DNA of 56,572 nucleotides from Bacteroidales bacterium. Lineage in GTDB: Bacteria; Bacteroidota; Bacteroidia; Bacteroidales; UBA10428. The translations under genes were made by a program, and so were the position numbers. Under the pieces are notes generated by a model. It was not told where the DNA came from. It made no database searches and worked only from the letters and a program-made list of their open reading frames with translations. Positions 1 to 56,572 of this stretch are shown one piece after another. Where the stretch lies: assembly GCA_016931575.1 (NCBI GenBank), contig JAFGEO010000116.1, forward strand, positions 1-56,572, in the 5' to 3' direction. Position 1 is the first letter of the stretch, and each line of letters begins with the position of its first letter.

Positions 1-2084
1 CTTAAATTAGTCCGCGCATTTAAGGCATATTTTACCTGGACCTGTGGCAGCAGGAAGGCAAGCGACCTGCTGGCTGTCGAATCCTTTTTAACCAGTGTTC
101 CCCGTGTAGGGGAGCCTTTCAACAGGTCAAGGTAAGCATTCTGGGTATTATAAATAAAATCTGTTCGCTCATAACGCAATCCACCCAGGATCATGAAACC
201 ATTTATATTTTGCCGGATCATCGCATAGGCAGCATAAATATGTTCATTTGCCAAATAATCTTCCTGGTAATTATCTTCCCAGGTTTCCGGCTCATCATAT
301 TTAAAATGCTGCAGGTTTCTGGTATAAAACTCCCGCATCAAATCCGCATCAGGCACCATGGCAATGTCATATGCATGATTCAGGAGGTTGGTTTCATGAA
401 AATCGCTGACAAGATCAGCCAGGGCCAATGGTTCATAAGGCTGGGCATAAATACTGATTTTCTCATACTCGCTGAATACCTGTGCCTGATTATCCCTGGT
501 TTTGGTTTTCATCCTGACTTTCCCACCAAGTTTCAGGAAACCACTTTGATTTTCACCCAATACATAGGGTATGGTAAGGTTGATTTTCGAAGTATAATTT
601 TCGTCCCTGACCGAATTATTTCGAAAAGTTAGTCCATCGAAACTGTACGAACTATAGTGTATGGCATTTAAAGAATCTTCTTCATTGATGTAATGAACTA
701 CGGGCCATTCCGGATCGCTTTTATCTATTTGTATCCCAATCAGTCCCCTTCCGAATCCGGTGCTGATATAGTCCGGGACATGATCTGTTGCCAGGGAGTA
801 GGCTATTTCATAATCCAGTTTTATATCATTCACCATACTATGCTCGGCTCCCAGATTAATGGTTGATATTTCCTGTATTTTCAGACGATCCCTGATATCC
901 CTGTCCAATCCGGTGGAGCGGTAAACAAGGGGTTCGTTCGCATCGGATAAGTTGTGGGATATGCGGCGCCTTGTTTCATCGTCTGTGAAATTATTGTACA
1001 TCCCCCTGAGGTAAATGATATTTCTGTCATTGATCCGATAATCAATATTTGCACTTAACCCGATTCTTTTCCGTGTTAAGGTATAATGCCGGTATTCAAT
1101 GCCGGTATAGAGTAAATGAAAATTCTCAGCACCAACAGTGCTATCGTTGGATTGAGCCTGGCTAAGTGTAGGTCCGCGTGTATAATCATACTCCATATTA
1201 TGCGATCCCTGGTTATTTAGGTAATAACTGGCATTAACCTGGAATCCCAATTTCTTATAACGCTGTCCGTAGGTAAATTGCCCTTGGTAATTTCCGGTCT
1301 GCATCAGGTTATTATAGCCACCGGCAAGGGAAGCTGTAATTTCAGGATCTCCTTCTTTAGCCGTTTTTGTAATGACATTTACGTTTCCTGCGATTCCATC
1401 AGCATCCATATCCGGGGTAAGCACTTTCGTAACTTCAATGTACTCAATCTGGTCAGCAGCAATAATATCCATTCCTACATAGCGCACATTTCCTTCAGGC
1501 GAAGATATTTGTTCCCCGTTCACATTAAAGTTTGTAAGCTCGGGCGGGGTTCCCCGCAGCTGAACATATCGCCCTTCACCCTGGTCGCGTTGCACCGTGA
1601 TGCCTGGTATTCTCTGCATAACTTCAGCAGCATTTAAATCGGGAAATTGCCTGATCTGTTCGGACGAAACCACATTTTTAATATTTATGGCAGTCCGTTG
1701 CTCTAACATCGCTTTAACCTGTCCCCGGGTTGACTGACTGACAACCACTTCTTCCAGGTTTGTATTTGAGGGAGTAAGTCTGATGGTAGGTTTCAACAAC
1801 ATATTGTCAGTAAAATCGCAGACGTAACTCATAGCCTCATAGCCTACAAAGGAAATTTGCAAAGTAGTTTTGGTTTGCCGGATCTTCTGCATTTCAAATT
1901 TTCCTTCCGAATCCGTAACAGTTCCTGTAGAGGTACCTGTCAGCAAAATGGTAGCTCCGGGAAGAGGCTCATTGTTTTTTCCATCAAGGACAATTCCCTG
2001 GATACTGTTGTTCTGTCCATGAGCCATACCGATGAACCCTGTCAGAATACTAAGAAAAGTAAAGAGAAATAGTTGTTTAACCAT
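1..2084 (-). CDS. TonB-dependent receptor, N-terminal ~694 residues (C-terminus cut by the window edge)
   Basis: This is an outer-membrane TonB-dependent receptor that would import a ligand using TonB energy. The minus-strand frame starts at an ATG at 2084 and stays open to base 1. A hydrophobic signal peptide ends near residue 23 (AHGQ). It is followed by a carboxypeptidase-regulatory-like beta domain at about 27-105 (GATILLTGTSTGTVTDSEGKF). A plug domain at about 115-230 contains PDLNAAEVMQRIPGITVQR, YVQLRGTPP and DADGIAGNVNVITKTA. The visible end (VQVKYALNARTNL) looks like beta-barrel strands. The extra N-terminal domain is typical of Bacteroidota. The DADGIAG form of the plug resembles the Caulobacter-type TonB receptor group rather than SusC. 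No SusD-like partner is seen, and the ligand cannot be told. The missing part is most of the barrel. Confidence 0.9.
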   Translation of the reverse strand, partial: MVKQLFLFTFLSILTGFIGMAHGQNNSIQGIVLDGKNNEPLPGATILLTGTSTGTVTDSEGKFEMQKIRQTKTTLQISFVGYEAMSYVCDFTDNMLLKPTIRLTPSNTNLEEVVVSQSTRGQVKAMLEQRTAINIKNVVSSEQIRQFPDLNAAEVMQRIPGITVQRDQGEGRYVQLRGTPPELTNFNVNGEQISSPEGNVRYVGMDIIAADQIEYIEVTKVLTPDMDADGIAGNVNVITKTAKEGDPEITASLAGGYNNLMQTGNYQGQFTYGQRYKKLGFQVNASYYLNNQGSHNMEYDYTRGPTLSQAQSNDSTVGAENFHLLYTGIEYRHYTLTRKRIGLSANIDYRINDRNIIYLRGMYNNFTDDETRRRISHNLSDANEPLVYRSTGLDRDIRDRLKIQEISTINLGAEHSMVNDIKLDYEIAYSLATDHVPDYISTGFGRGLIGIQIDKSDPEWPVVHYINEEDSLNAIHYSSYSFDGLTFRNNSVRDENYTSKINLTIPYVLGENQSGFLKLGGKVRMKTKTRDNQAQVFSEYEKISIYAQPYEPLALADLVSDFHETNLLNHAYDIAMVPDADLMREFYTRNLQHFKYDEPETWEDNYQEDYLANEHIYAAYAMIRQNINGFMILGGLRYERTDFIYNTQNAYLDLLKGSPTRGTLVKKDSTASRSLAFLLPQVQVKYALNARTNL

Positions 2085-2118
2085 ACCTTAGTTTGTTGAA
2101 TATTTGGGAAAAAAATGA

Positions 2119-2190
2119 GATTGCACTTTTCATCTTAGCTTGAAATTTCCGCAATTTCAATGTTTTCAATTTTCAATGAAAAGTGCAATC
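2119..2190. repeat. 15-bp perfect inverted repeat with an internal hairpin, intergenic
   Basis: GATTGCACTTTTCAT at 2119-2133 is matched by its exact reverse complement at 2176-2190. Between them is a second small hairpin, TGAAATT/AATTTCA, at 2141-2159. The structure lies between the start of the TonB receptor gene and the end of the T9SS cargo gene, both on the minus strand. It could act as a terminator-like or mRNA-stabilising structure for the upstream gene. It has no clear U-tract, so its role is uncertain. Confidence 0.6.
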
Positions 2191-2212
2191 AGGATTCAGG
2201 AATCAACCTGGA

Positions 2213-3154
2213 TTATTTTACCACCAGTTTCTGGGTTGTACTGTTATATTCATTGGATGCTCTGATAAAATAAATTCCTGTACTCAGGTTGCTGATATCT
2301 ATTGTATTGATCTGAGAGTCGGTTCTCATCTGATATACGGCCTTTCCACAAGCATCAAGGATATTAATGGAAGTGCTTCCCTGCTGTACAAGTTTTACGT
2401 TGACCATACCTTCAGTTGAAGGATTCGGAAAAACAGAAAAGGAGAGATTGTTTTCGAGCTGATCCACAGCCGTAGTTTCACCGTAAGTAATCACCAGTCG
2501 AGGGGCTCTTTCGGGATGATTCAGACCATCACCTCCGTCATTGGGATCTTCTATATTTTCATAAGATTCAAAATCCCTTGCATTATCCAGCAGGCTGGCT
2601 TCACCTTCATTACCCTGAATGAAGATGGTCAGGGCATTACCCGATTCCCAGGCTTCCAGGTTTACAATCTCTTGAATAATGGAGGTCAGATCAGGCGTCT
2701 CATAGGCTTGCCATATGGTCCAGGGATCAACAATGTCCCAGCTTACGGAGGCAGTAGTAGCAGTTCTGTCAGACAAGGCCTCATCTTCAGCGAATTCCTC
2801 TGAATTACCTGTTGCTTCGCCATAGATTGTTACATAGGCTTCATCTTCCTCATCTTCATGTGCGTAAAGCTTTAAAACAGCAGAGTTGATAACCGCTCCC
2901 TGTGGAATCGTAACATTCTGGAAACGGGTGAAAGCCGTCATAACATTCAGGTCCTCACCTTCCCAACCCATGTCAAGATCGTCATCATCGACTTTATCAA
3001 TAGAGTCATTTTCATATTCTCCATCGTCAAATGAAATGGAGACACCACCATCAAGATGCGTTTCAATGATCGTTAGCGTAAGTTCCTCCGCCCTAAGCAT
3101 GTCGGACATAAGCAGTGAACCAATTACCAAAGTTCCGAGTAAAAGTTTTTTCAT
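2213..3154 (-). CDS. Secreted protein with C-terminal type IX secretion sorting domain
   Basis: The protein is predicted to be exported by Sec and then across the outer membrane by the type IX (Por) system. I chose the ATG at 3154, which starts MKKLLLGTLVIGSLLMSDML, a normal signal peptide. An in-frame ATG at 3190 would add 12 residues in front of it. Residues about 25-210 form a beta-rich region (FTRFQNVTIPQGAVINSAVL, then LKLYAHEDEEDEAYVTIYG) that resembles the DNRLRE/disaggregatase-type beta-sandwich; this is a tentative match. The last ~75 residues are a classic T9SS type A domain: SVFPNPSTEGMVNVKL, then ISNLSTGIYFIR and a basic VVK end. The region is very acidic before the sorting domain (DDDDLDMGWEGEDL). 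No catalytic motif is visible. Confidence 0.8.
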   Translation of the reverse strand: MKKLLLGTLVIGSLLMSDMLRAEELTLTIIETHLDGGVSISFDDGEYENDSIDKVDDDDLDMGWEGEDLNVMTAFTRFQNVTIPQGAVINSAVLKLYAHEDEEDEAYVTIYGEATGNSEEFAEDEALSDRTATTASVSWDIVDPWTIWQAYETPDLTSIIQEIVNLEAWESGNALTIFIQGNEGEASLLDNARDFESYENIEDPNDGGDGLNHPERAPRLVITYGETTAVDQLENNLSFSVFPNPSTEGMVNVKLVQQGSTSINILDACGKAVYQMRTDSQINTIDISNLSTGIYFIRASNEYNSTTQKLVVK

Positions 3155-3591
3155 AATTGAAGAGATTAATTTTTTAAGATAGATTTTCACTGCAAATCTC
3201 GCTTCACAACCTTACATAAACCTTTAATCTGGATTATCAAAAGGTTGAGTTTTATATTGAAATCCAGAAAGATTGCTCGATTTCTAAAGCTTAAGGTTAA
3301 GAAGCTTAAATCTTTCTTTAATAAAGGTTAAATGCTTTCAGATTATAAGTATGATTAAAATACACTGTAACAAATCGACCCACAACAGCGTCCTACTGCC
3401 GGTTTGGGTTGGAGACGGAAGATTGAAACCGAAAGACCTTCCCATAGCCCCAGAAAAACAAAAATTCATGTTGCACTTTCACTTATCACTTGTCACATAT
3501 CACCTGTTACCATTTTTTCCTCCCATTTAATGTTTTAGCAACTTGTTCGTCTTCGATATAAGAACTGATTACAAACCAAAAAACCAAGATC
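3155..3591. other. Divergent intergenic region, no gene seen
   Basis: This 437-base AT-rich spacer separates the minus-strand T9SS cargo gene from the plus-strand DUF4252/sigma operon, so both promoters should lie here. It holds a TTGCACTTTC word (3471-3480) followed by loose repeats of the type CACTTATCAC/TTGTCACATATCAC, a kind of low-complexity spacer common between Bacteroidota genes. I could not identify a convincing TTG/TAnnTTTG promoter or an RNA gene. Confidence 0.5.
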
Positions 3592-4086
3592 ATGAAACAA
3601 CTTATTATTACAGTAATTATGGCGGTAATCGCAACGCTCTCCGGATTAGCTCAGAATTCTGCTATCGACCAGGTATTTGATAGATATGCCATGAAGGATG
3701 GAATTACCGTGGTGGATATTTCCGGGAAAATGATGGAAATGCTCCGGGAGGCTGAACCTGAGCTTCAGGACCTGAAAATTGACCACATCCGGATCCTTAC
3801 CGTGGAGGACCAGACATTGAACGCCGGACTAAGCTTCTATGACGAGATCGTACCCAACCTGGAGATGAGTGATTACAACCGCCTCCTGGACATCAGAGAA
3901 GCAGAAAGCCAGGTGGTAATCCTCCAAAAGAAAGCCGGAAAAAGTCCGGGTGAATTTATCCTGGTCACCGGAGGTGATGACAACACCCTGATCTGTATTG
4001 AAGGGGACATAAACTTTGCCTCTTTGATGAGCGTAGCAAACGCCGTAGAATCCAGCGATTTTTCCGCGATGTCAATGGATTATTAA
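3592..4086 (+). CDS. DUF4252 domain protein, first gene of the sigma operon
   Basis: This is a small exported protein of the DUF4252 family, whose function is unknown. A signal peptide (MKQLIITVIMAVIATLSGLAQ) is followed by the family pattern FDRYAMKDGITVVDIS, IRILTVEDQTLN and a C-terminal GGDDNTLICIEGDI. It is a paralogue of the fourth gene of the operon: the same blocks appear there as FDKYAYKDGFTTVLIS and IRILTVEDSALN. Its TAA overlaps the ATG of the sigma factor (TAATG), so the two are translationally coupled. In Bacteroidota such proteins often sit beside ECF sigma factors. I infer a role as an envelope target of that sigma factor, or as a component of its signalling. Confidence 0.8.
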   Translation: MKQLIITVIMAVIATLSGLAQNSAIDQVFDRYAMKDGITVVDISGKMMEMLREAEPELQDLKIDHIRILTVEDQTLNAGLSFYDEIVPNLEMSDYNRLLDIREAESQVVILQKKAGKSPGEFILVTGGDDNTLICIEGDINFASLMSVANAVESSDFSAMSMDY

Positions 4087-4574
4087 TGACACGGAAAGCG
4101 TTCATAGAGGAGGTACTGCCATTTAGTAAGATGATTTACCGGGTCTCCTTCCGCATCCTTCAGGATTCGGAAAAGGCCCGGGATATGGTCCAGAACATAT
4201 TTTGTAAACTCTGGGACAAAAAAGACAAACTTGATGCTGTACAAAACAAAGAGGCTTTTATCATGCAAACCACAAAAAATGCCTGTCTTGACAGTCTGAG
4301 GACCAGGAAGCTCACCACCGAACTGGAACAACACCATCGGATTACGGAGCCTGCTTATGATACGCTCGAATCTGCTGCGCTTGTAAGGAGGGCTATAGCC
4401 GACCTGCCTGAAAAACAGAGGCTTATCATTGAGCTCAGGGATATTGAAGGTATGTCATTTGAATCAATGGCAGAAATGTTGGATACACCTGTGAACACCC
4501 TCCGGGTTTCGCTGTCCATTGCCAGAAAAAAAGTACGTGAAGCAGTGCGAAAAATCTACAGCTATGGAACCTAA
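4086..4574 (+). CDS. ECF-type RNA polymerase sigma factor
   Basis: This is an alternative sigma-70 family factor of 162 residues, the normal ECF length. Region 2 spans about residues 8-75 (YRVSFRILQDSEKARDMVQN, then IFCKLWDKKDKL). Region 4 spans about 105-158 (ADLPEKQRLIIELRDIEGMS, then VNTLRVSLSIARKKVREAVR), including the helix-turn-helix. It overlaps the preceding DUF4252 gene by one base and the following gene by 11 bases, so the cluster is one transcript. The next gene has one transmembrane helix and is the likely anti-sigma. There is no FecR-like partner here, unlike the broken system at 5.9-6.8 kb. Confidence 0.92.
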   Translation: MTRKAFIEEVLPFSKMIYRVSFRILQDSEKARDMVQNIFCKLWDKKDKLDAVQNKEAFIMQTTKNACLDSLRTRKLTTELEQHHRITEPAYDTLESAALVRRAIADLPEKQRLIIELRDIEGMSFESMAEMLDTPVNTLRVSLSIARKKVREAVRKIYSYGT

Positions 4575-5097
4575 GGAAATTAAAAGTCTGCTCGACAAGT
4601 ATTATGCCGGGGAAACTTCGCTGGAAGAAGAAGTAAGGATCCTGGAAATCCTGAATTCCAGGGAAAATATTCCGGGACTGGAACAGGAACAGGAAATCTT
4701 CCGTACCTACTCAGAAAAGTATCGGGATGCGGAGCCCCCTGAAAACCTGGAGGCTGAAATGCTTGAACTGATAAATGGCAAATGGAGGTCAGACAACCGC
4801 CATAGGTTCAGTAGATCGCTAAAATGGGCTATGGGTGCTGCTGCTGCCCTGCTCATCCTGTTAATCGCCTATAACCGTCTGAGCCCGACCACCACAGAAA
4901 AGCTTGCCCTACCCACAAAGAACGAGCAACAGGCATTTACCACAACCAAAAACGTGCTTACCTACGTTTCCCAAACCATCAATACGGAACGTTCCAAACT
5001 GGAAAGTCTGAGCAGCATCAACAAAGGACTTAGTTCACTTAATGAACTAAGTTTAATAGACCAATCCATCAGAACCTTTAAAAACGAACAAGAATGA
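4564..5097 (+). CDS. Single-pass membrane protein, probable anti-sigma factor
   Basis: The 177-residue protein has a cytoplasmic N-terminus of about 88 charged residues (MEPKEIKSLLDKYYAGETSL, then acidic helices). One transmembrane helix lies at about 92-110 (AMGAAAALLILLIAYNRL), with an outer C-terminal part. I chose the ATG at 4564, which gives the motif common to Bacteroidota anti-sigma-like proteins and overlaps the sigma gene by 11 bases. An upstream ATG at 4519 lies inside region 4 of the sigma gene and is less likely. No zinc-binding HxxxCxxC motif or FecR domain is present, so the anti-sigma role rests on topology and position. It overlaps the next gene by 4 bases (ATGA). Confidence 0.72.
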   Translation: MEPKEIKSLLDKYYAGETSLEEEVRILEILNSRENIPGLEQEQEIFRTYSEKYRDAEPPENLEAEMLELINGKWRSDNRHRFSRSLKWAMGAAAALLILLIAYNRLSPTTTEKLALPTKNEQQAFTTTKNVLTYVSQTINTERSKLESLSSINKGLSSLNELSLIDQSIRTFKNEQE

Positions 5098-5612
5098 AAA
5101 ACCTGATACTCTTTATCGGCGCCCTCCTGATAGCCGGCAGCAGTCTGGCACAAACCCCTGCTGTTGACAAGCTGTTCGATAAGTATGCCTACAAAGACGG
5201 GTTCACCACCGTGCTTATCTCCAAACATATGTTCGAGCTCTTTGCCGAAAAAAACATGGCAGACAAGGAATCCGAAGCCATGAGAGAGGCTATCTCGGGA
5301 CTGGAATCCATCAGGATTCTGACGGTAGAAGATTCCGCGCTGAACAGCAGGATCAATTTCTTCAGCGAGATCGGACAGGAAATCCCATTCAGCGAATACG
5401 AAACGCTGCTGACCGTCAAGGAAAGCAACCAGCAAATGCGGATGATGATCAAGGAAAAGAACGGACAGATAAGCGAATTCCTGATGCTGAGCGGAGGCAG
5501 TGATAATGTCCTGATAAGCATTGTGGGTATAATCGATCTTGAATCCATTGCAAAGATCTCCGGCGCCATCGATATGGAAAAACTGCAGGAGCTTGAAAAG
5601 CTGGAGAAATAA
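5094..5612 (+). CDS. DUF4252 domain protein, last gene of the sigma operon
   Basis: This is a second DUF4252 protein (172 residues) with a signal peptide (MKNLILFIGALLIAGSSLAQ). The family blocks are FDKYAYKDGFTTVLISKHMF, SIRILTVEDSALNSRINFF and LSGGSDNVLISIVGIIDLES. It is clearly a diverged copy of the first gene in the operon. It starts inside the stop codon of the anti-sigma-like gene (ATGA) and ends 22 bases before a strong terminator. The pair of paralogues around a sigma/anti-sigma unit suggests that the DUF4252 proteins are the output or the sensor of the system. Their biochemical role is unknown. Confidence 0.8.
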   Translation: MKNLILFIGALLIAGSSLAQTPAVDKLFDKYAYKDGFTTVLISKHMFELFAEKNMADKESEAMREAISGLESIRILTVEDSALNSRINFFSEIGQEIPFSEYETLLTVKESNQQMRMMIKEKNGQISEFLMLSGGSDNVLISIVGIIDLESIAKISGAIDMEKLQELEKLEK

Positions 5613-5633
5613 ATTTTATTCTTCAACATGGTG

Positions 5634-5664
5634 CCCCCGCTTCCGAATAGAGGTGGGGGTTTTT
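5634..5664 (+). terminator. Rho-independent terminator of the DUF4252/sigma operon
   Basis: The stem CCCCCGC (5634-5640) pairs with GTGGGGG (5653-5659) with one G-U pair and is followed by TTTTT. It lies 22 bases after the stop of the last operon gene. Confidence 0.8.
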
Positions 5665-5744
5665 ATTGGGGGGGATGGGTGCCGGGGGTGTTAATTAAGA
5701 ATTAAGACCCGGCACCCAGATACCTGACAACCTGATTACCTGGC

Positions 5745-5934
5745 TTACTTTTTGAAATCTATAAAAAACGTAAACTGGATGTTCCTGGGTTTTCCCTTGT
5801 CATAGGCCGGTGAATACCATTGATGAAATAATAACATAACCATCAGGTATTTCCGGTTCAGGTATCTTATTACACTGAGCCGATAATCCGGAACAGAGAA
5901 TCAGTCCCAGCATCATTGAAATAATTGTTTTCAT
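5745..5934 (-). pseudogene. Frameshifted remnant: signal peptide plus TonB C-terminal-domain tail
   Basis: An ATG at 5934 opens MKTIISMMLGLILCSGLSAQ, a clear signal peptide, and continues about 18 residues (IPEPEIPDGYVIISS). The frame then ends in TGA at 5800-5802. Shifting by one base restores WYSPAYDKGKPRNIQFTFFI and a stop at 5745. That stretch matches the last strand of TonB C-terminal domains (the W..PA...GKPV...V.I.F pattern). Either one extra base disrupts a very small protein, or most of a TonB-like gene has been lost. It lies directly downstream of the broken fecR gene on the same strand and is part of the same decaying cluster. Confidence 0.65.
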
Positions 5935-5953
5935 TTTAGTACGCATTAAAAGT

Positions 5954-6650
5954 TCAACATGGATTACCGGTAATTATTATCGAATGATCATTTCGTTCTA
6001 TTTTCAGTTTGAACAGGGACTCAATTTCACTTAGAACAGTATTGAGTTCCTGATTGTTAAAGTTGTTGGATATGGTGCAGTACCTGGTTTCATCCGGAAT
6101 AGAGATGTCCACATCATATACTTCCATGAGGGTTTCAGCAACCTTCTGCAGTGGAGTTTCTGAAAAGGCCATTTTCCGGGTATGCCAGGCAAGGTAGTTA
6201 GGATCGCTGTTGTTTTCGATCCATCCGGGCAGGTAGTCATTCATGATACCCCGGCATCCTTCTTCCACAATCAGCTGACGGTTATCGCCACCGGAGTTCT
6301 TCAGGATAACCCATCCCGAGCTTACCTCCACCTCCGTGGCATGAAGCAGGCTGTCATTTTCGATATTAAAAGATCCATTGGTACAAACAATCTCGCTATC
6401 GTAACTTTTCACCACAAACGGATCGGCATTCTCACTCAGACTGATATAGGCTTCCCCTTTCAGTTCGACGACCCTGTTCCTGCCTGTAAAAGAAGCCAGG
6501 TAAGTGATTTCGCTGCGGGAATTAAGCCATACTGTAATTCCCTCGGCCAGGTCAACCCGGATCTGATCTCCCCGGTCAGTTGCCACATGAATGTATTGAT
6601 CCCTTGGGGGAGCCACAGCCTCTTTATTCCTCTGGAAGAAAAACGAAATG
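5954..6650 (-). pseudogene. FecR-type anti-sigma regulator, N-terminus deleted
   Basis: The readable frame covers the outer FecR domain: DRGDQIRVDLAEGITVWLNS, ELKGEAYISLSE, PFVVKSYDSEIVCTNGSFNI and EVEVSSGWVILKN. It ends with a DUF4974-like domain (AETLMEVYDVDISIPDE, LNTVLSEIESLFKLKIER). A normal FecR of this group is about 320-350 residues and begins with a cytoplasmic part and a transmembrane helix; these are missing. Upstream the FecR frame (GISFFFQRNKEAVAPP) runs into a stop, and the DNA continues out of frame as the start of a sigma factor gene. The junction near 6650 is therefore a deletion joining the two genes. An ATG at 6616 could in principle start a soluble fragment. Confidence 0.75.
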
Positions 6651-6843
6651 CCTGTATGTGGATTTTATTGCGTTTCTTCCAAAGGGTTTCGAATACCTCC
6701 TGCACGACTTCCTCCGCAGTTTCTTTCTGGCCGCTGATGAAGAAGGCAAACCTGCAAAGAGCGATATAGTTTTGCTGATATAACATTTCAAAATGTTCCT
6801 TTGAGATGGTTTCTCTATCCGATTTTTGCACCTTCGCTGACAA
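6651..6843 (-). pseudogene. ECF sigma factor, region 2 only
   Basis: From ATG 6843 the frame encodes the first ~65 residues of an ECF sigma factor, including region 2 (ALCRFAFFISGQKETAEEVV, then QEVFETLWKKRNKIHI). It then runs out of frame into fecR sequence and becomes meaningless (GIKRLWLPQGINTF). Region 4 and its helix-turn-helix are absent, so it cannot direct promoter recognition. Together with the truncated fecR behind it, this is what remains of a sigma-FecR pair that normally controls a SusC/SusD-type sugar uptake locus. Confidence 0.78.
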
Positions 6844-7139
6844 TTAATTTTATCTATAAGGCAATACTTTTTGGATATCCCTTACAAGTTGGGATATTTT
6901 TTTATTTTTTACCTGGATTGATGTCAGCCACTAATTGCACGAATTTACACGAATGATTGCTGCCCTTAAATTACTTTCAGTGAGCTCCATCTGGTCGGTT
7001 CGTGTAAATTCGTGGTCATATCATTTTAATACCCTCCAAGGTATATACCCTCCATATCGGGCGATTACAAAGTGTGGTCTTACCCCCCCCAAACCCAACT
7101 CACCACATTTAGACTAAAATATCTATCTTCATTGAAAAA
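6844..7139. other. Intergenic region holding a dispersed repeat
   Basis: No gene is seen in this stretch. It contains the repeat listed at 6928-7015, an AT-rich start and a C-run near 7084-7090. It separates the divergent remnants of the sigma/fecR pair and the rhamnosidase, so it may once have held their promoters. Confidence 0.5.
6928..7015. repeat. Dispersed palindromic intergenic repeat, copy 1
   Basis: The unit is bounded by ACGAATTTACACGAA (6939-6953) and its exact reverse complement (6999-7013). A core contains GTGAGCTCC (6980-6988). A related unit lies at 29580-29665 in the same orientation, sharing the ends and the core (GTGAGCTCC followed by CGGTTCGTGTAA). Size and structure suggest a REP/MITE-like element with no coding capacity. 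Confidence 0.7.
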
Positions 7140-7580
7140 ATGAAGATCCCGTTTCTGGCATTTTTAAGCTTGCGGCTGCTGGGAGTTTGTTCCGGTCAGA
7201 ATTCCGCTCTTCAAAACCCTTTTCGCTATTGTGAACATTCAGATTTACAAGTGCCTATCGAAGATGTGAAACTCACACCAAGGGTATACAACTACCGATT
7301 CAATCATTGCACCAGTTACTTTAGCTGTTCCGATACAATGCTGAACCAGGTCTGGGATCTGTGCAAGAACACCCTAAAAAGAACCATCTTTGCTGAATAT
7401 CGGAAGTTGGATGCTGAAACCAGCTGTCGTATTGAATTTCCAAAAGGCATGAAAGGCGAATTTATCATGACGCGGAAGGAAGATGCCATCATGATCGCAG
7501 ATGGTAAAGCAATGGAAGCATATTCCGGAGCCGTTCCACCTAATGAAGGAGTTAATCAGATTGTAATCCTAAACAAATAA
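7140..7580 (+). pseudogene. Internally deleted alpha-L-rhamnosidase-like remnant
   Basis: The 146-residue open frame has a signal-peptide-like start (MKIPFLAFLSLRLLGVCSGQ). A block then resembles the entry to the six-hairpin catalytic domain of GH78-type rhamnosidases (TSYFSCSDTMLNQVWDLCKN, then TLKRTIFA, where family members read TTFAG.Y.DG). It jumps directly to a C-terminal-looking beta segment (RIEFPKGMKGEFIM). GH78 enzymes are 700-1000 residues, so the whole catalytic core with its acidic residues is missing. The frame is open but the product cannot be an enzyme. The esterase gene follows after 9 bases. The family assignment rests on short motifs. Confidence 0.5.
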
Positions 7581-7589
7581 ATATCTTGT

Positions 7590-9296
7590 ATGTATATCAG
7601 AAAATTATTTTTCGCTGCCCTGCTTTCACTGACTGTAATAGTCGGCACTCAAGCTCAGAACCTCCTGTCGCCCATATGGAAATATGCTGCTGCAGATGAA
7701 CATGCGGATTTAGGCTCACTGAACCCGGAGGAATGGCCTGAAATTAACCTCCTGCTCTCCTGGGAACGCCAGGGACATAGCTGGATGGATCCGCAATACC
7801 TGCTCTGGCAGGATTTTTTTGTAGGGACTAATGCTGAAACACTGCAGCTCGAATTTTCGCTGCAGGGCGATGTGTATGCGGTGTACATCAACCAGCATCA
7901 AATTTCTGAACCGGTCTGGAACTCCTTCTGGACAAACCGGGGCAGGAAAACAATCCTCAACATCCCTGAAAGCTACCTCAAACGAGGTGCGAAAAACGAG
8001 ATCACCATCGAGATAGCGAATTTGTCGTATACAGGCGGGAAGAGCTACAATTTTTGTTCGGTCCATGAAGCCGGTGCGAAATACAGCAACAGCATAAGCA
8101 TGGTGTTCCCGGCAGACAATCATGTCTTCCTGCCAACTGATAAAAGAGAACTGACACTCCGGTCTGAAAATATTTCAACCCCTTCGGTACGGGTGATCAT
8201 CAACAACGATTTTCATGAAAGGCTGGTTGATCAGACAGTCAAATTTGAAAGGGGGACACAATCCGGTATATTTGATCTTACTCCCTGGAACCTCAAGCCC
8301 GGGATCTATGAGTGCATAGTCATCAGTGAAGCAGGAAGCTTCTGCGGAGCCGTGGAGTGGTTTGCCATTCAGCCGGAAGACATTCAGTGTTCAACTACCG
8401 TACCCGACGATTTTGATGCTTACTGGCAGGATGCACTGGACGAATTGCAGGAAGTTGACCCTCAGTTTAGTATGCTACGGGTCGACAGCCTATGCTCCGC
8501 AAGCAGGGACGGCTATGTCGTTGAGATGAAATCCCTGGGCAATATTACCATCCGGGCTTACTATTTTGTGCCTAAAACCAGGGGGAAACACCCCGTTGTG
8601 CTTCATGTCCCGGGGTACAACTATGGCTTTGAGAACCTGGATGGCTTTACCGGGAATGAAAGCGATATCGCCGAAATGGCCCTTTGTGTCCGTGGACATG
8701 GTATCAGCAGGGATTTTTTTGATCCCTGGGATGAAATGACCCTGTGGGCCGTGAATATCTGCAATAAAGAGGCGTATGTGTACCGCTCGATCTATATGGA
8801 CTGCGTCCGCGCCGTAGACTTCCTGCTAAGCCGCCTGGAAATCGACCCCTCCAGGATAGGCGTTGCAGGAGGCAGCCAGGGAGGCGGACTGGCACTGGCT
8901 ACGGCCGGCCTGTGCAACGACCGCATTGCAGCCTGTGCTGTTTTTGATCCTTTCCTTTGCGATATCCGGGAACATGCCAGGATCAGAACCATGATAAATC
9001 AGGAACTGGATTCCTTCGGAGAGTATAAAGACAATACCTGCAATCGCGCTCAGATGCTCTCTGTACTGGATTATGTAGACACCAAATTCTTTGCTCCGAA
9101 AATTCGTTGCCCGTTTTTCTTTTCCACGGGACTATTCGATGACGACTGCCCGCCGCATTTGGGATTTGCTGCCTACAACCTGATAGCCACTGAGAAAAAC
9201 TATAAGGTGTATCCAAAAGATAGCCACCTGGGCGAATCCAATGAGTACGGTAATTTATACCTTGAGGCAGTAAGAATGATGATAAAAGAAGATTAG
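7590..9296 (+). CDS. Secreted acetyl-xylan-esterase-like (CE7/AXE1-type) alpha/beta hydrolase
   Basis: This is a predicted exported carbohydrate esterase that removes acetyl groups from xylan or xylo-oligosaccharides. The 568 residues begin with a signal peptide (MYIRKLFFAALLSLTVIVGT). About 240 residues of beta-sandwich-like modules follow (galactose-binding-like, TLQLEFSLQGDVYAVYINQH). The AXE1-type hydrolase spans about 265-568. The catalytic triad is visible: Ser429 in GGSQGGG, an Asp in the LFDDD stretch (517-519) and His546 in KDSHLG. AXE1 proteins alone are ~320 residues, so the N-terminal half is an addition. It sits between remnants of a rhamnosidase and a GH43 enzyme, which supports a plant-glycan role. 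It is the only intact gene of that locus. Confidence 0.82.
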   Translation: MYIRKLFFAALLSLTVIVGTQAQNLLSPIWKYAAADEHADLGSLNPEEWPEINLLLSWERQGHSWMDPQYLLWQDFFVGTNAETLQLEFSLQGDVYAVYINQHQISEPVWNSFWTNRGRKTILNIPESYLKRGAKNEITIEIANLSYTGGKSYNFCSVHEAGAKYSNSISMVFPADNHVFLPTDKRELTLRSENISTPSVRVIINNDFHERLVDQTVKFERGTQSGIFDLTPWNLKPGIYECIVISEAGSFCGAVEWFAIQPEDIQCSTTVPDDFDAYWQDALDELQEVDPQFSMLRVDSLCSASRDGYVVEMKSLGNITIRAYYFVPKTRGKHPVVLHVPGYNYGFENLDGFTGNESDIAEMALCVRGHGISRDFFDPWDEMTLWAVNICNKEAYVYRSIYMDCVRAVDFLLSRLEIDPSRIGVAGGSQGGGLALATAGLCNDRIAACAVFDPFLCDIREHARIRTMINQELDSFGEYKDNTCNRAQMLSVLDYVDTKFFAPKIRCPFFFSTGLFDDDCPPHLGFAAYNLIATEKNYKVYPKDSHLGESNEYGNLYLEAVRMMIKED

Positions 9297-9322
9297 TAAT
9301 CACAGCTAAGTTGAAATCATGA

Positions 9323-9532
9323 GTAGGCACATCCACAACAGTCAATGCTCAGTTCCAGCGAACTTCAGCCGGTAAGGATTACTTTCTCAACCCGATCCTG
9401 GCAGGCGATTACCCGGATCCAGGCATCCTGGTAGAAGGTGAAGATTATTACCTGGTTACCTCATCTTTCGATTACTACCCCGGACTTCCTATCTGTTCTG
9501 AGAAGGATTTTGATCAAAGCCTGGATACTTAA
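9323..9532 (+). pseudogene. GH43 glycosidase fragment
   Basis: One 70-codon open stretch begins with the end of a signal peptide (VGTSTTVNAQF). It continues with the first blade of a GH43 beta-xylosidase/arabinofuranosidase: NPILAGDYPDPGILVEGEDY, then YLVTSSFDYYPGLPI. It hits TAA at 9530. The DYPDP motif holds the catalytic-base Asp of the family. The upstream side has a TGA and no start codon. The remaining ~450 residues of a normal GH43 are gone, so this is a dead gene, probably the former neighbour of the esterase. Confidence 0.78.
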
Positions 9533-9647
9533 AAAAAGCAATTCTTTCACAAAATTTTCGACCTGGATAAACGAATTTGTCCCTATTTTAGTAATATCTA
9601 AGTAAGATTATCCTCAAATCCTCATTAATTCAACGAACCTAGCAGAC

Positions 9648-10649
9648 ATGAAAAACGCCAACATAATCCTCTTTCTCATACCATTTCTGTTCTCAGCATC
9701 CTGCACCAAAGACCCTGTTGATGAACGAATCCCACAGTATGTGATTGACCTGATCAATGTGGATGCGCCCTCCATGAAGAACAGCTATATCGGAGTGGAT
9801 ACCATCCAAAAAGCGAAGGTCCTCCTGCCTCCGTATTATCACCTGGATCAGAATAAATCGTACCCCGTACTATATTTCATCCATGGGTATGGAGATTCGT
9901 ACGTCAATAATTACGGCATTTTTTTAAAAGCATATAACTTGATGGTGGAGGGTACCATCCCGGAAATGATCATTGTTACCGTGAACAGTAATTGTAACCT
10001 GGGCGGTACTTTTTGTGTAAACTCCCCCATCACCGGCAACTGGGAAGACCATATCGCGAATGAAGTCGTCAGGTATATGGATATGAATTATCGTACCCTG
10101 GCAAAGAAAGGCTCCCGGGCCATTGCCGGATTTTCCATGGGAGGATTCGGTGCCCTTTACCTCGGTTTAAGGCATCCGGACAAATATAGCGTGGTCTACG
10201 CCATGTCGCCAGGAGTACTAAGGGATGCCGATCTGAATGCCGCTTACAAGCAATGGCTCACGGAAGGGTCATTCCTGGGTGCCTACGGAGCCGCCTTCTC
10301 GCCCGACACCAACCTTCCATACCCCCATGGACAGATTCCCAAATTCACTGATACCGAAGCCGATAACCTCATTGTTGAGAACTGGTATAGTGGTTTCGGT
10401 GATTTTGATGACAAGATCGCAGACTACCTGTCGGGAAGCCAGCGCCTGAAGACCATCGCCCTGGATTACGGTCTGAACGATTACTACTTCTGGATCCCCA
10501 GGGGCTGCATGGACCTGATCGAACTCTTCGATGAGAACAGCATCCCCTATGAAGAATACAAGTGGCCACAGGGCGATCATTCCGTGAATATCAATCAGGT
10601 GGAAAATTATTTGCTTCCCTTCCTATCGGAACAGTTGGAGTTTGAGTAG
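9648..10649 (+). CDS. Lipoprotein esterase of the esterase D / feruloyl-esterase type
   Basis: This is a predicted lipid-anchored carboxylesterase of the alpha/beta-hydrolase superfamily (esterase PF00756 type, as in feruloyl esterases). The start MKNANIILFLIPFLFSASC is a lipobox with Cys19. The fold is shown by YPVLYFIHGYGDS (oxyanion region) and the nucleophile Ser163 in AGFSMGGFG. A likely catalytic His lies in PQGDHSVNI near the C-terminus. At 333 residues it has the usual length plus the anchor. It follows the decayed xylan locus and could release feruloyl or acetyl esters from hemicellulose, but the substrate is inferred from neighbours only. No operon partner is seen; modC lies convergent downstream. 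Confidence 0.82.
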   Translation: MKNANIILFLIPFLFSASCTKDPVDERIPQYVIDLINVDAPSMKNSYIGVDTIQKAKVLLPPYYHLDQNKSYPVLYFIHGYGDSYVNNYGIFLKAYNLMVEGTIPEMIIVTVNSNCNLGGTFCVNSPITGNWEDHIANEVVRYMDMNYRTLAKKGSRAIAGFSMGGFGALYLGLRHPDKYSVVYAMSPGVLRDADLNAAYKQWLTEGSFLGAYGAAFSPDTNLPYPHGQIPKFTDTEADNLIVENWYSGFGDFDDKIADYLSGSQRLKTIALDYGLNDYYFWIPRGCMDLIELFDENSIPYEEYKWPQGDHSVNINQVENYLLPFLSEQLEFE

Positions 10650-10775
10650 GGAGGTTATCAGACCCCCACACCCTTTGATACACTCAGGGTCTCTTCCCCT
10701 GGTTTGTTCCCGGGAATTATAGCTTAGGCAGCAAGTATTAACAACTCAACAAATAAACCTATAAACAATAATTTT

Positions 10776-11858
10776 TCATCCAACCACATCAATCGCCACC
10801 GACTTAAACAAACACCAGATCGTGCTGCCTTTGGATATTTTCAGGCGCTTTTGTGATTCAGCTGTAATCTCCACCACCAGTCTGAAACCGACATCTGCAA
10901 CACACAGCAGGGTTGAGCCACGTTCAATAAGGTCCGTAACTTCTCCCTGAAGCTGGTTTTGAATGCTGATCCCATTTATAAATTCACCGGAGAGGGCGAT
11001 ATCATCAGCATGGATAAATATTTTAATCCTGCTCCCGACTTCATAGTTTTCCTTACTTTTCTCACATTTTACCAAAACCGTTTTTTCGCCTTTTTTATAT
11101 TCCAACAGGGTCAGGCCATTTTGTTCGGTATTTTGCTTTACCTCCATATCCAGGGTATTTACCAAGGTACAATCTCCAAACAATTCGGAGACATCTCTGT
11201 TTTTCAGGAGATTATAATATTCCCCATGCCCGATGCACTGCCCGTCCCTGATCAGGAAAAGGGTATTTGTCAATTTCAGCAGGTCTGGCAGGTCGTGGCT
11301 AACCACGAGGATCGGGATTTTCACTTTTTGCTGTATGCGGATGATAAAGGGTATGATCTGACTGCGCAAATGGGTATCCACTGCTGAAAATGGCTCGTCC
11401 AACAGTAAAATGTTGGGGGTTGAGAGCAGGGAACGCCCCAGGGCTGTTCGTTGCCTTTCTCCTCCCGAAATTTGAGCGGGCTTGCTTTTCAGCAGGTGAC
11501 GCAGATTCAGTAATTCAACCACCTCATCGAAGGTAATTTTAGATATCACGTGCTTCTTCACACCATACAGCAAGTTCTTTTCCACATTCATATGAGGAAA
11601 GAGCCTCCCCTCCTGGAACACATAACCAATGCTCCTTTTCTCAACAGGAACATGTATCCCTTTATCTGCAACGAATACGACATTCCCCTCAATCGAGATT
11701 TTCCCTTTTGCCGGTCTGGCCAGACCGGAGATGCAATGCAGCAACGAGGTTTTACCCGATCCGTTTGGACCAAAGATCCCGGTTATACCTTCAGAAAAAG
11801 ATTCCTTAATCTGAACATCAAAATTCTTTCGGGGCAATAAAATATCAACGTCTGTCAT
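10776..11858 (-). CDS. modC: Molybdate ABC transporter, ATP-binding subunit
   Basis: This is the cytoplasmic ATPase of the molybdate importer. The 360-residue protein has Walker A GPNGSGKT at 30-37, signature QISGGERQRTALGRSL, Walker B ILLLDEPFSAVD and the switch His in VVSHDL. The C-terminal third (about 290-358) is a TOBE/Mop-like molybdate-binding domain (IQNQLQGEVTDLIERGSTLL), the feature that separates ModC from other importer ATPases. It overlaps modB by 14 bases and is the last gene of modABC. No molybdopterin biosynthesis or molybdoenzyme gene lies in the window. Confidence 0.93.
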   Translation of the reverse strand: MTDVDILLPRKNFDVQIKESFSEGITGIFGPNGSGKTSLLHCISGLARPAKGKISIEGNVVFVADKGIHVPVEKRSIGYVFQEGRLFPHMNVEKNLLYGVKKHVISKITFDEVVELLNLRHLLKSKPAQISGGERQRTALGRSLLSTPNILLLDEPFSAVDTHLRSQIIPFIIRIQQKVKIPILVVSHDLPDLLKLTNTLFLIRDGQCIGHGEYYNLLKNRDVSELFGDCTLVNTLDMEVKQNTEQNGLTLLEYKKGEKTVLVKCEKSKENYEVGSRIKIFIHADDIALSGEFINGISIQNQLQGEVTDLIERGSTLLCVADVGFRLVVEITAESQKRLKISKGSTIWCLFKSVAIDVVG

Positions 11859-12543
11859 GTTTCATCCTTTTAATACACCATTCCGATAATGCCATGGCGA
11901 TAAATGAGATAAGAACGGATATCAGTACCAGTTTGAATGTTGCCTCATCTTTACCGGGCACCTGCATGTATGAGAAGATGGCCAGGGGAAGTGTCTGTGT
12001 CTCTCCTGCGATATTACCGGCAAAGGTTATGGTAGCACCAAACTCCCCAAGCGAACGTGCAAAAGCAAGAATGGCCCCCGAAAAAACACCAGGCAGCGCC
12101 AGGGGAACCGTAATCCTGAGAAAGGTTTTCACCTTCCCGGCTCCCAAAATGCGTGAGGCTTCTTCAAGGCCCGTATCAACCATCTCCATGGCAGTACGCA
12201 CCGAACGGACGATCAGGGGAAACGAAACAACTATTGAAGCAATAACGGCAGCCTGAAACTGAAAAGCCAGCTTAATCCCAAAAGTGGTAAACAGCCAGCT
12301 GCCAATATGGCTTTTCGACCCCAACAGCAAAAGCAGCAGGTAACCGGTAGTGACAGGCGGCATAACCAGCGGAAGGTGAATAATGCTATCTATCAGGGAT
12401 TTACCAATAAAATTATGCCGCGCCATAATAGATCCTGTCACCAGTGCCAGGGGAATTGAAATAAGCGTGCAATAAACCGCCACCTCAATGGACAGGTTAA
12501 CCGCCTGGATCTCTGAATCGTTTAGCCTGAATAGTCCGGTCAT
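11845..12543 (-). CDS. modB: Molybdate ABC transporter, permease subunit
   Basis: This is the inner-membrane channel subunit, 232 residues with about five to six transmembrane helices. The EAA loop that docks the ATPase is clear: EEASRILGAGKVKTFLRITV, then PLALPG. SLGEFGATITFAGNI is the conserved ModB/CysT-type stretch. It lies 17 bases downstream of modA and overlaps modC, so the three genes form one transcript read from about 13.35 kb. Confidence 0.94.
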   Translation of the reverse strand: MTGLFRLNDSEIQAVNLSIEVAVYCTLISIPLALVTGSIMARHNFIGKSLIDSIIHLPLVMPPVTTGYLLLLLLGSKSHIGSWLFTTFGIKLAFQFQAAVIASIVVSFPLIVRSVRTAMEMVDTGLEEASRILGAGKVKTFLRITVPLALPGVFSGAILAFARSLGEFGATITFAGNIAGETQTLPLAIFSYMQVPGKDEATFKLVLISVLISFIAMALSEWCIKRMKHDRR

Positions 12544-12560
12544 GCCGCTCGTTTTTCACT

Positions 12561-13352
12561 TTATTTCACAAAACTGTATTTTGCCCAAATGGCTACTGTT
12601 TCCTCTGAGTTCAGATACCTGAAGAATTCTTTTGCCAATGCTTTGTTGCTGCATACGCCCCCCACATACACAATAGGATTATGCGAAGCTTGCGGGAAGG
12701 CACATAGGATTTTAACCTTCTGAGACTTTTCTGCATCTGTCCGGTATACTATCCCCAGAGGTACTTCCTCCATCTCCACAAGCATTAGGGCCGAGGGTAC
12801 ATCCTTGGCCGGAAGGATTTTCCCTTTGAGTTTGGATGTCCAGCCAAAGTAGTCCAGCGACTGCCGGGCATAGCTTCCTGCAGGCACATGGGTCGGATCC
12901 CCCATGGATAGTCGTTCCTTCCCCAGTAAGGATACGAAATTTAAAGAGCTATCAATCGCGGCCACCTGCAGGGAAGAGTTTGCCGGCGCAATCAACACCA
13001 GCTCGTTCCTGGCAATTTCCGTTTTGAACCCTGAAAGCAGATAACCCGAACTATCCACATAGTCTGCCCAGCGCTTACTGGCCGAAATAAATACATCAGG
13101 CGCACCACCCTGTTCAATCTGCCGGGCCAGGGTGCCGCTGGATGCCAGGTTGGTTTGCACCTTTACAGGGTATTTCAATTCAAATGAGTCGATGATCTCG
13201 CTTAGCACATCAGTCAGACTGGCGGCCGAATAAACCAAAATGGTATTTTCATCAGTTGCCCTTTTACTCCCACATGATGTACAGATGACTGACAATGCCG
13301 TTAAGGTGATCAGAATCAGCTTTCGAATGGATGGTGTATAATTCCTTTTCAT
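12561..13352 (-). CDS. modA: Molybdate-binding lipoprotein of the ABC importer
   Basis: This is the substrate-binding protein that delivers molybdate (or tungstate) to ModBC. The lipobox LSVICTSC gives Cys27 as the lipid anchor. The ModA fold is seen in ILVYSAASLTDVLSEII, NLASSGTLARQIEQGGAPDV, SMGDPTHVPAGSYARQSLDY and the late GIVYRTDA. The Ser-rich AASL and ASSGTLARQI loops carry the oxyanion-binding residues known from the family. Length (263) is normal. It is the first gene of modABC. Confidence 0.93.
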   Translation of the reverse strand: MKRNYTPSIRKLILITLTALSVICTSCGSKRATDENTILVYSAASLTDVLSEIIDSFELKYPVKVQTNLASSGTLARQIEQGGAPDVFISASKRWADYVDSSGYLLSGFKTEIARNELVLIAPANSSLQVAAIDSSLNFVSLLGKERLSMGDPTHVPAGSYARQSLDYFGWTSKLKGKILPAKDVPSALMLVEMEEVPLGIVYRTDAEKSQKVKILCAFPQASHNPIVYVGGVCSNKALAKEFFRYLNSEETVAIWAKYSFVK

Positions 13353-13816
13353 TGTTTCTGCTTAATATGAGTTACATTTTTCTTCCTTGCTGATTTACTT
13401 TTAATCCCATATTCATAAAAATGAACCAGAGGTCCTGCGATTTTGCGGATTTAAACTCATCCTGTAAAAGACTCTTATAAAGACTATGCCGGGAACTATA
13501 TCGTATTATATATCTGACAGATACGGAAATTTCCATGCCTGAAAATCTTACATTTTTGTTGGAAAAACAGGGATAGGCTTACATTTGTGTACGTGAAAGA
13601 GGCTTTGCCTGCCAGGGACTCAGGCACCCGATAGGTCCCTGAATGACCTGTCAGGATATCAGCGAAAACCAGCGGGAAATGCATTTACGGAAAATTCATC
13701 CCCGGAATCTGCAGGAAGTATACCCAAAGCCCCAAAATTATCTATCTTTAACGCATGATCAGATGTCATGATCCTGATCTGAGTAAGATGCAAACTCAAA
13801 TGATGAAGCTATAACC
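13353..13816. other. Divergent regulatory region between modA and aguB, no gene seen
   Basis: This 464-base spacer holds the 5' regions of two divergent operons. It contains the palindromic box at 13502-13525 and an imperfect hairpin CAGGGAC...GTCCCTG at about 13612-13640. I looked for a molybdenum-cofactor riboswitch and saw no convincing match. A 62-codon open frame here has no recognisable content. Confidence 0.45.
13502..13525. promoter_or_regulatory. Candidate operator upstream of modABC
   Basis: TATCTGACAGATA (13511-13523) is a perfect 6+1+6 palindrome inside a wider CGTAT...ATACG inverted repeat (13502-13525). It lies about 150 bases before the modA start. The CG-TAT / ATA-CG ends recall the general form of ModE boxes (CGnTATAT...ATATAnCG), but the inner part differs and no modE gene is present. 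Confidence 0.35.
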
Positions 13817-14704
13817 ATGGCAAAAACAAGCTACAAGATTGCTGTAGTCCAGCTCAACCTTAACAATACCCCTGAGAAGAACCTGGAAAAATGCACAAGA
13901 TGGGTTAAGGATGCCGCACAGCAGGGCGCAGAAGTCATTGCCCTGCCTGAACTCTACAGCAGCCACTATTTCTGTCAAAGTGAGGATATCAGCAATTTCG
14001 CACTGGCAGAACCCTTGTACAGCACTTCCTTCACTGCATTTAGTGCCCTTGCCAAAGATCTGGGGGTGGTCATCATCGTCCCCTTCTTTGAGAAGCGAAT
14101 GCCCGGAATATATTATAACTCTGCATACATTATTGATTGTGATGGCAGCGAGGCGGGTCTCTATCGGAAGATGCACATTCCGGATGATCCGCACTTCTAT
14201 GAAAAATTCTACTTTACACCAGGCGATCTGGGATTCAAAACCATCCCCACCCAAAAAGGAAAGATCGGGACGCTGATCTGCTGGGACCAGTGGTACCCGG
14301 AAGCGGCTAGGCTGACTGCCCTGCAGGGAGCGGAAACCCTCTTCTACCCTACGGCTATCGGCTGGCATCCCAAAGAAAAAGAAGAGTACGGAGAAAAACA
14401 GCATGGCGCCTGGATGAACGTGATGAAAGGACATGCAGTGGCCAACGGTGTGTATGTGGCAGCAGCCAACCGCATAGGACTGGAACAATACCTTCCCGGA
14501 ACCGCAGGCATCGAATTCTGGGGTTCTTCCTTTATTTGCGGACCGCAGGGCGAGATCCTGGCACAGGCTTCCCATGATAAGGAGGAGATCCTGATGGCTG
14601 AAGTCGACCTGGCCCTCCTTGAGGACGTAAGGCAAAACTGGCCCTTCTTCCGCGACCGTAGGATCGATGCTTACGGGGACATCACAAAACGAGCAATAGA
14701 CTAA
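13817..14704 (+). CDS. aguB: N-carbamoylputrescine amidase
   Basis: This nitrilase-superfamily enzyme hydrolyses N-carbamoylputrescine to putrescine, CO2 and ammonia in the agmatine route of polyamine synthesis. The Glu-Lys-Cys triad is visible: Glu45 in ALPELY, Lys118 in LYRKMHIPDDP and Cys155 in LICWDQWYPEAAR. The motif HIPDDPHFYEKFYFTPGD and the 295-residue length are typical of AguB. Its stop TAA shares a base with the ATG of aguA, the preceding enzyme of the pathway, so the pair is translationally coupled. Confidence 0.95.
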   Translation: MAKTSYKIAVVQLNLNNTPEKNLEKCTRWVKDAAQQGAEVIALPELYSSHYFCQSEDISNFALAEPLYSTSFTAFSALAKDLGVVIIVPFFEKRMPGIYYNSAYIIDCDGSEAGLYRKMHIPDDPHFYEKFYFTPGDLGFKTIPTQKGKIGTLICWDQWYPEAARLTALQGAETLFYPTAIGWHPKEKEEYGEKQHGAWMNVMKGHAVANGVYVAAANRIGLEQYLPGTAGIEFWGSSFICGPQGEILAQASHDKEEILMAEVDLALLEDVRQNWPFFRDRRIDAYGDITKRAID

Positions 14705-15744
14705 TGATGGGATCAACCTGGCGCTATCCCGCAGAATGGGAGAAACAGCACGGAATTTTACTATGTTTTCCGCATAACGGCAACGACTGGCCCGGTAAAT
14801 ATGAGGCGGTTCAGTGGGCTTTTGTTGAATTTATCAAAAAAGTCACGAGCTACGAGGAAGTTGTACTGCTGGTTGCTACTGAAAAATTAAAGGAGAAGGT
14901 AGGGGGTATGCTCGAGCGTGCACATGTCAACACCGAAAGGGTCTCCTATATCCTCCAAAAAACCAATCGCAGCTGGATGCGCGATTCCGGACCCATCATC
15001 GTCAGGAATGGCTCCGAACGCAAAGCACTTAACTTCAGTTTTAACGGATGGGCCAAATACAAAAACTATCGCCTCGACCGGCATGTACCCGGGAAGGTGG
15101 CGGAATTCCTAAACCTGCCGCTTGAGCAAGTCACCTATAAAGGCAAACCTGTTGTACTGGAAGGAGGCGCCATCGATGTCAACGGTATGGGTACGCTCCT
15201 TACCTCTGAAGAGTGCCTGCTGGATCCACTGGTGCAGGTGCGCAATCCCGGCCTGAGCCGGGCGGATTACGAAGCCATCTTCCTGGAATACCTGGGAGTG
15301 ACCAACACCATCTGGCTGGGCGAAGGCATCAGGGGAGATGACACCCATGGCCATATCGACGACCTGGCCCGCTTTGTGAATGAAGATACCATCGTAACCG
15401 TCGTGGAACCCGATACAAAAAATGAGAACTATAAAGCCCTGCAGGACAATCTGACCCGATTGAAAAATGCTGGGCTGGAAAACGGCAAAAAGCCCAATAT
15501 CCTCACACTACCCATGCCGAAGCGCATCAATTTTGAAGGGATTACCATACCTGCCAGCTATGCCAACTTCCTGATCCTGAATCAAGCTGTACTCGTCCCG
15601 ACCTTTAACGATTCACGCGATCGCGAAGCCCTGAACATCCTTGCTGAAGCCTTTCCGAACAGAGAAGTAACCGGTATCAGCGCCATTGACCTGATCTGGG
15701 GATTTGGAACGCTGCACTGTTTGAGTCAGCAGATTCCTTTGTAG
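14704..15744 (+). CDS. aguA: Agmatine deiminase
   Basis: This enzyme converts agmatine to N-carbamoylputrescine and ammonia. The 346-residue protein belongs to the peptidyl-arginine-deiminase-like guanidino-modifying superfamily: WRYPAEWEKQHGILLCFPH at the start, SWMRDSGPIIV, VLEGGAIDVNG, GDDTHGHIDDLARF (catalytic Asp/His) and the nucleophile Cys339 in GTLHCLSQQ. MMGS gives two possible start codons; the first overlaps aguB by one base. No arginine decarboxylase is in the window, so agmatine must come from elsewhere. Confidence 0.95.
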   Translation: MMGSTWRYPAEWEKQHGILLCFPHNGNDWPGKYEAVQWAFVEFIKKVTSYEEVVLLVATEKLKEKVGGMLERAHVNTERVSYILQKTNRSWMRDSGPIIVRNGSERKALNFSFNGWAKYKNYRLDRHVPGKVAEFLNLPLEQVTYKGKPVVLEGGAIDVNGMGTLLTSEECLLDPLVQVRNPGLSRADYEAIFLEYLGVTNTIWLGEGIRGDDTHGHIDDLARFVNEDTIVTVVEPDTKNENYKALQDNLTRLKNAGLENGKKPNILTLPMPKRINFEGITIPASYANFLILNQAVLVPTFNDSRDREALNILAEAFPNREVTGISAIDLIWGFGTLHCLSQQIPL

Positions 15745-15867
15745 GGGTGCCGGGTGACTTAAAAATTTAGATTCCGGCCTTTTAGTGATACCCTGACCAT
15801 TAAGCCCAGGCACAACTTCCTAAACACCTAAACAAATAAACCTCTAAACAATAAAACCATACACCCA

Positions 15868-16974
15868 TCACTTGGTCACCCGAAGGATCTCCGTAAATAC
15901 CTGCTGCCCGCAAATCACCTGCACCACATACAGACCGGCCTGATCTGGAGCGGTATGCCTTTCAGCGTGCATGCGACTTGTTTTGGATTCAGTTCTGGTG
16001 CTGATCTCTCTACCCGATGCATCGATGACGCGTACGATAACTTCTCCCAGGTAATCATTTTCCATTTTCAGGTTAAAGTTGCCACTGGCGGGATTTGGAA
16101 ATACTGATACAGACAGTGCTTCGTTCCGTGCGGGAGTATTCAGCCCATCAAAATCACCTTCGATAAGCCTGATGGTTCCAAAATCATCGGCAATCATCCA
16201 GTGATCATTATAGTGTTCCTCTGTAACAGCCACGGAGCCGATAAAGTTATCCCTTTGCGTCAGTGCTGGATCGATCTCAGGCTCATCATCATCGTTATAG
16301 GCCAGAGACAAACCAATGATTTTTCCATCAGCCAGCAGGGACATAGCATCTTCCGGATTTGAAGGGGTGTAGGTATCATTATAGACGATCAGCGAAAATT
16401 CCCAGGTAGCCACGTTGCCATCCTTTCTCAAAACGAAATCCGGAAAATGTGAACGGTAGTCACTCCCCATATCATCACAAATAAAGGTAGATGTGGTCTG
16501 CCCGCTCTCAGGAAATTTAGTAAAAGTATGATAGGCAAAGGCATTCTCCGGAGTTTGGTAAACATGAGGCCCGCCCGACTTGTCCTCATCGATAAAAACT
16601 TCAAACATATCGAAGTTGTAGATATCGGCAGTTGATCCGTCTGGCACATAGGCATCGGATTCAACATCGTCGGTAATTTCAAGGAGAAAATACAGCAGGT
16701 TTTCCACCCGTGACCAAACCACCTTATAGCGACCTGAAAAGTCACCGGAATTCATGGTGGTCCCCCAGGGGATCCATACCTGGTCAATGCTTTGCCAGGT
16801 TTTTCCCTGCCAGCAGTCATCATCACCTACCCCATCGTAAGCTGGAGGATAAAGGATCTCCGCCACCATCACCGTATCATCCTGGGCAAGCAAATCAAGG
16901 GGTGAAGCAGTCAGTTGTTTGGTACCAACAAAAAGAAAAAGGAAACAAATTAAGGAATGCAAAATTATTTTCAT
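15868..16974 (-). CDS. Secreted CBM9-like sugar-binding protein with T9SS sorting domain
   Basis: The protein has a signal peptide (MKIILHSLICFLFLFVGTKQ). A domain of about 230 residues has the family 9 carbohydrate-binding/DOMON-like pattern (YDGVGDDDCWQGKTWQSIDQ, YKVVWSRVENLLYFLLEITD and FDMFEVFIDEDKSGGPHVYQ). A C-terminal T9SS type A sorting domain follows (SVSVFPNPASGNFNLKM, then IDASGREI, GLYVVQV and a basic LRVTK end). It is expected to be displayed on or released from the cell surface and may bind polysaccharide. No hydrolase domain is present. It stands alone, convergent with aguA. Confidence 0.82.
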   Translation of the reverse strand: MKIILHSLICFLFLFVGTKQLTASPLDLLAQDDTVMVAEILYPPAYDGVGDDDCWQGKTWQSIDQVWIPWGTTMNSGDFSGRYKVVWSRVENLLYFLLEITDDVESDAYVPDGSTADIYNFDMFEVFIDEDKSGGPHVYQTPENAFAYHTFTKFPESGQTTSTFICDDMGSDYRSHFPDFVLRKDGNVATWEFSLIVYNDTYTPSNPEDAMSLLADGKIIGLSLAYNDDDEPEIDPALTQRDNFIGSVAVTEEHYNDHWMIADDFGTIRLIEGDFDGLNTPARNEALSVSVFPNPASGNFNLKMENDYLGEVIVRVIDASGREISTRTESKTSRMHAERHTAPDQAGLYVVQVICGQQVFTEILRVTK

Positions 16975-17531
16975 AGCGTGCTGTTTTAGTTTTTAACACT
17001 CGCAAAGTACAATATTCCCTGTAGTTTGACCAAAAAAAATTTCCTGAATGAATTTTCATCCGTAAAATGGCAATTATTTCCATATATCCCCTTCTGAACT
17101 ATCCTCATCACAACAAATCATTAACTGTAATCCTGAATTCTCAATTTCACCCTTGCGCAGGGAAGTCCTGATAAATTACTCATTAGCTAAACGTTAACAG
17201 AATGAAACCGTTTTTTTGGCCCTATCCAGACCTCAACTTTTTACACCACATACAGACAATTTAAATTTTCACTTTCAACATCTTAAAAAAAAACTGTTAA
17301 TTTTTTAACAGTAACCCTACTTCATTTCGAAATAATTTTATTAACTTACCTTCGTAAACACCATATACAGTACGTTTCATATTCATAATACGTTATATAT
17401 GGGTAAAAAGACATTATGAACAATTAAATTAATCCGGACAAGTTCAATAGAAGTAGTCGATGGATGACAGCAAGCGGGGATTCAATGATTAAGCTTACCT
17501 CTGTATGATTGTCTCATAAAACAACCAATAA
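16975..17531. other. Long AT-rich upstream region of the chemoreceptor gene
   Basis: These 557 bases hold no recognisable gene. TACCTTCG at about 17348-17355 is close to the Bacteroidota -7 element TAnnTTTG and may be part of a promoter for the chemoreceptor gene, but I see no clear -33 TTG at the right distance. Confidence 0.35.
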
Positions 17532-18812
17532 ATGCAACTTACCATCTTTATGAACGACTCAATGATGTCGAAAATGTATGCCCTGGACCCCCTCCTGGTG
17601 ATTGGAATTATTCTGGGTTTCTATGCGGTTTTAGGTTTTGTGGTTTTCAGACTGCTTTTCAAAAAATCAATATTATTTCCGATATCCTTCGGTGCGGTAT
17701 TGCTGACCTTTCTGATTACCTTTCTGATGACTTTCACAGCCTTGCGCAACCTGAACCATTTGTATTGGGTACTGCCTAACGTGTTTTTTTACTTCTTCCT
17801 GGCTTGTTATTTTGTCATCAGATTCATCCGTAAACCTTTGGACAGGGTAATCGCCAAATTGATTGAGATCTCGGAAGGCAAGCTGAATATGGATCTGGAG
17901 GAGTCCGCTTCGAAAAATGAGATGGGCGTTATAAACAATGCACTGCTCAGACTTTCGGGAACCTTAACAAAGACCATCGCTGCGGTGCAGAGCAATTCAA
18001 ACCAGCTGGCTGCTGCAAGTCAGCAGGTTAGCAGTGCCTCAGCCCAGCTGTCACAAGGGGCAAACGAACAAGCCAGTGCACTGGAGGAAGTATCCGCAAC
18101 AATTGAACAGATATCTGCAAATATCAAACAAAATGCAGAAAATGCGCAACAAACAGAAAGAGTGTCAGGAGAGGCAAATGGGAGCATAAGGAATGTGGCG
18201 GACAAAGCAAAAGGTGCTATTGCAGCAAACCAGGAGATTGCCAATAAAATAAATATCATTAATGACATTGCCTTTCAAACCAATATTCTTGCATTAAATG
18301 CAGCTGTTGAGGCTGCCAGGGCAGGCGAACACGGGAAAGGTTTTGCCGTGGTTGCTGCCGAAGTGCGAAAACTGGCCGAAAACAGTAAGAAGGCTGCTGA
18401 GCAAATCGTTAACCTGGCAAATTCAGCATTGGAGATGACTCAGGCTGCAGGGGATGTTATGTTGGATACCATACCAAAGATTGACAATACCACAAAAATG
18501 GTACAGGAAATATCAGCAGCCAGTTTTGAACAGGATAACGGGGTAAACCAGGTGAACAGCTCCATCCAGCAACTGAACCATGCAACACAGCAGAATGCCG
18601 CATCGAGTGAAGAGCTGGCTACCAATGCAGAAGAGCTTGCCGGACAAGCTGCGCAACTCCAGCAAATTATCTCCTTTTTTAAAATCGGTCAAAACGGTCA
18701 TACAAAAGCTGAAATTACAACTCCCGATTGGAAAATTAAGACCGTCAACAGCCCGGGAATAGCAAAATACCACAAGCAGGAAATTGAAGAGGACCAGACA
18801 TTAATTTATTGA
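17532..18812 (+). CDS. Methyl-accepting chemotaxis-type transducer without a periplasmic sensor domain
   Basis: The 426-residue membrane transducer has three N-terminal hydrophobic helices (about 18-100), a short HAMP-like region at 100-135 and a long methyl-accepting coiled-coil domain. The hairpin tip that binds CheA/CheW is visible ([20 protein letters not shown], then [20 protein letters not shown]). There is no large extracellular domain, so it must sense through the membrane, internal signals or a partner. No che or flagellar genes lie nearby. Internal ATGs at residues 7, 11 and 12 are alternative starts. Confidence 0.88.
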
Positions 18813-19022
18813 CAGGTGCCTTATAATTTGTATCGGTGCTGAAAAGGCCGGGGGTAAAATTTAACCTCACAAATAAAAATGCTTTATAAAAAATATGCCA
18901 TATAAATGAGGAAGGAATTGCACATGCTAAAATTTTAACAGCAATTCGGGCAGGGACCCAGGATGGTTTTACCCCCTCTGAAGGGCCCTTACGAGTAATA
19001 ACCTAAACTAAAACTTAAAATT

Positions 19023-19568
19023 ATGACCAAGAAAAAACTCAGTCTGTACGAGAAGATTGTGCACCACCGCAGAATGGCTGAAAGCTATTTTAATGCATAT
19101 TCCAAGAAGGTTGTAAAAGACGGTGCAACCTATGATGAATGGAAATTCGCCGATGATGCAGTTTACTGGTCTCCCTATTTCGGAAACCATATTATCAAAC
19201 TGAAGGACCATCCTATTTCGGTTCAAAAATCAGCCCATATGGAGGCACTATCCTACTCCATGGTTTTCCCCGACTGGGGTCCTGTTGATTTTAAATGCTG
19301 GCCTTCCGATCGTGGCTTCGTGATGAAAACCCACTTTGTTGGTCATATGGCAGATGGTAAAGAAATGGGCTTCTTTGCCTATGGATTTATTGAAACAAAC
19401 GATTACGGCGAAATTATCCGTTGGGAAACCCATGTTAACGAAGATTACAGCGCCTTCCTGGATGTAGCCATCGGCGTACGCGGCCCCTTCCTGGAAAATG
19501 CCAACGATTACATGGAGGCTGTGGCAAAAGCCCTGCAGAGAGCTGGAGTCGAAATGAGCTTGTATTAA
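19023..19568 (+). CDS. NTF2-like (SnoaL-type) small protein of unknown role
   Basis: The 181-residue soluble protein, without signal peptide, resembles the cone-shaped NTF2/SnoaL fold: a helical start (YEKIVHHRRMAESYFNAY) and then strands around WKFADDAVYWSPYFG, WGPVDFKCWPSDRGFVMKTH, FFAYGFIETNDYGEIIRWET and VNEDYSAFLDVAIG. Such proteins bind or transform small hydrophobic molecules. I cannot name a substrate. It is a single-gene unit ending in a strong terminator 63 bases downstream. Confidence 0.6.
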   Translation: MTKKKLSLYEKIVHHRRMAESYFNAYSKKVVKDGATYDEWKFADDAVYWSPYFGNHIIKLKDHPISVQKSAHMEALSYSMVFPDWGPVDFKCWPSDRGFVMKTHFVGHMADGKEMGFFAYGFIETNDYGEIIRWETHVNEDYSAFLDVAIGVRGPFLENANDYMEAVAKALQRAGVEMSLY

Positions 19569-19630
19569 CAGCCACCGAACTAAAACAATTTTTTAGCGGG
19601 ACAAGGGGGATTGTCCTGCTTACAGATTTC

Positions 19631-19665
19631 CTGCCTGCCGGAACGTTCCGCGCAGGCAGTTTTTT
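19631..19665 (+). terminator. Rho-independent terminator after the NTF2-like gene
   Basis: CTGCCTGC (19631-19638) pairs with GCAGGCAG (19652-19659). The inner CGGAACGTTCCG is itself self-complementary, and TTTTTT follows. Confidence 0.88.
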
Positions 19666-19773
19666 ATTAACACACCGGCGCCCGGACATAAAGCCGGGAT
19701 TATGCATACTTTTTTTTCTGAATCGGGTTCTTGCACGGTTTCATCTTTCAATAAAAAAGAAAGCTTTTACAGA

Positions 19774-20445
19774 ATGAATTCAATCATTGAAAGATTAAAG
19801 CAAAATGTAAGGTTGCAGGAAGGTTTGCATGCCTGTATGCACTGTGGAATATATACTGTAAAGAGAAAACTCATTTCTTACCTGCATGTCATGCGGAGGG
19901 TATCCTGCTACTTGCAGTGCAGGGAATCTAACCAACTTCAATATCCGCAGACTGGTCTTTCGCTCCGCAGGGGAAACATCGAGCTTTCCATAAAAATTGA
20001 AAAATGTATGTTCTGTGGCAAATGTACGCTTGTGTGTCCTCACAGTAGTAACATACGAAATGTGGTACTCCATGACCCCTGCGAGCTGGGAAGGGGCATG
20101 GGAATGTAGGATTTGCCGCGGCAGCTTATAAACAAAGCAGGAAAGCTTGTTCCTATTGCCGAAGAAAAGGAGGATGCATATTGCTGCGGTGGCAGTTTAG
20201 GAAATTTATAACTAAGTGCCTCCGAAACAAATTTATTAAGAGACCAGGCTCTTAGCGTATTTATTGCACAAGAACCGGATATTCTGGTAACAGCATGTCC
20301 TAAATGCAAAAAAACATTTAGCGGAAAACAAATACAAGTAAAGGATATCTCGGAAGTTGTTGGCAATGCGCAGAAATCACACGAACAACAGAATGAACAC
20401 TTTCAGCATTCTGAGACGTATGAACACAATCTAAAGCTGGTATAG
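19774..20445 (+). pseudogene. Heterodisulfide-reductase-like (CCG-domain) Fe-S oxidoreductase, broken by two in-frame stops
   Basis: One reading frame can be followed from ATG 19774 to 20445. It starts like HdrC/HdrD-type proteins (IIERLKQNVRLQEGLHACMH, CG), then has a ferredoxin-like IEKCMFCGKCTLVCPH. It continues as a cysteine-rich CCG domain: HDPCELGRG, DLPRQLINKAGKLVPI, AYCCGGSLGNL and ILVTACPKCKKTF. TAG at 20107-20109 replaces an expected aromatic residue (VYDLP in relatives) and TAA at 20209-20211 replaces an expected Lys. The segment between the two cysteine motifs is also shorter than normal. This is a dead or dying redox gene, probably once an electron-transfer subunit. Confidence 0.75.
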
Positions 20446-20531
20446 TATCAATTAATAAGAGAGCCAGCCTGTTCACCTTGCTGTACCAAGCCAAATAATT
20501 TTCCCATCTTTGGAGGCTTGCAGGAAACCTG

Positions 20532-21365
20532 ATGAGAATGAAAAAAAGTTGGCGTAAATACACACTCGACTGGAAAGAATTGTTCCGGCCCGGATCGTTC
20601 AGGGAGTTCGACCTGATGGTGGATTATCCGGTGGAACGCGTGTACGCCCATCAGCGATCGCGGGAGAAAACCTTATTCCTGATGGAACTATGCAGGCTCT
20701 CCTACATCAGGGACTGCGAGCTCAGACAAAATGTCCTGGCAAAAATAGCCCTGAAAGAGGAGCAGTTCTACTCTAACAAGGGTAGCCAGTTCATGATCCT
20801 CCAAAATCTTGCCGATGCCCCGGTGGACAAGATCATCGTCTTTCGCGGAACCGATGACATCTTTGACTATAGGAATATCTTCACCTTCGGCAGCACCCCC
20901 TGGCCAGGTGGCGGCACCATCTACAAGGGATTTAACCGTTCTTTCCAGGCCATTCAGGGAGTCATCCGGGAGATCGCCACCGACCTTAAAGATCAGTCGG
21001 TATGGATCATCGGCCATAGCCTGGGAGGTATCCTGGCTGTACTTTCAAGCATCTATTTTAAGGATACGGAGCTGACAATTTTCGGCATGCCAAAGCTTGG
21101 TGACCGCGATTTCTACAGCTCCCTGAAAAATCCGGTCAGTTACTACCATACACGACGCGATTTTATTCAAAGCATGCCCATCCTCATCCGGAAATTCTAT
21201 CTCCCCGAATCGCAAATCATTCCTGCCCGGGAGATAAAAAACCGCACCTGCCCTTCCCTGCTTTACGTCCACGCTCCGATCAGTTACAGCCATAATATCA
21301 GGGTGGCAGAGCACGGGGAGATGTTTGGGGAGATGGAAGTCGGAGGACTGAAGTCCGGTGGCTGA
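20532..21365 (+). CDS. Class 3 lipase-family alpha/beta hydrolase
   Basis: The 277-residue cytoplasmic-looking protein has no signal peptide. It carries the lipase class 3 core: IIVFRGTDDIFD (oxyanion strand), then the nucleophile Ser163 in IIGHSLGGILAVL, FGMPKLGDRDF and a candidate catalytic His in PISYSHNI near residue 257. The substrate (triacylglycerol, phospholipid or other ester) is unknown. Start codons at residue 1 or 3 are both possible. It ends 76 bases before the saccharopine dehydrogenase start and may be co-transcribed. Confidence 0.8.
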   Translation: MRMKKSWRKYTLDWKELFRPGSFREFDLMVDYPVERVYAHQRSREKTLFLMELCRLSYIRDCELRQNVLAKIALKEEQFYSNKGSQFMILQNLADAPVDKIIVFRGTDDIFDYRNIFTFGSTPWPGGGTIYKGFNRSFQAIQGVIREIATDLKDQSVWIIGHSLGGILAVLSSIYFKDTELTIFGMPKLGDRDFYSSLKNPVSYYHTRRDFIQSMPILIRKFYLPESQIIPAREIKNRTCPSLLYVHAPISYSHNIRVAEHGEMFGEMEVGGLKSGG

Positions 21366-21441
21366 ACCTGAGAAAGTCAAATGCTCACGCTCTACTTCCA
21401 AAACATTCCTTAACTTGCTTATCCATCAAATCAATGAAACC

Positions 21442-22581
21442 ATGAGTAAACTCATCGTCCTGGGAGCAGGCATGGTAGGCAGTGCCATGGCCATCGACCT
21501 GGCAAAAAGGCACCAGGTTTCCCTTACGGATATCGATCCGGCAAAACTGGACAAGGCTCAGCAGAAATGCCCCGAGCTGACCACCGGGATCCTGGATGTA
21601 ACCCAAAAGCACGACCTGCAGAATACCGTTAGGGAATTCGACCTGATAGTAGGCGCCGTTCCGGGACACCTCGGGTTTCATACAGTAAAAGCCTGCATCG
21701 AAGCCGGGATGGACATCGTTGACATCTCATTCTTTCCGGAGAATTCTCTGAAACTTGATAAGCTGGCGAAAGAAAATAATGTTACTGCCATTGTAGACTG
21801 CGGTGTAGCACCGGGCATACACAACCTCATCCTGGGATATCACGATCAGCACCTGAAGATCCGTCGGTTTGAATGCATGGTAGGCGGCCTGCCGAAGCAA
21901 AAGAAATGGCCTTTCAACTACAAGGCTCCCTTCTCATCCATCGATGTTATTGAAGAATATACCCGTCCTGCCCGGTTTGTGGAAGATGGAGAGCTCATCA
22001 TCAGGGAAGCGCTCACCGATTGCGAGCTCATAGACTTCGACCATGTCGGAACGCTGGAGGCTTTTAACTCCGACGGACTGCGTACTCTGATCCATACCCT
22101 GCCCCACATCCCCAACATGAAGGAAAAAACGCTCCGCTATCCCGGCCATGTGGAATACATCCGGGTGCTGAAAGAAAGCGGCTTTTTTAGTACCAATCCC
22201 CTGACTTTCAGGAAGCAGGAAATTATTCCACTGGAGTTCAGCTGCGAGGTACTTTTCAGGGATTGGAAACTAGGTGAGGATGAGGAGGAATTTACCCTTA
22301 TGCAGGTAAAAATCGAAGGGGAAAATCCTGAAGGAAAAATCGTAGAAGTCATCTATAAGCTTTATGATGAGTATGACCACGAAACACACACCTCATCCAT
22401 GGCAAGGACCACAGGCTACAGCGCAACGGCAGCTGCAAACCTCATCCTGGAAGGACTGTTTCACAAAAAAGGTATCTTCCCTCCTGAATTGATCGGAAAG
22501 TATGAATCCTGTTTCCGGTTTATCATGGACTACCTGGCAGACCGGGGCGTGGTATACAGGAAAATTGAACAGAATATTTAA
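21442..22581 (+). CDS. Saccharopine dehydrogenase family oxidoreductase
   Basis: This NAD(P)-dependent enzyme of lysine/saccharopine metabolism is 379 residues from the ATG at 21442, chosen because it starts directly with the Rossmann motif MSKLIVLGAGMVGSAMAIDL. The catalytic domain shows IVDCGVAPGIHNLILGY, MVGGLPKQKKWPFNYKAPFS and ARTTGYSATAAANLILEG, all typical of the LYS9-type (glutamate-forming) saccharopine reductase fold. An upstream in-frame ATG at 21358 overlaps the lipase gene and looks spurious. In bacteria such enzymes may work in lysine degradation or synthesis of related amines; the direction cannot be told. Confidence 0.88.
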   Translation: MSKLIVLGAGMVGSAMAIDLAKRHQVSLTDIDPAKLDKAQQKCPELTTGILDVTQKHDLQNTVREFDLIVGAVPGHLGFHTVKACIEAGMDIVDISFFPENSLKLDKLAKENNVTAIVDCGVAPGIHNLILGYHDQHLKIRRFECMVGGLPKQKKWPFNYKAPFSSIDVIEEYTRPARFVEDGELIIREALTDCELIDFDHVGTLEAFNSDGLRTLIHTLPHIPNMKEKTLRYPGHVEYIRVLKESGFFSTNPLTFRKQEIIPLEFSCEVLFRDWKLGEDEEEFTLMQVKIEGENPEGKIVEVIYKLYDEYDHETHTSSMARTTGYSATAAANLILEGLFHKKGIFPPELIGKYESCFRFIMDYLADRGVVYRKIEQNI

Positions 22582-22622
22582 TACTATTTAGTATCTTGTC
22601 CGAAAGATCATAAACTTTCCAG

Positions 22623-23117
22623 ATGAATTCGTGCAAATTCCTGAAACGAAAACTTGGCGACACGCTTACCCGGCCATTCGGGTATGTGTTAGTTGTTTTC
22701 GGTCTGGGAATAGTAATCGGTACTTCAGACATTCTGGCTGTTATCATCGCAATGCCCTTTATTTTATCAGGGATGATCTTCGCTTTTGGAAAAGAGATGA
22801 CAGAGATTAATCAGGATGAAAATTATTTCAGACAATATTTTCAATTGTTCTTTCTGAAACTTGGACGTAAAGAACCCATACCTTCCATCAGCTATATCCT
22901 GGTGAAGGATTTCAGAATAAAAGTTCATTTTTACACCATGACCGATGATGCAGAATATTATGAGATATCCTTCATTACAATCGACAGAAGGAAGAAAATA
23001 CTGGCCTACAGCAAGAGCAAAAAAAAGGCTAATGCTATCCTATCAAAACTGAAGTTTTTCCCCGATATCAATATTATTGATAAAACCACGAAACAGATTT
23101 CGAAAATTGCACCCTGA
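22623..23117 (+). CDS. Two-helix membrane protein of unknown function
   Basis: The 164-residue protein has two adjacent transmembrane helices at about residues 20-55 (YVLVVFGLGIVIGTSD, then AVIIAMPFILSGMIFAFG). A basic, beta-rich cytoplasmic domain follows (DFRIKVHFYTMTDDAEYYEI, RRKKILAYSKSKKKAN). I recognise no family. It follows the saccharopine dehydrogenase by 41 bases on the same strand. Confidence 0.55.
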   Translation: MNSCKFLKRKLGDTLTRPFGYVLVVFGLGIVIGTSDILAVIIAMPFILSGMIFAFGKEMTEINQDENYFRQYFQLFFLKLGRKEPIPSISYILVKDFRIKVHFYTMTDDAEYYEISFITIDRRKKILAYSKSKKKANAILSKLKFFPDINIIDKTTKQISKIAP

Positions 23118-23201
23118 AAATTGCACTTTTACACCTCACCGGCTATAAAACTTTTGAGACTTCTTTTATCTTTACGTCCCAAAATCCGTAATTAGTGACT
23201 G

Positions 23202-23966
23202 ATGAAAAAGTACTCTCTTCATAAATTGAAACTGATCCTGTTGTTTAGCCTGTTAGTATTGTTAGCTGGAACCAGGCTTGCCAATTCCCAGACTTTTTGT
23301 ATCGAACCCGATTCCGACCGTTTTGCAGGAGAAAAGGATGGTTTCCGTTATGAACTTTGGGACCAGAACGCCAAAGGCAATGCCTGTATGACACTTGGCG
23401 ATGGCGCCCTGTTCAGCGGGGAATGGAGCGATATCGAAAACTACCTGGCCCGCCGGGGTCTGGGCTACGACCAAACGCAAAAACACCAGGAAATAGGCAC
23501 TTTCTTTGCCGATTATGCCTGCAACTACAACCCATCATCCAAACCAGGTGGAAATTCTTATCTGGCGGTCTATGGATGGACCACAGATCCGATGGTGGAA
23601 TTCTACATTATCGAAGACTGGCGGAACTGGATCCCCTCCATGGCCGAAGGCGCTACCCTAAAAGATTCCTTCTATGTTAACGGGGCTTACTACGACATCT
23701 ATGAGAACATCCGGGTCAATCAGCCTTCCATCCAGGGCATAACAACCTTCCCGCAATATTTCAGCATCCGGAGGGATACGCGAAACAGTGGAAAGATTAA
23801 CATCTCGGATCATTTTAACAAATGGGAAGCCATTGGAATGTCAATGGGCGCCATGTACGAGGTATCCTTCGTTGTTGAAGGATATATGAATTATGGGAAC
23901 TTTGCGTTCACTGAACTGGATGTTTACCTGAAAAAAGAAAAACCGGCCCCCGATCCCTGTGAATAA
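23202..23966 (+). CDS. GH11 endo-1,4-beta-xylanase, secreted
   Basis: This is a predicted extracellular xylanase that cleaves internal beta-1,4-xylosyl bonds with retention. Signal peptide: residues 1-29 (LLVLLAGTRLANSQ). The beta-jelly-roll motifs of GH11 are clear: YLAVYGWTTDPMVEFYIIED with nucleophile Glu133, YDIYENIRVNQPSIQG, FPQYFSIRRDTRNSG, HFNKWEAIGMSMG and VVEGYMNYG with acid/base Glu226. Length (254) fits a single-domain enzyme with a short Pro-rich tail. No T9SS domain or CBM is attached, so export is probably by Sec only, to the periplasm or outer membrane. GH11 is rare in Bacteroidota. Confidence 0.9.
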   Translation: MKKYSLHKLKLILLFSLLVLLAGTRLANSQTFCIEPDSDRFAGEKDGFRYELWDQNAKGNACMTLGDGALFSGEWSDIENYLARRGLGYDQTQKHQEIGTFFADYACNYNPSSKPGGNSYLAVYGWTTDPMVEFYIIEDWRNWIPSMAEGATLKDSFYVNGAYYDIYENIRVNQPSIQGITTFPQYFSIRRDTRNSGKINISDHFNKWEAIGMSMGAMYEVSFVVEGYMNYGNFAFTELDVYLKKEKPAPDPCE

Positions 23967-24108
23967 TATCCTGTGGATCAGTTTATTACTGATAAACATT
24001 TCAGGTGTACATTTATGCAGATCTGGCTGGCACACAAAATCAAACAGCTAACTGATTCCATCGGATAACATCGTATTTGTCGGTCTGATGTCGGTCTGCT
24101 ACACCTGA

Positions 24109-24690
24109 GGACAGTTGTACTACCTGTTCATCCTGTCGATTTTTAAGCCAGATCTGAAATTCAAACCGGGAACCCTCCTTCATTTTATACCCTTCATCCT
24201 GGCATTGATTATCCTTCTATTCAGGCACTACCAGGTATTTCAGGAACATTCCGGACAAGCTTTCAGCTGGCTGTACACGCATTATGATTCATTGCTCGAT
24301 ATCCTTTTAAATGGTACGCTATGAGCCTATTACCTTGTGATCATCCTTCGGTATTTCCTGCATTTCTCAAAATTAAAAAGGGCAAAACCCTCCAGGATAT
24401 GGATCAATTTTGCGGTTTTCGGTTTTCTGATCTCGAGTCTGATCGTCCAATTAATAAGCAATCAGGATATACCCTCCGAATATAAATACATCGGGGAAAA
24501 TGCCACCCTTCTGGTATTCTTTTGCCTCCTGTTTTACATGGCCATTATCAACCGTACCCTTTTTGATAAGTTAAAGATTCTCGGGAAGTACAAAAATTCA
24601 TCCCAGAATGATTCCCTGTCTGAGGAGATCCTTACCCAGGTTGAACTGCACATGCAGGGGATACTGGTCAGGGAGCAATTGTCTGCAGCA
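24109..24690 (+). pseudogene. AraC-family regulator with membrane N-terminus, broken and lacking its DNA-binding domain
   Basis: One frame reads YYLFILSIFKPDLKFKPGTL, LHFIPFILALIILLFRHYQV, YYLVIILRYFLHF and LFDKLKILGKYKNSS, then LSEEILTQVELHMQG. This is the pattern of the multi-helix membrane domain and linker of Bacteroidota AraC-type regulators, which normally end in a double helix-turn-helix. Here TGA codons interrupt at 24106-24108 and 24322-24324, and the frame loses similarity before the HTH, where a minus-strand gene ends. The gene cannot make a regulator. It follows the GH11 xylanase and could once have regulated it. Confidence 0.68.
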
Positions 24691-24714
24691 GCAGGCATGC
24701 CATTTGCGGTATGC

Positions 24715-25551
24715 CTACTCCTCTTCCTCCCTGTCTTTTTGCTGAAGCTTATCCCAGGCTTTACGTTTCATAATTACCAACTGACCGGCTTTCATATCGA
24801 AAATAGATACATACTTCTTACTGATCACATAGTGCTGATCCCATTTCAGATAATTCCGATATAATAGCAGGGTACAGATATCGGTGACATCGATAGCTTC
24901 AGAGAGGACATGGGAGTGGTATGTCAGTGCTTTGTCCTCCGCATTCCCGGATCCTTCATAAGAAAACTGCAGGAGAGAATTGTGGATTTTCTTCTGCTTT
25001 TTAAAGTTGTTGGCCTTATCGTAAGTCAGCAGGTAATCGTTCCCGATAAACAGATAGCCACTCTCGTTTGTAGCCGTAAGTATATACACGAGCCTTTCTC
25101 CCCGGGTGATCAGGGGAATGGGATTCAGGGATGTATTCTCATAAACACTGAAGAATCCCTGAGCATCATTCTGAATCCGGCGGATAGCATCCATACGTAT
25201 TCGGATCAGGTCGCTTTCCAGAGAAGTGGCTTGCCGGTTATCAGTCTCAACGGAAATTGGGATCATATTAGGAATGCCTTCAAAGGTAAACCTGACGAGG
25301 ATTTGAACGGGAATGGTACGACTGAAAAATATCGTAACCACATTGTTTTCACTGTTCACATAAGACAGGTACCCCCCGATGCTGTCGCGGAGATCCGGAA
25401 AGTTGGCAATAAAGTTATCGGTACCATACCAGGATCCCAACTCAAGGCGGTAGAGCAGCTCGCCACGTTCAAGGAGCTTTACCGGATCGGGAGGCCGCGC
25501 CTGAAGGAACATGCTAAGTAAAGAAAGAAGGAAGATAAGTCTGATTTTCAT
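24715..25551 (-). CDS. Secreted protein of unknown function
   Basis: The 278-residue protein has a signal peptide (MKIRLIFLLSLLSMFLQA). The rest is a mixed alpha/beta region (YGTDNFIANFPDLRDSIGGY, VVTIFFSRTIPVQILVRFTF, LITRGERLVYILTATNESGY). It ends in a charged KLQQKDREEEE. I do not recognise the family and see no catalytic motif. Its end abuts the AraC remnant on the opposite strand. Confidence 0.6.
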   Translation of the reverse strand: MKIRLIFLLSLLSMFLQARPPDPVKLLERGELLYRLELGSWYGTDNFIANFPDLRDSIGGYLSYVNSENNVVTIFFSRTIPVQILVRFTFEGIPNMIPISVETDNRQATSLESDLIRIRMDAIRRIQNDAQGFFSVYENTSLNPIPLITRGERLVYILTATNESGYLFIGNDYLLTYDKANNFKKQKKIHNSLLQFSYEGSGNAEDKALTYHSHVLSEAIDVTDICTLLLYRNYLKWDQHYVISKKYVSIFDMKAGQLVIMKRKAWDKLQQKDREEEE

Positions 25552-25692
25552 GCTTATGGTTTTTTTTCGAACAACATAGAAAGGGAGGCCTTCCTGCGCT
25601 GCGAATCATACTTTTCACTAACAAAATTATAATTCTGAGCGGTTTTGCCAGGATTAGTTTTCAATTCTTCCCGGAAGTTATTGGCCTTCACG

Positions 25693-26784
25693 CTACAGTT
25701 TTATAAAGATTCGTTTATGATACAGCCACCAGGCAGGAAGGAAGAGAATAGCCAGGTAGAGGACGCTGTAAAGCATGCTCAGCATTTCCGGTACTACCCC
25801 TGTTGTTTCTGAAAGTCCGACAAAATGTTCCGCCAGGCTTGCCCCTCCAATTGACATCCCATAGAAGGGCCAGCGAATCAAATCTGCAAGCACATAAATG
25901 GTAATGGCATTGGATCCAAAGATGATCCCTAAACGGCTTATTCCTTCTTTTTTCATCATATCTACACGGAATATGCTGGCTGCCAGCACAATCATGGCTA
26001 TTCCACCGCTAACCAGCACGAAGGAACTGGTCCACAGGTTCTTATTCATTGGAAAGAACCAACTCCACATATATCCGCAAATTGCGGCCGCAGAACCTAG
26101 CAAAAACATCCAGATAACTTTTCTGTCCTCTGACAGTTCACTACGGATCAAATGACCGGTAAGCATGCCCATGATGCAGGTGACCAATGCCGGAAAGGTA
26201 CTGAGGATGCCTTCCGGATCCCAGGAGCCCTGCCAAAGTACTCCGGGCAGAAAGCGGCTGTCAACCCAGGCTGCCAGGTTGGCCCCGGGCTCAAGCATCG
26301 GCCTGTCAAATCCCGGGGTTGGAATTAATATCATGGCCAGCCAGTAGACTACCAGGATGCCGGCACCGAGGTAAAGCTGAAGCTTCCATCCTGAATGCAG
26401 GAAAAGTATTGACGCAAAGAGGAATACAATTGCAATTCGCTGAAGTACCCCGGCATAACGGATCGCTGAAAAATCGAAATGCTGAATAAAATTCAGGGCA
26501 ACTCCTACGATGAAGATCTTCAATGTCCGGGAAAGGATCTTGAGGTATAGTTTCCTGCGGGGTGTATTCTTTTCGAGTAGCTTTGAATAGGCCAGCACCA
26601 CGGATATTCCAATCATGAACAGGAAAAATGGAAATATCAGGTCCGTGGGTGTCAAACCGTTCCAGGGAGCATGTTCCAGAGGGGGGTAAATATGGCTCCA
26701 GCTTCCCGGATTATTGACCATGATCATCGCAGCTATCGTAAAGCCACGAAAAGCATCCAGTGAGAGCAGTCGTTGATTCTTCAT
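25693..26784 (-). CDS. NagX-like membrane acyltransferase family protein (DUF5009 type)
   Basis: The 363-residue protein has about ten to twelve transmembrane helices and the start typical of the family (MKNQRLLSLDAFRGFTIAAM, then IMVNNPGSW). NGLTPTDLIFPFFLFMIGIS follows, as in bacterial relatives of heparan-alpha-glucosaminide N-acetyltransferase. The ATG at 26784 was chosen because it begins this motif; an upstream ATG at 26811 adds nine residues. In Bacteroidota these genes often sit beside GH20 hexosaminidases and other N-acetylhexosamine genes. A divergent GH20 gene lies 172 bases away, so a role in acetylating or handling amino sugars is plausible. Confidence 0.8.
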   Translation of the reverse strand: MKNQRLLSLDAFRGFTIAAMIMVNNPGSWSHIYPPLEHAPWNGLTPTDLIFPFFLFMIGISVVLAYSKLLEKNTPRRKLYLKILSRTLKIFIVGVALNFIQHFDFSAIRYAGVLQRIAIVFLFASILFLHSGWKLQLYLGAGILVVYWLAMILIPTPGFDRPMLEPGANLAAWVDSRFLPGVLWQGSWDPEGILSTFPALVTCIMGMLTGHLIRSELSEDRKVIWMFLLGSAAAICGYMWSWFFPMNKNLWTSSFVLVSGGIAMIVLAASIFRVDMMKKEGISRLGIIFGSNAITIYVLADLIRWPFYGMSIGGASLAEHFVGLSETTGVVPEMLSMLYSVLYLAILFLPAWWLYHKRIFIKL

Positions 26785-26956
26785 AGGATCAGCATTTATT
26801 TGGCCAATCAAGATAAGAATTTCCGGTTTAATGACTCATGATGTAAAGGCAAATAATTGAAGCCCCGTGACTATCAAGGCTGCAGGGTATTTAAAAATCC
26901 CGGAAAGAAATAATATCTTAGGGACCTGATACGATGTTTTACTTGCAGTGTTTTCC

Positions 26957-29542
26957 ATGATAAACAAATTTTTAAACTTAATTCTTCTGAGTTTACTATT
27001 CTTCGCACAGAACAGCTATGGCCGCACCCCGGCTGACCCGGTATCCCTTTCAATAAGCTGGGAACTGATGTATAATTTCAGCCCGGGTTCCGATCATGCC
27101 CTGGCCCACTTTACCCTGGTGAATAAGGGGAAGACCGTTTTAAACTCCCAAAACTGGATCCTCTATTTTAATATGGCACCAAGAAGAATTATCCCGGCAG
27201 GGGGTGATCAGAAAGCGGATGTTGTGCACATCAACGGCGACTGGTACAAGCTGGTGCCGCGAGACAATTTCTTACTCAAACCGGGGCACAGCTGCACCCT
27301 TGGGTTCCGGTTTGCAGGCTGTATGATCAAGGAGAGTGATGCTCCCCTGGGCCTGTACATCGTTCAGAAAGAAGATGAAAGTGGACCGGAAACGATTATC
27401 CCGGTGACGGATTACACCATAAAGCCATTCCTGCGATCAGAGCAGGTATCCTGCAGCGACGAAGATGATCTGCTGCCTGTGAATGTGCAGCGCATGGTGA
27501 ACTATTCTGTAAATCTTGATACACCTGCTGATTCACAGCTCCTGCAGATTATACCCCAGCCAATGACTGTTGCCTGGGGGGAGGGCACTGCCATGATCGG
27601 CTCAGACTGGGCTCTGATTGCCGGTGCGGGTCTTGATGAAGAAAAGGATTACCTGCGGCAGAAACTGGAAGCATACGGCAGGATCAATCTGCTGGAGGAA
27701 GACCAGGTAGCTGCCGGCACCCCGGTCATCCGGCTGGCAATTGCAGAAAACGAGAGGATCCTTCATGCGGAGAGCTACCACCTGGCTATTCAGGACAATG
27801 AGATCAGCATCGAAGGAGATAAGGCAGGTGTCTTCTACGGAATACAGAGCCTGCTTCAACTTATACCCTTTGAAGTTATAAAGGCGAAACCAGGAAGTGT
27901 CCTGCTCCCGGAGGTCAGGATAGAAGATTACCCCCGGTTTGCTTACAGGGGCATGCATATCGATGTTTGCCGGAATTTCCAGAGTAAGGAACAGCTCCTG
28001 AAGGTAATCGACCTTATGGCTATGTACAAGCTCAACCGGCTACACCTTTATCTGACGGAAGATGAAGCCTGGAGACTGGAGATCCCGGGCCTCCCCGAGC
28101 TGACCGATATCGGTTCAAAGCGCGGACATACCCTTGATGAAACAGACTGCCTCCCGCCTGCCTATGGCTCCGGTCCCTTTGCCGATCCGGAAAGTTCTTA
28201 TGGCACGGGCTTCTATTCGCGCGATGATTATATGGAGATTATCCGTTATGCCGACGACCGGCATGTGCAGGTTATCCCCAGCATTAACTTCCCGGGCCAT
28301 GCGCGTGCGGCCATTAGGGCAATGGAGGTCCGCTACAAAAAATACATGGAGGCTGGCGACCCAAACCGTGCTGATGAATTCCGCCTTATCGATCCTGATG
28401 ACCGTTCAGTTTACAGCTCGGCACAGTTTTATAACGACAATATTGTTTGTGTGGCACGTCCATCTGTATACCACTTCTATGAAAAAGTGATCGACGAGGT
28501 AATTGCCATGTATGAGGAAGCTGGTGTTCCACTGGATATGATCCATACCGGTGGCGACGAAGTTCCGGATGGCGCCTGGACAAAGTCTCCGCTCTGCGAT
28601 GCATTGATGGCAGACCTTCCGGAAATCACTGATCCAAAAAACCTTCAAAACTATTTCCTGGAAGGCATCCTGCAGATTCTGGCCGAGCGAGGACTTAAGG
28701 CCGGCGGCTGGGAGGAGATCGTGCTTACCCGCGATCAAAACTGGCAATACCAAGTTTCAGACCGGTTTTTGGAGGATCAGGTCGTTCCCTATATCTGGAA
28801 CAACCTGGAAGGTTCCGAAGACCTTGGTTACCGCATTGCCAATGCAGGCTACCAGGTCGTGCTGTGCCCGGTGACCAACCTGTATTTCGATCTGGCTTAT
28901 GATGAAGATCCACAAGAACCGGGACTATATTGGGGTGGTTTTAACAGTGAAAATGATGCCTTTGAATTCAGTCCTTTTGCCATGCTGCCTGATCCCCGCG
29001 AGATGCACCCCGGAAAACAATTCGATCCTGCAGCTACGCAGGGACACCTGGTTAAGCTGGAAAAAGATAAAGAACAGAATGTGATCGGTCTGCAGGGACA
29101 GCTCTGGCACGAAACCATTCGCGGGGGCGATATGATGGAATATGCCCTGCTTCCCAAGCTCATCGCCTTCTCGGAGCGCTGCTGGGCGCAAAAACCAGAC
29201 TGGGAGCCAGACCGACATTTCCCTGAAAATGCCGCCAAATATCATCAGTACCGACTCACCTTCATACAAAAACTATACCTTGAACAGCTACCCCGACTCA
29301 GCCTGGTCAATGGAGGTTATACCTACCGCATTCCCCCTCCCGGGTATGCCTGCGATGAGCATGGATATTCCGCAAGAGCCATTCTTCCCGAAATATCCAT
29401 CAGGTACACCACCGACGGTTCCGATCCGGATCTAAATTCGCCCCTTTATCAAAAGCCATTGAATACAGGTGCGCCGATCAAACTTCGTTGCTTTGACCGG
29501 GCAGGCCGTTCCAGTCGGTCGGTTGAGGTACGCTTCTATTAA
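26957..29542 (+). CDS. GH20 beta-N-acetylhexosaminidase
   Basis: This large exported hexosaminidase (chitobiase type) removes terminal N-acetylglucosamine or -galactosamine from chito-oligosaccharides or glycans. Starting at ATG 26957 gives a signal peptide MINKFLNLILLSLLFFAQNS; GTG 26948 would add three residues. Domains: carbohydrate-binding CHB_HEX-type beta domain (about 30-170), GH20 N-terminal helper domain (about 200-320), TIM-barrel catalytic domain (about 325-730) and an Ig-like C-terminal domain (780-861). The catalytic Asp534-Glu535 pair is in HTGGDEVPDGAW. FAYRGMHIDVCRNFQSKEQ and INFPGHARAAIRAME are family motifs. 861 residues is normal for the multi-domain chitobiase group. Confidence 0.92.
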   Translation: MINKFLNLILLSLLFFAQNSYGRTPADPVSLSISWELMYNFSPGSDHALAHFTLVNKGKTVLNSQNWILYFNMAPRRIIPAGGDQKADVVHINGDWYKLVPRDNFLLKPGHSCTLGFRFAGCMIKESDAPLGLYIVQKEDESGPETIIPVTDYTIKPFLRSEQVSCSDEDDLLPVNVQRMVNYSVNLDTPADSQLLQIIPQPMTVAWGEGTAMIGSDWALIAGAGLDEEKDYLRQKLEAYGRINLLEEDQVAAGTPVIRLAIAENERILHAESYHLAIQDNEISIEGDKAGVFYGIQSLLQLIPFEVIKAKPGSVLLPEVRIEDYPRFAYRGMHIDVCRNFQSKEQLLKVIDLMAMYKLNRLHLYLTEDEAWRLEIPGLPELTDIGSKRGHTLDETDCLPPAYGSGPFADPESSYGTGFYSRDDYMEIIRYADDRHVQVIPSINFPGHARAAIRAMEVRYKKYMEAGDPNRADEFRLIDPDDRSVYSSAQFYNDNIVCVARPSVYHFYEKVIDEVIAMYEEAGVPLDMIHTGGDEVPDGAWTKSPLCDALMADLPEITDPKNLQNYFLEGILQILAERGLKAGGWEEIVLTRDQNWQYQVSDRFLEDQVVPYIWNNLEGSEDLGYRIANAGYQVVLCPVTNLYFDLAYDEDPQEPGLYWGGFNSENDAFEFSPFAMLPDPREMHPGKQFDPAATQGHLVKLEKDKEQNVIGLQGQLWHETIRGGDMMEYALLPKLIAFSERCWAQKPDWEPDRHFPENAAKYHQYRLTFIQKLYLEQLPRLSLVNGGYTYRIPPPGYACDEHGYSARAILPEISIRYTTDGSDPDLNSPLYQKPLNTGAPIKLRCFDRAGRSSRSVEVRFY

Positions 29543-29579
29543 TATAGAGCGCCTGCATGTGATGAAAAACAAGCAGGAG

Positions 29580-29665
29580 CCACGAATCTGCACGAATATT
29601 TTTTTTTGCATTTCGTGTTGCTTACCTTCGGTGAGCTCCCTTTAGGCGGTTCGTGTAATCCCTGG
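29580..29665. repeat. Dispersed palindromic intergenic repeat, copy 2
   Basis: This is a diverged copy of the unit at 6928-7015. Both begin CCAC..AAT.TGCACGAAT, share GTGAGCTCC (here 29631-29639) and CGGTTCGTGTAA, and end near a C(G/T)GG. The terminal inverted repeat is less perfect than in copy 1. Confidence 0.65.
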
Positions 29666-29698
29666 TAATTTTTAAAAATACCTTTCTGTTTCATAATC

Positions 29699-29728
29699 AA
29701 GGTATTAAACTACGTAGTTTAATACCTT
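29699..29728. repeat. 30-bp perfect palindrome
   Basis: AAGGTATTAAACTAC (29699-29713) is followed directly by its exact reverse complement (29714-29728) with no loop. A further GGTAT after TTCTTC (29735-29739) repeats part of it. It lies 157 bases after the GH20 stop and about 350 bases before the hydrogenase start. It could be a terminator, a protein-binding site or a remnant of a mobile element. Confidence 0.6.
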
Positions 29729-30046
29729 ATTCTTCGGTATTATCTAACTATGATACAACATGTTACAGGATCATACATACATTAACGTGGATAAAACACA
29801 ATAAAATTGACCCAAACAAAATGTATGCTTTAGAACATGTTTTCCTGCCTGCTGTATACCTTGCTCTATAAGGTTTAGCCTCGTCTCATGTTCAATTTAT
29901 AACAAATCCAAATTAATATAAGATTTTTCAATTTTGTAAAGCGCTGTTTTTCTTTCTATTAAAGGATTTGCACAATTATTAAGAAAGAAACTAAACTAGA
30001 ATACCCCCTCCCCAACTCCATGTTTTTTTTCTACTTTTAGGCCCAT

Positions 30047-30064
30047 CTGTTAACTATTTCACAA
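30047..30064. promoter_or_regulatory. Probable Rex operator of the hydrogenase operon
   Basis: CTGTTAACTATTTCACAA matches the 18-bp Rex-type consensus (TTGTkAA-N4-TTmACAA): the right half TTCACAA is perfect and the left half CTGTTAA differs only at the first base. It lies 18 bases before the HydC start codon and right after a -7-like TACTTTTA. Binding there would block transcription when NADH/NAD+ is low. A rex gene is present at 48878-49513. The match is sequence-based; binding is inferred. Confidence 0.65.
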
Positions 30065-30081
30065 TTAAAAAGACCTGAGTA

Positions 30082-30585
30082 ATGACCGAGAAGAGTAAAG
30101 TATGCAGTTGCCAGGGAGAGGTTAATGAAGAATCATTATATCCCCAACTGGATGACATCATTAAATCCCAAAAAGGTAAAGAGGGTGCCCTGATCCCAAT
30201 CCTTCAGGCAACCCAGAATTTGTTTGGCTATCTGCCTGAAAAAGCCTTAAAGCTTATCAGTAAGGAGACCGGAAAACCCTTTAGTGAGGTGGCCGGTGTA
30301 GTAGGTTTCTACTCCTATTTCTCTACAACGCCGAAAGGAAAGCACACCATCCGCGTCTGTATGGGAACGGCCTGTTATGTCCGTGGCGGCCAGGAGGTTC
30401 TGAAGGCTCTGATGGCTGCCCTGAAGATCAGCGTATGCGAAACCACTGATGACCGTAAATTCACCCTGGAAATCGGAAGGTGTTTCGGTGCCTGCGGACT
30501 AGCCCCGGTTGTTATGGTAGATGACGAGACTTTCCAGAGTGTTAAACCTTCCAAGGTCCATGAGATACTGGAAAAATATGCCTAA
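30082..30585 (+). CDS. hydC: [FeFe]-hydrogenase subunit HydC (NuoE-like [2Fe-2S] protein)
   Basis: This is the small electron-transfer subunit of a soluble NAD-linked [FeFe]-hydrogenase. The 167 residues form a helical N-terminus (LIPILQATQNLFGYLPEKAL) and a thioredoxin-like [2Fe-2S] domain with ligands Cys93 and Cys98 (CMGTAC) and Cys134 and Cys138 (CFGAC). This is the NuoE/HydC pattern. It is the first gene of a three-gene operon, 20 bases before hydB, preceded by the Rex-like operator. A Cys pair at residues 8 and 10 (VCSC) is not part of the known cluster. Confidence 0.93.
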   Translation: MTEKSKVCSCQGEVNEESLYPQLDDIIKSQKGKEGALIPILQATQNLFGYLPEKALKLISKETGKPFSEVAGVVGFYSYFSTTPKGKHTIRVCMGTACYVRGGQEVLKALMAALKISVCETTDDRKFTLEIGRCFGACGLAPVVMVDDETFQSVKPSKVHEILEKYA

Positions 30586-30605
30586 CCTACGAAATCACAA
30601 AAAGC

Positions 30606-33600
30606 ATGCAAACTATAAAATCATATAAAGAATTTGAGCAGCTGCAGAAACAGCTGGCAGATGCTGCAAAAAAGACTTTCGAATCATTCGATGAGATTAT
30701 CCACGTCTGTACCGGTGGTGGCTGTATTGCCTGCGGGTCGCTACAACTGAAAGCTGAACTACAAAAAAAACTGTCTGAAAAAGGACTCGAAAAAAAAATC
30801 GGAATCAAGGCCACTGGTTGCCTGGGCCCCTGTTCCAAGGGACCAGCACTCATTCTCAGGAAGGCCGGAAGTTTTTACCAGAAAATGCAATTGGCCGATG
30901 TTGACGAATTTATAGAACAGCAACTGATAAACGGCAAACCGGTTGAACGTCTTCTGCACCATAGTGATGAAGATGGAAAATCGCAGGTTTCCGTAAAAGA
31001 CATTAAGTTTTTCAAGGAACAAAAGAAGGTAGTTCTGCGTCGCTGCGGTGAAATCGATCCCACAAGTATCGAAGATTACCTGGCAACAGGTGGTTACCAG
31101 TCGTTCGCGAAAGTCCTTGAAAAGCTTTCTCCTGAGGAAGTGATTGAAGAGATGAAGAAATCAGGCCTCCGAGGCAGAGGAGGAGCCGGATTCGCAACCT
31201 TCATGAAATGGAATTTTGCCCGTATGGAGAAATCGGAACAGAAATATATCCTCTGCAATGCCGATGAAGGTGATCCCGGAGCCTACATGGACCGCAGTAT
31301 CCTGGAAGGGGATCCGCACTGTGTTATCGAAGGGATGGCCATAGGTGCCTATACCATCGGTGCCTCACAGGGGTACATATACTGCCGTGCAGAGTACCCG
31401 CTGGCGGTTGAGCGTCTTAACAAGGCCCTTGACCAGGCCCGTAATGCAGGCATATTGGGTAAAAATATTATGGGTAGCGGATTTGACTTCGACCTGGAGA
31501 TCAGGATGGGCTCCGGCGCATTTGTCTGCGGTGAGGAAACTGCCCTGATCGCTTCCATAGAAGGTAAGCGCGGAGAACCGCGTCCCCGCCCTCCGTTCCC
31601 GACAACAGCAGGTCTTTGGGGCAAGCCCACCGTGCTGAACAATGTGGAAACCTTTGCTAACGTCAATGCCATCATTGAAATGGGTGGCGATAAGTTTGCA
31701 GAGAATGGAACCGAAAAAAGTAAAGGAACCAAGATCTTTGCCCTTGCGGGTGCCATCAGGAATTCAGGACTTTTTGAAGTCCCGGTGGGCACCACACTTG
31801 GCGACCTGGTATATGATATCGGAGGGGGAACCAGCAGCGGAAAACCCTTCAAGGCAGCACAGATCGGCGGTCCTTCCGGTGGCTGTATCCCAAAGCAGCA
31901 CCTGAATGTCTCGCTGGATTATGAATCCCTGAACCAACTTGGCGCCATCATGGGCTCCGGTGGCCTCGTGGTTATGGATGAGGATTCCTGTATGGTGGAC
32001 GTGGCAAAATTTTTCCTCGACTTCGTACTGGAAGAGTCCTGTGGCAAATGTACCCCCTGCCGGGTTGGAACCAAAAGGATGTATGAGATCCTTGACCGTA
32101 TCACGATGGGCCTGGGTAAAGAAGGTGATATCGAGAAACTGGAAGAACTCGGTGAGTGGATCCGTAAGACTTCCCTCTGCGGACTAGGCCAGTCGGCCCC
32201 AAACCCCGTGCTCTCCACCATTCGCTATTTCCGTCACGAATATGAGGCACATATTAAAGACAAGAGCTGCCCGTCCGGGGTTTGCGCACATATTGTACGC
32301 GCCCCCTGTCAGAGTGCATGCCCTGCCAATGTAGATGTTCCCGGCTTTGTTTCCCTTGTGGGTGAAAAAAGATATGCCGAAGCCCTTCAGCTTCACCGCG
32401 ATCGTAATCCCTTTGCTGCAGTATGTGCCAGGGTTTGCTTCCACAGCTGCGAAATAAAATGCCGACGCTCTACGCTGGATGAACCTGTTTCCATCCGTGG
32501 CGTGAAGCGCTACATGGCCGATCAGGAAATCACCGTTCAGCTGCCCGAAATGCGGGAGAATGAAGAAAATTCCAAACGCAAGGTGGCGATTATCGGTGCC
32601 GGCCCTGCCGGACTTTCCTGTGCCTACTTCCTGGCGCGCCTTGGTTACAAACCAAAGATCTTTGAGGCAGAACACCGCCCCGGAGGTATGCTCGTACAAA
32701 CCATCCCTGCCTATCGTTTGCCCAGGGAAATCCTGGCCCGCGAGATCAGGATGATTGAAAATATGGGCGTAGATATCTTCACCAATATGAAGTTGGGGCG
32801 TGACTTCACCCTTGACAGTCTGAAGGACGAGGGCTTTGAAGTCGTATTTATCGGCGTCGGGGCGCCGGTTGGTATCAAACCCAACATTCCCGGAATTGAG
32901 AATGAGGGAGTGGTAGACGCACTTAAATTCCTCCAGACCTATAATCTCCGGGGATCCGTAAAGGTTGGAAAGAAGATCATTGTGGTAGGAGGAGGTAATG
33001 CTGCCATCGATGCAGCCCGGACAGCTATCCGTCTGGGTGCCGAAAGTGTGGATATCGTTTACAGGCGTACCCGCGAAGAAATGCCGGCCTGGGCTGAAGA
33101 AATCGATGCGGCTACCGATGAAGGGATCAGACTGCGCACGCTGACCAACCCAAAAGAGATCCTGGCAACCGGCGGCAAGGTGAGCGGAATGAATTGCACT
33201 ACCATGAAACTCGGTTCCTTCGATTCCAGCGGACGTCGCCGCCCTGTTGAAAGCGACGAGCAATTTACCATCGAAGCCGACCAGGTAATCGTCGCTACAG
33301 GCCAGACTCTTGAATGTGACGCCCTGATCGGGGGCTACAAACTCACCGGAGAGAAAGCTTCGCAGATAGCAGTCGACAGTCAGAGCGGACAAACCTCCGT
33401 AAGCTGGATCTTTGCCGGAGGTGATGCTGTCAACGGCCCAGCTTCCGTCATCGAGGCCGTGGGTAGTGGAGAACGTGCCGCTGTTGGTATCGACCAGTAC
33501 CTGACCGGTAATACGGAGAAAGCCTTCTGGAGGGAGGAAAAGAAGGTAGATACCTTCTTTGATCCTGATGCAGAAGCCGTGCTTTACCCACGCGTTCATC

Positions 33601-33722
33601 AGCGCTTGCTGGAAGCTGACCGCAGAAAGCACAACTTTGATGAAGTAGAACTGGTATGGTCTGAAGGCGAAGCCGTTCGCCAGGCAAAAAGATGCCTGCG
33701 CTGTGACTATGGTAAATGTTAA
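30606..33722 (+). CDS. hydB: [FeFe]-hydrogenase subunit HydB fused to a GltD/NfnB-like flavoprotein
   Basis: This is a 1038-residue electron-bifurcation subunit. Domains: thioredoxin-like [2Fe-2S] domain (residues 30-120; Cys35, Cys40, Cys72, Cys76). NuoF core with FMN and NAD(H) sites (about 135-540; GLRGRGGAGFATFMKW at 188, CNADEGDPGAYMDR at 217) and a [4Fe-4S] cluster by Cys479, Cys482, Cys485 and Cys525. A GltD-type region follows from about 565: Cys568/572/607/611/619 for Fe-S clusters, a first GxGxxG at 664-669 (IIGAGPAGLSCAYFLARLG), a second Rossmann motif VVGGGNAAIDAARTA and a late FAGGDAVNGPASVIEAVGSG FAD motif. It ends CLRCDYGKC. Ordinary HydB is ~600-630 residues and ends in a two-cluster ferredoxin domain; here that is replaced by ~470 residues. 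This suggests an added NAD(P)H site. Confidence 0.9.
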   Translation: MQTIKSYKEFEQLQKQLADAAKKTFESFDEIIHVCTGGGCIACGSLQLKAELQKKLSEKGLEKKIGIKATGCLGPCSKGPALILRKAGSFYQKMQLADVDEFIEQQLINGKPVERLLHHSDEDGKSQVSVKDIKFFKEQKKVVLRRCGEIDPTSIEDYLATGGYQSFAKVLEKLSPEEVIEEMKKSGLRGRGGAGFATFMKWNFARMEKSEQKYILCNADEGDPGAYMDRSILEGDPHCVIEGMAIGAYTIGASQGYIYCRAEYPLAVERLNKALDQARNAGILGKNIMGSGFDFDLEIRMGSGAFVCGEETALIASIEGKRGEPRPRPPFPTTAGLWGKPTVLNNVETFANVNAIIEMGGDKFAENGTEKSKGTKIFALAGAIRNSGLFEVPVGTTLGDLVYDIGGGTSSGKPFKAAQIGGPSGGCIPKQHLNVSLDYESLNQLGAIMGSGGLVVMDEDSCMVDVAKFFLDFVLEESCGKCTPCRVGTKRMYEILDRITMGLGKEGDIEKLEELGEWIRKTSLCGLGQSAPNPVLSTIRYFRHEYEAHIKDKSCPSGVCAHIVRAPCQSACPANVDVPGFVSLVGEKRYAEALQLHRDRNPFAAVCARVCFHSCEIKCRRSTLDEPVSIRGVKRYMADQEITVQLPEMRENEENSKRKVAIIGAGPAGLSCAYFLARLGYKPKIFEAEHRPGGMLVQTIPAYRLPREILAREIRMIENMGVDIFTNMKLGRDFTLDSLKDEGFEVVFIGVGAPVGIKPNIPGIENEGVVDALKFLQTYNLRGSVKVGKKIIVVGGGNAAIDAARTAIRLGAESVDIVYRRTREEMPAWAEEIDAATDEGIRLRTLTNPKEILATGGKVSGMNCTTMKLGSFDSSGRRRPVESDEQFTIEADQVIVATGQTLECDALIGGYKLTGEKASQIAVDSQSGQTSVSWIFAGGDAVNGPASVIEAVGSGERAAVGIDQYLTGNTEKAFWREEKKVDTFFDPDAEAVLYPRVHQRLLEADRRKHNFDEVELVWSEGEAVRQAKRCLRCDYGKC

Positions 33723-33744
33723 TACAAATCCCAAAACTCATTGA

Positions 33745-35511
33745 ATGATGATTAATCTTACAATAAATAATGTCCCTGTTCAGGTTAAAGAAGGATCCAC
33801 CATTCTTCAGGCTGCCCAGAAAGCCGGAATAAAAATTCCAACCCTTTGTCATGTTGAGAATACCATCCCGAAAGGAGCCTGCCGTGTTTGCATGGTACAG
33901 GTGGAAGGGGCACGCGGCCTCATGGCCTCCTGTTCCGCTCCTGCTGCCGAAGGCATGAAAGTGATCAGCAACTCACGGGAGGTCCGTGAAGCCAGGAAGT
34001 TTGTCGTGGAAATGCTGATTTCCGAACACTGCGGTGATTGCAAAACATGCGTCCGTAATAACGACTGTGAGCTTCAGCAGCTGGCCTTTGAAATGGGCAT
34101 CGAATCGATTGCCTGGGAAGGCGAAACCCTGAAATCTGTTATCGATACCTCTACCCACGCTCTCGTACGCGACTCTGGTAAATGCATCAAGTGCAGAAGG
34201 TGTGTGGATGTATGCAGCGAGATCCAGGGCGTTGGCTCACTCTTTGCCCAGGGACGTGGTTTTGAATCGAAGATAGGCCCTGCCTTCGATTCCAACCTCG
34301 CGGATGTTGTCTGTGTACAATGCGGACAATGCAGTGCAGTATGCCCGGTCGGCGCTATTACAGAGAAAGAGCATATACACTATGTATGGGATGCCCTCGA
34401 TGATCCGAAAAAATTTGTTGTTGTCCAGACGGCTCCGGCCATTCGTGCCGCCCTCGGCGAATGCTTTGGTTATGAGCCGGGGACGCTGGTGACCGGGAAA
34501 ATGACCACCGCGCTCCGCCACCTGGGATTCGACAAGATCTTCGATACAAATTTTGCTGCCGACCTCACCATCATGGAAGAGGGAACCGAACTGCTGATGC
34601 GCCTCAAAAAAGCCCTGGTCGACAAAGAACAGGTTGCCCTGCCCCAGTATTCGTCCTGCTCTCCGGGATGGATCAAGTATGTGGAGTATTTTTATCCGGA
34701 TATGCTCGATAATATCTCTACCTGTAAGTCACCACAGCAGATGTTTGGTGTTTTGGCAAAAACCTACTATGCCGACAAGGTGGGCATCGACCCGAAAGAT
34801 GTGGTGGTAGTATCGATCATGCCATGCACGGCGAAGAAATTTGAGTGTGCCCGCCCGGAAATGACTGACAGCGGGTTCCAGGATGTAGACTTCGTACTCA
34901 CCACCCGTGAGTTGGGCCGCATGATCCAGCAGGCTGGCATCGACTTTAAAAATCTGCCCGATAGCGAGATGGATGCTCCAATGGGCATAAGCTCCGGAGC
35001 CGCCGACATCTTTGCCAATACAGGAGGTGTTATGGAAGCTGCCGTTCGTACAGCCTACGAACTGGTAACCGGAAGAGAACTGCCAACTGAAATGCTTCAT
35101 ATAGAGCCACTCATGGGACTTGAAGGTGTGAAGAAAGCCTCCCTCAGGATTGAAGGCACACTCCCCGGATGGGAATTTCTGGAAGGTGTAGAGTTGAAAG
35201 TAGGTGTTGCCCATGGTCTTTCGAATGCGAAGAAGATCATCGAAGCCTCACGTGCCGGTGAAGAGTTCCACTTCATTGAAGTGATGACCTGCCCCGGAGG
35301 ATGTATCGGCGGAGGCGGCCAGCCACGTTACACGACCGATGAAGTGCGCAAAGCGAGAATTGCTGCCATCTACAAGGAAGATGAAGGTAAAGAGCTAAGG
35401 AAATCCCATATGAATCCCGAGATAGAACAGCTCTATAAAGAATTCCTGGAAAAGCCCATCAGCCATCTCTCACACAAGTTGTTGCACACTGAATATGTAA
35501 GCAGAAATTAA
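33745..35511 (+). CDS. hydA: [FeFe]-hydrogenase catalytic subunit HydA, group A3 type
   Basis: This is the H2-forming or H2-oxidising subunit, 588 residues. The N-terminal [2Fe-2S] domain has Cys35, Cys46, Cys49 and Cys63. The His-ligated [4Fe-4S] has His95, Cys99, Cys102 and Cys108. Two ferredoxin-type clusters follow (Cys147/150/153/157 and Cys190/193/196/200). The H-cluster domain has all four cysteines: L1 SSCSPGW (Cys305), L2 MPCTAKK (Cys361) and L3 EVMTCPGGCIGGGGQP (Cys516, Cys520). The Ser after the L1 Cys, and the company of HydB/HydC, place it in the NAD-linked bifurcating group A3. No hydE, hydF or hydG maturase is in the window. A strong terminator follows. Confidence 0.95.
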   Translation: MMINLTINNVPVQVKEGSTILQAAQKAGIKIPTLCHVENTIPKGACRVCMVQVEGARGLMASCSAPAAEGMKVISNSREVREARKFVVEMLISEHCGDCKTCVRNNDCELQQLAFEMGIESIAWEGETLKSVIDTSTHALVRDSGKCIKCRRCVDVCSEIQGVGSLFAQGRGFESKIGPAFDSNLADVVCVQCGQCSAVCPVGAITEKEHIHYVWDALDDPKKFVVVQTAPAIRAALGECFGYEPGTLVTGKMTTALRHLGFDKIFDTNFAADLTIMEEGTELLMRLKKALVDKEQVALPQYSSCSPGWIKYVEYFYPDMLDNISTCKSPQQMFGVLAKTYYADKVGIDPKDVVVVSIMPCTAKKFECARPEMTDSGFQDVDFVLTTRELGRMIQQAGIDFKNLPDSEMDAPMGISSGAADIFANTGGVMEAAVRTAYELVTGRELPTEMLHIEPLMGLEGVKKASLRIEGTLPGWEFLEGVELKVGVAHGLSNAKKIIEASRAGEEFHFIEVMTCPGGCIGGGGQPRYTTDEVRKARIAAIYKEDEGKELRKSHMNPEIEQLYKEFLEKPISHLSHKLLHTEYVSRN

Positions 35512-35540
35512 CTGGATAAAAACAGATAGTAATAGGTGAT

Positions 35541-35573
35541 AAAATCCGGGAGAGATCCCGGATTTTATTTTTT
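35541..35573 (+). terminator. Terminator of the hydrogenase operon
   Basis: AAAATCCGGGA (35541-35551) pairs perfectly with TCCCGGATTTT (35556-35566) across a four-base loop, followed by a T-rich stretch. It may also work for the minus-strand gene that ends 50 bases further on. Confidence 0.9.
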
Positions 35574-35622
35574 GTGACCGGAGCCTGCTAAAACAGGGAT
35601 AATGCTGTCCTTCCCCGGAACC

Positions 35623-36501
35623 CTACCTGGCAAACCTCTTGAGGTCATCGCGTCTGAAAGTCCACTCGGGAGTATAAAGCACCTCTCCGAAATCAAGCGG
35701 ATACCAGGGGCTGATGGCAGCATCCACCGGATTTTCCAGGACCTGGATCTCCTGGGCAGGCATGTAACTCTGAGCCAGCATAAACAAGCGCTCCCCGGTA
35801 TCGGGATTTTCTGCCATATCAACAACAATGATGGCATGTCCCGGCGACCCTCCCTGAATAAACACATCCCCGATCTGCATTTCCTGTGCCGGCACCCTGG
35901 TCATTTCTTTTGACAGGGAGAGCGTTCCTGCATAGGTGAAAATAACTTCCATATATTTCCAGAACTCCGGGTATTCTATTGATGGCCGTGCAGAATGTAC
36001 CCAGCTGACGTTATTTCCCCTGACCACTATCCGGTTCCCCTTGATCCATTCTGAATAATCGACCCTGAAACCATTCGTGAAATTAAAATGAATGGCATCG
36101 TAATCCTGAACCATATAAAGATATTCCGCCCTAAGGCGCATCACTGCATCGGCGCATTGGTGGAGATCCCGGTTACCGATCGGAAGGTCCACAACAGCAG
36201 CATAGACTGAGGTCGAATTCTTCAGTCCTCCATGGTAATACCTTACCTTCTCTCCATGAGGTTTTAGTGGCAGGCCCCTGAGGTAAGCTCCGAAAGAACC
36301 GGGATCCTCCCCTACACGGGAAAAGCCTGCAGGCGGCATAAACCTTTCACACAGGGTCATGCCCTCAGGTTGAATGACCGGTATGGCAACAAGTCCCACA
36401 GATTGCCTGTTACCTCCGGTGTCCTTCTGAGGATTTCCCGATTCTCCACAGGCAAAGACGAGGAAAAGCAGCAGGATCCATCGTGTATTTTTCATATCCA
36501 C
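35623..36501 (-). CDS. DUF4846 family lipoprotein
   Basis: The 292-residue protein has a lipobox (LLLFLVFACG, Cys18). The rest is the DUF4846 pattern: RFMPPAGFSRVGEDPGSFGA, YLRGLPLKPHGEKVRYYHG, RDLHQCADAVMRLRAEYLY, then IQGGSPGHAIIVVDMA and a SPWYPLDFGEVLYTPEW end. The GGSPGHAIIV stretch has a conserved His. The function of the family is unknown; localisation is the outer or inner membrane facing the periplasm. Confidence 0.82.
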   Translation of the reverse strand: MDMKNTRWILLLFLVFACGESGNPQKDTGGNRQSVGLVAIPVIQPEGMTLCERFMPPAGFSRVGEDPGSFGAYLRGLPLKPHGEKVRYYHGGLKNSTSVYAAVVDLPIGNRDLHQCADAVMRLRAEYLYMVQDYDAIHFNFTNGFRVDYSEWIKGNRIVVRGNNVSWVHSARPSIEYPEFWKYMEVIFTYAGTLSLSKEMTRVPAQEMQIGDVFIQGGSPGHAIIVVDMAENPDTGERLFMLAQSYMPAQEIQVLENPVDAAISPWYPLDFGEVLYTPEWTFRRDDLKRFAR

Positions 36502-36630
36502 AGAGATTCAGTTAGCCGGCAAAGTGTAGTATTTTTACTCAGAAACCAACTTTTCCTGGAACAAAATTGTTGATCTCATGTTTGTTCGTTAAATTTATTG
36601 AATTGATAAACAAAAACTAAACCTATCGCT

Positions 36631-37536
36631 ATGAAACTATTCAAGGATTTATCATTTTTCCTTTCGATCCTTTTTATATCTGGCGGATTACACGCCCAGA
36701 AACCCATAATACTAACGGAAGAAACCATTGATTTCGGACATGGAAGTTACAACGGGCTCAGTCTGACTATCCCGGAAGTTGGCTACAATACAGTTGAGAA
36801 GGCCTGGACAAAGCTGCTGGAGAAGGGAACAAAGTCAAAAATCCAGATCTCAGAGGGTGAATATTCACTCTTTGGAGCGCAACTCCAGGAAATAAGTTCC
36901 GAACCGATCAATGTTTACAGCACGATGAAATCCGGTGACAGCTGCACCCTGCTGAACGTCACTTTCGAGCTTAAACCCAAGGAATATCTCGGCAAAGCCT
37001 CCTCACCCAGTGAGTATACACAGGCCAAACTGATGCTGTTTAACTTTGGGAAGGAACTTTATGTTGAACTGGCAAAAGAGGAGTTTAAAGAAGAAGAAAA
37101 GAAACTCAAGCAATTGGAAAGAGATCTGGAATCCTTGTACAATGAAAAGAACAAACTGGAGAAATCCATTGTAAATGACAACTCGGACATCACAGAATAC
37201 ACTGACCAAATTGCATTGCTCAAACAGGATGCAGAAAACCTGAACACGCAACTAAGTAAAGAAAAACAACTGCTTTTGGATCTTGAGGATGAACAACAAA
37301 GACTGGCAAAAGAAAAAGAAATCGAAACCATCGACAAAAACAAGGAAAAAGCCTTGAAAGAGGTGGACAGTCTTGAGAAGAAGATCCTGCTCAGAAAGTC
37401 AGCCATCGACCGGGCAAAACTGGATATCGAAAGCAGCAAGCAGGCACAAGCCTCAAAACTTGATTACATCGAAGCCCAAAAGCTTGTTACAAATCAGGCT
37501 GAAAAGAAATATAATACCATCCTGGAATATCAATAA
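36631..37536 (+). CDS. Exported coiled-coil protein
   Basis: The 301-residue protein has a signal peptide (LSFFLSILFISGGLHAQ), an N-terminal globular beta region of about 120 residues (TIDFGHGSYNGLSLTIPEVG) and a long highly charged coiled coil from about 145 to 290 (KQLERDLESLYNEKNKLEKS). I recognise no family. The DUF3078 gene starts 74 bases downstream, probably in the same transcript. The coiled coil suggests a periplasmic scaffold or an oligomer. Confidence 0.65.
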   Translation: MKLFKDLSFFLSILFISGGLHAQKPIILTEETIDFGHGSYNGLSLTIPEVGYNTVEKAWTKLLEKGTKSKIQISEGEYSLFGAQLQEISSEPINVYSTMKSGDSCTLLNVTFELKPKEYLGKASSPSEYTQAKLMLFNFGKELYVELAKEEFKEEEKKLKQLERDLESLYNEKNKLEKSIVNDNSDITEYTDQIALLKQDAENLNTQLSKEKQLLLDLEDEQQRLAKEKEIETIDKNKEKALKEVDSLEKKILLRKSAIDRAKLDIESSKQAQASKLDYIEAQKLVTNQAEKKYNTILEYQ

Positions 37537-37609
37537 TAGGGGAATAAAACTATGCTATTCGTTTTCAAATAGAATATCCCTTAATGTTAAACCCCTCAAA
37601 AAAAAAGAA

Positions 37610-38530
37610 ATGAAAAAAGCCCTGTGGCTAAGCATTAGCCTGATATTTACATACCACATAGCCCTTGCGCAGGTTACCGATGTAGAAGCTTCCCTTAGGG
37701 TAGTCACTGCAGACAGCCTGGACGGCTGGAAAAAAGGTGCTACGCTGAACCTTGGAACAGCTCAGACTTCCTTAACAAACTGGGCTGCCGGTGGTGAAAA
37801 TTCTATCGCTGTGAACGGAATTTTCAGTGGATTTGCTAACCTGACCCGGGGAAAAACAAACTGGGATAACAACCTGGATATCGGTTACGGTCTCCTCAAA
37901 CAGGGAGAAAGGAGTTTCATAAAGACTGACGATAAGGTAGATCTAACCTCCAAGCTGGGATATAGTGCCTTTGAAAAGTGGAACTATGCACTGTTGATGA
38001 ACTTTAAAACCCAGATGAGCAAAGGCTTTAAAACAGGTACGGATACGCTTATATCAAACTTCCTGGCACCTGCCTACTTCCTGGCTGCAATGGGTCTGGA
38101 TTACAAACCAAATGACCACTTCACGGCATTTATCGCTCCGTTGACGGGTAAATTCACCATGGTAAACGACGATGCACTCGCCGGTATAGGAGCTTTTGGG
38201 GTAAGCCCGGGCGAAAAATTCAGAGCTGAACTCGGAGGCTATATCCGAGTGGCCTATGCGAAGGATATCCATCCTAACATCAGCCTGGCAACCAAGATCG
38301 ACCTGTTTTCCAATTACCTGAAAGATCCTCAGAACATTGATGTAAACTGGGAAGCACTCCTCACACTCAAAGCAACAAAATACTTGTCTGCTTCGCTGGC
38401 GACAAACCTGATCTGGGATAAGGATATCGTGCAGGATTTTGATGATGACGGAGATGGCGCCACCGATGCCACAGAAGCCCGTGTTCAGTTTAAGGAAGTA
38501 CTGTCGCTGGGACTTACGTTTAGTTTCTGA
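37610..38530 (+). CDS. DUF3078 family outer-membrane-type protein
   Basis: The ATG at 37610 starts a signal peptide (MKKALWLSISLIFTYHIALA). The 306 residues match the DUF3078 pattern: GWKKGATLNLGTAQTSLTNW, AAGGENSIAVNG, then repeated amphipathic strands ending in Phe (LSLGLTFSF). This suggests a beta-barrel in the outer membrane. A short Asp-rich loop (DFDDDGDGATDAT) looks like a calcium-binding repeat. The function of the family is unknown. Confidence 0.82.
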   Translation: MKKALWLSISLIFTYHIALAQVTDVEASLRVVTADSLDGWKKGATLNLGTAQTSLTNWAAGGENSIAVNGIFSGFANLTRGKTNWDNNLDIGYGLLKQGERSFIKTDDKVDLTSKLGYSAFEKWNYALLMNFKTQMSKGFKTGTDTLISNFLAPAYFLAAMGLDYKPNDHFTAFIAPLTGKFTMVNDDALAGIGAFGVSPGEKFRAELGGYIRVAYAKDIHPNISLATKIDLFSNYLKDPQNIDVNWEALLTLKATKYLSASLATNLIWDKDIVQDFDDDGDGATDATEARVQFKEVLSLGLTFSF

Positions 38531-38577
38531 TCTGTTATAGTGGTAAAAAGAATCTCCGGCTCCATTTCAGACAGCCT

Positions 38578-38940
38578 TTATTTTTTACCTAACTCTTCCA
38601 TGGCTGCATCCATTGAAGGTACAAAGAGTATATGACCTGTCCGGTTGCTTTCATTGATGAAATCGCGGAGACTCTTACTGGTATATCCTGAGAAGTCACC
38701 AACGATAGCCAGACGCATTCGGTAATTCGAGAATTTTTGTAACACTTCACCGGCAAAACCTGATTTCAGGTCGAAAAAAGTCTCGTCAATCTGTTCCTTC
38801 TTCAGGATCATTCTCCTGGCTCCCAGGTAATCTGAATTACCAAGAACATCGACGGCATCTTCAAGGTCCCTGATAATATAGCCGGTCTCCTCCAGCCAGG
38901 CAATCGGAACATTGTTATGGGTTTGAATGGATATCTGCAT
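38578..38940 (-). CDS. DUF4180 domain protein
   Basis: The 120-residue soluble protein has the DUF4180 pattern: IRDLEDAVDVLGNSDYLGA, ILKKEQIDETFFDLKSGFAG and LAIVGDFSGYTSKSLRDFI, ending SNRTGHILFVPSMDAAME. The fold resembles STAS-like proteins. The function is unknown. It is a single gene, convergent with the DUF3078 gene. Confidence 0.8.
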   Translation of the reverse strand: MQISIQTHNNVPIAWLEETGYIIRDLEDAVDVLGNSDYLGARRMILKKEQIDETFFDLKSGFAGEVLQKFSNYRMRLAIVGDFSGYTSKSLRDFINESNRTGHILFVPSMDAAMEELGKK

Positions 38941-39144
38941 AAAATTAATTATATCTGCTTATATAGAAATTTTGTCTGAAGCCCTTATAACACTCATTCC
39001 TGAGTACTTACTTTATCCGGCTAATTTAGAATTTATTTTGTCGGCCAACTGTGGTTATTTAATTAAAAGCCCCATAAATTCGTTATTAAGCTTTAAGTAC
39101 ATATGCCATCCCATAAAGCTTGATACTTCTTTCATAGCGTTGTG

Positions 39145-39174
39145 CCACACTCCATCCGGGGTGTGGTTTTTTTT
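39145..39174 (+). terminator. Terminator-like hairpin without an obvious upstream gene
   Basis: CCACACTCC pairs with GGGGTGTGG (39145-39166, one T-G pair) and is followed by eight T on the plus strand. The nearest plus-strand gene ends at 38530. It lies between the minus-strand PAS gene and the DUF4180 gene, so it may protect against antisense transcription or be a relic. Confidence 0.5.
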
Positions 39175-39235
39175 GACCCGGGTTAGCATCCATTCAGGAG
39201 CAAAGGAAAAGGCTCCGTTATGGCGTACGGGATAC

Positions 39236-39724
39236 TTATTCTTTATAGGGAAGCCCGGTATGAAACTGCTTTGTGATATCATCAATGATCATAATGATAT
39301 AGCTCTCCTGCCTGAACTTAAAAAAGCGGGTGGAAAACTGCAGGTGCTTATCTACCTTATGACCATTTTTATCGAAAAACGGGCGGAAAATATGATCCTT
39401 ATAAACGTTTTCCCTATTCAGATAGGTTTCCAGCGCCGCTTCCCTGAGCTCACAGGTGTCACAATGGGAAGTTGTTCCACAATCTTTGGCCTCCTCAATG
39501 GAATATGCGCAACCAATAGCCTCTCCACAGCGGACATATAGCAAATCCTCGTTTTCCCGGTTAGAGAAGATCGTCTTCAGGGCATCGTTATATGCCTGCA
39601 ACTCCATGTTGTTATTCAGCAGCAGTATGCAGCTGCTCAGGCTGTTCATAATAAGGTTCAGGAAATCACTGGAAGCACTCAGGTGTTCAAAACTGGTATT
39701 GGTCAGGGAGATCTCACTTTTCAT
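39236..39724 (-). CDS. Stand-alone PAS-like sensor with a conserved cysteine cluster
   Basis: The 162-residue protein is a single PAS-like domain (LIMNSLSSCILLLNNNMELQ, then AYNDALKTIFSN, ending SYIIMIIDDIT). A cysteine-rich insert has Cys66, Cys72, Cys82, Cys88 and Cys91 (RCGEAIGCAYSI, DCGTTSHCDTC). Such inserts occur in PAS domains that appear to bind metal or respond to thiol redox state. No output domain is attached. The downstream partner is not encoded in the same operon, but the next upstream gene on this strand is a histidine kinase (105 bases away), so it may feed that pathway. The function is inferred. Confidence 0.68.
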   Translation of the reverse strand: MKSEISLTNTSFEHLSASSDFLNLIMNSLSSCILLLNNNMELQAYNDALKTIFSNRENEDLLYVRCGEAIGCAYSIEEAKDCGTTSHCDTCELREAALETYLNRENVYKDHIFRPFFDKNGHKVDKHLQFSTRFFKFRQESYIIMIIDDITKQFHTGLPYKE

Positions 39725-39829
39725 AATGTCGTAGTTTACGTTCCTGTATTCATAAATTTAGAAATATCTGCTGCCAAAGGGTTTCTATGTAAGGAGAGAA
39801 ACTTAGAATTTAACAACAGTCTCATTGGA

Positions 39830-41233
39830 TCAATAGCTTACAGTTTGAAGTGCAAGCGGAATCGAGAAGCTTACGGTTGTACCCTTTCCCAGGATGCTGC
39901 TGAGCCATATGGTACCTCCATTCTTCTCTACAAATTCCTTACAAAGTTTCAATCCCAATCCTGAACCTTTCTCCTGATTTGTCCCGGGCATGACAAATTC
40001 CGAATCAATCCCGAGAAGGTTCGGCAGTACCTCTTCATTGATCCCAGTCCCTGTATCCCTTACCTCAACTTTAATCATTCCCTCTGATAATATCTCACAC
40101 TTTATTATGATCTTTCCTCCGCTTTTTGTGAATTTCACAGCGTTCGAGAAAATATTCCGGATTACAGCATCCAGCATATCATGGTCTGCTATGACCATAC
40201 ACCTGGAACATAAATTTTCAATGGATATATTTTTCACCTCTGCACCCCCTTTAATGATGCGGATATTCTCTTCGATCAGTTCATTGAGTTGAATTTCTGA
40301 AGGTTCGAACCTGATCTGCCGCGACTGTGAGCGGGCCCAAAGCAATAAATTATTTAGCAAATGGTAGGTACTTTTTGAATTCCTGTGAACGGTATCCAGA
40401 AGCCTCTGACGGCGTTCCGGATCCATTTGCTTATCCTGTTCGGCTAAAACCCCCAGGAGTTGTGAAAGTGATCCGATTGGAGTTTTCAGGTCATGGGCTA
40501 TGATAGAGAAAAATTTATCTTTTACAGCATTCAGTTCCTTCAGCAGGAGGTTATCTTCATTAATGACCTTATTAATCTCCAGAATTTTGTCTTCATCCTG
40601 TTCTTTCAGGGCCATCAACAGGTAAATGGTTCCCAACTGGCCCAGAAACAGCAGCAACACGTAGCTGGCAAGCTGTATTCCTGTATCGCCATAAATGGTG
40701 ATCTCCGCATCCTGGAAAGCTGCCGCATACATTCGCCCGAAAAAAGCTATGGCAGTCAGACTGTAAAAAAACGCCATAAAATACTTGATCCCGTATTTGT
40801 GATCAAAGAAGAAAAGTGCAATCCCTCCCCATAAGAAATAACTGGCGGGAAGGAAGCTGGCTACAGCGATCCGGACATTGGCAGGCTGCCCGATGAAAAA
40901 AGAAAAGACAATCGAGAAAATAAGCGCCGGGGTCAGGTAAATGATCAGGTTACGGCGGCTAAAGGGTCTCCACAAGGTCACAGTACAGAATACCTCCAGA
41001 GCTACCCCGAAAAATACGATTGCATTACTGACTACTATCGAAAATTTCTCCGGAAAAAATTCCCTGTTGTACATCAGCAGGTAAGAAGTAATCAGCAGGA
41101 ACTTTGCCAGCACATAAGTAGTTACCACCGAATTCTGTGTTCTGGTAGTCAGGATGTAGATTAAAAGATAGAGGAAGACCAGGAGGTTGCCTGTCACAAG
41201 AAGAAGCAGAACTGTGTAAGTATCAAGAGACAT
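39830..41233 (-). CDS. Membrane sensor histidine kinase
   Basis: The 467-residue kinase has about seven to eight N-terminal transmembrane helices (residues 7-210) and no extracellular domain. The dimerisation region carries the phospho-accepting His247 (FFSIIAHDLKTPIGSL). The HATPase domain shows the N box (DAVIRNIFSNAVKFTKSGG), G1 (DTGTGI) and G2 (GSGLGLKLCKEFVEKNGG). No response regulator is adjacent; the only near candidate partner is the PAS protein downstream. It may be an orphan. Confidence 0.9.
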   Translation of the reverse strand: MSLDTYTVLLLLVTGNLLVFLYLLIYILTTRTQNSVVTTYVLAKFLLITSYLLMYNREFFPEKFSIVVSNAIVFFGVALEVFCTVTLWRPFSRRNLIIYLTPALIFSIVFSFFIGQPANVRIAVASFLPASYFLWGGIALFFFDHKYGIKYFMAFFYSLTAIAFFGRMYAAAFQDAEITIYGDTGIQLASYVLLLFLGQLGTIYLLMALKEQDEDKILEINKVINEDNLLLKELNAVKDKFFSIIAHDLKTPIGSLSQLLGVLAEQDKQMDPERRQRLLDTVHRNSKSTYHLLNNLLLWARSQSRQIRFEPSEIQLNELIEENIRIIKGGAEVKNISIENLCSRCMVIADHDMLDAVIRNIFSNAVKFTKSGGKIIIKCEILSEGMIKVEVRDTGTGINEEVLPNLLGIDSEFVMPGTNQEKGSGLGLKLCKEFVEKNGGTIWLSSILGKGTTVSFSIPLALQTVSY

Positions 41234-41346
41234 AGCGCAAGCTTGTATCTTAAAGATACTAAAAGAAAAGTTAATTCGCTGCTCAGGGATAGATTATTAA
41301 AGCCGATTTTGTCCGAAGGGAGCATATGGCCATTGCTGCCGGGGGA

Positions 41347-42603
41347 TCATGAATGAAGGCAAGAACCGGCGGCCAGCCAGGCTGTCGAGTACGCAATCTG
41401 AAGATTAAAACCTCCGGTATTTCCGTCAAGATTCAGGATCTCTCCTGCAAAATATAATCCCCTGACAAGTTTTGACTCCATGGTTTTATTGTCAACCTCC
41501 TGTGTATCGATACCCCCGGATGTTACCACAGCCTCGGCGAAACCACGATATCCTGTAATATCAAACTGAAAATTCTTCATCAGTCTCAGAATGGCTTTTC
41601 TCTCTGCGGCTGTGAGCTGGTGCGCTTCCTTCTGGGCATCAAGTTTCAATACACTGAAAAATACAGGGATCATCTTCGATGGCAGCCATTCCCTAAAAAG
41701 GTTGGCCAGTAGCTTTTTACCATTCGAGTTGATATCGCGGAGCAGGCGTGCATCAAGCTTCTGTTCGTCGAGGGCAGGTTTCAGGTCAATGCTGATCTGT
41801 ACCTGGCTGCCCTTATCCAGCTCGTCGACAGCGATACGACTCAGAGTAAGGATCACAGGCCCTGAGAGTCCGAAGTGGGTGAACAGCAATTCCCCGAATT
41901 CTTCGCTGTGTTTCCGCTGGTTTACCCAGAGCACAGCATTGCTGTTCTTCAGGCTGAGGCCCTGAAGTTGTTGCGCGATGTCGCCCTGAGTCACGAGGGG
42001 TACAAGGGAAGGTCGCGGATTGATCAGGGAATGTCCGGCTTCCTGAGCCATGCGATAGCCATCTCCCGTTGATCCGGTTGCAGGATATGATTTCCCGCCC
42101 GTGCACAAGATCAGACTTGTGCATATAAAATCTTTTACTGTGGTGCCGAGTTTTACCCGGACACCTTTCAGGACGTTCCCATCGAGGATCAGCTCCTGGG
42201 CAGAAGCATTCAGCAGGATATCAGCTTTTTTTCCCTTAAGCCAGTTTAAGATTGCAGCATGCACATCTTTTGCACTATTACTGGTCGGGAATATCCTGTT
42301 GCCCCTTTCCACGGTTGTGGGCACGCCGTTTTCCCCGAGCAGCCGCACAATATCGGCAGAAAAGAAGCTGGCAAAGGCATGCTTCAGGTACCTGCCATTG
42401 GGAAATATATTTTTGTAGTAGACCGATGGTGGCGCATCGTTTGAAATATTGCACCTGCCCTTACCGGTAATGAGAAGTTTCCTGCCGGGCTGATTCATCT
42501 TTTCGATCAGCAGGACGCTTGCCCCCAGCCCGGCAGCTCTGCCGGCGGCAATCATTCCGGCCGCCCCGCCGCCGATCACTATCACATCATAACCCGGTTT
42601 CAT
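41347..42603 (-). CDS. BaiN/HI0933-type flavoprotein (NAD(P)/FAD-dependent oxidoreductase)
   Basis: The 418-residue FAD protein starts at ATG 42603, directly before the dinucleotide-binding motif (YDVIVIGGGAAGMIAAGRAA) and the family-specific NQPGRKLLITGKGRCNISND. A late VRGLYFAGEILNLDGNTGGF, then NLQIAYSTAWLAA, closes the FAD domain. A longer frame to 42849 has no family content and overlaps the divergent gene. Relatives (YhiN, BaiN) are reductases of uncertain substrate. Confidence 0.88.
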   Translation of the reverse strand: MKPGYDVIVIGGGAAGMIAAGRAAGLGASVLLIEKMNQPGRKLLITGKGRCNISNDAPPSVYYKNIFPNGRYLKHAFASFFSADIVRLLGENGVPTTVERGNRIFPTSNSAKDVHAAILNWLKGKKADILLNASAQELILDGNVLKGVRVKLGTTVKDFICTSLILCTGGKSYPATGSTGDGYRMAQEAGHSLINPRPSLVPLVTQGDIAQQLQGLSLKNSNAVLWVNQRKHSEEFGELLFTHFGLSGPVILTLSRIAVDELDKGSQVQISIDLKPALDEQKLDARLLRDINSNGKKLLANLFREWLPSKMIPVFFSVLKLDAQKEAHQLTAAERKAILRLMKNFQFDITGYRGFAEAVVTSGGIDTQEVDNKTMESKLVRGLYFAGEILNLDGNTGGFNLQIAYSTAWLAAGSCLHS

Positions 42604-42748
42604 AGCCTTTTTTGTAGTGGACCCGTCAAAGGTAAGCGCTTTCCGGGAAATAGAAAGCCATCGGCGGTTTTGAAAAATAATTGGTGATTCTTTGTCATAC
42701 AAAATCAAAGGGCTTATCTTTAAGATATAATCACTAATCCCTCGAAAT

Positions 42749-43078
42749 ATGAGAACAAGCATAAGAATTATTGGAGGACTGGCCCTCCTGATTGCCTTCG
42801 CCTGCGGCGGAAAAGATACCGCCAAAAAACCTACTGTTGAACAACCCAAGGAAGCTGCTCTGGAACTTGCAGGTGAAATTTGTCAGTGCATTGACAGCAT
42901 CAAGCTTGATCCGGCCGAGGGCATTGCGTATGAGCTAGCTGTTAAGCGTTGTTTTGAGGACAAAGCTTTTGAGTTGAGCAGGAATAAAGAGGCCGGAGTC
43001 AGCATCCGGGAATTGTGGAATGCTACGGAAAAAGAATGCCCGGATAACTATACCCTGTATGAGCAAATACAGGATTAA
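42749..43078 (+). CDS. Small lipoprotein with four conserved cysteines
   Basis: The 109-residue lipoprotein has lipobox LLIAFACG with Cys19. The mature part is helical with Cys45 and Cys47 (EICQCIDSI), Cys67 (KRCFED) and Cys96 (EKECPDN), which could form two disulfides in the periplasm. The family is unknown. It is divergent from the BaiN gene and has its own terminator. Confidence 0.68.
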   Translation: MRTSIRIIGGLALLIAFACGGKDTAKKPTVEQPKEAALELAGEICQCIDSIKLDPAEGIAYELAVKRCFEDKAFELSRNKEAGVSIRELWNATEKECPDNYTLYEQIQD

Positions 43079-43104
43079 CTGCATGATCTTAAGTGTCACA
43101 GAAT

Positions 43105-43137
43105 AGCAGAAGAGAATTTTCTTCTGCTTTTTTTTTT
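43105..43137 (+). terminator. Terminator after the small lipoprotein gene
   Basis: AGCAGAAGA (43105-43113) pairs with TCTTCTGCT (43120-43128) and runs into about ten T. It lies 27 bases after the stop codon. Confidence 0.88.
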
Positions 43138-43198
43138 GACAGCAATGAAACTGGTCTGCCCGCATCCTTTCCGGGTTTTGATTATGGCCGCTCGTCAC

Positions 43199-45208
43199 TT
43201 ACCTGGCAACAAATGCTATCGCCTGTCCCCCGCCAGCGGCAAGCTTGACTTTCAAAATATCTTCTGAACTGAGTCCTTTTTTGGTTTGGATTGCTATAGC
43301 TTCAGGTTTTGTCTTCCAGTCGGCATCAGGACCGTCAGCGTAGATTACGGCATCATAAATAACATCCTCATCCAGGAAATCAAGCGGAATATCAAAGGTC
43401 CTGGATGCCCCATTTGTAATGCTGCCAAGGTACCAGTTCAGGCTGTTCCGGTCTTTGCGTGCAATGGTAACATACTTTCCAATCTCTGCATTCAGCACAC
43501 GGGTTTCTTCCCAGTCGCAGGGAACATCCCGGATGAACTGGAATGCCGGATTTCCACGATAATGTTCCGGAAGATCGGCAGCCATTTGAAGGGGACTGTA
43601 TATCACCACGTAGTAGGCAAGCTGTTTTGCCAGCGTAGTATTTACACGGTTATCCGGTTTATTCTCTATCTGAAGATCGAATATCCCCGGGGTGTAATCC
43701 ATAGGCCCTGCCAGCAACCTGGTGAAGACAAGTGTAGGAACATGCGAAGGCGGATTTCCCCCGTCAGGGCTCCAGGCATTGTACTCCATGCCCCTGGCTC
43801 CCTCGCGGGTCATCAGGTTGGGCCATGTACGTCTTAGCCCGCAATCCTTAATTGGCTCATGCACATCGAGCATCAGTTGGTGTTTGGCGGCAAGTTCAAC
43901 CGATCGCTGATAATGGCGGACGCCATACTGTCCGTGGTGCCATTCTCCGTTCGAAAATGAGGTGCCCACATACCCGGTTTTTATGTATTTTACTCCCAGG
44001 TTTTCATAGAGTTTATAGGCATCTTCCATCTGTTTTTCATAGTTTTCGATATTTCCGCTTGTCTCATGGTGCCCGATCAGGCTCACTCCTTTTTCCCAGG
44101 CATATTTAGCAAGAAATGGCAGATCAAAATCAGCATAGGACTTTGTAAAGCTGAATATCTCCCCGTTCTGGATCCAGTTACCATCCCATCCGATGTTCCA
44201 ACCTTCAACCAGTACACCACCGAAGCCATTTTCTGCTGCAAAATCAATGTATTTCATGGTGTTTCGTGTGGTGGCGCCATGTATCGGCCCGGATCCCCAG
44301 GTATTTTCGTCAATGTGCATCCCCCACCAGATCCCTACGTATTTAGCCGGTTTGATCCAGGAAACATCCGTCAGCTGACAGGTATCACTCAGGTTCAGGG
44401 TCAGGTAATTCGTTACCAGGTCTCCCGGTTGATCAGCGATCATCACACTTCGCCATGGGGTAAGGCAGGGAGTTTCCATAAAGGCTTTTACCTCACTGTC
44501 TTTCCAGGGCACGAGGTCCAGGGCGAGCGTACTGGTGTCCTGACAATAAATGGTGTAGCTGGGATAATCGTAAAGAGCAGCCTCATGAAAGCAGAGGTAG
44601 TGCCCGTTGCCGGTCTTCAACGTCATTGGAGTATGGGCTGTATCCATTTCACTGATCAGGGTTTTCCGGTACAGGTACTCATAGCGTTCCGGCATGTAGG
44701 CGGGGATCCACCAGGCAGAATCGTTCCTGATAAGGCTGAACTGTGTTTTCTCCCTGGTAATCCTGAATTCCTTGAGGTTATTCTGTTTGGGAAATTCGTA
44801 GCGTATTCCCAGACCGTCATCATACACCCGGAAGATGATATTCATTTTTCGTTTCAGTCCCTCCGCCTCCTGGAGAAAAACCTTGAGTTCCGTATACCTG
44901 TTTTCGATATACCGTGCTTCCCCCCAGGCTTGTTCCCATGTCTCGTTGAAAGATTCCACAGAACGGTCGAGAACGATAAAATTAGCATCAAGGTTGGGCA
45001 TTTCAAGCAGTTCCATTCCAAGCTCGGAATCAAGGATGATGGGTTCGCCATTTTTATTCAGGGCATAGTAAGGGCGGCCTTCCTTGAGTTTAAAGATGAG
45101 CTGCATTTTAAATCCAGGAGAATCAAGGGCCATTTCATCGGAAAGGGCACTGCATCCGGCAAGCAAAAAAACCAATACCAGGAGGATAGCAGTCTTAGCG
45201 TGTTTCAT
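43199..45208 (-). CDS. GH97 alpha-glucosidase-type lipoprotein (SusB-like)
   Basis: This is a predicted alpha-glucosidase of family GH97, which in Bacteroides acts on malto-oligosaccharides. Lipobox FLLAGCS gives Cys19. The N-terminal beta domain (about 30-270) is followed by the TIM barrel (VGIWWGMHIDENTWG, FGGVLVEGWNIGWDGNW, LIGHHETSGNIENYE, LDVHEPIKDCGLRRTWPN). Relatives of the retaining alpha-galactosidase branch have a nucleophile Asp in the strand where this protein reads KTGYVGTSF; Gly there fits the inverting, calcium-dependent SusB branch. 669 residues is within the family range. No susC/susD genes adjoin it. Confidence 0.9.
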   Translation of the reverse strand: MKHAKTAILLVLVFLLAGCSALSDEMALDSPGFKMQLIFKLKEGRPYYALNKNGEPIILDSELGMELLEMPNLDANFIVLDRSVESFNETWEQAWGEARYIENRYTELKVFLQEAEGLKRKMNIIFRVYDDGLGIRYEFPKQNNLKEFRITREKTQFSLIRNDSAWWIPAYMPERYEYLYRKTLISEMDTAHTPMTLKTGNGHYLCFHEAALYDYPSYTIYCQDTSTLALDLVPWKDSEVKAFMETPCLTPWRSVMIADQPGDLVTNYLTLNLSDTCQLTDVSWIKPAKYVGIWWGMHIDENTWGSGPIHGATTRNTMKYIDFAAENGFGGVLVEGWNIGWDGNWIQNGEIFSFTKSYADFDLPFLAKYAWEKGVSLIGHHETSGNIENYEKQMEDAYKLYENLGVKYIKTGYVGTSFSNGEWHHGQYGVRHYQRSVELAAKHQLMLDVHEPIKDCGLRRTWPNLMTREGARGMEYNAWSPDGGNPPSHVPTLVFTRLLAGPMDYTPGIFDLQIENKPDNRVNTTLAKQLAYYVVIYSPLQMAADLPEHYRGNPAFQFIRDVPCDWEETRVLNAEIGKYVTIARKDRNSLNWYLGSITNGASRTFDIPLDFLDEDVIYDAVIYADGPDADWKTKPEAIAIQTKKGLSSEDILKVKLAAGGGQAIAFVAR

Positions 45209-45383
45209 TCGAGTTTGAGGTTAATCCGGGTAAAAACTTTAGAAAATTAATAAAATATTGAGAGTTTGCAGAACTTTTTTTTAAAAACTGCCATAACCCT
45301 ATTGGATATCAGAAATTTAGAGTTGTTATTCCATGAGGCCAGTCATGAAAGCATTAACACTGTATACAAATTTAGCGAACAAG

Positions 45384-46577
45384 TTATACGTAAGTGATCT
45401 TTACTTTTTTCAGGAATTTCTCCTCGAGGAGGAGAGCTATCCTTCTGACAACGGTACGGCGGATCTCCACGTCCATTCCGGATTCCGGATCCTGATGAGC
45501 CAGGTTTATTCTTGTACCTATCAGAAACTGGATCTCATCAGACTGGAGAATCAGCTTGATTACTTCATCGGCAGGGCCACGACCCAGTACAGACTTATTG
45601 GTGAATTTCCTGAGGATGTTTTCTACCTTACTGAGGGTAAGGATACCCTCTGTATAGAGGTCAACGCCTTCCAGAAAGTTTATTGGAGGTAGTTCAGGAT
45701 CCATAAAATCCTGTCCATCCTTCACTTCAAGTTTCAGCTCCCTTGAAAGGATGTCCCCGGTAGTAGCCCCCATGACAATTTTCATTCCTTTGAAATCGCG
45801 CACCCGCTCAGCCATAAGCCGATCGTTTCGCTTTTCATAGGGTGGGCCTGTGGTGATGAGCAGCTCGCGGGGTTCCCGAAAAAAGATAATACCACATGAG
45901 GTATCATCTTTCGCCTGAAACCCGTCGTTTCGGTGAGCATGGTTGATGATCCGGTCTGCCAGTTCCCGGGCAGATATCTGGGATTTTCTTTTTACCATAT
46001 CAATAGCAAACCGGGCAACGTTATCATTCCCCCATCCAAAGGGGAATTGGGGAGTTCCCAAACCCGACTGGGCAACACCGTCCGTGGTAAAAATCAGCCG
46101 GTCGCCCTTTTTTGCCTGAAAAACGGTGGTTCTGAGTTTCTTTCCTTTATTGCACTCACCCTGGATATCGAGAATATTACGTTCCAGTTCCACCACCTGC
46201 TTATCCCGGATCAGGATGCATTCCGGATTATCGTATTCAAGGATATGGGTTTTACCATCATAATCCACTTCAATGATGGTGAAAGTGGAATAGTTCATCT
46301 TCCGTTCGCTGCATTCCGGAAGGGTTTTCATAATAATTTCGGCTGTTTTTTCCGGCTCGCGGTGCTCACGCGTAAAATTCAGTGCCATGGTGGCTGTCAG
46401 CGTGGCCAGTACGCTGGCTTTCACTCCATGCCCCATGCCATCGGAAAGCACCAGGACAATACGTCCTTCTTCCTTAATCTTCCCTGAGAGAAAGACATCC
46501 CCACAAATGCGTTCGATACCATGGTTTTTTTGCTGACAATCCACCTCGATGAAAAAACGATCCTGCTTAACCTCCAT
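45384..46577 (-). CDS. SpoIIE-type PP2C serine/threonine phosphatase, output of the redox sensor operon
   Basis: The 397-residue protein has an N-terminal PP2C/SpoIIE domain (1-230) with the metal-binding Asp27 (ICGDVFLSG), Asp46-Gly47 (LSDGMGHGVKASVLA), IFTTDGVAQSG and DDTSCGIIF. A C-terminal region of about 160 residues follows (RLMAERVRDFKGMKIVMGAT, VDLYTEGILTLSKVENIL) of unknown fold. It starts two bases after the stop of the hydrogenase-like sensor gene, so the two are coupled. PP2C phosphatases are known neighbours of sensory [FeFe]-hydrogenases. I infer that it dephosphorylates an unknown regulator in response to the sensor. Confidence 0.88.
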   Translation of the reverse strand: MEVKQDRFFIEVDCQQKNHGIERICGDVFLSGKIKEEGRIVLVLSDGMGHGVKASVLATLTATMALNFTREHREPEKTAEIIMKTLPECSERKMNYSTFTIIEVDYDGKTHILEYDNPECILIRDKQVVELERNILDIQGECNKGKKLRTTVFQAKKGDRLIFTTDGVAQSGLGTPQFPFGWGNDNVARFAIDMVKRKSQISARELADRIINHAHRNDGFQAKDDTSCGIIFFREPRELLITTGPPYEKRNDRLMAERVRDFKGMKIVMGATTGDILSRELKLEVKDGQDFMDPELPPINFLEGVDLYTEGILTLSKVENILRKFTNKSVLGRGPADEVIKLILQSDEIQFLIGTRINLAHQDPESGMDVEIRRTVVRRIALLLEEKFLKKVKITYV

Positions 46578-46579
46578 GA

Positions 46580-48451
46580 CTATCGATTGTTATCGGATGA
46601 TTTATTTTTATCCTGTCCGTAAAAATTGATAACAGAATTCAGCATCTTTTCGATATCACTGGCGCCTTCGCCCAGCAAGAATCCAATCTGCTGAACCATT
46701 TCCAGGTTTTTATCAATTACATCGGAAACCCTTCTGATCACTTCGGCTTTCTGAACTTCCGGAGCCCTCATATCGCGGACGATTCCGCCGGCGATCTTAT
46801 TACTAATAATGGGGAATATCGAAAGGTTCAACAATTCTCCTTTATGGAGTACATCTTTTGACTCCAGGGCTTCCGAATTTGAGATTACATACGAGAAAAG
46901 GTTAGATACTTCTGTTGGAACAAACTTTTTCAGGTCTGCACCTTCAAGCCCCGGGACCACCTCATTGATTTCTTCAGCCTCTTCCCCGATGATTTTGCAG
47001 AATGTATCGTTGGCCTTGACAATCTTCATCTGATAATCGACAATGACAATACCCGCCCGCAGCTTGTTAAGCATCGCATTTGTCAGCTCAGAAGCCTGGT
47101 ATGCTGAGTCGTGCTCGGTGCGGAGTTTATCCTTGGCGACTTTCAGTTCTTTCCGGGTCTGGACAAGTTTTTCATTAAGTTCCTTAAGGGTTTCGTTAGA
47201 GCTTTTGGTATGCTTGATGGAATAAACGGAGCACATTTCGGGAATGATAATCCCCTTGGCCATATCGACGGCAAACTCACGGCATGAGCCGTAGCCGCAC
47301 TGGTTACAGTTTACGGCATCGTCAGGTTCTTTTCCCAGAGTCTTCAAAGCTTTCCTGACCTTGTCGATCGGTGGTTCGGGGATACGCTGATCATTGGATT
47401 TGAACTTGCGGGTAATTTTCAGGTTACTGTACCGCTCAAGATCATCGTACCATTCAGCACGGAAAAAATTTGTAATCCGCTTATTGGCATATTTGATTAC
47501 CAGGTGTTCCTTAAGCAGGTGATTTCCTTTGGTGGTAAGACCGGGTCCTGAAAGTGAGTTCCCATACATCACATGCAGGTGACGGTGGATAACCTTTACA
47601 TTACTCTCAAACTCCTCGATGGATTCGATCATGCTCTTTTTACCTTCTACACAAACCACGTGTGTTGTCAGCAGGTTTTCATCGATATCTGCTGCCTGGA
47701 TCAGCCCGTTTCGTATTGGAAACAGGGATCCTTTAAAGCCCCTCGGCGAATCAAACTCAGAGTAATCAACCGTATTCTCATCAATGCTATTCTCCTTGAA
47801 TAGCTGCCGCAGCTCCGGGAAGGTGATGGCACAATCGATTTTCCCGTCATCATTGTAAAGAAGGATCTCATCCTTGCTGGCAATATTCGGGCCGATGTAG
47901 ATAATGGAGAGCGGGTTCTGATGTTTTTCACGGATCACCTTTGCCATGGCCACCATGGGAGATACAAAAGGTACCAGGTTATTGATCAGGTTCGGGTGAT
48001 ACTTTTCAATGAAATTAACTACCACCGGATCGCAGGAACTGATGTAATACCGCCCCTTGAAATCGCTAAAGAAAGTCATGTATTTTGTAGCGATCAGGTC
48101 GACCCCGAAGGATATTTCATAAACGTTCTGCACCCCGAGTGATTTAATCATCTGAACGAATTTCCTGTAATCTGAAATATCTTCGAACTCAGCGGCAATA
48201 CTGGGCGATATGATGGCCACCTTATGCACTTTTGAGGCCAGGATCCTTTTTGCCTCTTCTATGGATGAACGGTACTTAATGGCTTTGGGCGCACAGGACT
48301 CAATACAGGCACCACAGGAGATACAGCGATCATTCTCAAGGACGGGATGAATGCTGTTTGGAATGGCACGAATTGCTTTTACAGGGCAGATACGCACACA
48401 GGTATAGCAATTGGTGCATTTTTCAGGTTCAATATACACAAGTGGATCCAC
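46580..48451 (-). CDS. Hydrogenase-derived Fe-S/PAS redox sensor with a degenerate H-cluster site (HydS-like)
   Basis: The 623-residue protein has the domain order of group C sensory [FeFe]-hydrogenases. Two [4Fe-4S] ferredoxin motifs (Cys12/15/18/22 and Cys43/46/49/53); hydrogenase large-subunit domain (about 75-330); an extra [4Fe-4S] motif (Cys382, 385, 390, 407: NCNQCGYGSC); a coiled coil (411-450); a PAS domain (about 455-565). In functional relatives the H-cluster is held by L1 SSCxP, L2 GPC and L3 CEGC. Here L1 keeps Cys140 (SSCDPVVVNFIEKY), but L2 reads IGPNIASK (Asn189) and L3 reads YGNSLSGPG (Tyr296, Ser299). Three of four ligands are lost, so an H-cluster cannot form by the known scheme. 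It is co-transcribed with the [2Fe-2S] protein and PP2C phosphatase. Confidence 0.88.
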   Translation of the reverse strand: MDPLVYIEPEKCTNCYTCVRICPVKAIRAIPNSIHPVLENDRCISCGACIESCAPKAIKYRSSIEEAKRILASKVHKVAIISPSIAAEFEDISDYRKFVQMIKSLGVQNVYEISFGVDLIATKYMTFFSDFKGRYYISSCDPVVVNFIEKYHPNLINNLVPFVSPMVAMAKVIREKHQNPLSIIYIGPNIASKDEILLYNDDGKIDCAITFPELRQLFKENSIDENTVDYSEFDSPRGFKGSLFPIRNGLIQAADIDENLLTTHVVCVEGKKSMIESIEEFESNVKVIHRHLHVMYGNSLSGPGLTTKGNHLLKEHLVIKYANKRITNFFRAEWYDDLERYSNLKITRKFKSNDQRIPEPPIDKVRKALKTLGKEPDDAVNCNQCGYGSCREFAVDMAKGIIIPEMCSVYSIKHTKSSNETLKELNEKLVQTRKELKVAKDKLRTEHDSAYQASELTNAMLNKLRAGIVIVDYQMKIVKANDTFCKIIGEEAEEINEVVPGLEGADLKKFVPTEVSNLFSYVISNSEALESKDVLHKGELLNLSIFPIISNKIAGGIVRDMRAPEVQKAEVIRRVSDVIDKNLEMVQQIGFLLGEGASDIEKMLNSVINFYGQDKNKSSDNNR

Positions 48452-48489
48452 GAACTATTTAGTTTTTAAGAAACAATTTTTTCGGACTA

Positions 48490-48741
48490 CTACAGATCCC
48501 CCAGACCTTCTTTCAGATATTGCTCAATGTTTTCAGGTGTTACCTGATGAAACATCCGGGTTCCTATCATCATATTAGGTCCGTTACTGCAATGATCAAA
48601 GCAATGATCTCCTTTAAATTCTACTTTATCAGCCAGGTTTTTCCTTTCGATAAATTTTCGAATCATCGGAATAAGTTCCTTGTTACCCCTGGCAAAACAG
48701 GAGCTTCCAAGACATAATATTACCTTCCGTTTGCGTAGCAT
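48490..48741 (-). CDS. Thioredoxin-like [2Fe-2S] ferredoxin
   Basis: The 83-residue protein is one thioredoxin-like [2Fe-2S] domain with Cys10 and Cys15 (LCLGSSCFARGN) and Cys47 and Cys51 (HCFDHCSNGPNMMIG), like the isolated C-terminal domain of NuoE or the N-terminal domain of HydB. It is the first gene of the operon with the hydrogenase-derived sensor (38 bases before it) and the phosphatase. Small proteins of this kind accompany [FeFe]-hydrogenase clusters in other anaerobes. It probably shuttles electrons to the sensor. Confidence 0.88.
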   Translation of the reverse strand: MLRKRKVILCLGSSCFARGNKELIPMIRKFIERKNLADKVEFKGDHCFDHCSNGPNMMIGTRMFHQVTPENIEQYLKEGLGDL

Positions 48742-48877
48742 CTTGCATTATTATAGCTGGTATGAATATAGGTAATTTTGTCATTGTATAAAAACCTGTA
48801 GATAACAGAACTTGATACATTGCAGAAAAATGTCGTTATTTACTAAATATGAAATCAACAGCTCAGAAGAACGAGTC

Positions 48878-49513
48878 ATGAGAATCCTACCTGAAAAAAC
48901 GGTTGAAAGGCTGAGTGAATACCGCCGCTCACTCTACGAATGCCTCGATGAAGGGAAATCACATATCTTTTCCCACGAACTGGCAGATATCCATAACATT
49001 ACTGCTGTGCAGGTTCGCAGGGATATTATGTTTATCGGTTACTCTACTTCCAACAGGAAAGGCTACCATGTTGAGGAACTCATAAGTGTAATCGGTAAGA
49101 TAATTGATCCCCAGGAAGTATATAATGTTGCCGTAATTGGTCTGGGGAATTTAGGAAAGGCAATATCTACCTACTTTATCGGAAAGCGTCCCCAGCTAAA
49201 CCTGGTGGCCACCTTTGACCTCGACCCAAAGAAAATCGGAAATGAGATCAATGGTGTGAAATGTTACTCCATCGACAGGCTCAGGGAGCTCATCATCAAC
49301 AAAAACATCACGGTTGCCATTCTAACCGTTCCGGTATATTCCGCAAAAGAGATGGCAAAATCTCTGGTTCAGGCCGGAATCAAGGGAATACTGAATTTTA
49401 CTACGGTAACCCTCAACGTTCCGGAAGATATTTACCTGGAGGAATATGACATGATTACTTCCATGGAGAAGGTAGCCTACTTTGTAAAGAACCGGAAAAA
49501 GAAAAGAAAGTAA
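48878..49513 (+). CDS. rex: Redox-sensing transcriptional repressor Rex
   Basis: Rex binds DNA when NAD+ is high and releases it when NADH rises. The ATG at 48878 gives the usual start (MRILPEKTVERLSEYRRSL); an upstream ATG at 48812 would add 22 atypical residues. The winged helix is at 5-75 (SHELADIHNITAVQVRRDIM, then FIGYS). The Rossmann NADH site has GLGNLG at 88-93 and a following acidic LVATFDLDPKKIG. The C-terminal helix for domain swapping ends in a lysine-rich tail. 211 residues is normal. It is divergent from the redox sensor operon. A matching operator lies before the hydrogenase operon. Confidence 0.95.
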   Translation: MRILPEKTVERLSEYRRSLYECLDEGKSHIFSHELADIHNITAVQVRRDIMFIGYSTSNRKGYHVEELISVIGKIIDPQEVYNVAVIGLGNLGKAISTYFIGKRPQLNLVATFDLDPKKIGNEINGVKCYSIDRLRELIINKNITVAILTVPVYSAKEMAKSLVQAGIKGILNFTTVTLNVPEDIYLEEYDMITSMEKVAYFVKNRKKKRK

Positions 49514-49531
49514 ACCCTTCACGATACCATC

Positions 49532-49993
49532 ATGTCGCACTATTTCCACTCCCCCGTTATCTTTGTTGAGGATATTGATCGGTCCAGAAAGTTTTACCTT
49601 GAATACCTTGCTCAGGTGATTGAACATGATTTTGGTGCCAACATACTGTTTAAAAGTCACCTGTCACTCTGGAAAATCAGTCCGCAGCATGAAATTGCCC
49701 GAGTTGCAGGTAGCACCAAGAAAGGTAACACCCTTGAGCTCTGTTTTGAAACAGAGAATATTGGGGAAAGCCTTCAGTTAATCAAAGCCAGCGGAGCTGA
49801 ATTCCTGCATGAGGTAAAAACGGAACCCTGGGGCCAGCAAACCTTCCGTTTTTTTGACCCGGATGGGCACCTGATCGAGATTGGTGAAAGCCTGGCAACA
49901 TTTATACACAGAATCTTCGAAGAAACCGGCTCTGTAAGGGAAACTGCAGAAAGAACCGGGGTTCCTGAAGGGACAGTAAGGCAGTTTATTTAG
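49532..49993 (+). CDS. VOC-superfamily (glyoxalase-like) protein with a C-terminal HTH-like tail
   Basis: The 153-residue protein has two beta-alpha-beta-beta-beta modules of the vicinal oxygen chelate fold (HSPVIFVEDIDRSRKFYLEY, ending FRFFDPDGHLIEIGES). The Glu of LIEIGE is a usual metal ligand. The last ~30 residues (VRETAERTGVPEGTVRQFI) read like a helix-turn-helix segment, an unusual ending for VOC proteins. It starts 18 bases after rex and is likely co-transcribed with it. The substrate is unknown. Confidence 0.75.
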   Translation: MSHYFHSPVIFVEDIDRSRKFYLEYLAQVIEHDFGANILFKSHLSLWKISPQHEIARVAGSTKKGNTLELCFETENIGESLQLIKASGAEFLHEVKTEPWGQQTFRFFDPDGHLIEIGESLATFIHRIFEETGSVRETAERTGVPEGTVRQFI

Positions 49994-49995
49994 TA

Positions 49996-50035
49996 AAAAG
50001 TAGAGAAGCCCAAATTGAGCGTCTCTACTTTTATT
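49996..50035. terminator. Bidirectional terminator between the VOC gene and the NicO/lipoprotein operon
   Basis: AAAAGTAGAGA (49996-50006) pairs perfectly with TCTCTACTTTT (50022-50032). A- and T-rich flanks on both sides make it usable in both directions. Convergent genes end at 49993 and 50094. Confidence 0.85.
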
Positions 50036-50093
50036 TATAAGACGTGCTTTGGATACAGAATAAACAGCAGGAAAGTCTTTAAAAAGTTTATGA

Positions 50094-50438
50094 CTATTTA
50101 CAGATCCCGCCCCGCTTTTCGATAGCAGAAAGGAGATCCTCCCTGGTGTTCATGGTGGTATCCATCAAAATAATGATGGTAGCCTCACTTTGGTCAGACA
50201 GGTACTTTTCAATGCCGGGAACATCAAAATGGATTTTCCAGATTGAATCCAGTGTAGCCCATTCTTCCAGGCGGATCCCTTCTAAACGGTACTCCTTTAG
50301 ACTTCCACCGGCATACTTCTCCTGAATTTTGCAGAAATTCCGAGCTTCTGCTTTTCCTCCTTGTTTATCACTCTCCTTTCCGCTATCGCACATCACAAAG
50401 AGCAAGGCTAATGACAAGATGAACAGAATTTTCTTCAT
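50094..50438 (-). CDS. Small lipoprotein of unknown function
   Basis: The ATG at 50438 gives MKKILFILSLALLFVMCDSG, a lipobox with Cys17; an upstream ATG inside the previous gene is unlikely. The 114-residue protein has a beta-alpha C-terminal region (ATIIILMDTTMNTREDLLSA) and ends with Cys113. It starts 11 bases after the stop of the NicO-like transporter gene and is probably co-transcribed, so a link with metal handling is possible but not shown. Confidence 0.65.
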   Translation of the reverse strand: MKKILFILSLALLFVMCDSGKESDKQGGKAEARNFCKIQEKYAGGSLKEYRLEGIRLEEWATLDSIWKIHFDVPGIEKYLSDQSEATIIILMDTTMNTREDLLSAIEKRGGICK

Positions 50439-50448
50439 TTGATACGAA

Positions 50449-51165
50449 TTATAAACCCATAAACAGAATTCCCAGACCACTTAACAGAAGTATGGCCCCT
50501 GCCATGGCATGAGTATATCTTTCAAATTTACTCAATCGGATGAAATTTACACCCTTTACCAGAAAATAAACTAACACAAGCATTGTAGCCAGGGTTACAA
50601 TCGCGAAAACGACTGAAACAAAGATGGCTATTGACAAACTCCCGTGTTCTTTAACAGCCGGGTAGATGAAGGTAGGTATTAATACTTCACAGGGCCCCAA
50701 AACAAAAATCACAAAGAGAACCCAGGGTGTTATATTGGTTACTTCCTCCTGCTTATGGAGGTGATTGTGTTCGTTTTCATGCACATGCTCATGCTCATGA
50801 ACGGTACTGCTATGTAAATGAATATGCTCATGCGGTTTGTTCTTATAGGCTCTGTATAAGCCCCACAGCATATATAAAAACCCAAAACCTGCAAAGCCCC
50901 AGGCAGCCCAGTCTCCCCGCATACCCTCAAGGTTTACAACTTCTGACACACCCTTCCCAAGAGCCAGTCCGCCAAATCCGATGGCGATGGAACTCAGGAC
51001 ATGCCCCAGACCACACAGTAAAGTTATCCACAGCGTTTTCCGCATAGCCCATTTTCTGGCCCGGGCCATAAATACAAAAGGAATATAATGGTCTGGCCCA
51101 AACAGAGTATGTGTAAAACCGATCAAGGCAGCCGAACCAACAAGTACAAAAACTTCATTTGTCAT
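50449..51165 (-). CDS. NicO/HupE-like metal transporter with a histidine-rich loop
   Basis: The 238-residue inner-membrane protein has six predicted helices. Helix 1 carries HTLFGPDH (19-26), the His/Asp motif of nickel-cobalt permease-like and related proteins. A cytoplasmic or periplasmic loop at about 112-137 has eleven His in 26 residues (HEHIHLHSSTVHEHEHVHEN), followed by the second-half motif FVLGPCEVLIPTFIYPA. The histidine loop suggests Ni, Co or Zn binding. The [FeFe] enzyme needs no nickel, so this is probably independent. The ATG at 51165 was chosen over 51207, which adds a poor extension. Confidence 0.78.
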   Translation of the reverse strand: MTNEVFVLVGSAALIGFTHTLFGPDHYIPFVFMARARKWAMRKTLWITLLCGLGHVLSSIAIGFGGLALGKGVSEVVNLEGMRGDWAAWGFAGFGFLYMLWGLYRAYKNKPHEHIHLHSSTVHEHEHVHENEHNHLHKQEEVTNITPWVLFVIFVLGPCEVLIPTFIYPAVKEHGSLSIAIFVSVVFAIVTLATMLVLVYFLVKGVNFIRLSKFERYTHAMAGAILLLSGLGILFMGL

Positions 51166-51247
51166 GAAAAAAGTGTTATGAATTTCAAAAACGTAACAAG
51201 TATACACAAATTATATGATAAAACAGCCTGAGAAAATAAAAGAGTGT

Positions 51248-52309
51248 TCAGGATTTGCGAAAGTGATTTGGAAAGGTTTCTCCGGTCTTGGGAGCCCGGA
51301 TGATGGTATGCCTAAAACCGGCATCCCCTGCAGTTTGTTTTGCCCATGCGCAAAGTTCCTCCCGGTGCATGAGGTACTCACCGAACAGTTGCTGGTCATA
51401 ATAACCGAAATAATGCATCAGCATCAGTTCCGCAGGATCAATCCATTGAAGAAGCCCCATGACGGAATACGGAAGGGAAGCAATATCAGGAAAGTCATTT
51501 TTAAATTCTTCCCAATAGAGAATTTCTTCCGGGATCATGGATTCATGCTGGTGAGGACGGATCAGGCTTTCTGTATTTTTAGTTTCCAGCCAGGAACTGA
51601 AGCCCTGACTAACATGGCCATCTGGGGTATCCGGACTGAAACTGATATGGTTTGATTCAGGGTATGGGTAACGGTTATTACAATCCGTAAACATCCAGGC
51701 AGCCCTGCTCAGCAACGCGATATCCTTTCGTCTCACAAGAGGGCACAGCAAATCGCCTGTAAAAATTACCGGTTGCTGGTCACTTCCCGGAAATTCAATA
51801 AACAGCATAACGGCTCCCTCTGCACCATCACCGTGATAAACCGGAAAAGGTGTAAGTTCGATATCCGCTCCGGTCTGTAAGCTTACTTTCCGACCAGGGA
51901 TCAGTGGATGATGAAACAGCAGGTCCGCGATATGTCCCCAGCTTTTGATCAGAGCCTTCCAGGTTCCCGGTGTACAGTATACCGGCATTTTAGTTCCTGC
52001 CCTTTTCCCAAAGCGCAGGCTCTGAACAATCCAGTCAACACCAAGGATATGGTCAGGATGCCCGTGAGTAAGTATAAGGGCATCGGGAATACGGTTTCCG
52101 TTTCGTAATAAAAAAGGTACAGTTTCATGCCCTGCATCGATCAGCACTTCGGCGTCCGGTTCACTTGCCGTATCATTTTTATACCCCAGGATGGAATAGG
52201 AGGTGCTGGCCAGAGAAGCAATCTCTTCCTTATCATAGAAGGGATGTTCCTGCCCGAGCATAGCAGGCCAGGCAGGAGCAGTGCCATTGATGCGTATAAT
52301 ATAATTCAT
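51248..52309 (-). CDS. Metallo-beta-lactamase-fold hydrolase
   Basis: The 353-residue protein has the metal-binding motif THGHPDHILG (His82, His84, Asp86, His87), with VLIDAGH before it and VIFTGDLLCP and PHQHES later supplying further ligands. No signal peptide is present. The substrate is unknown. It is the last gene of an operon with maf (one-base gap). Confidence 0.8.
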   Translation of the reverse strand: MNYIIRINGTAPAWPAMLGQEHPFYDKEEIASLASTSYSILGYKNDTASEPDAEVLIDAGHETVPFLLRNGNRIPDALILTHGHPDHILGVDWIVQSLRFGKRAGTKMPVYCTPGTWKALIKSWGHIADLLFHHPLIPGRKVSLQTGADIELTPFPVYHGDGAEGAVMLFIEFPGSDQQPVIFTGDLLCPLVRRKDIALLSRAAWMFTDCNNRYPYPESNHISFSPDTPDGHVSQGFSSWLETKNTESLIRPHQHESMIPEEILYWEEFKNDFPDIASLPYSVMGLLQWIDPAELMLMHYFGYYDQQLFGEYLMHREELCAWAKQTAGDAGFRHTIIRAPKTGETFPNHFRKS

Positions 52310-52310
52310 C

Positions 52311-52913
52311 TCACTGGTTTTGGGTCAGGAATTTTTCCAGCTCGGCATACAAAAGCTGTATGGGAAGACCCATGACATTGTAAAACGAACCTTCAATCTT
52401 TTCAATTCCCACATATCCGATCCACTCCTGGATTCCATAGGCGCCGGCTTTGTCCAGGGGTTGATACCGCTCAATGTAGTACTGAATTTCTTCGCTCGTC
52501 AGTTTTCTGAAAAATACCCGGGAATGGCTGTAAAAAACACGCTTCCGGTCAGTCGACCTGATGCAGACCCCGGTTACCACTTCATGCATACTGCCGGAAA
52601 GTCCTGATAAGATCTCCCGGGCTTCCTCCGCGTCCTTAGGTTTTCCCACAAAATGCCCCTTGTGCCATACAATGGTATCGGCGGTAATCAGCAGCGTGTG
52701 CCCGTCAAGAAGATCCGTATAGTACTCAGATTTATGCTCTGCAAGATACTGAGGGATCTCCAGCAGGTCCATTCCTGCAGGAAACTCTTCATCCACTCCG
52801 GGTCGGACAACAATTTCAAATTCAATGTCAATGCCAGTTAAAAGCATTTCCCTCCTTGGAGACTGCGAGGCAAGAATGACTCTGTAATTTTTCAGTAAAT
52901 CCCGGAGCATCAT
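52311..52913 (-). CDS. maf: Maf-type nucleoside triphosphate pyrophosphatase
   Basis: This is a house-cleaning phosphatase of the Maf/YhdE family that hydrolyses dTTP/UTP or modified nucleotides. The 200 residues contain the signature ILASQSPRREMLLTG, then TADTIVWHKGHFVGKPKDAE, SGLSGSMHEVVTGVCI and DKAGAYGIQEWIGYVGIEKI, ending SFYNVMGLPIQLL. MM at the start gives two possible start codons. It overlaps the UbiA gene by four bases. Confidence 0.93.
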   Translation of the reverse strand: MMLRDLLKNYRVILASQSPRREMLLTGIDIEFEIVVRPGVDEEFPAGMDLLEIPQYLAEHKSEYYTDLLDGHTLLITADTIVWHKGHFVGKPKDAEEAREILSGLSGSMHEVVTGVCIRSTDRKRVFYSHSRVFFRKLTSEEIQYYIERYQPLDKAGAYGIQEWIGYVGIEKIEGSFYNVMGLPIQLLYAELEKFLTQNQ

Positions 52914-53890
52914 ATTTTTTCCGTAAAATACTCAAGTAAATAATTAACAATCGGGCAGTACAACAAACCTGTGAGCATGGTGATCTTTACCATATTGCTC
53001 AGGGTATGGTACTGTTGTTTGGTGGATGCCCAAAATGTCCCGAAAGCAATTAATATAAGAGGGACCACAATGAACAGGATGATATAGATAAAGCTGATCT
53101 TATCCGGAAAATACGTATAGAGTACATAAAGTACCGGCAAAATGACCATGCCTATTAATACAATAGCTGTATTCCGGGCAGCCTTCATTCCCCAGGCAAT
53201 GGGAATAGTTTGCCGGCCAAATACCGCATCCCCTTCAAAATCCTCCATATCTTTAATGATCTCCCGGATCAGGTTAATCATGAAAGCAAAGGCAGCATAA
53301 GCAGAAATCCAGGCAATAACCAGGTCGAAGTTCGTCCCGTGGATCAGATTAGACCGGCTATATGCTTTGATGAGTAAGGGCATTTCAAAGAACAGCACCA
53401 TGAGGGGCACCAGCCCCACAAGCACAGATATAACCATGTTCCCGACCAGGATCTGCCGTTTATAAGTTGTCGAATAGAACCAGAGGACCCCTACCGCAAA
53501 GAGGAAAATAAAAATCAGGCTAAGGCGTCCAATGCTCATGGCCACGAGAGCCCCGCATAGTACCCCGAGGGCCGAAAAGAAAAAGTGGAAAAACATTGCA
53601 TACCGCCTGCTGATCAGCCGCCCGACGATAACCCTGCCCGGCCGATTGATCAGATCCAGTTTTCGGTCGAAATAATCATTGATAATATAACCTGCAGCAG
53701 CAATAGACATTGTGGACAAAACCAGCAAAGCAAACTCCAGTGCACCGAGCTGAACCTCAAATCCAGTCTCTTTAAGAACAGGTTTCAGGATAAACCAACG
53801 CATGAAATATTGCGTAATTGCAATAATTACCAGGTTAGGTAAACGTATAAGCCTGACAAAGGCAAGCGCTATTTTTAAGTTTTTTACCAT
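52910..53890 (-). CDS. UbiA-family prenyltransferase
   Basis: The 326-residue integral membrane protein has about eight to nine helices and the two Asp-rich metal sites of the family: NDYFDRKLD (71-79) and DMEDFEGD (214-221). The length and NRPGR pattern resemble the archaeal-type geranylgeranylglycerol-phosphate synthase-like group common in Bacteroidota operons with maf. Whether it acts on glycerol phosphate or an aromatic substrate cannot be told. It overlaps the kdsC-like gene by seven bases. Confidence 0.88.
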   Translation of the reverse strand: MVKNLKIALAFVRLIRLPNLVIIAITQYFMRWFILKPVLKETGFEVQLGALEFALLVLSTMSIAAAGYIINDYFDRKLDLINRPGRVIVGRLISRRYAMFFHFFFSALGVLCGALVAMSIGRLSLIFIFLFAVGVLWFYSTTYKRQILVGNMVISVLVGLVPLMVLFFEMPLLIKAYSRSNLIHGTNFDLVIAWISAYAAFAFMINLIREIIKDMEDFEGDAVFGRQTIPIAWGMKAARNTAIVLIGMVILPVLYVLYTYFPDKISFIYIILFIVVPLILIAFGTFWASTKQQYHTLSNMVKITMLTGLLYCPIVNYLLEYFTEKI

Positions 53891-54405
53891 TCGACTGACT
53901 GATCTACCATCCAGTTATCATGTACCCGCATAACCTGTTCAATCACATCCCGGACACAGCCTTCTCCACCCCGACGATCGGAAACGTACCGGGCCAGTTC
54001 CTTAATTTCAGTACAGGCATCTTTAGGGGCCGTCGGAATACCTACCCTTTGCATGATCTCGTAATCCGGCATATCATCACCCATGTAAAGGATCTCCTCA
54101 TGTTCAAATCCATACTTCATCCTGAAATCCTCATAAAAATCAAGCTTATAGGATGCGCCCAGGTAAATATCCGTCACACCCAGTCTCCTAAACCGTTCTG
54201 CTACTTCCTCTGAACGCCCTCCTGAGATTATCGCTATAGGGTAGCCCAATTTGACTGCGTGCTGCACTGCATAGCCATCTTTGATATTCACTGCCCTGAC
54301 AAATTCATTTCCCGGAAAAAGAAGAACCAAACCATCGGTAAAAACACCATCTACATCGAAGGCAAAGGCTTTAATTTTATGAAGGAGGCTTTTATACGAA
54401 CTCAT
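53884..54405 (-). CDS. KdsC-like HAD phosphatase (3-deoxy-manno-octulosonate-8-phosphate phosphatase type)
   Basis: The 173-residue HAD superfamily protein is of the C0, cap-less type. Motif I is FAFDVDGVFTDG (Asp17, Asp19), motif II AIISGGRSEEVAERF and motif IV YMGDDMPDYEIM. Length and motifs match KdsC, which makes Kdo for lipopolysaccharide. In this operon setting (with UbiA and Maf) it is the standard Bacteroidota arrangement. It starts three bases after the DUF2520 stop. Confidence 0.9.
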   Translation of the reverse strand: MSSYKSLLHKIKAFAFDVDGVFTDGLVLLFPGNEFVRAVNIKDGYAVQHAVKLGYPIAIISGGRSEEVAERFRRLGVTDIYLGASYKLDFYEDFRMKYGFEHEEILYMGDDMPDYEIMQRVGIPTAPKDACTEIKELARYVSDRRGGEGCVRDVIEQVMRVHDNWMVDQSVEW

Positions 54406-54408
54406 TTT

Positions 54409-55200
54409 TCAAACTTTGGAATAATATGCAATAATACTATCTGTTAGTGTGCTGTACAAATTTTTTAATTCCGGTTCATCGTCAAGCAGTTTAAGGTGCT
54501 GTTCGATAACCTTCCTGTCGTTTCTCCTGGCAGGCCCTGTTTGCGCTTTGGAAGCTTCCGTTTTCGATAGTTTCTCGAAAGTTTCATGGAGAAGCGGACG
54601 GATGATATCCGGTTCCAGCCCCTGCTTCTGAAGGTAATCTTCGGCTCTGACGACCAGGTGATTGATGAAATTATTCAGGAGGATCCCTGCCAGGTGTAAC
54701 TTTCTGCGCTGATCCGAATCTATCTCTCTGACCACGCTGCTGAGTGATACTGCCAGTTTACGAATTTCAAACAGGGTTTCTGGGTTGGAAGCTTCTATGC
54801 ACAAGGGCACTTTAGAGAATTCTGCCGGCACCTCCCGGCTCAGGGTTTGAAATGGGTACAGAACCCCGCAATTCGGAAACTTATTCTTAAGATACTCCAG
54901 GGACATGCTGCCGGCAGTATGCACTACAAGCGTATCTGTACTTTCAAGTTGAGTAATAACTTTTTCCAATGCGTCATCCCTAATTGCCAGAATCAGAATC
55001 TCACAGCTTCCCTCAGGAACATGAAAAGATTGAGAATACGCAGCCCTCAGGCTTGAAGCAAGCTCCTCCCCCTTTTCCGGTGTGCGGCTCATTATCCGGG
55101 AGATCTTGTGTCCTTTCTCCTTCAGGGCGTGTCCCAGGTGCCAGGCAACATTCCCTGCCCCTACGATACAAATTTGTGGCGAATGATCCCGGATTGGCAT
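54409..55200 (-). CDS. Rossmann-fold DUF2520 oxidoreductase-like protein
   Basis: The ATG at 55200 gives a 263-residue protein with an N-terminal NADP-binding fold (CIVGAGNVAWHLGHALKEKG; GxGxxA at 14-19). The DUF2520 C-terminal helical domain (LHLAGILLNNFINHLVVRAE) follows, resembling pyrroline-5-carboxylate reductase-like and ketopantoate-reductase-like proteins. A longer frame to 55353 has no family content. It is first in the operon that continues with kdsC-like, ubiA, maf and the metallo-hydrolase. The substrate is unknown. Confidence 0.85.
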   Translation of the reverse strand: MPIRDHSPQICIVGAGNVAWHLGHALKEKGHKISRIMSRTPEKGEELASSLRAAYSQSFHVPEGSCEILILAIRDDALEKVITQLESTDTLVVHTAGSMSLEYLKNKFPNCGVLYPFQTLSREVPAEFSKVPLCIEASNPETLFEIRKLAVSLSSVVREIDSDQRRKLHLAGILLNNFINHLVVRAEDYLQKQGLEPDIIRPLLHETFEKLSKTEASKAQTGPARRNDRKVIEQHLKLLDDEPELKNLYSTLTDSIIAYYSKV

Positions 55201-55683
55201 AGCCGAAGGTATTAAGTGTAACAGCAGGTACGAATTTAGTAAAAACAATGGAGGGATCAATCCTAAAGAATCGTGAATGAGACTAAGAATTTTTTTCTCG
55301 CAGATTTTCTCTGATAAGAACGTTGATTTCTGCAGATTTACAGGACGTACCATCTTCCAAAGGAGTAATCAAATTTTAGCAAACTGCAATCGGCAATTGT
55401 CTGCGTCTTTTATCTGAACCGATCTGCGAGAACCATTGGATAAAAGGCCTGAAACTGCTGTTCACTTTCAGATTCCGGATCAAGCATGATCTCAGGGATT
55501 TGATGTTCTCTGTATCCGGTTATTGTATCCGGGGAAATACTAATAATGAAGGTTTGGTTGTTGATGGGTTTATGGGTTGATGGGTGCTTTTTGGATGGAA
55601 GGTGGGGGATTGAGGTTGGTGGGTATGTGTGATGCTTGTGTTTTGTTTACTAGGGGAGTGTTCAATTAAGTGTGTCATCCCTC
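55201..55683. other. Intergenic region, no gene seen
   Basis: This 483-base spacer holds the promoter of the DUF2520 operon. It includes a G/T-rich stretch at 55555-55640 with repeated GGTTGATGGG-like words, low complexity without coding sense. It ends at the terminator of the 158-residue gene. Confidence 0.45.
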
Positions 55684-55713
55684 CAAAAAAAAGCCCGGTA
55701 AATACCAGGCTTT
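55684..55713 (-). terminator. Terminator of the 158-residue protein gene
   Basis: On the minus strand AAAGCCTGGTA pairs with TACCGGGCTTT (one mismatch; 55690-55713) and is followed by a run of T (complement of 55684-55692). It lies about 25 bases after the gene's stop. Confidence 0.75.
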
Positions 55714-55738
55714 CTTTTAACAACAGGGGGATTATTTC

Positions 55739-56215
55739 TTAGACTAATTTACTTTTCAGTTCCAGCAGTTCACTGCACTTCTCATACTCCTCACGCCTTT
55801 CATAATGTTCGATCATTTTATCGATGAATTCACAATCATTAAAGCGGGGATGCTCTTCATTGAAAACAACAATACCTTTCACAGTCAGATCGAAAACCTC
55901 GCCTTCATCGGAGATCGAATAAATATCAACCACAGACATAGCTTCGTCGAGGACTGCAGTAGACTTATATTTTTCAAGGAAATTAATGAGCGTGAGCTGA
56001 ATATTGATGTAGTCATTATTTTCCTGAAGAAGCTTTTTGTTTGCTTCATAATACTTGTTGAATTCCAGGGCCCTCTCAGGGGTATTGGGCTGATTGAGCA
56101 ACTCCTTGATCACTTTTTGGTTTTCATTGATGCCCTTAAGATTGTTTTTCACCCTCTTTTTCAACACATCAATAGTCTTCTGTAATAACTCACGCATTGC
56201 GAAATCGTTTTTCAT
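55739..56215 (-). CDS. Small soluble helical protein of unknown function
   Basis: The 158-residue protein has no signal peptide. The first two thirds are charged alpha helices (LKKRVKNNLKGINENQKVIK); a short beta stretch follows (SVVDIYSISDEGEVFDLTVK, GIVVF), then a helical end rich in Glu and Lys. A second ATG at residue 7 is possible. I do not recognise a family. It is a single gene with its own terminator. Confidence 0.6.
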   Translation of the reverse strand: MKNDFAMRELLQKTIDVLKKRVKNNLKGINENQKVIKELLNQPNTPERALEFNKYYEANKKLLQENNDYINIQLTLINFLEKYKSTAVLDEAMSVVDIYSISDEGEVFDLTVKGIVVFNEEHPRFNDCEFIDKMIEHYERREEYEKCSELLELKSKLV

Positions 56216-56485
56216 TAAATCCTCTTCAAAAGTACGAAATCCGGGACCAGCAGATCTTCATTTTTGATAAACTGTTAATATTTCGTTGTGATCGATCAAT
56301 TATTGCAGGTTGGGCATATTTTAGAAAGATGGGAGCACAATCTTTTGGCCACTCCCTTCAGGATCCTGAGACTAATGAAAAATGGAGCAGGAAACTCTCT
56401 TTTGAACGCCGGATATAGTTATACCTTGATCGGCTCAAATCAATGAATTGAGATATCTGCCAACGCGGAAGCTTCGGCAGGCAAG
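56216..56485. other. Intergenic region, no gene supported
   Basis: This stretch should hold the promoter of the 158-residue protein gene. An open plus-strand stretch of 73 codons overlaps that gene's start and lacks recognisable content, so no gene is called here. Confidence 0.4.
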
Positions 56486-56572
56486 AGTTCGACTAAACTA
56501 TTTCAGCTTCCTGCGTCGCTTATTGTAGAGACCCCGCCGAAAAAGGCGGGGTCAGTTCGACTAAACTATTTC
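56486..56572. repeat. Direct repeat around a GC-rich hairpin, cut by the window end
   Basis: AGTTCGACTAAACTATTTC occurs at 56486-56504 and again at 56554-56572, the last base of the window, with a 68-base period. Between them is the perfect hairpin GACCCCGCC / GGCGGGGTC with loop GAAAAA (56529-56552 or so). The second copy may continue beyond the edge, so this could be the start of a tandem array. Confidence 0.65.

Follow-up and report, generated by a model that had tools for sequence, protein, structure and literature searches.

A HydS-type protein of Bacteroidales without H-cluster ligands, a possible iron-sulfur redox sensor beside a serine phosphatase

What does a sensory hydrogenase report once the ligands of its hydrogen-binding site are gone? 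This question is raised by a gene in the window, the whole stretch of 56,572 nucleotides of a Bacteroidales genome that was analysed here. Conservation of the ligating cysteines is reported for sensory [FeFe]-hydrogenases in a passage of PMC10055695, and a literature excerpt describes direct physiological evidence that such enzymes act as sensors as scant. No bacterial HydS without H-cluster ligands was described in the titles and abstract openings of the open-licence PubMed Central papers that the searches listed. In the initial annotation, the gene was described as a group C HydS-like protein from which three H-cluster cysteines had been lost.

The protein and its ligand loops

The frame was found to be open from end to end, as the initial annotation had claimed, with GTG at 48451 and TAG at 46580-46582. 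The following features were assigned to the gene product:

46580..48451, minus strand: HydS-like protein of 623 aa with a GTG start (open reading frame, Pfam, AlphaFold model)
48293..48418, minus strand: two N-terminal [4Fe-4S] motifs, residues 12-53 (Pfam Fer4 families, family alignment)
47600..48223, minus strand: match to the Fe_hyd_lg_C (hydrogenase) domain, residues 77-284 (Pfam)
47231..47308, minus strand: Cx2Cx4Cx16C, residues 382-407, the C-terminal [4Fe-4S] motif of groups C and D (Pfam, alignment, literature motif)
46766..47065, minus strand: PAS domain, residues 463-562 (weak Pfam match, strand/helix pattern in the model)

The hydrogenase domain matched PF02906 with 116.8 bits (cut-off 22.1), the FeS domain PF04060 covered residues 381-408, where Cys382, Cys385, Cys390, and Cys407 form Cx2Cx4Cx16C, and PAS_8 matched residues 458-504 weakly, with 22.4 bits against a cut-off of 21.8. 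The curated NCBIfam scores for [FeFe]-hydrogenases were missed (TIGR02512, 93.4 against 405.95 bits; NF040763, 75.2 against 765; TIGR04105, 149.4 against 450). An AlphaFold model built on a 53-sequence alignment (mean pLDDT 82.7, pTM 0.67) contained a helix at residues 408-462 and a PAS-like sheet. Every one of the 50 PDB matches listed by Foldseek was an [FeFe]-hydrogenase or a complex holding one, with CbA5H at the top (E = 1.3e-20). According to a passage of PMC8163306, Cx2Cx4Cx16C is the C-terminal motif of group C and group D enzymes, and a PAS domain occurs in group C only. The N-terminal motifs, hydrogenase domain, C-terminal motif, and PAS domain of group C (HydS, M2f) were all found in the window protein, and the Pfam matches, the C-terminal four-cysteine motif, and the pattern in the model bear out the architecture proposed earlier; of the H-cluster cysteines of that group, none of the four was found. 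Judged by these features, the protein is a HydS-type (group C) descendant that is without the defining feature of an [FeFe]-hydrogenase.

The same arrangement of two N-terminal [4Fe-4S] motifs, hydrogenase domain, C-terminal four-cysteine motif, and PAS domain, as well as a glycine two residues before the L2 place, is described for TmHydS in part of PMC8163306. As a passage of PMC10055695 describes it, TmHydS has retained its ligating cysteines and incorporates a [2Fe] subcluster, whereas the window protein has 0/4 of these ligands. TamHydS (group D) likewise has N- and C-terminal cluster motifs flanking its hydrogenase domain (passages of PMC8163306 and PMC13104023) but, as described in part of that literature, has no PAS domain and carries an active H-cluster. 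A hydrogenase fold without the [2Fe] cofactor and with another job is also described for the eukaryotic Nar1/IOP1/NARF proteins; Nar1 retains a pair of [4Fe-4S] sites and functions in iron-sulfur assembly (abstract of PMC12621388). Unlike Nar1, the window protein has lost the [4Fe-4S]H ligands (0/4 kept), and its neighbours are signalling genes.

The three ligand loops were located by alignment:

48023..48040, minus strand: L1, residues 138-143, with Cys140 at the proton-transfer place and Asp141 (codon 48029-48031) at the ligand place
47873..47893, minus strand: L2, residues 187-193, with Asn189 (47885-47887) replacing the ligand cysteine and Lys193 invariant in the family
47540..47572, minus strand: L3, residues 294-304, without cysteine and one residue shorter than in intact relatives, with GPG kept

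At L1, HMMER paired 'isscdpvv' of the window protein with 'TSCCPAW' of T. maritima HydA. In the published passage on CpIII, the cysteine before the proline is the cubane ligand and the cysteine preceding it serves proton transfer. M225 of CpIII is equated there with G302 of CpI, C299 of CpI is named in an excerpt as the proton donor/acceptor, and the PDB titles seen include C299 and G302 variants of CpI. On the basis of the HMMER alignment and these assignments, Cys140 was placed at the C299 position and Asp141 at the ligand position, which we take to be C300 of CpI. The earlier reading of Cys140 as a retained L1 ligand must therefore be dropped, as the alignment puts this residue at the non-conserved proton-transfer position, occupied by C, F, T, Y, I, N or L in the window's family. 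The replacement of the L2 cysteine by Asn189 was confirmed by the alignment.

L3 reads VMYGNSLSGPG in the window protein and LFYCDGCLMGPG in an intact relative (L097, the Perlabentimonas gracilis orthologue), and thus has one residue fewer and no cysteine. Because the preceding strand aligns in both models (residues 291-295 of the window protein, 302-306 of an intact relative), Tyr296 most likely corresponds to the Tyr/Phe that precedes the first L3 cysteine, with Gly297 in place of that cysteine. The L3 loop had previously been read as having Tyr296 and Ser299 in place of its two cysteines; the absence of cysteine stands, and the mapping is probably off by one. A different placement of the gap restores the Tyr296/Ser299 mapping, and the loop is without cysteine under any mapping.

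All four H-cluster ligands are missing from the window protein. The loss described in the initial annotation is thus real, and its count rises from three to four (Asp141, Asn189, and no cysteine in L3). Other cysteines were considered as stand-in ligands and rejected: Cys207, Cys267, and Cys485 are not conserved in the family, and a cysteine at position 293, in the strand before the L3 loop, is present in only 5/21 family proteins. By its sequence, the protein is without the ligand set for a normal H-cluster, and should neither bind nor report H2 at that site.

Conservation and order of loss

Sixty genomes were searched, the window's own included, 23 of which belong to the window's family; an orthologue at 54-76% identity was present in 20 of the 22 other family genomes. 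The family alignment comprises 21 distinct proteins, one of them truncated at 526 aa, and each of the 21 keeps 0/4 H-cluster ligands, which upholds the claim that a normal H-cluster cannot be held. Twelve accessory cysteines, including the eight N-terminal ones, are invariant in 21/21, and the PAS_8 match lies just above its cut-off, consistent with the earlier statement that the other cluster ligands and the PAS domain are kept. Asp141, Lys193, Gly297, and GPG are also invariant in 21/21, and residue 189 is N, D, E or Q. A scan for sites at least 85% conserved in both groups, with differing residues, returned only positions 141 and 600 when the 21 degenerate proteins were compared with 58 others, site 141 being Asp in 21/21 and Cys in 58/58, respectively.

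The same ligand-less state in 20 further family genomes ruled out chance or assembly error, and the open frames in many genomes, together with low pN/pS, ruled out sequencing error or decay. Family pairs with more than 72% identity (20 proteins, the truncated one excluded) were compared with pairs among 27 chosen relatives that keep the ligands. Median pN/pS for the hydrogenase domain was 0.169 in the family (15 pairs) and 0.166 in the relatives (87 pairs), values that are a rough bound, as dS was saturated in most of the family pairs shown. The corresponding values were 0.158 and 0.144 for the loop regions, and 0.223 and 0.140 for the remainder of the sequence. As a rough estimate, the hydrogenase domain appears about as constrained as in ligand-keeping relatives and not decaying, while the family looks less constrained than its relatives outside that domain. 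The open frame in 20 further genomes, the low pN/pS, and the kept operon (see below) agree with the initial view that this is not a decayed copy. Mean pairwise identity within the family was 0.64 for the hydrogenase domain, 0.53 for the N-terminal cluster stretch, and 0.51 for both the linker/C-terminal-cluster stretch and the coil; in three comparison groups, it was 0.72-0.76 for the hydrogenase domain and 0.60-0.83 for the N-terminal, linker/C-terminal-cluster, and coil stretches.

Relatives were further collected from a genome-collection scan (the best 80 of 570 confirmed relatives, biased to close kin) and from an even sample of 393 genomes of the window's order, 119 of which gave a match at E <= 1e-100. 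G092 (in-frame stops) and G069 (best match spanning only query residues 4-434, 39% identity) were left out of the even-sample set. The final set of 118 orthologues combines 101 from 100 even-sample regions with 17 more. All four ligands are kept in 82/118. The first L3 cysteine alone is missing in 24/118, with Asn, Asp or His in its place; one lacks the L2 cysteine and one L3 cysteine, three keep the L1 cysteine only, and eight keep no ligand, six of these being from the window's family. Another partial ligand loss was seen in L172. Of the 116 rows checked, 93 have all twelve accessory cysteines; the exceptions are 21 with Ser or Asn at position 15, one with Tyr at 390, and one truncated protein. 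A sample of 395 genomes of the phylum returned only the window's own genome at E <= 1e-150, a strict cut-off that says little about distant homologues.

Trees were built without the L1-L3 columns, from sequences of the window's order and titled Bacteroidota records; the second tree excluded near-duplicates and proteins with less than 43% identity to the window protein. The initial annotation had raised the question of whether the loss defines a clade in Bacteroidota, and it does: the window's family forms one clade with an SH-aLRT of 100, both with 21 rows and with 20. A second eroded group (support 97) consists of L058, L063, and the f8 group (L030, L108, L162, L176, L190, and L199, with L108 assigned by tree position), and its members have in common a shortened L3 and a lost L2 cysteine. 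Within it, the L1 cysteine is replaced by Asp in L030, L108, and L162 and kept in L176, L190, and L199. This pattern suggests that L3 and L2 were lost first and L1 last, and the existence of relatives that keep only the L1 cysteine marks the loss as stepwise.

The minimum number of changes on the tree is two for the L1 residue, two for the L3 deletion, and three for the L2 cysteine. Uniting all L3-shortened proteins in one clade was not rejected, with a log-likelihood 9.6 above that of the free tree (p-AU 0.655), and a single origin of the L1 Asp was strained, at 43.7 log units worse, yet short of formal rejection (p-AU 0.063). In an earlier, smaller set without the Cys-keeping sisters, for which AU testing followed removal of the long branches L132, L133, L107, and L037, a single Asp origin cost 0.9 (p-AU 0.479). 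A repeated Cys-to-Asp change at L1 is likely on these trees.

Gene neighbourhood

The gene is flanked by the following features:

45384..46577, minus strand: SpoIIE/PP2C-family serine phosphatase with GD, SDGMGHG, and DD motifs (Pfam, alignment)
48490..48741, minus strand: thioredoxin-like [2Fe-2S] protein of 83 aa, upstream of HydS (profile match, alignment)
48812..49513, plus strand: Rex redox-sensing repressor, divergent, with its true start probably inside the open reading frame (profile match)

The SpoIIE domain of the phosphatase scored 66.7 bits (cut-off 25). Its GD, SDGMGHG, and DD motifs, which we take to be catalytic, are present in the 31 proteins aligned, except in one truncated before the last motif. 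The HydS gene and the phosphatase gene join as TAG, two bases, and ATG; with this gap, and with the two genes adjacent in 32/32 family loci with room, the proposed coupling is well founded. The window thus has an hfsBC-like operon, with an adjacent serine phosphatase that carries the motifs. A PAS-HydS beside a serine phosphatase gene is likewise described, in published passages, for HfsB-HfsC of Thermoanaerobacterium and for R. albus HydS. By these descriptions, HfsB and R. albus HydS sense hydrogen and have a link to the gene of a catalytic hydrogenase; unlike them, the window protein has no H-cluster site and has Rex as a neighbour. A [2Fe-2S] protein is known from a T. maritima hydrogenase operon, according to the title of a cited reference; in the window protein's neighbour and its homologues, Cys10, Cys15, Cys47, and Cys51 are kept in 31/31 aligned.

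Neighbourhoods were counted over 36 family loci, which represent 20 distinct proteins (16 are second copies), and over other loci, which also include repeats. In the window's family, the [2Fe-2S] gene is present in 36/36, Rex lies within 800 bp in 31/31, and a divergent HydB lies within 1500 bp in 0/31. In the other loci, the phosphatase is adjacent in 137/163 and farther on in 16 more, the [2Fe-2S] gene is present in 126/165, HydB is divergent in 107/151, and Rex lies within 800 bp in 7/151; a second HydS is found upstream in 81 of the 115 loci with 8.8 kb available. In the even sample alone, after exclusion of four f8 loci, 55/87 have a divergent HydB and 5/87 have Rex within 800 bp. The corresponding block in G046 comprises HydC, HydB, HydA, a HydS-histidine kinase fusion, a response regulator, a receiver/kinase, and Rex. 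Kinase domains were found in all three of the second-type HydS proteins scanned, out of ten. Compared with a block of the G046 type, the interval that separates the operon from Rex in the window's family lacks the hydrogenase as well as the second sensor with its regulators.

A rule equating loss of the divergent operon with loss of the ligands was considered and rejected. It is broken on one side by L058 and the f8 group, where HydB is kept and the ligands are eroded, and on the other by L066 and L086, two of the seven other loci with Rex adjacent, where all four ligand cysteines are intact. In the f8 group, divergent HydB and HydA were found in all six distinct loci (L126, L108, L162, L176, L190, and L199), and the second HydS, the HydS-kinase gene, is absent in L108, L176, and L190. 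No HydB was found within 10 kb of L063. A Rex-operator-like palindrome was absent from the window and present in some relatives, in a count made without a chance control.

In the window's genome, HydA is encoded both in the window and on another contig (C27), which also carries HydF and HydG; two more HydS-like proteins with four ligands are encoded, one fused to an MCP domain (C63) and one on C27. The degenerate protein is present in G017 (86% complete) and G020 (72%), in which no HydF, HydG or HydA scored over the cut-off, a finding that assembly gaps weaken. In G014 and G019, HydA was found without HydF or HydG, and assembly gaps weaken any maturase co-occurrence there as well.

What the protein may report

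Taken from its sequence, the window protein probably now reports something other than hydrogen. The best explanation, to which we give about an even chance of being right, is that a former H2 sensor now acts as an iron-sulfur redox sensor governing the phosphatase. The protein descends from a PAS-type (group C) HydS that sensed H2 and worked together with a thioredoxin-like [2Fe-2S] protein and a SpoIIE-family phosphatase. Since the whole ligand set has been lost in the family, H2 would no longer be sensed at the H-cluster site. Instead, electrons from the ferredoxin/NADH pool would enter, perhaps through the neighbouring [2Fe-2S] protein, and shift the oxidation state of the putative N-terminal clusters and of the cluster predicted at Cx2Cx4Cx16C. 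The redox state of these clusters would be the signal, relayed via the long helix and the PAS domain to the phosphatase as the presumed output. In support, the accessory cysteines are invariant, while L1 has Asp, L2 has N, D, E or Q, and the L3 loop has no cysteine. Further support comes from the constraint on the hydrogenase domain, the kept phosphatase and [2Fe-2S] genes, the stepwise nature of the loss, and the presence of Rex where most relatives have a divergent hydrogenase operon.

Observations on related modules bear on the output. Deletion of hfsB, a PAS-HydS gene adjoined by the serine-phosphatase-like hfsC, increases the yield of ethanol, the level of adhE transcript, and the activity of hydrogenase (passages of PMC5707799 and PMC11837493). 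For R. albus, a passage of PMC6776011 proposes H2 as the signal reported by HydS and its putative Ser/Thr phosphatase; sources differ on this partner, as another passage names a kinase. Altering such a module therefore changes fermentation genes. These data inform on the output and not on a new input, as those HydS proteins are described as hydrogen sensors. Several points weigh against the redox sensor. Loss of [4Fe-4S]H may have interrupted the electron path between the N-terminal clusters and the C-terminal one, and the weakly matched PAS domain may bind a ligand of its own. Constraint outside the hydrogenase domain also appears, on the rough pN/pS bound, to be lower than in relatives (0.223 versus 0.140), and the linker/C-terminal-cluster stretch and the coil are less alike within the family (mean pairwise identity 0.51) than the hydrogenase domain (0.64).

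A rebuilt pocket, in which Asp141, the acidic or amide residue 189, and Lys193 bind a different metal ion or a small ligand, is rather unlikely, and is favoured by the presence of Asp141 in 21/21, by D, E, N or Q at position 189 in all, and by loop regions at least as constrained as the remainder (pN/pS 0.158). Asp also occurs at this place in a second lineage (L030/L108/L162), beside Cys-keeping sisters, and a single origin costs 43.7 log units (p-AU 0.063). However, that second lineage has Leu at residue 189, so an acidic pair is no general feature; residue 299 is variable; Asp141 and Lys193 may do no more than pair with one another; and the AU test leaves one origin of Asp formally unrejected, with a cost of 0.9 (p-AU 0.479) in the smaller set. 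Extended to the whole family, this would mean a pocket emptied stepwise, perhaps with two Cys-to-Asp changes, that became a conserved acidic metal or ligand site feeding the PAS-phosphatase module beside Rex, a scenario we hold only tentatively and consider doubtful. A pseudo-sensor, acting as a scaffold, as a dimer partner of an intact HydS, or as a constant activator or brake of the phosphatase, seems about as probable as the rebuilt pocket: the two further four-ligand HydS-like proteins in the genome mean that H2 sensing could lie elsewhere, and the divergent operon is lost, but twelve invariant accessory cysteines are unexpected in a mere scaffold.

Slow decay under relaxed constraint, after the sensor lost its job along with the divergent hydrogenase operon, is very improbable and already largely contradicted. 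The ligands and the divergent operon are indeed both gone in the window's family, one L3 cysteine is already missing in 24/118 orthologues, the HydS-kinase gene is also lost in L108, L176, and L190 of the second eroded group, and the non-hydrogenase part is less constrained than in relatives. Against this, the frame is open in 20 further genomes, the hydrogenase domain is constrained like that of relatives, and the operon is conserved; moreover, divergent HydB and HydA are still present at six of six distinct loci in the f8 part of the second eroded group, and L066 and L086 have Rex adjacent yet intact ligands. That an H-cluster is still assembled with non-Cys ligands is barely credible. A non-Cys residue does occur at a single ligand place elsewhere, namely Ser in L1 of the window's own HydA and of A. 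woodii HydA1. The present protein, however, differs at all four places, has a shortened L3, and carries Gly at one of these places, as does every family member (21/21), which leaves no ligand set for a [4Fe-4S] cubane.

These findings carry a warning for annotation, in that hydrogenase-domain matches near HydABC are not all hydrogenases. A conserved ligand-less HydS, together with relatives at each step of the loss, offers a clean tool for tracing the signal: a PAS-phosphatase output that remained responsive would show that its signal arrives by way of the accessory clusters instead of from H2. The window's family would also represent a bacterial hydrogenase fold retained for signalling after its metal site had vanished.

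Relatives of HydS and their cluster ligands

The first L3 Cys alone was replaced, by Asn, Asp or His, in 24 of the 118 HydS orthologues (an even sample of the window's order plus 17 further proteins), among them those of loci L144, L152-L154, L157, L160, L164, L170 and L175. Such proteins may carry a [4Fe-4S]H cluster with a non-Cys ligand. Other HydS-like proteins:

L118:10124-12151, also L119-L127: second HydS type, adjoining HydBA
L004:511-2418 (-), on contig C63 of the window's genome: fusion protein that joins a hydrogenase domain of HydS-like type to a chemoreceptor (MCP) signalling domain

The second type retained the ligand Cys in all 10 proteins examined, and the three of them that were scanned are histidine kinase fusions; the MCP fusion has all four ligands.

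Surroundings of HydS and candidate Rex sites

The eroded HydS proteins of L058 and L063 are almost the same in sequence (tree branches of 0.008 and 0.01), and their surroundings differ: HydB, HydA, a second HydS and Rex lie upstream in L058, whereas a search of 10 kb in L063 found none of the four. The palindrome TTGTTAT-AAAA-ATAACAA, present between the [2Fe-2S] gene and Rex in L013, L014 and L015, resembles a Rex operator, and is a candidate site. Looser candidate palindromes lie 5′ of HydS in L118, L123 and L176; a search of the window for a Rex-operator-like palindrome found none.

HydB and HydA of the window

30606-33722 (+): HydB, 1038 aa, with a fused Fer4_20/Pyr_redox_2 module (Pfam)
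33745-35511 (+): group A HydA, L1 SSCSPGW, Ser at the ligand place
39236-39724 (-): 162-aa ORF with several Cys, close to a histidine kinase gene

The module of HydB is reminiscent of the glutamate synthase small subunit, and a Pfam search of the 162-aa ORF gave zero matches. HydA1 of A. woodii, the structure of which has been solved, has TSCSPGW as its L1, as do six more HydA among the fetched loci. A. woodii HydA1 is a known enzyme in which a residue other than Cys occupies a ligand place.
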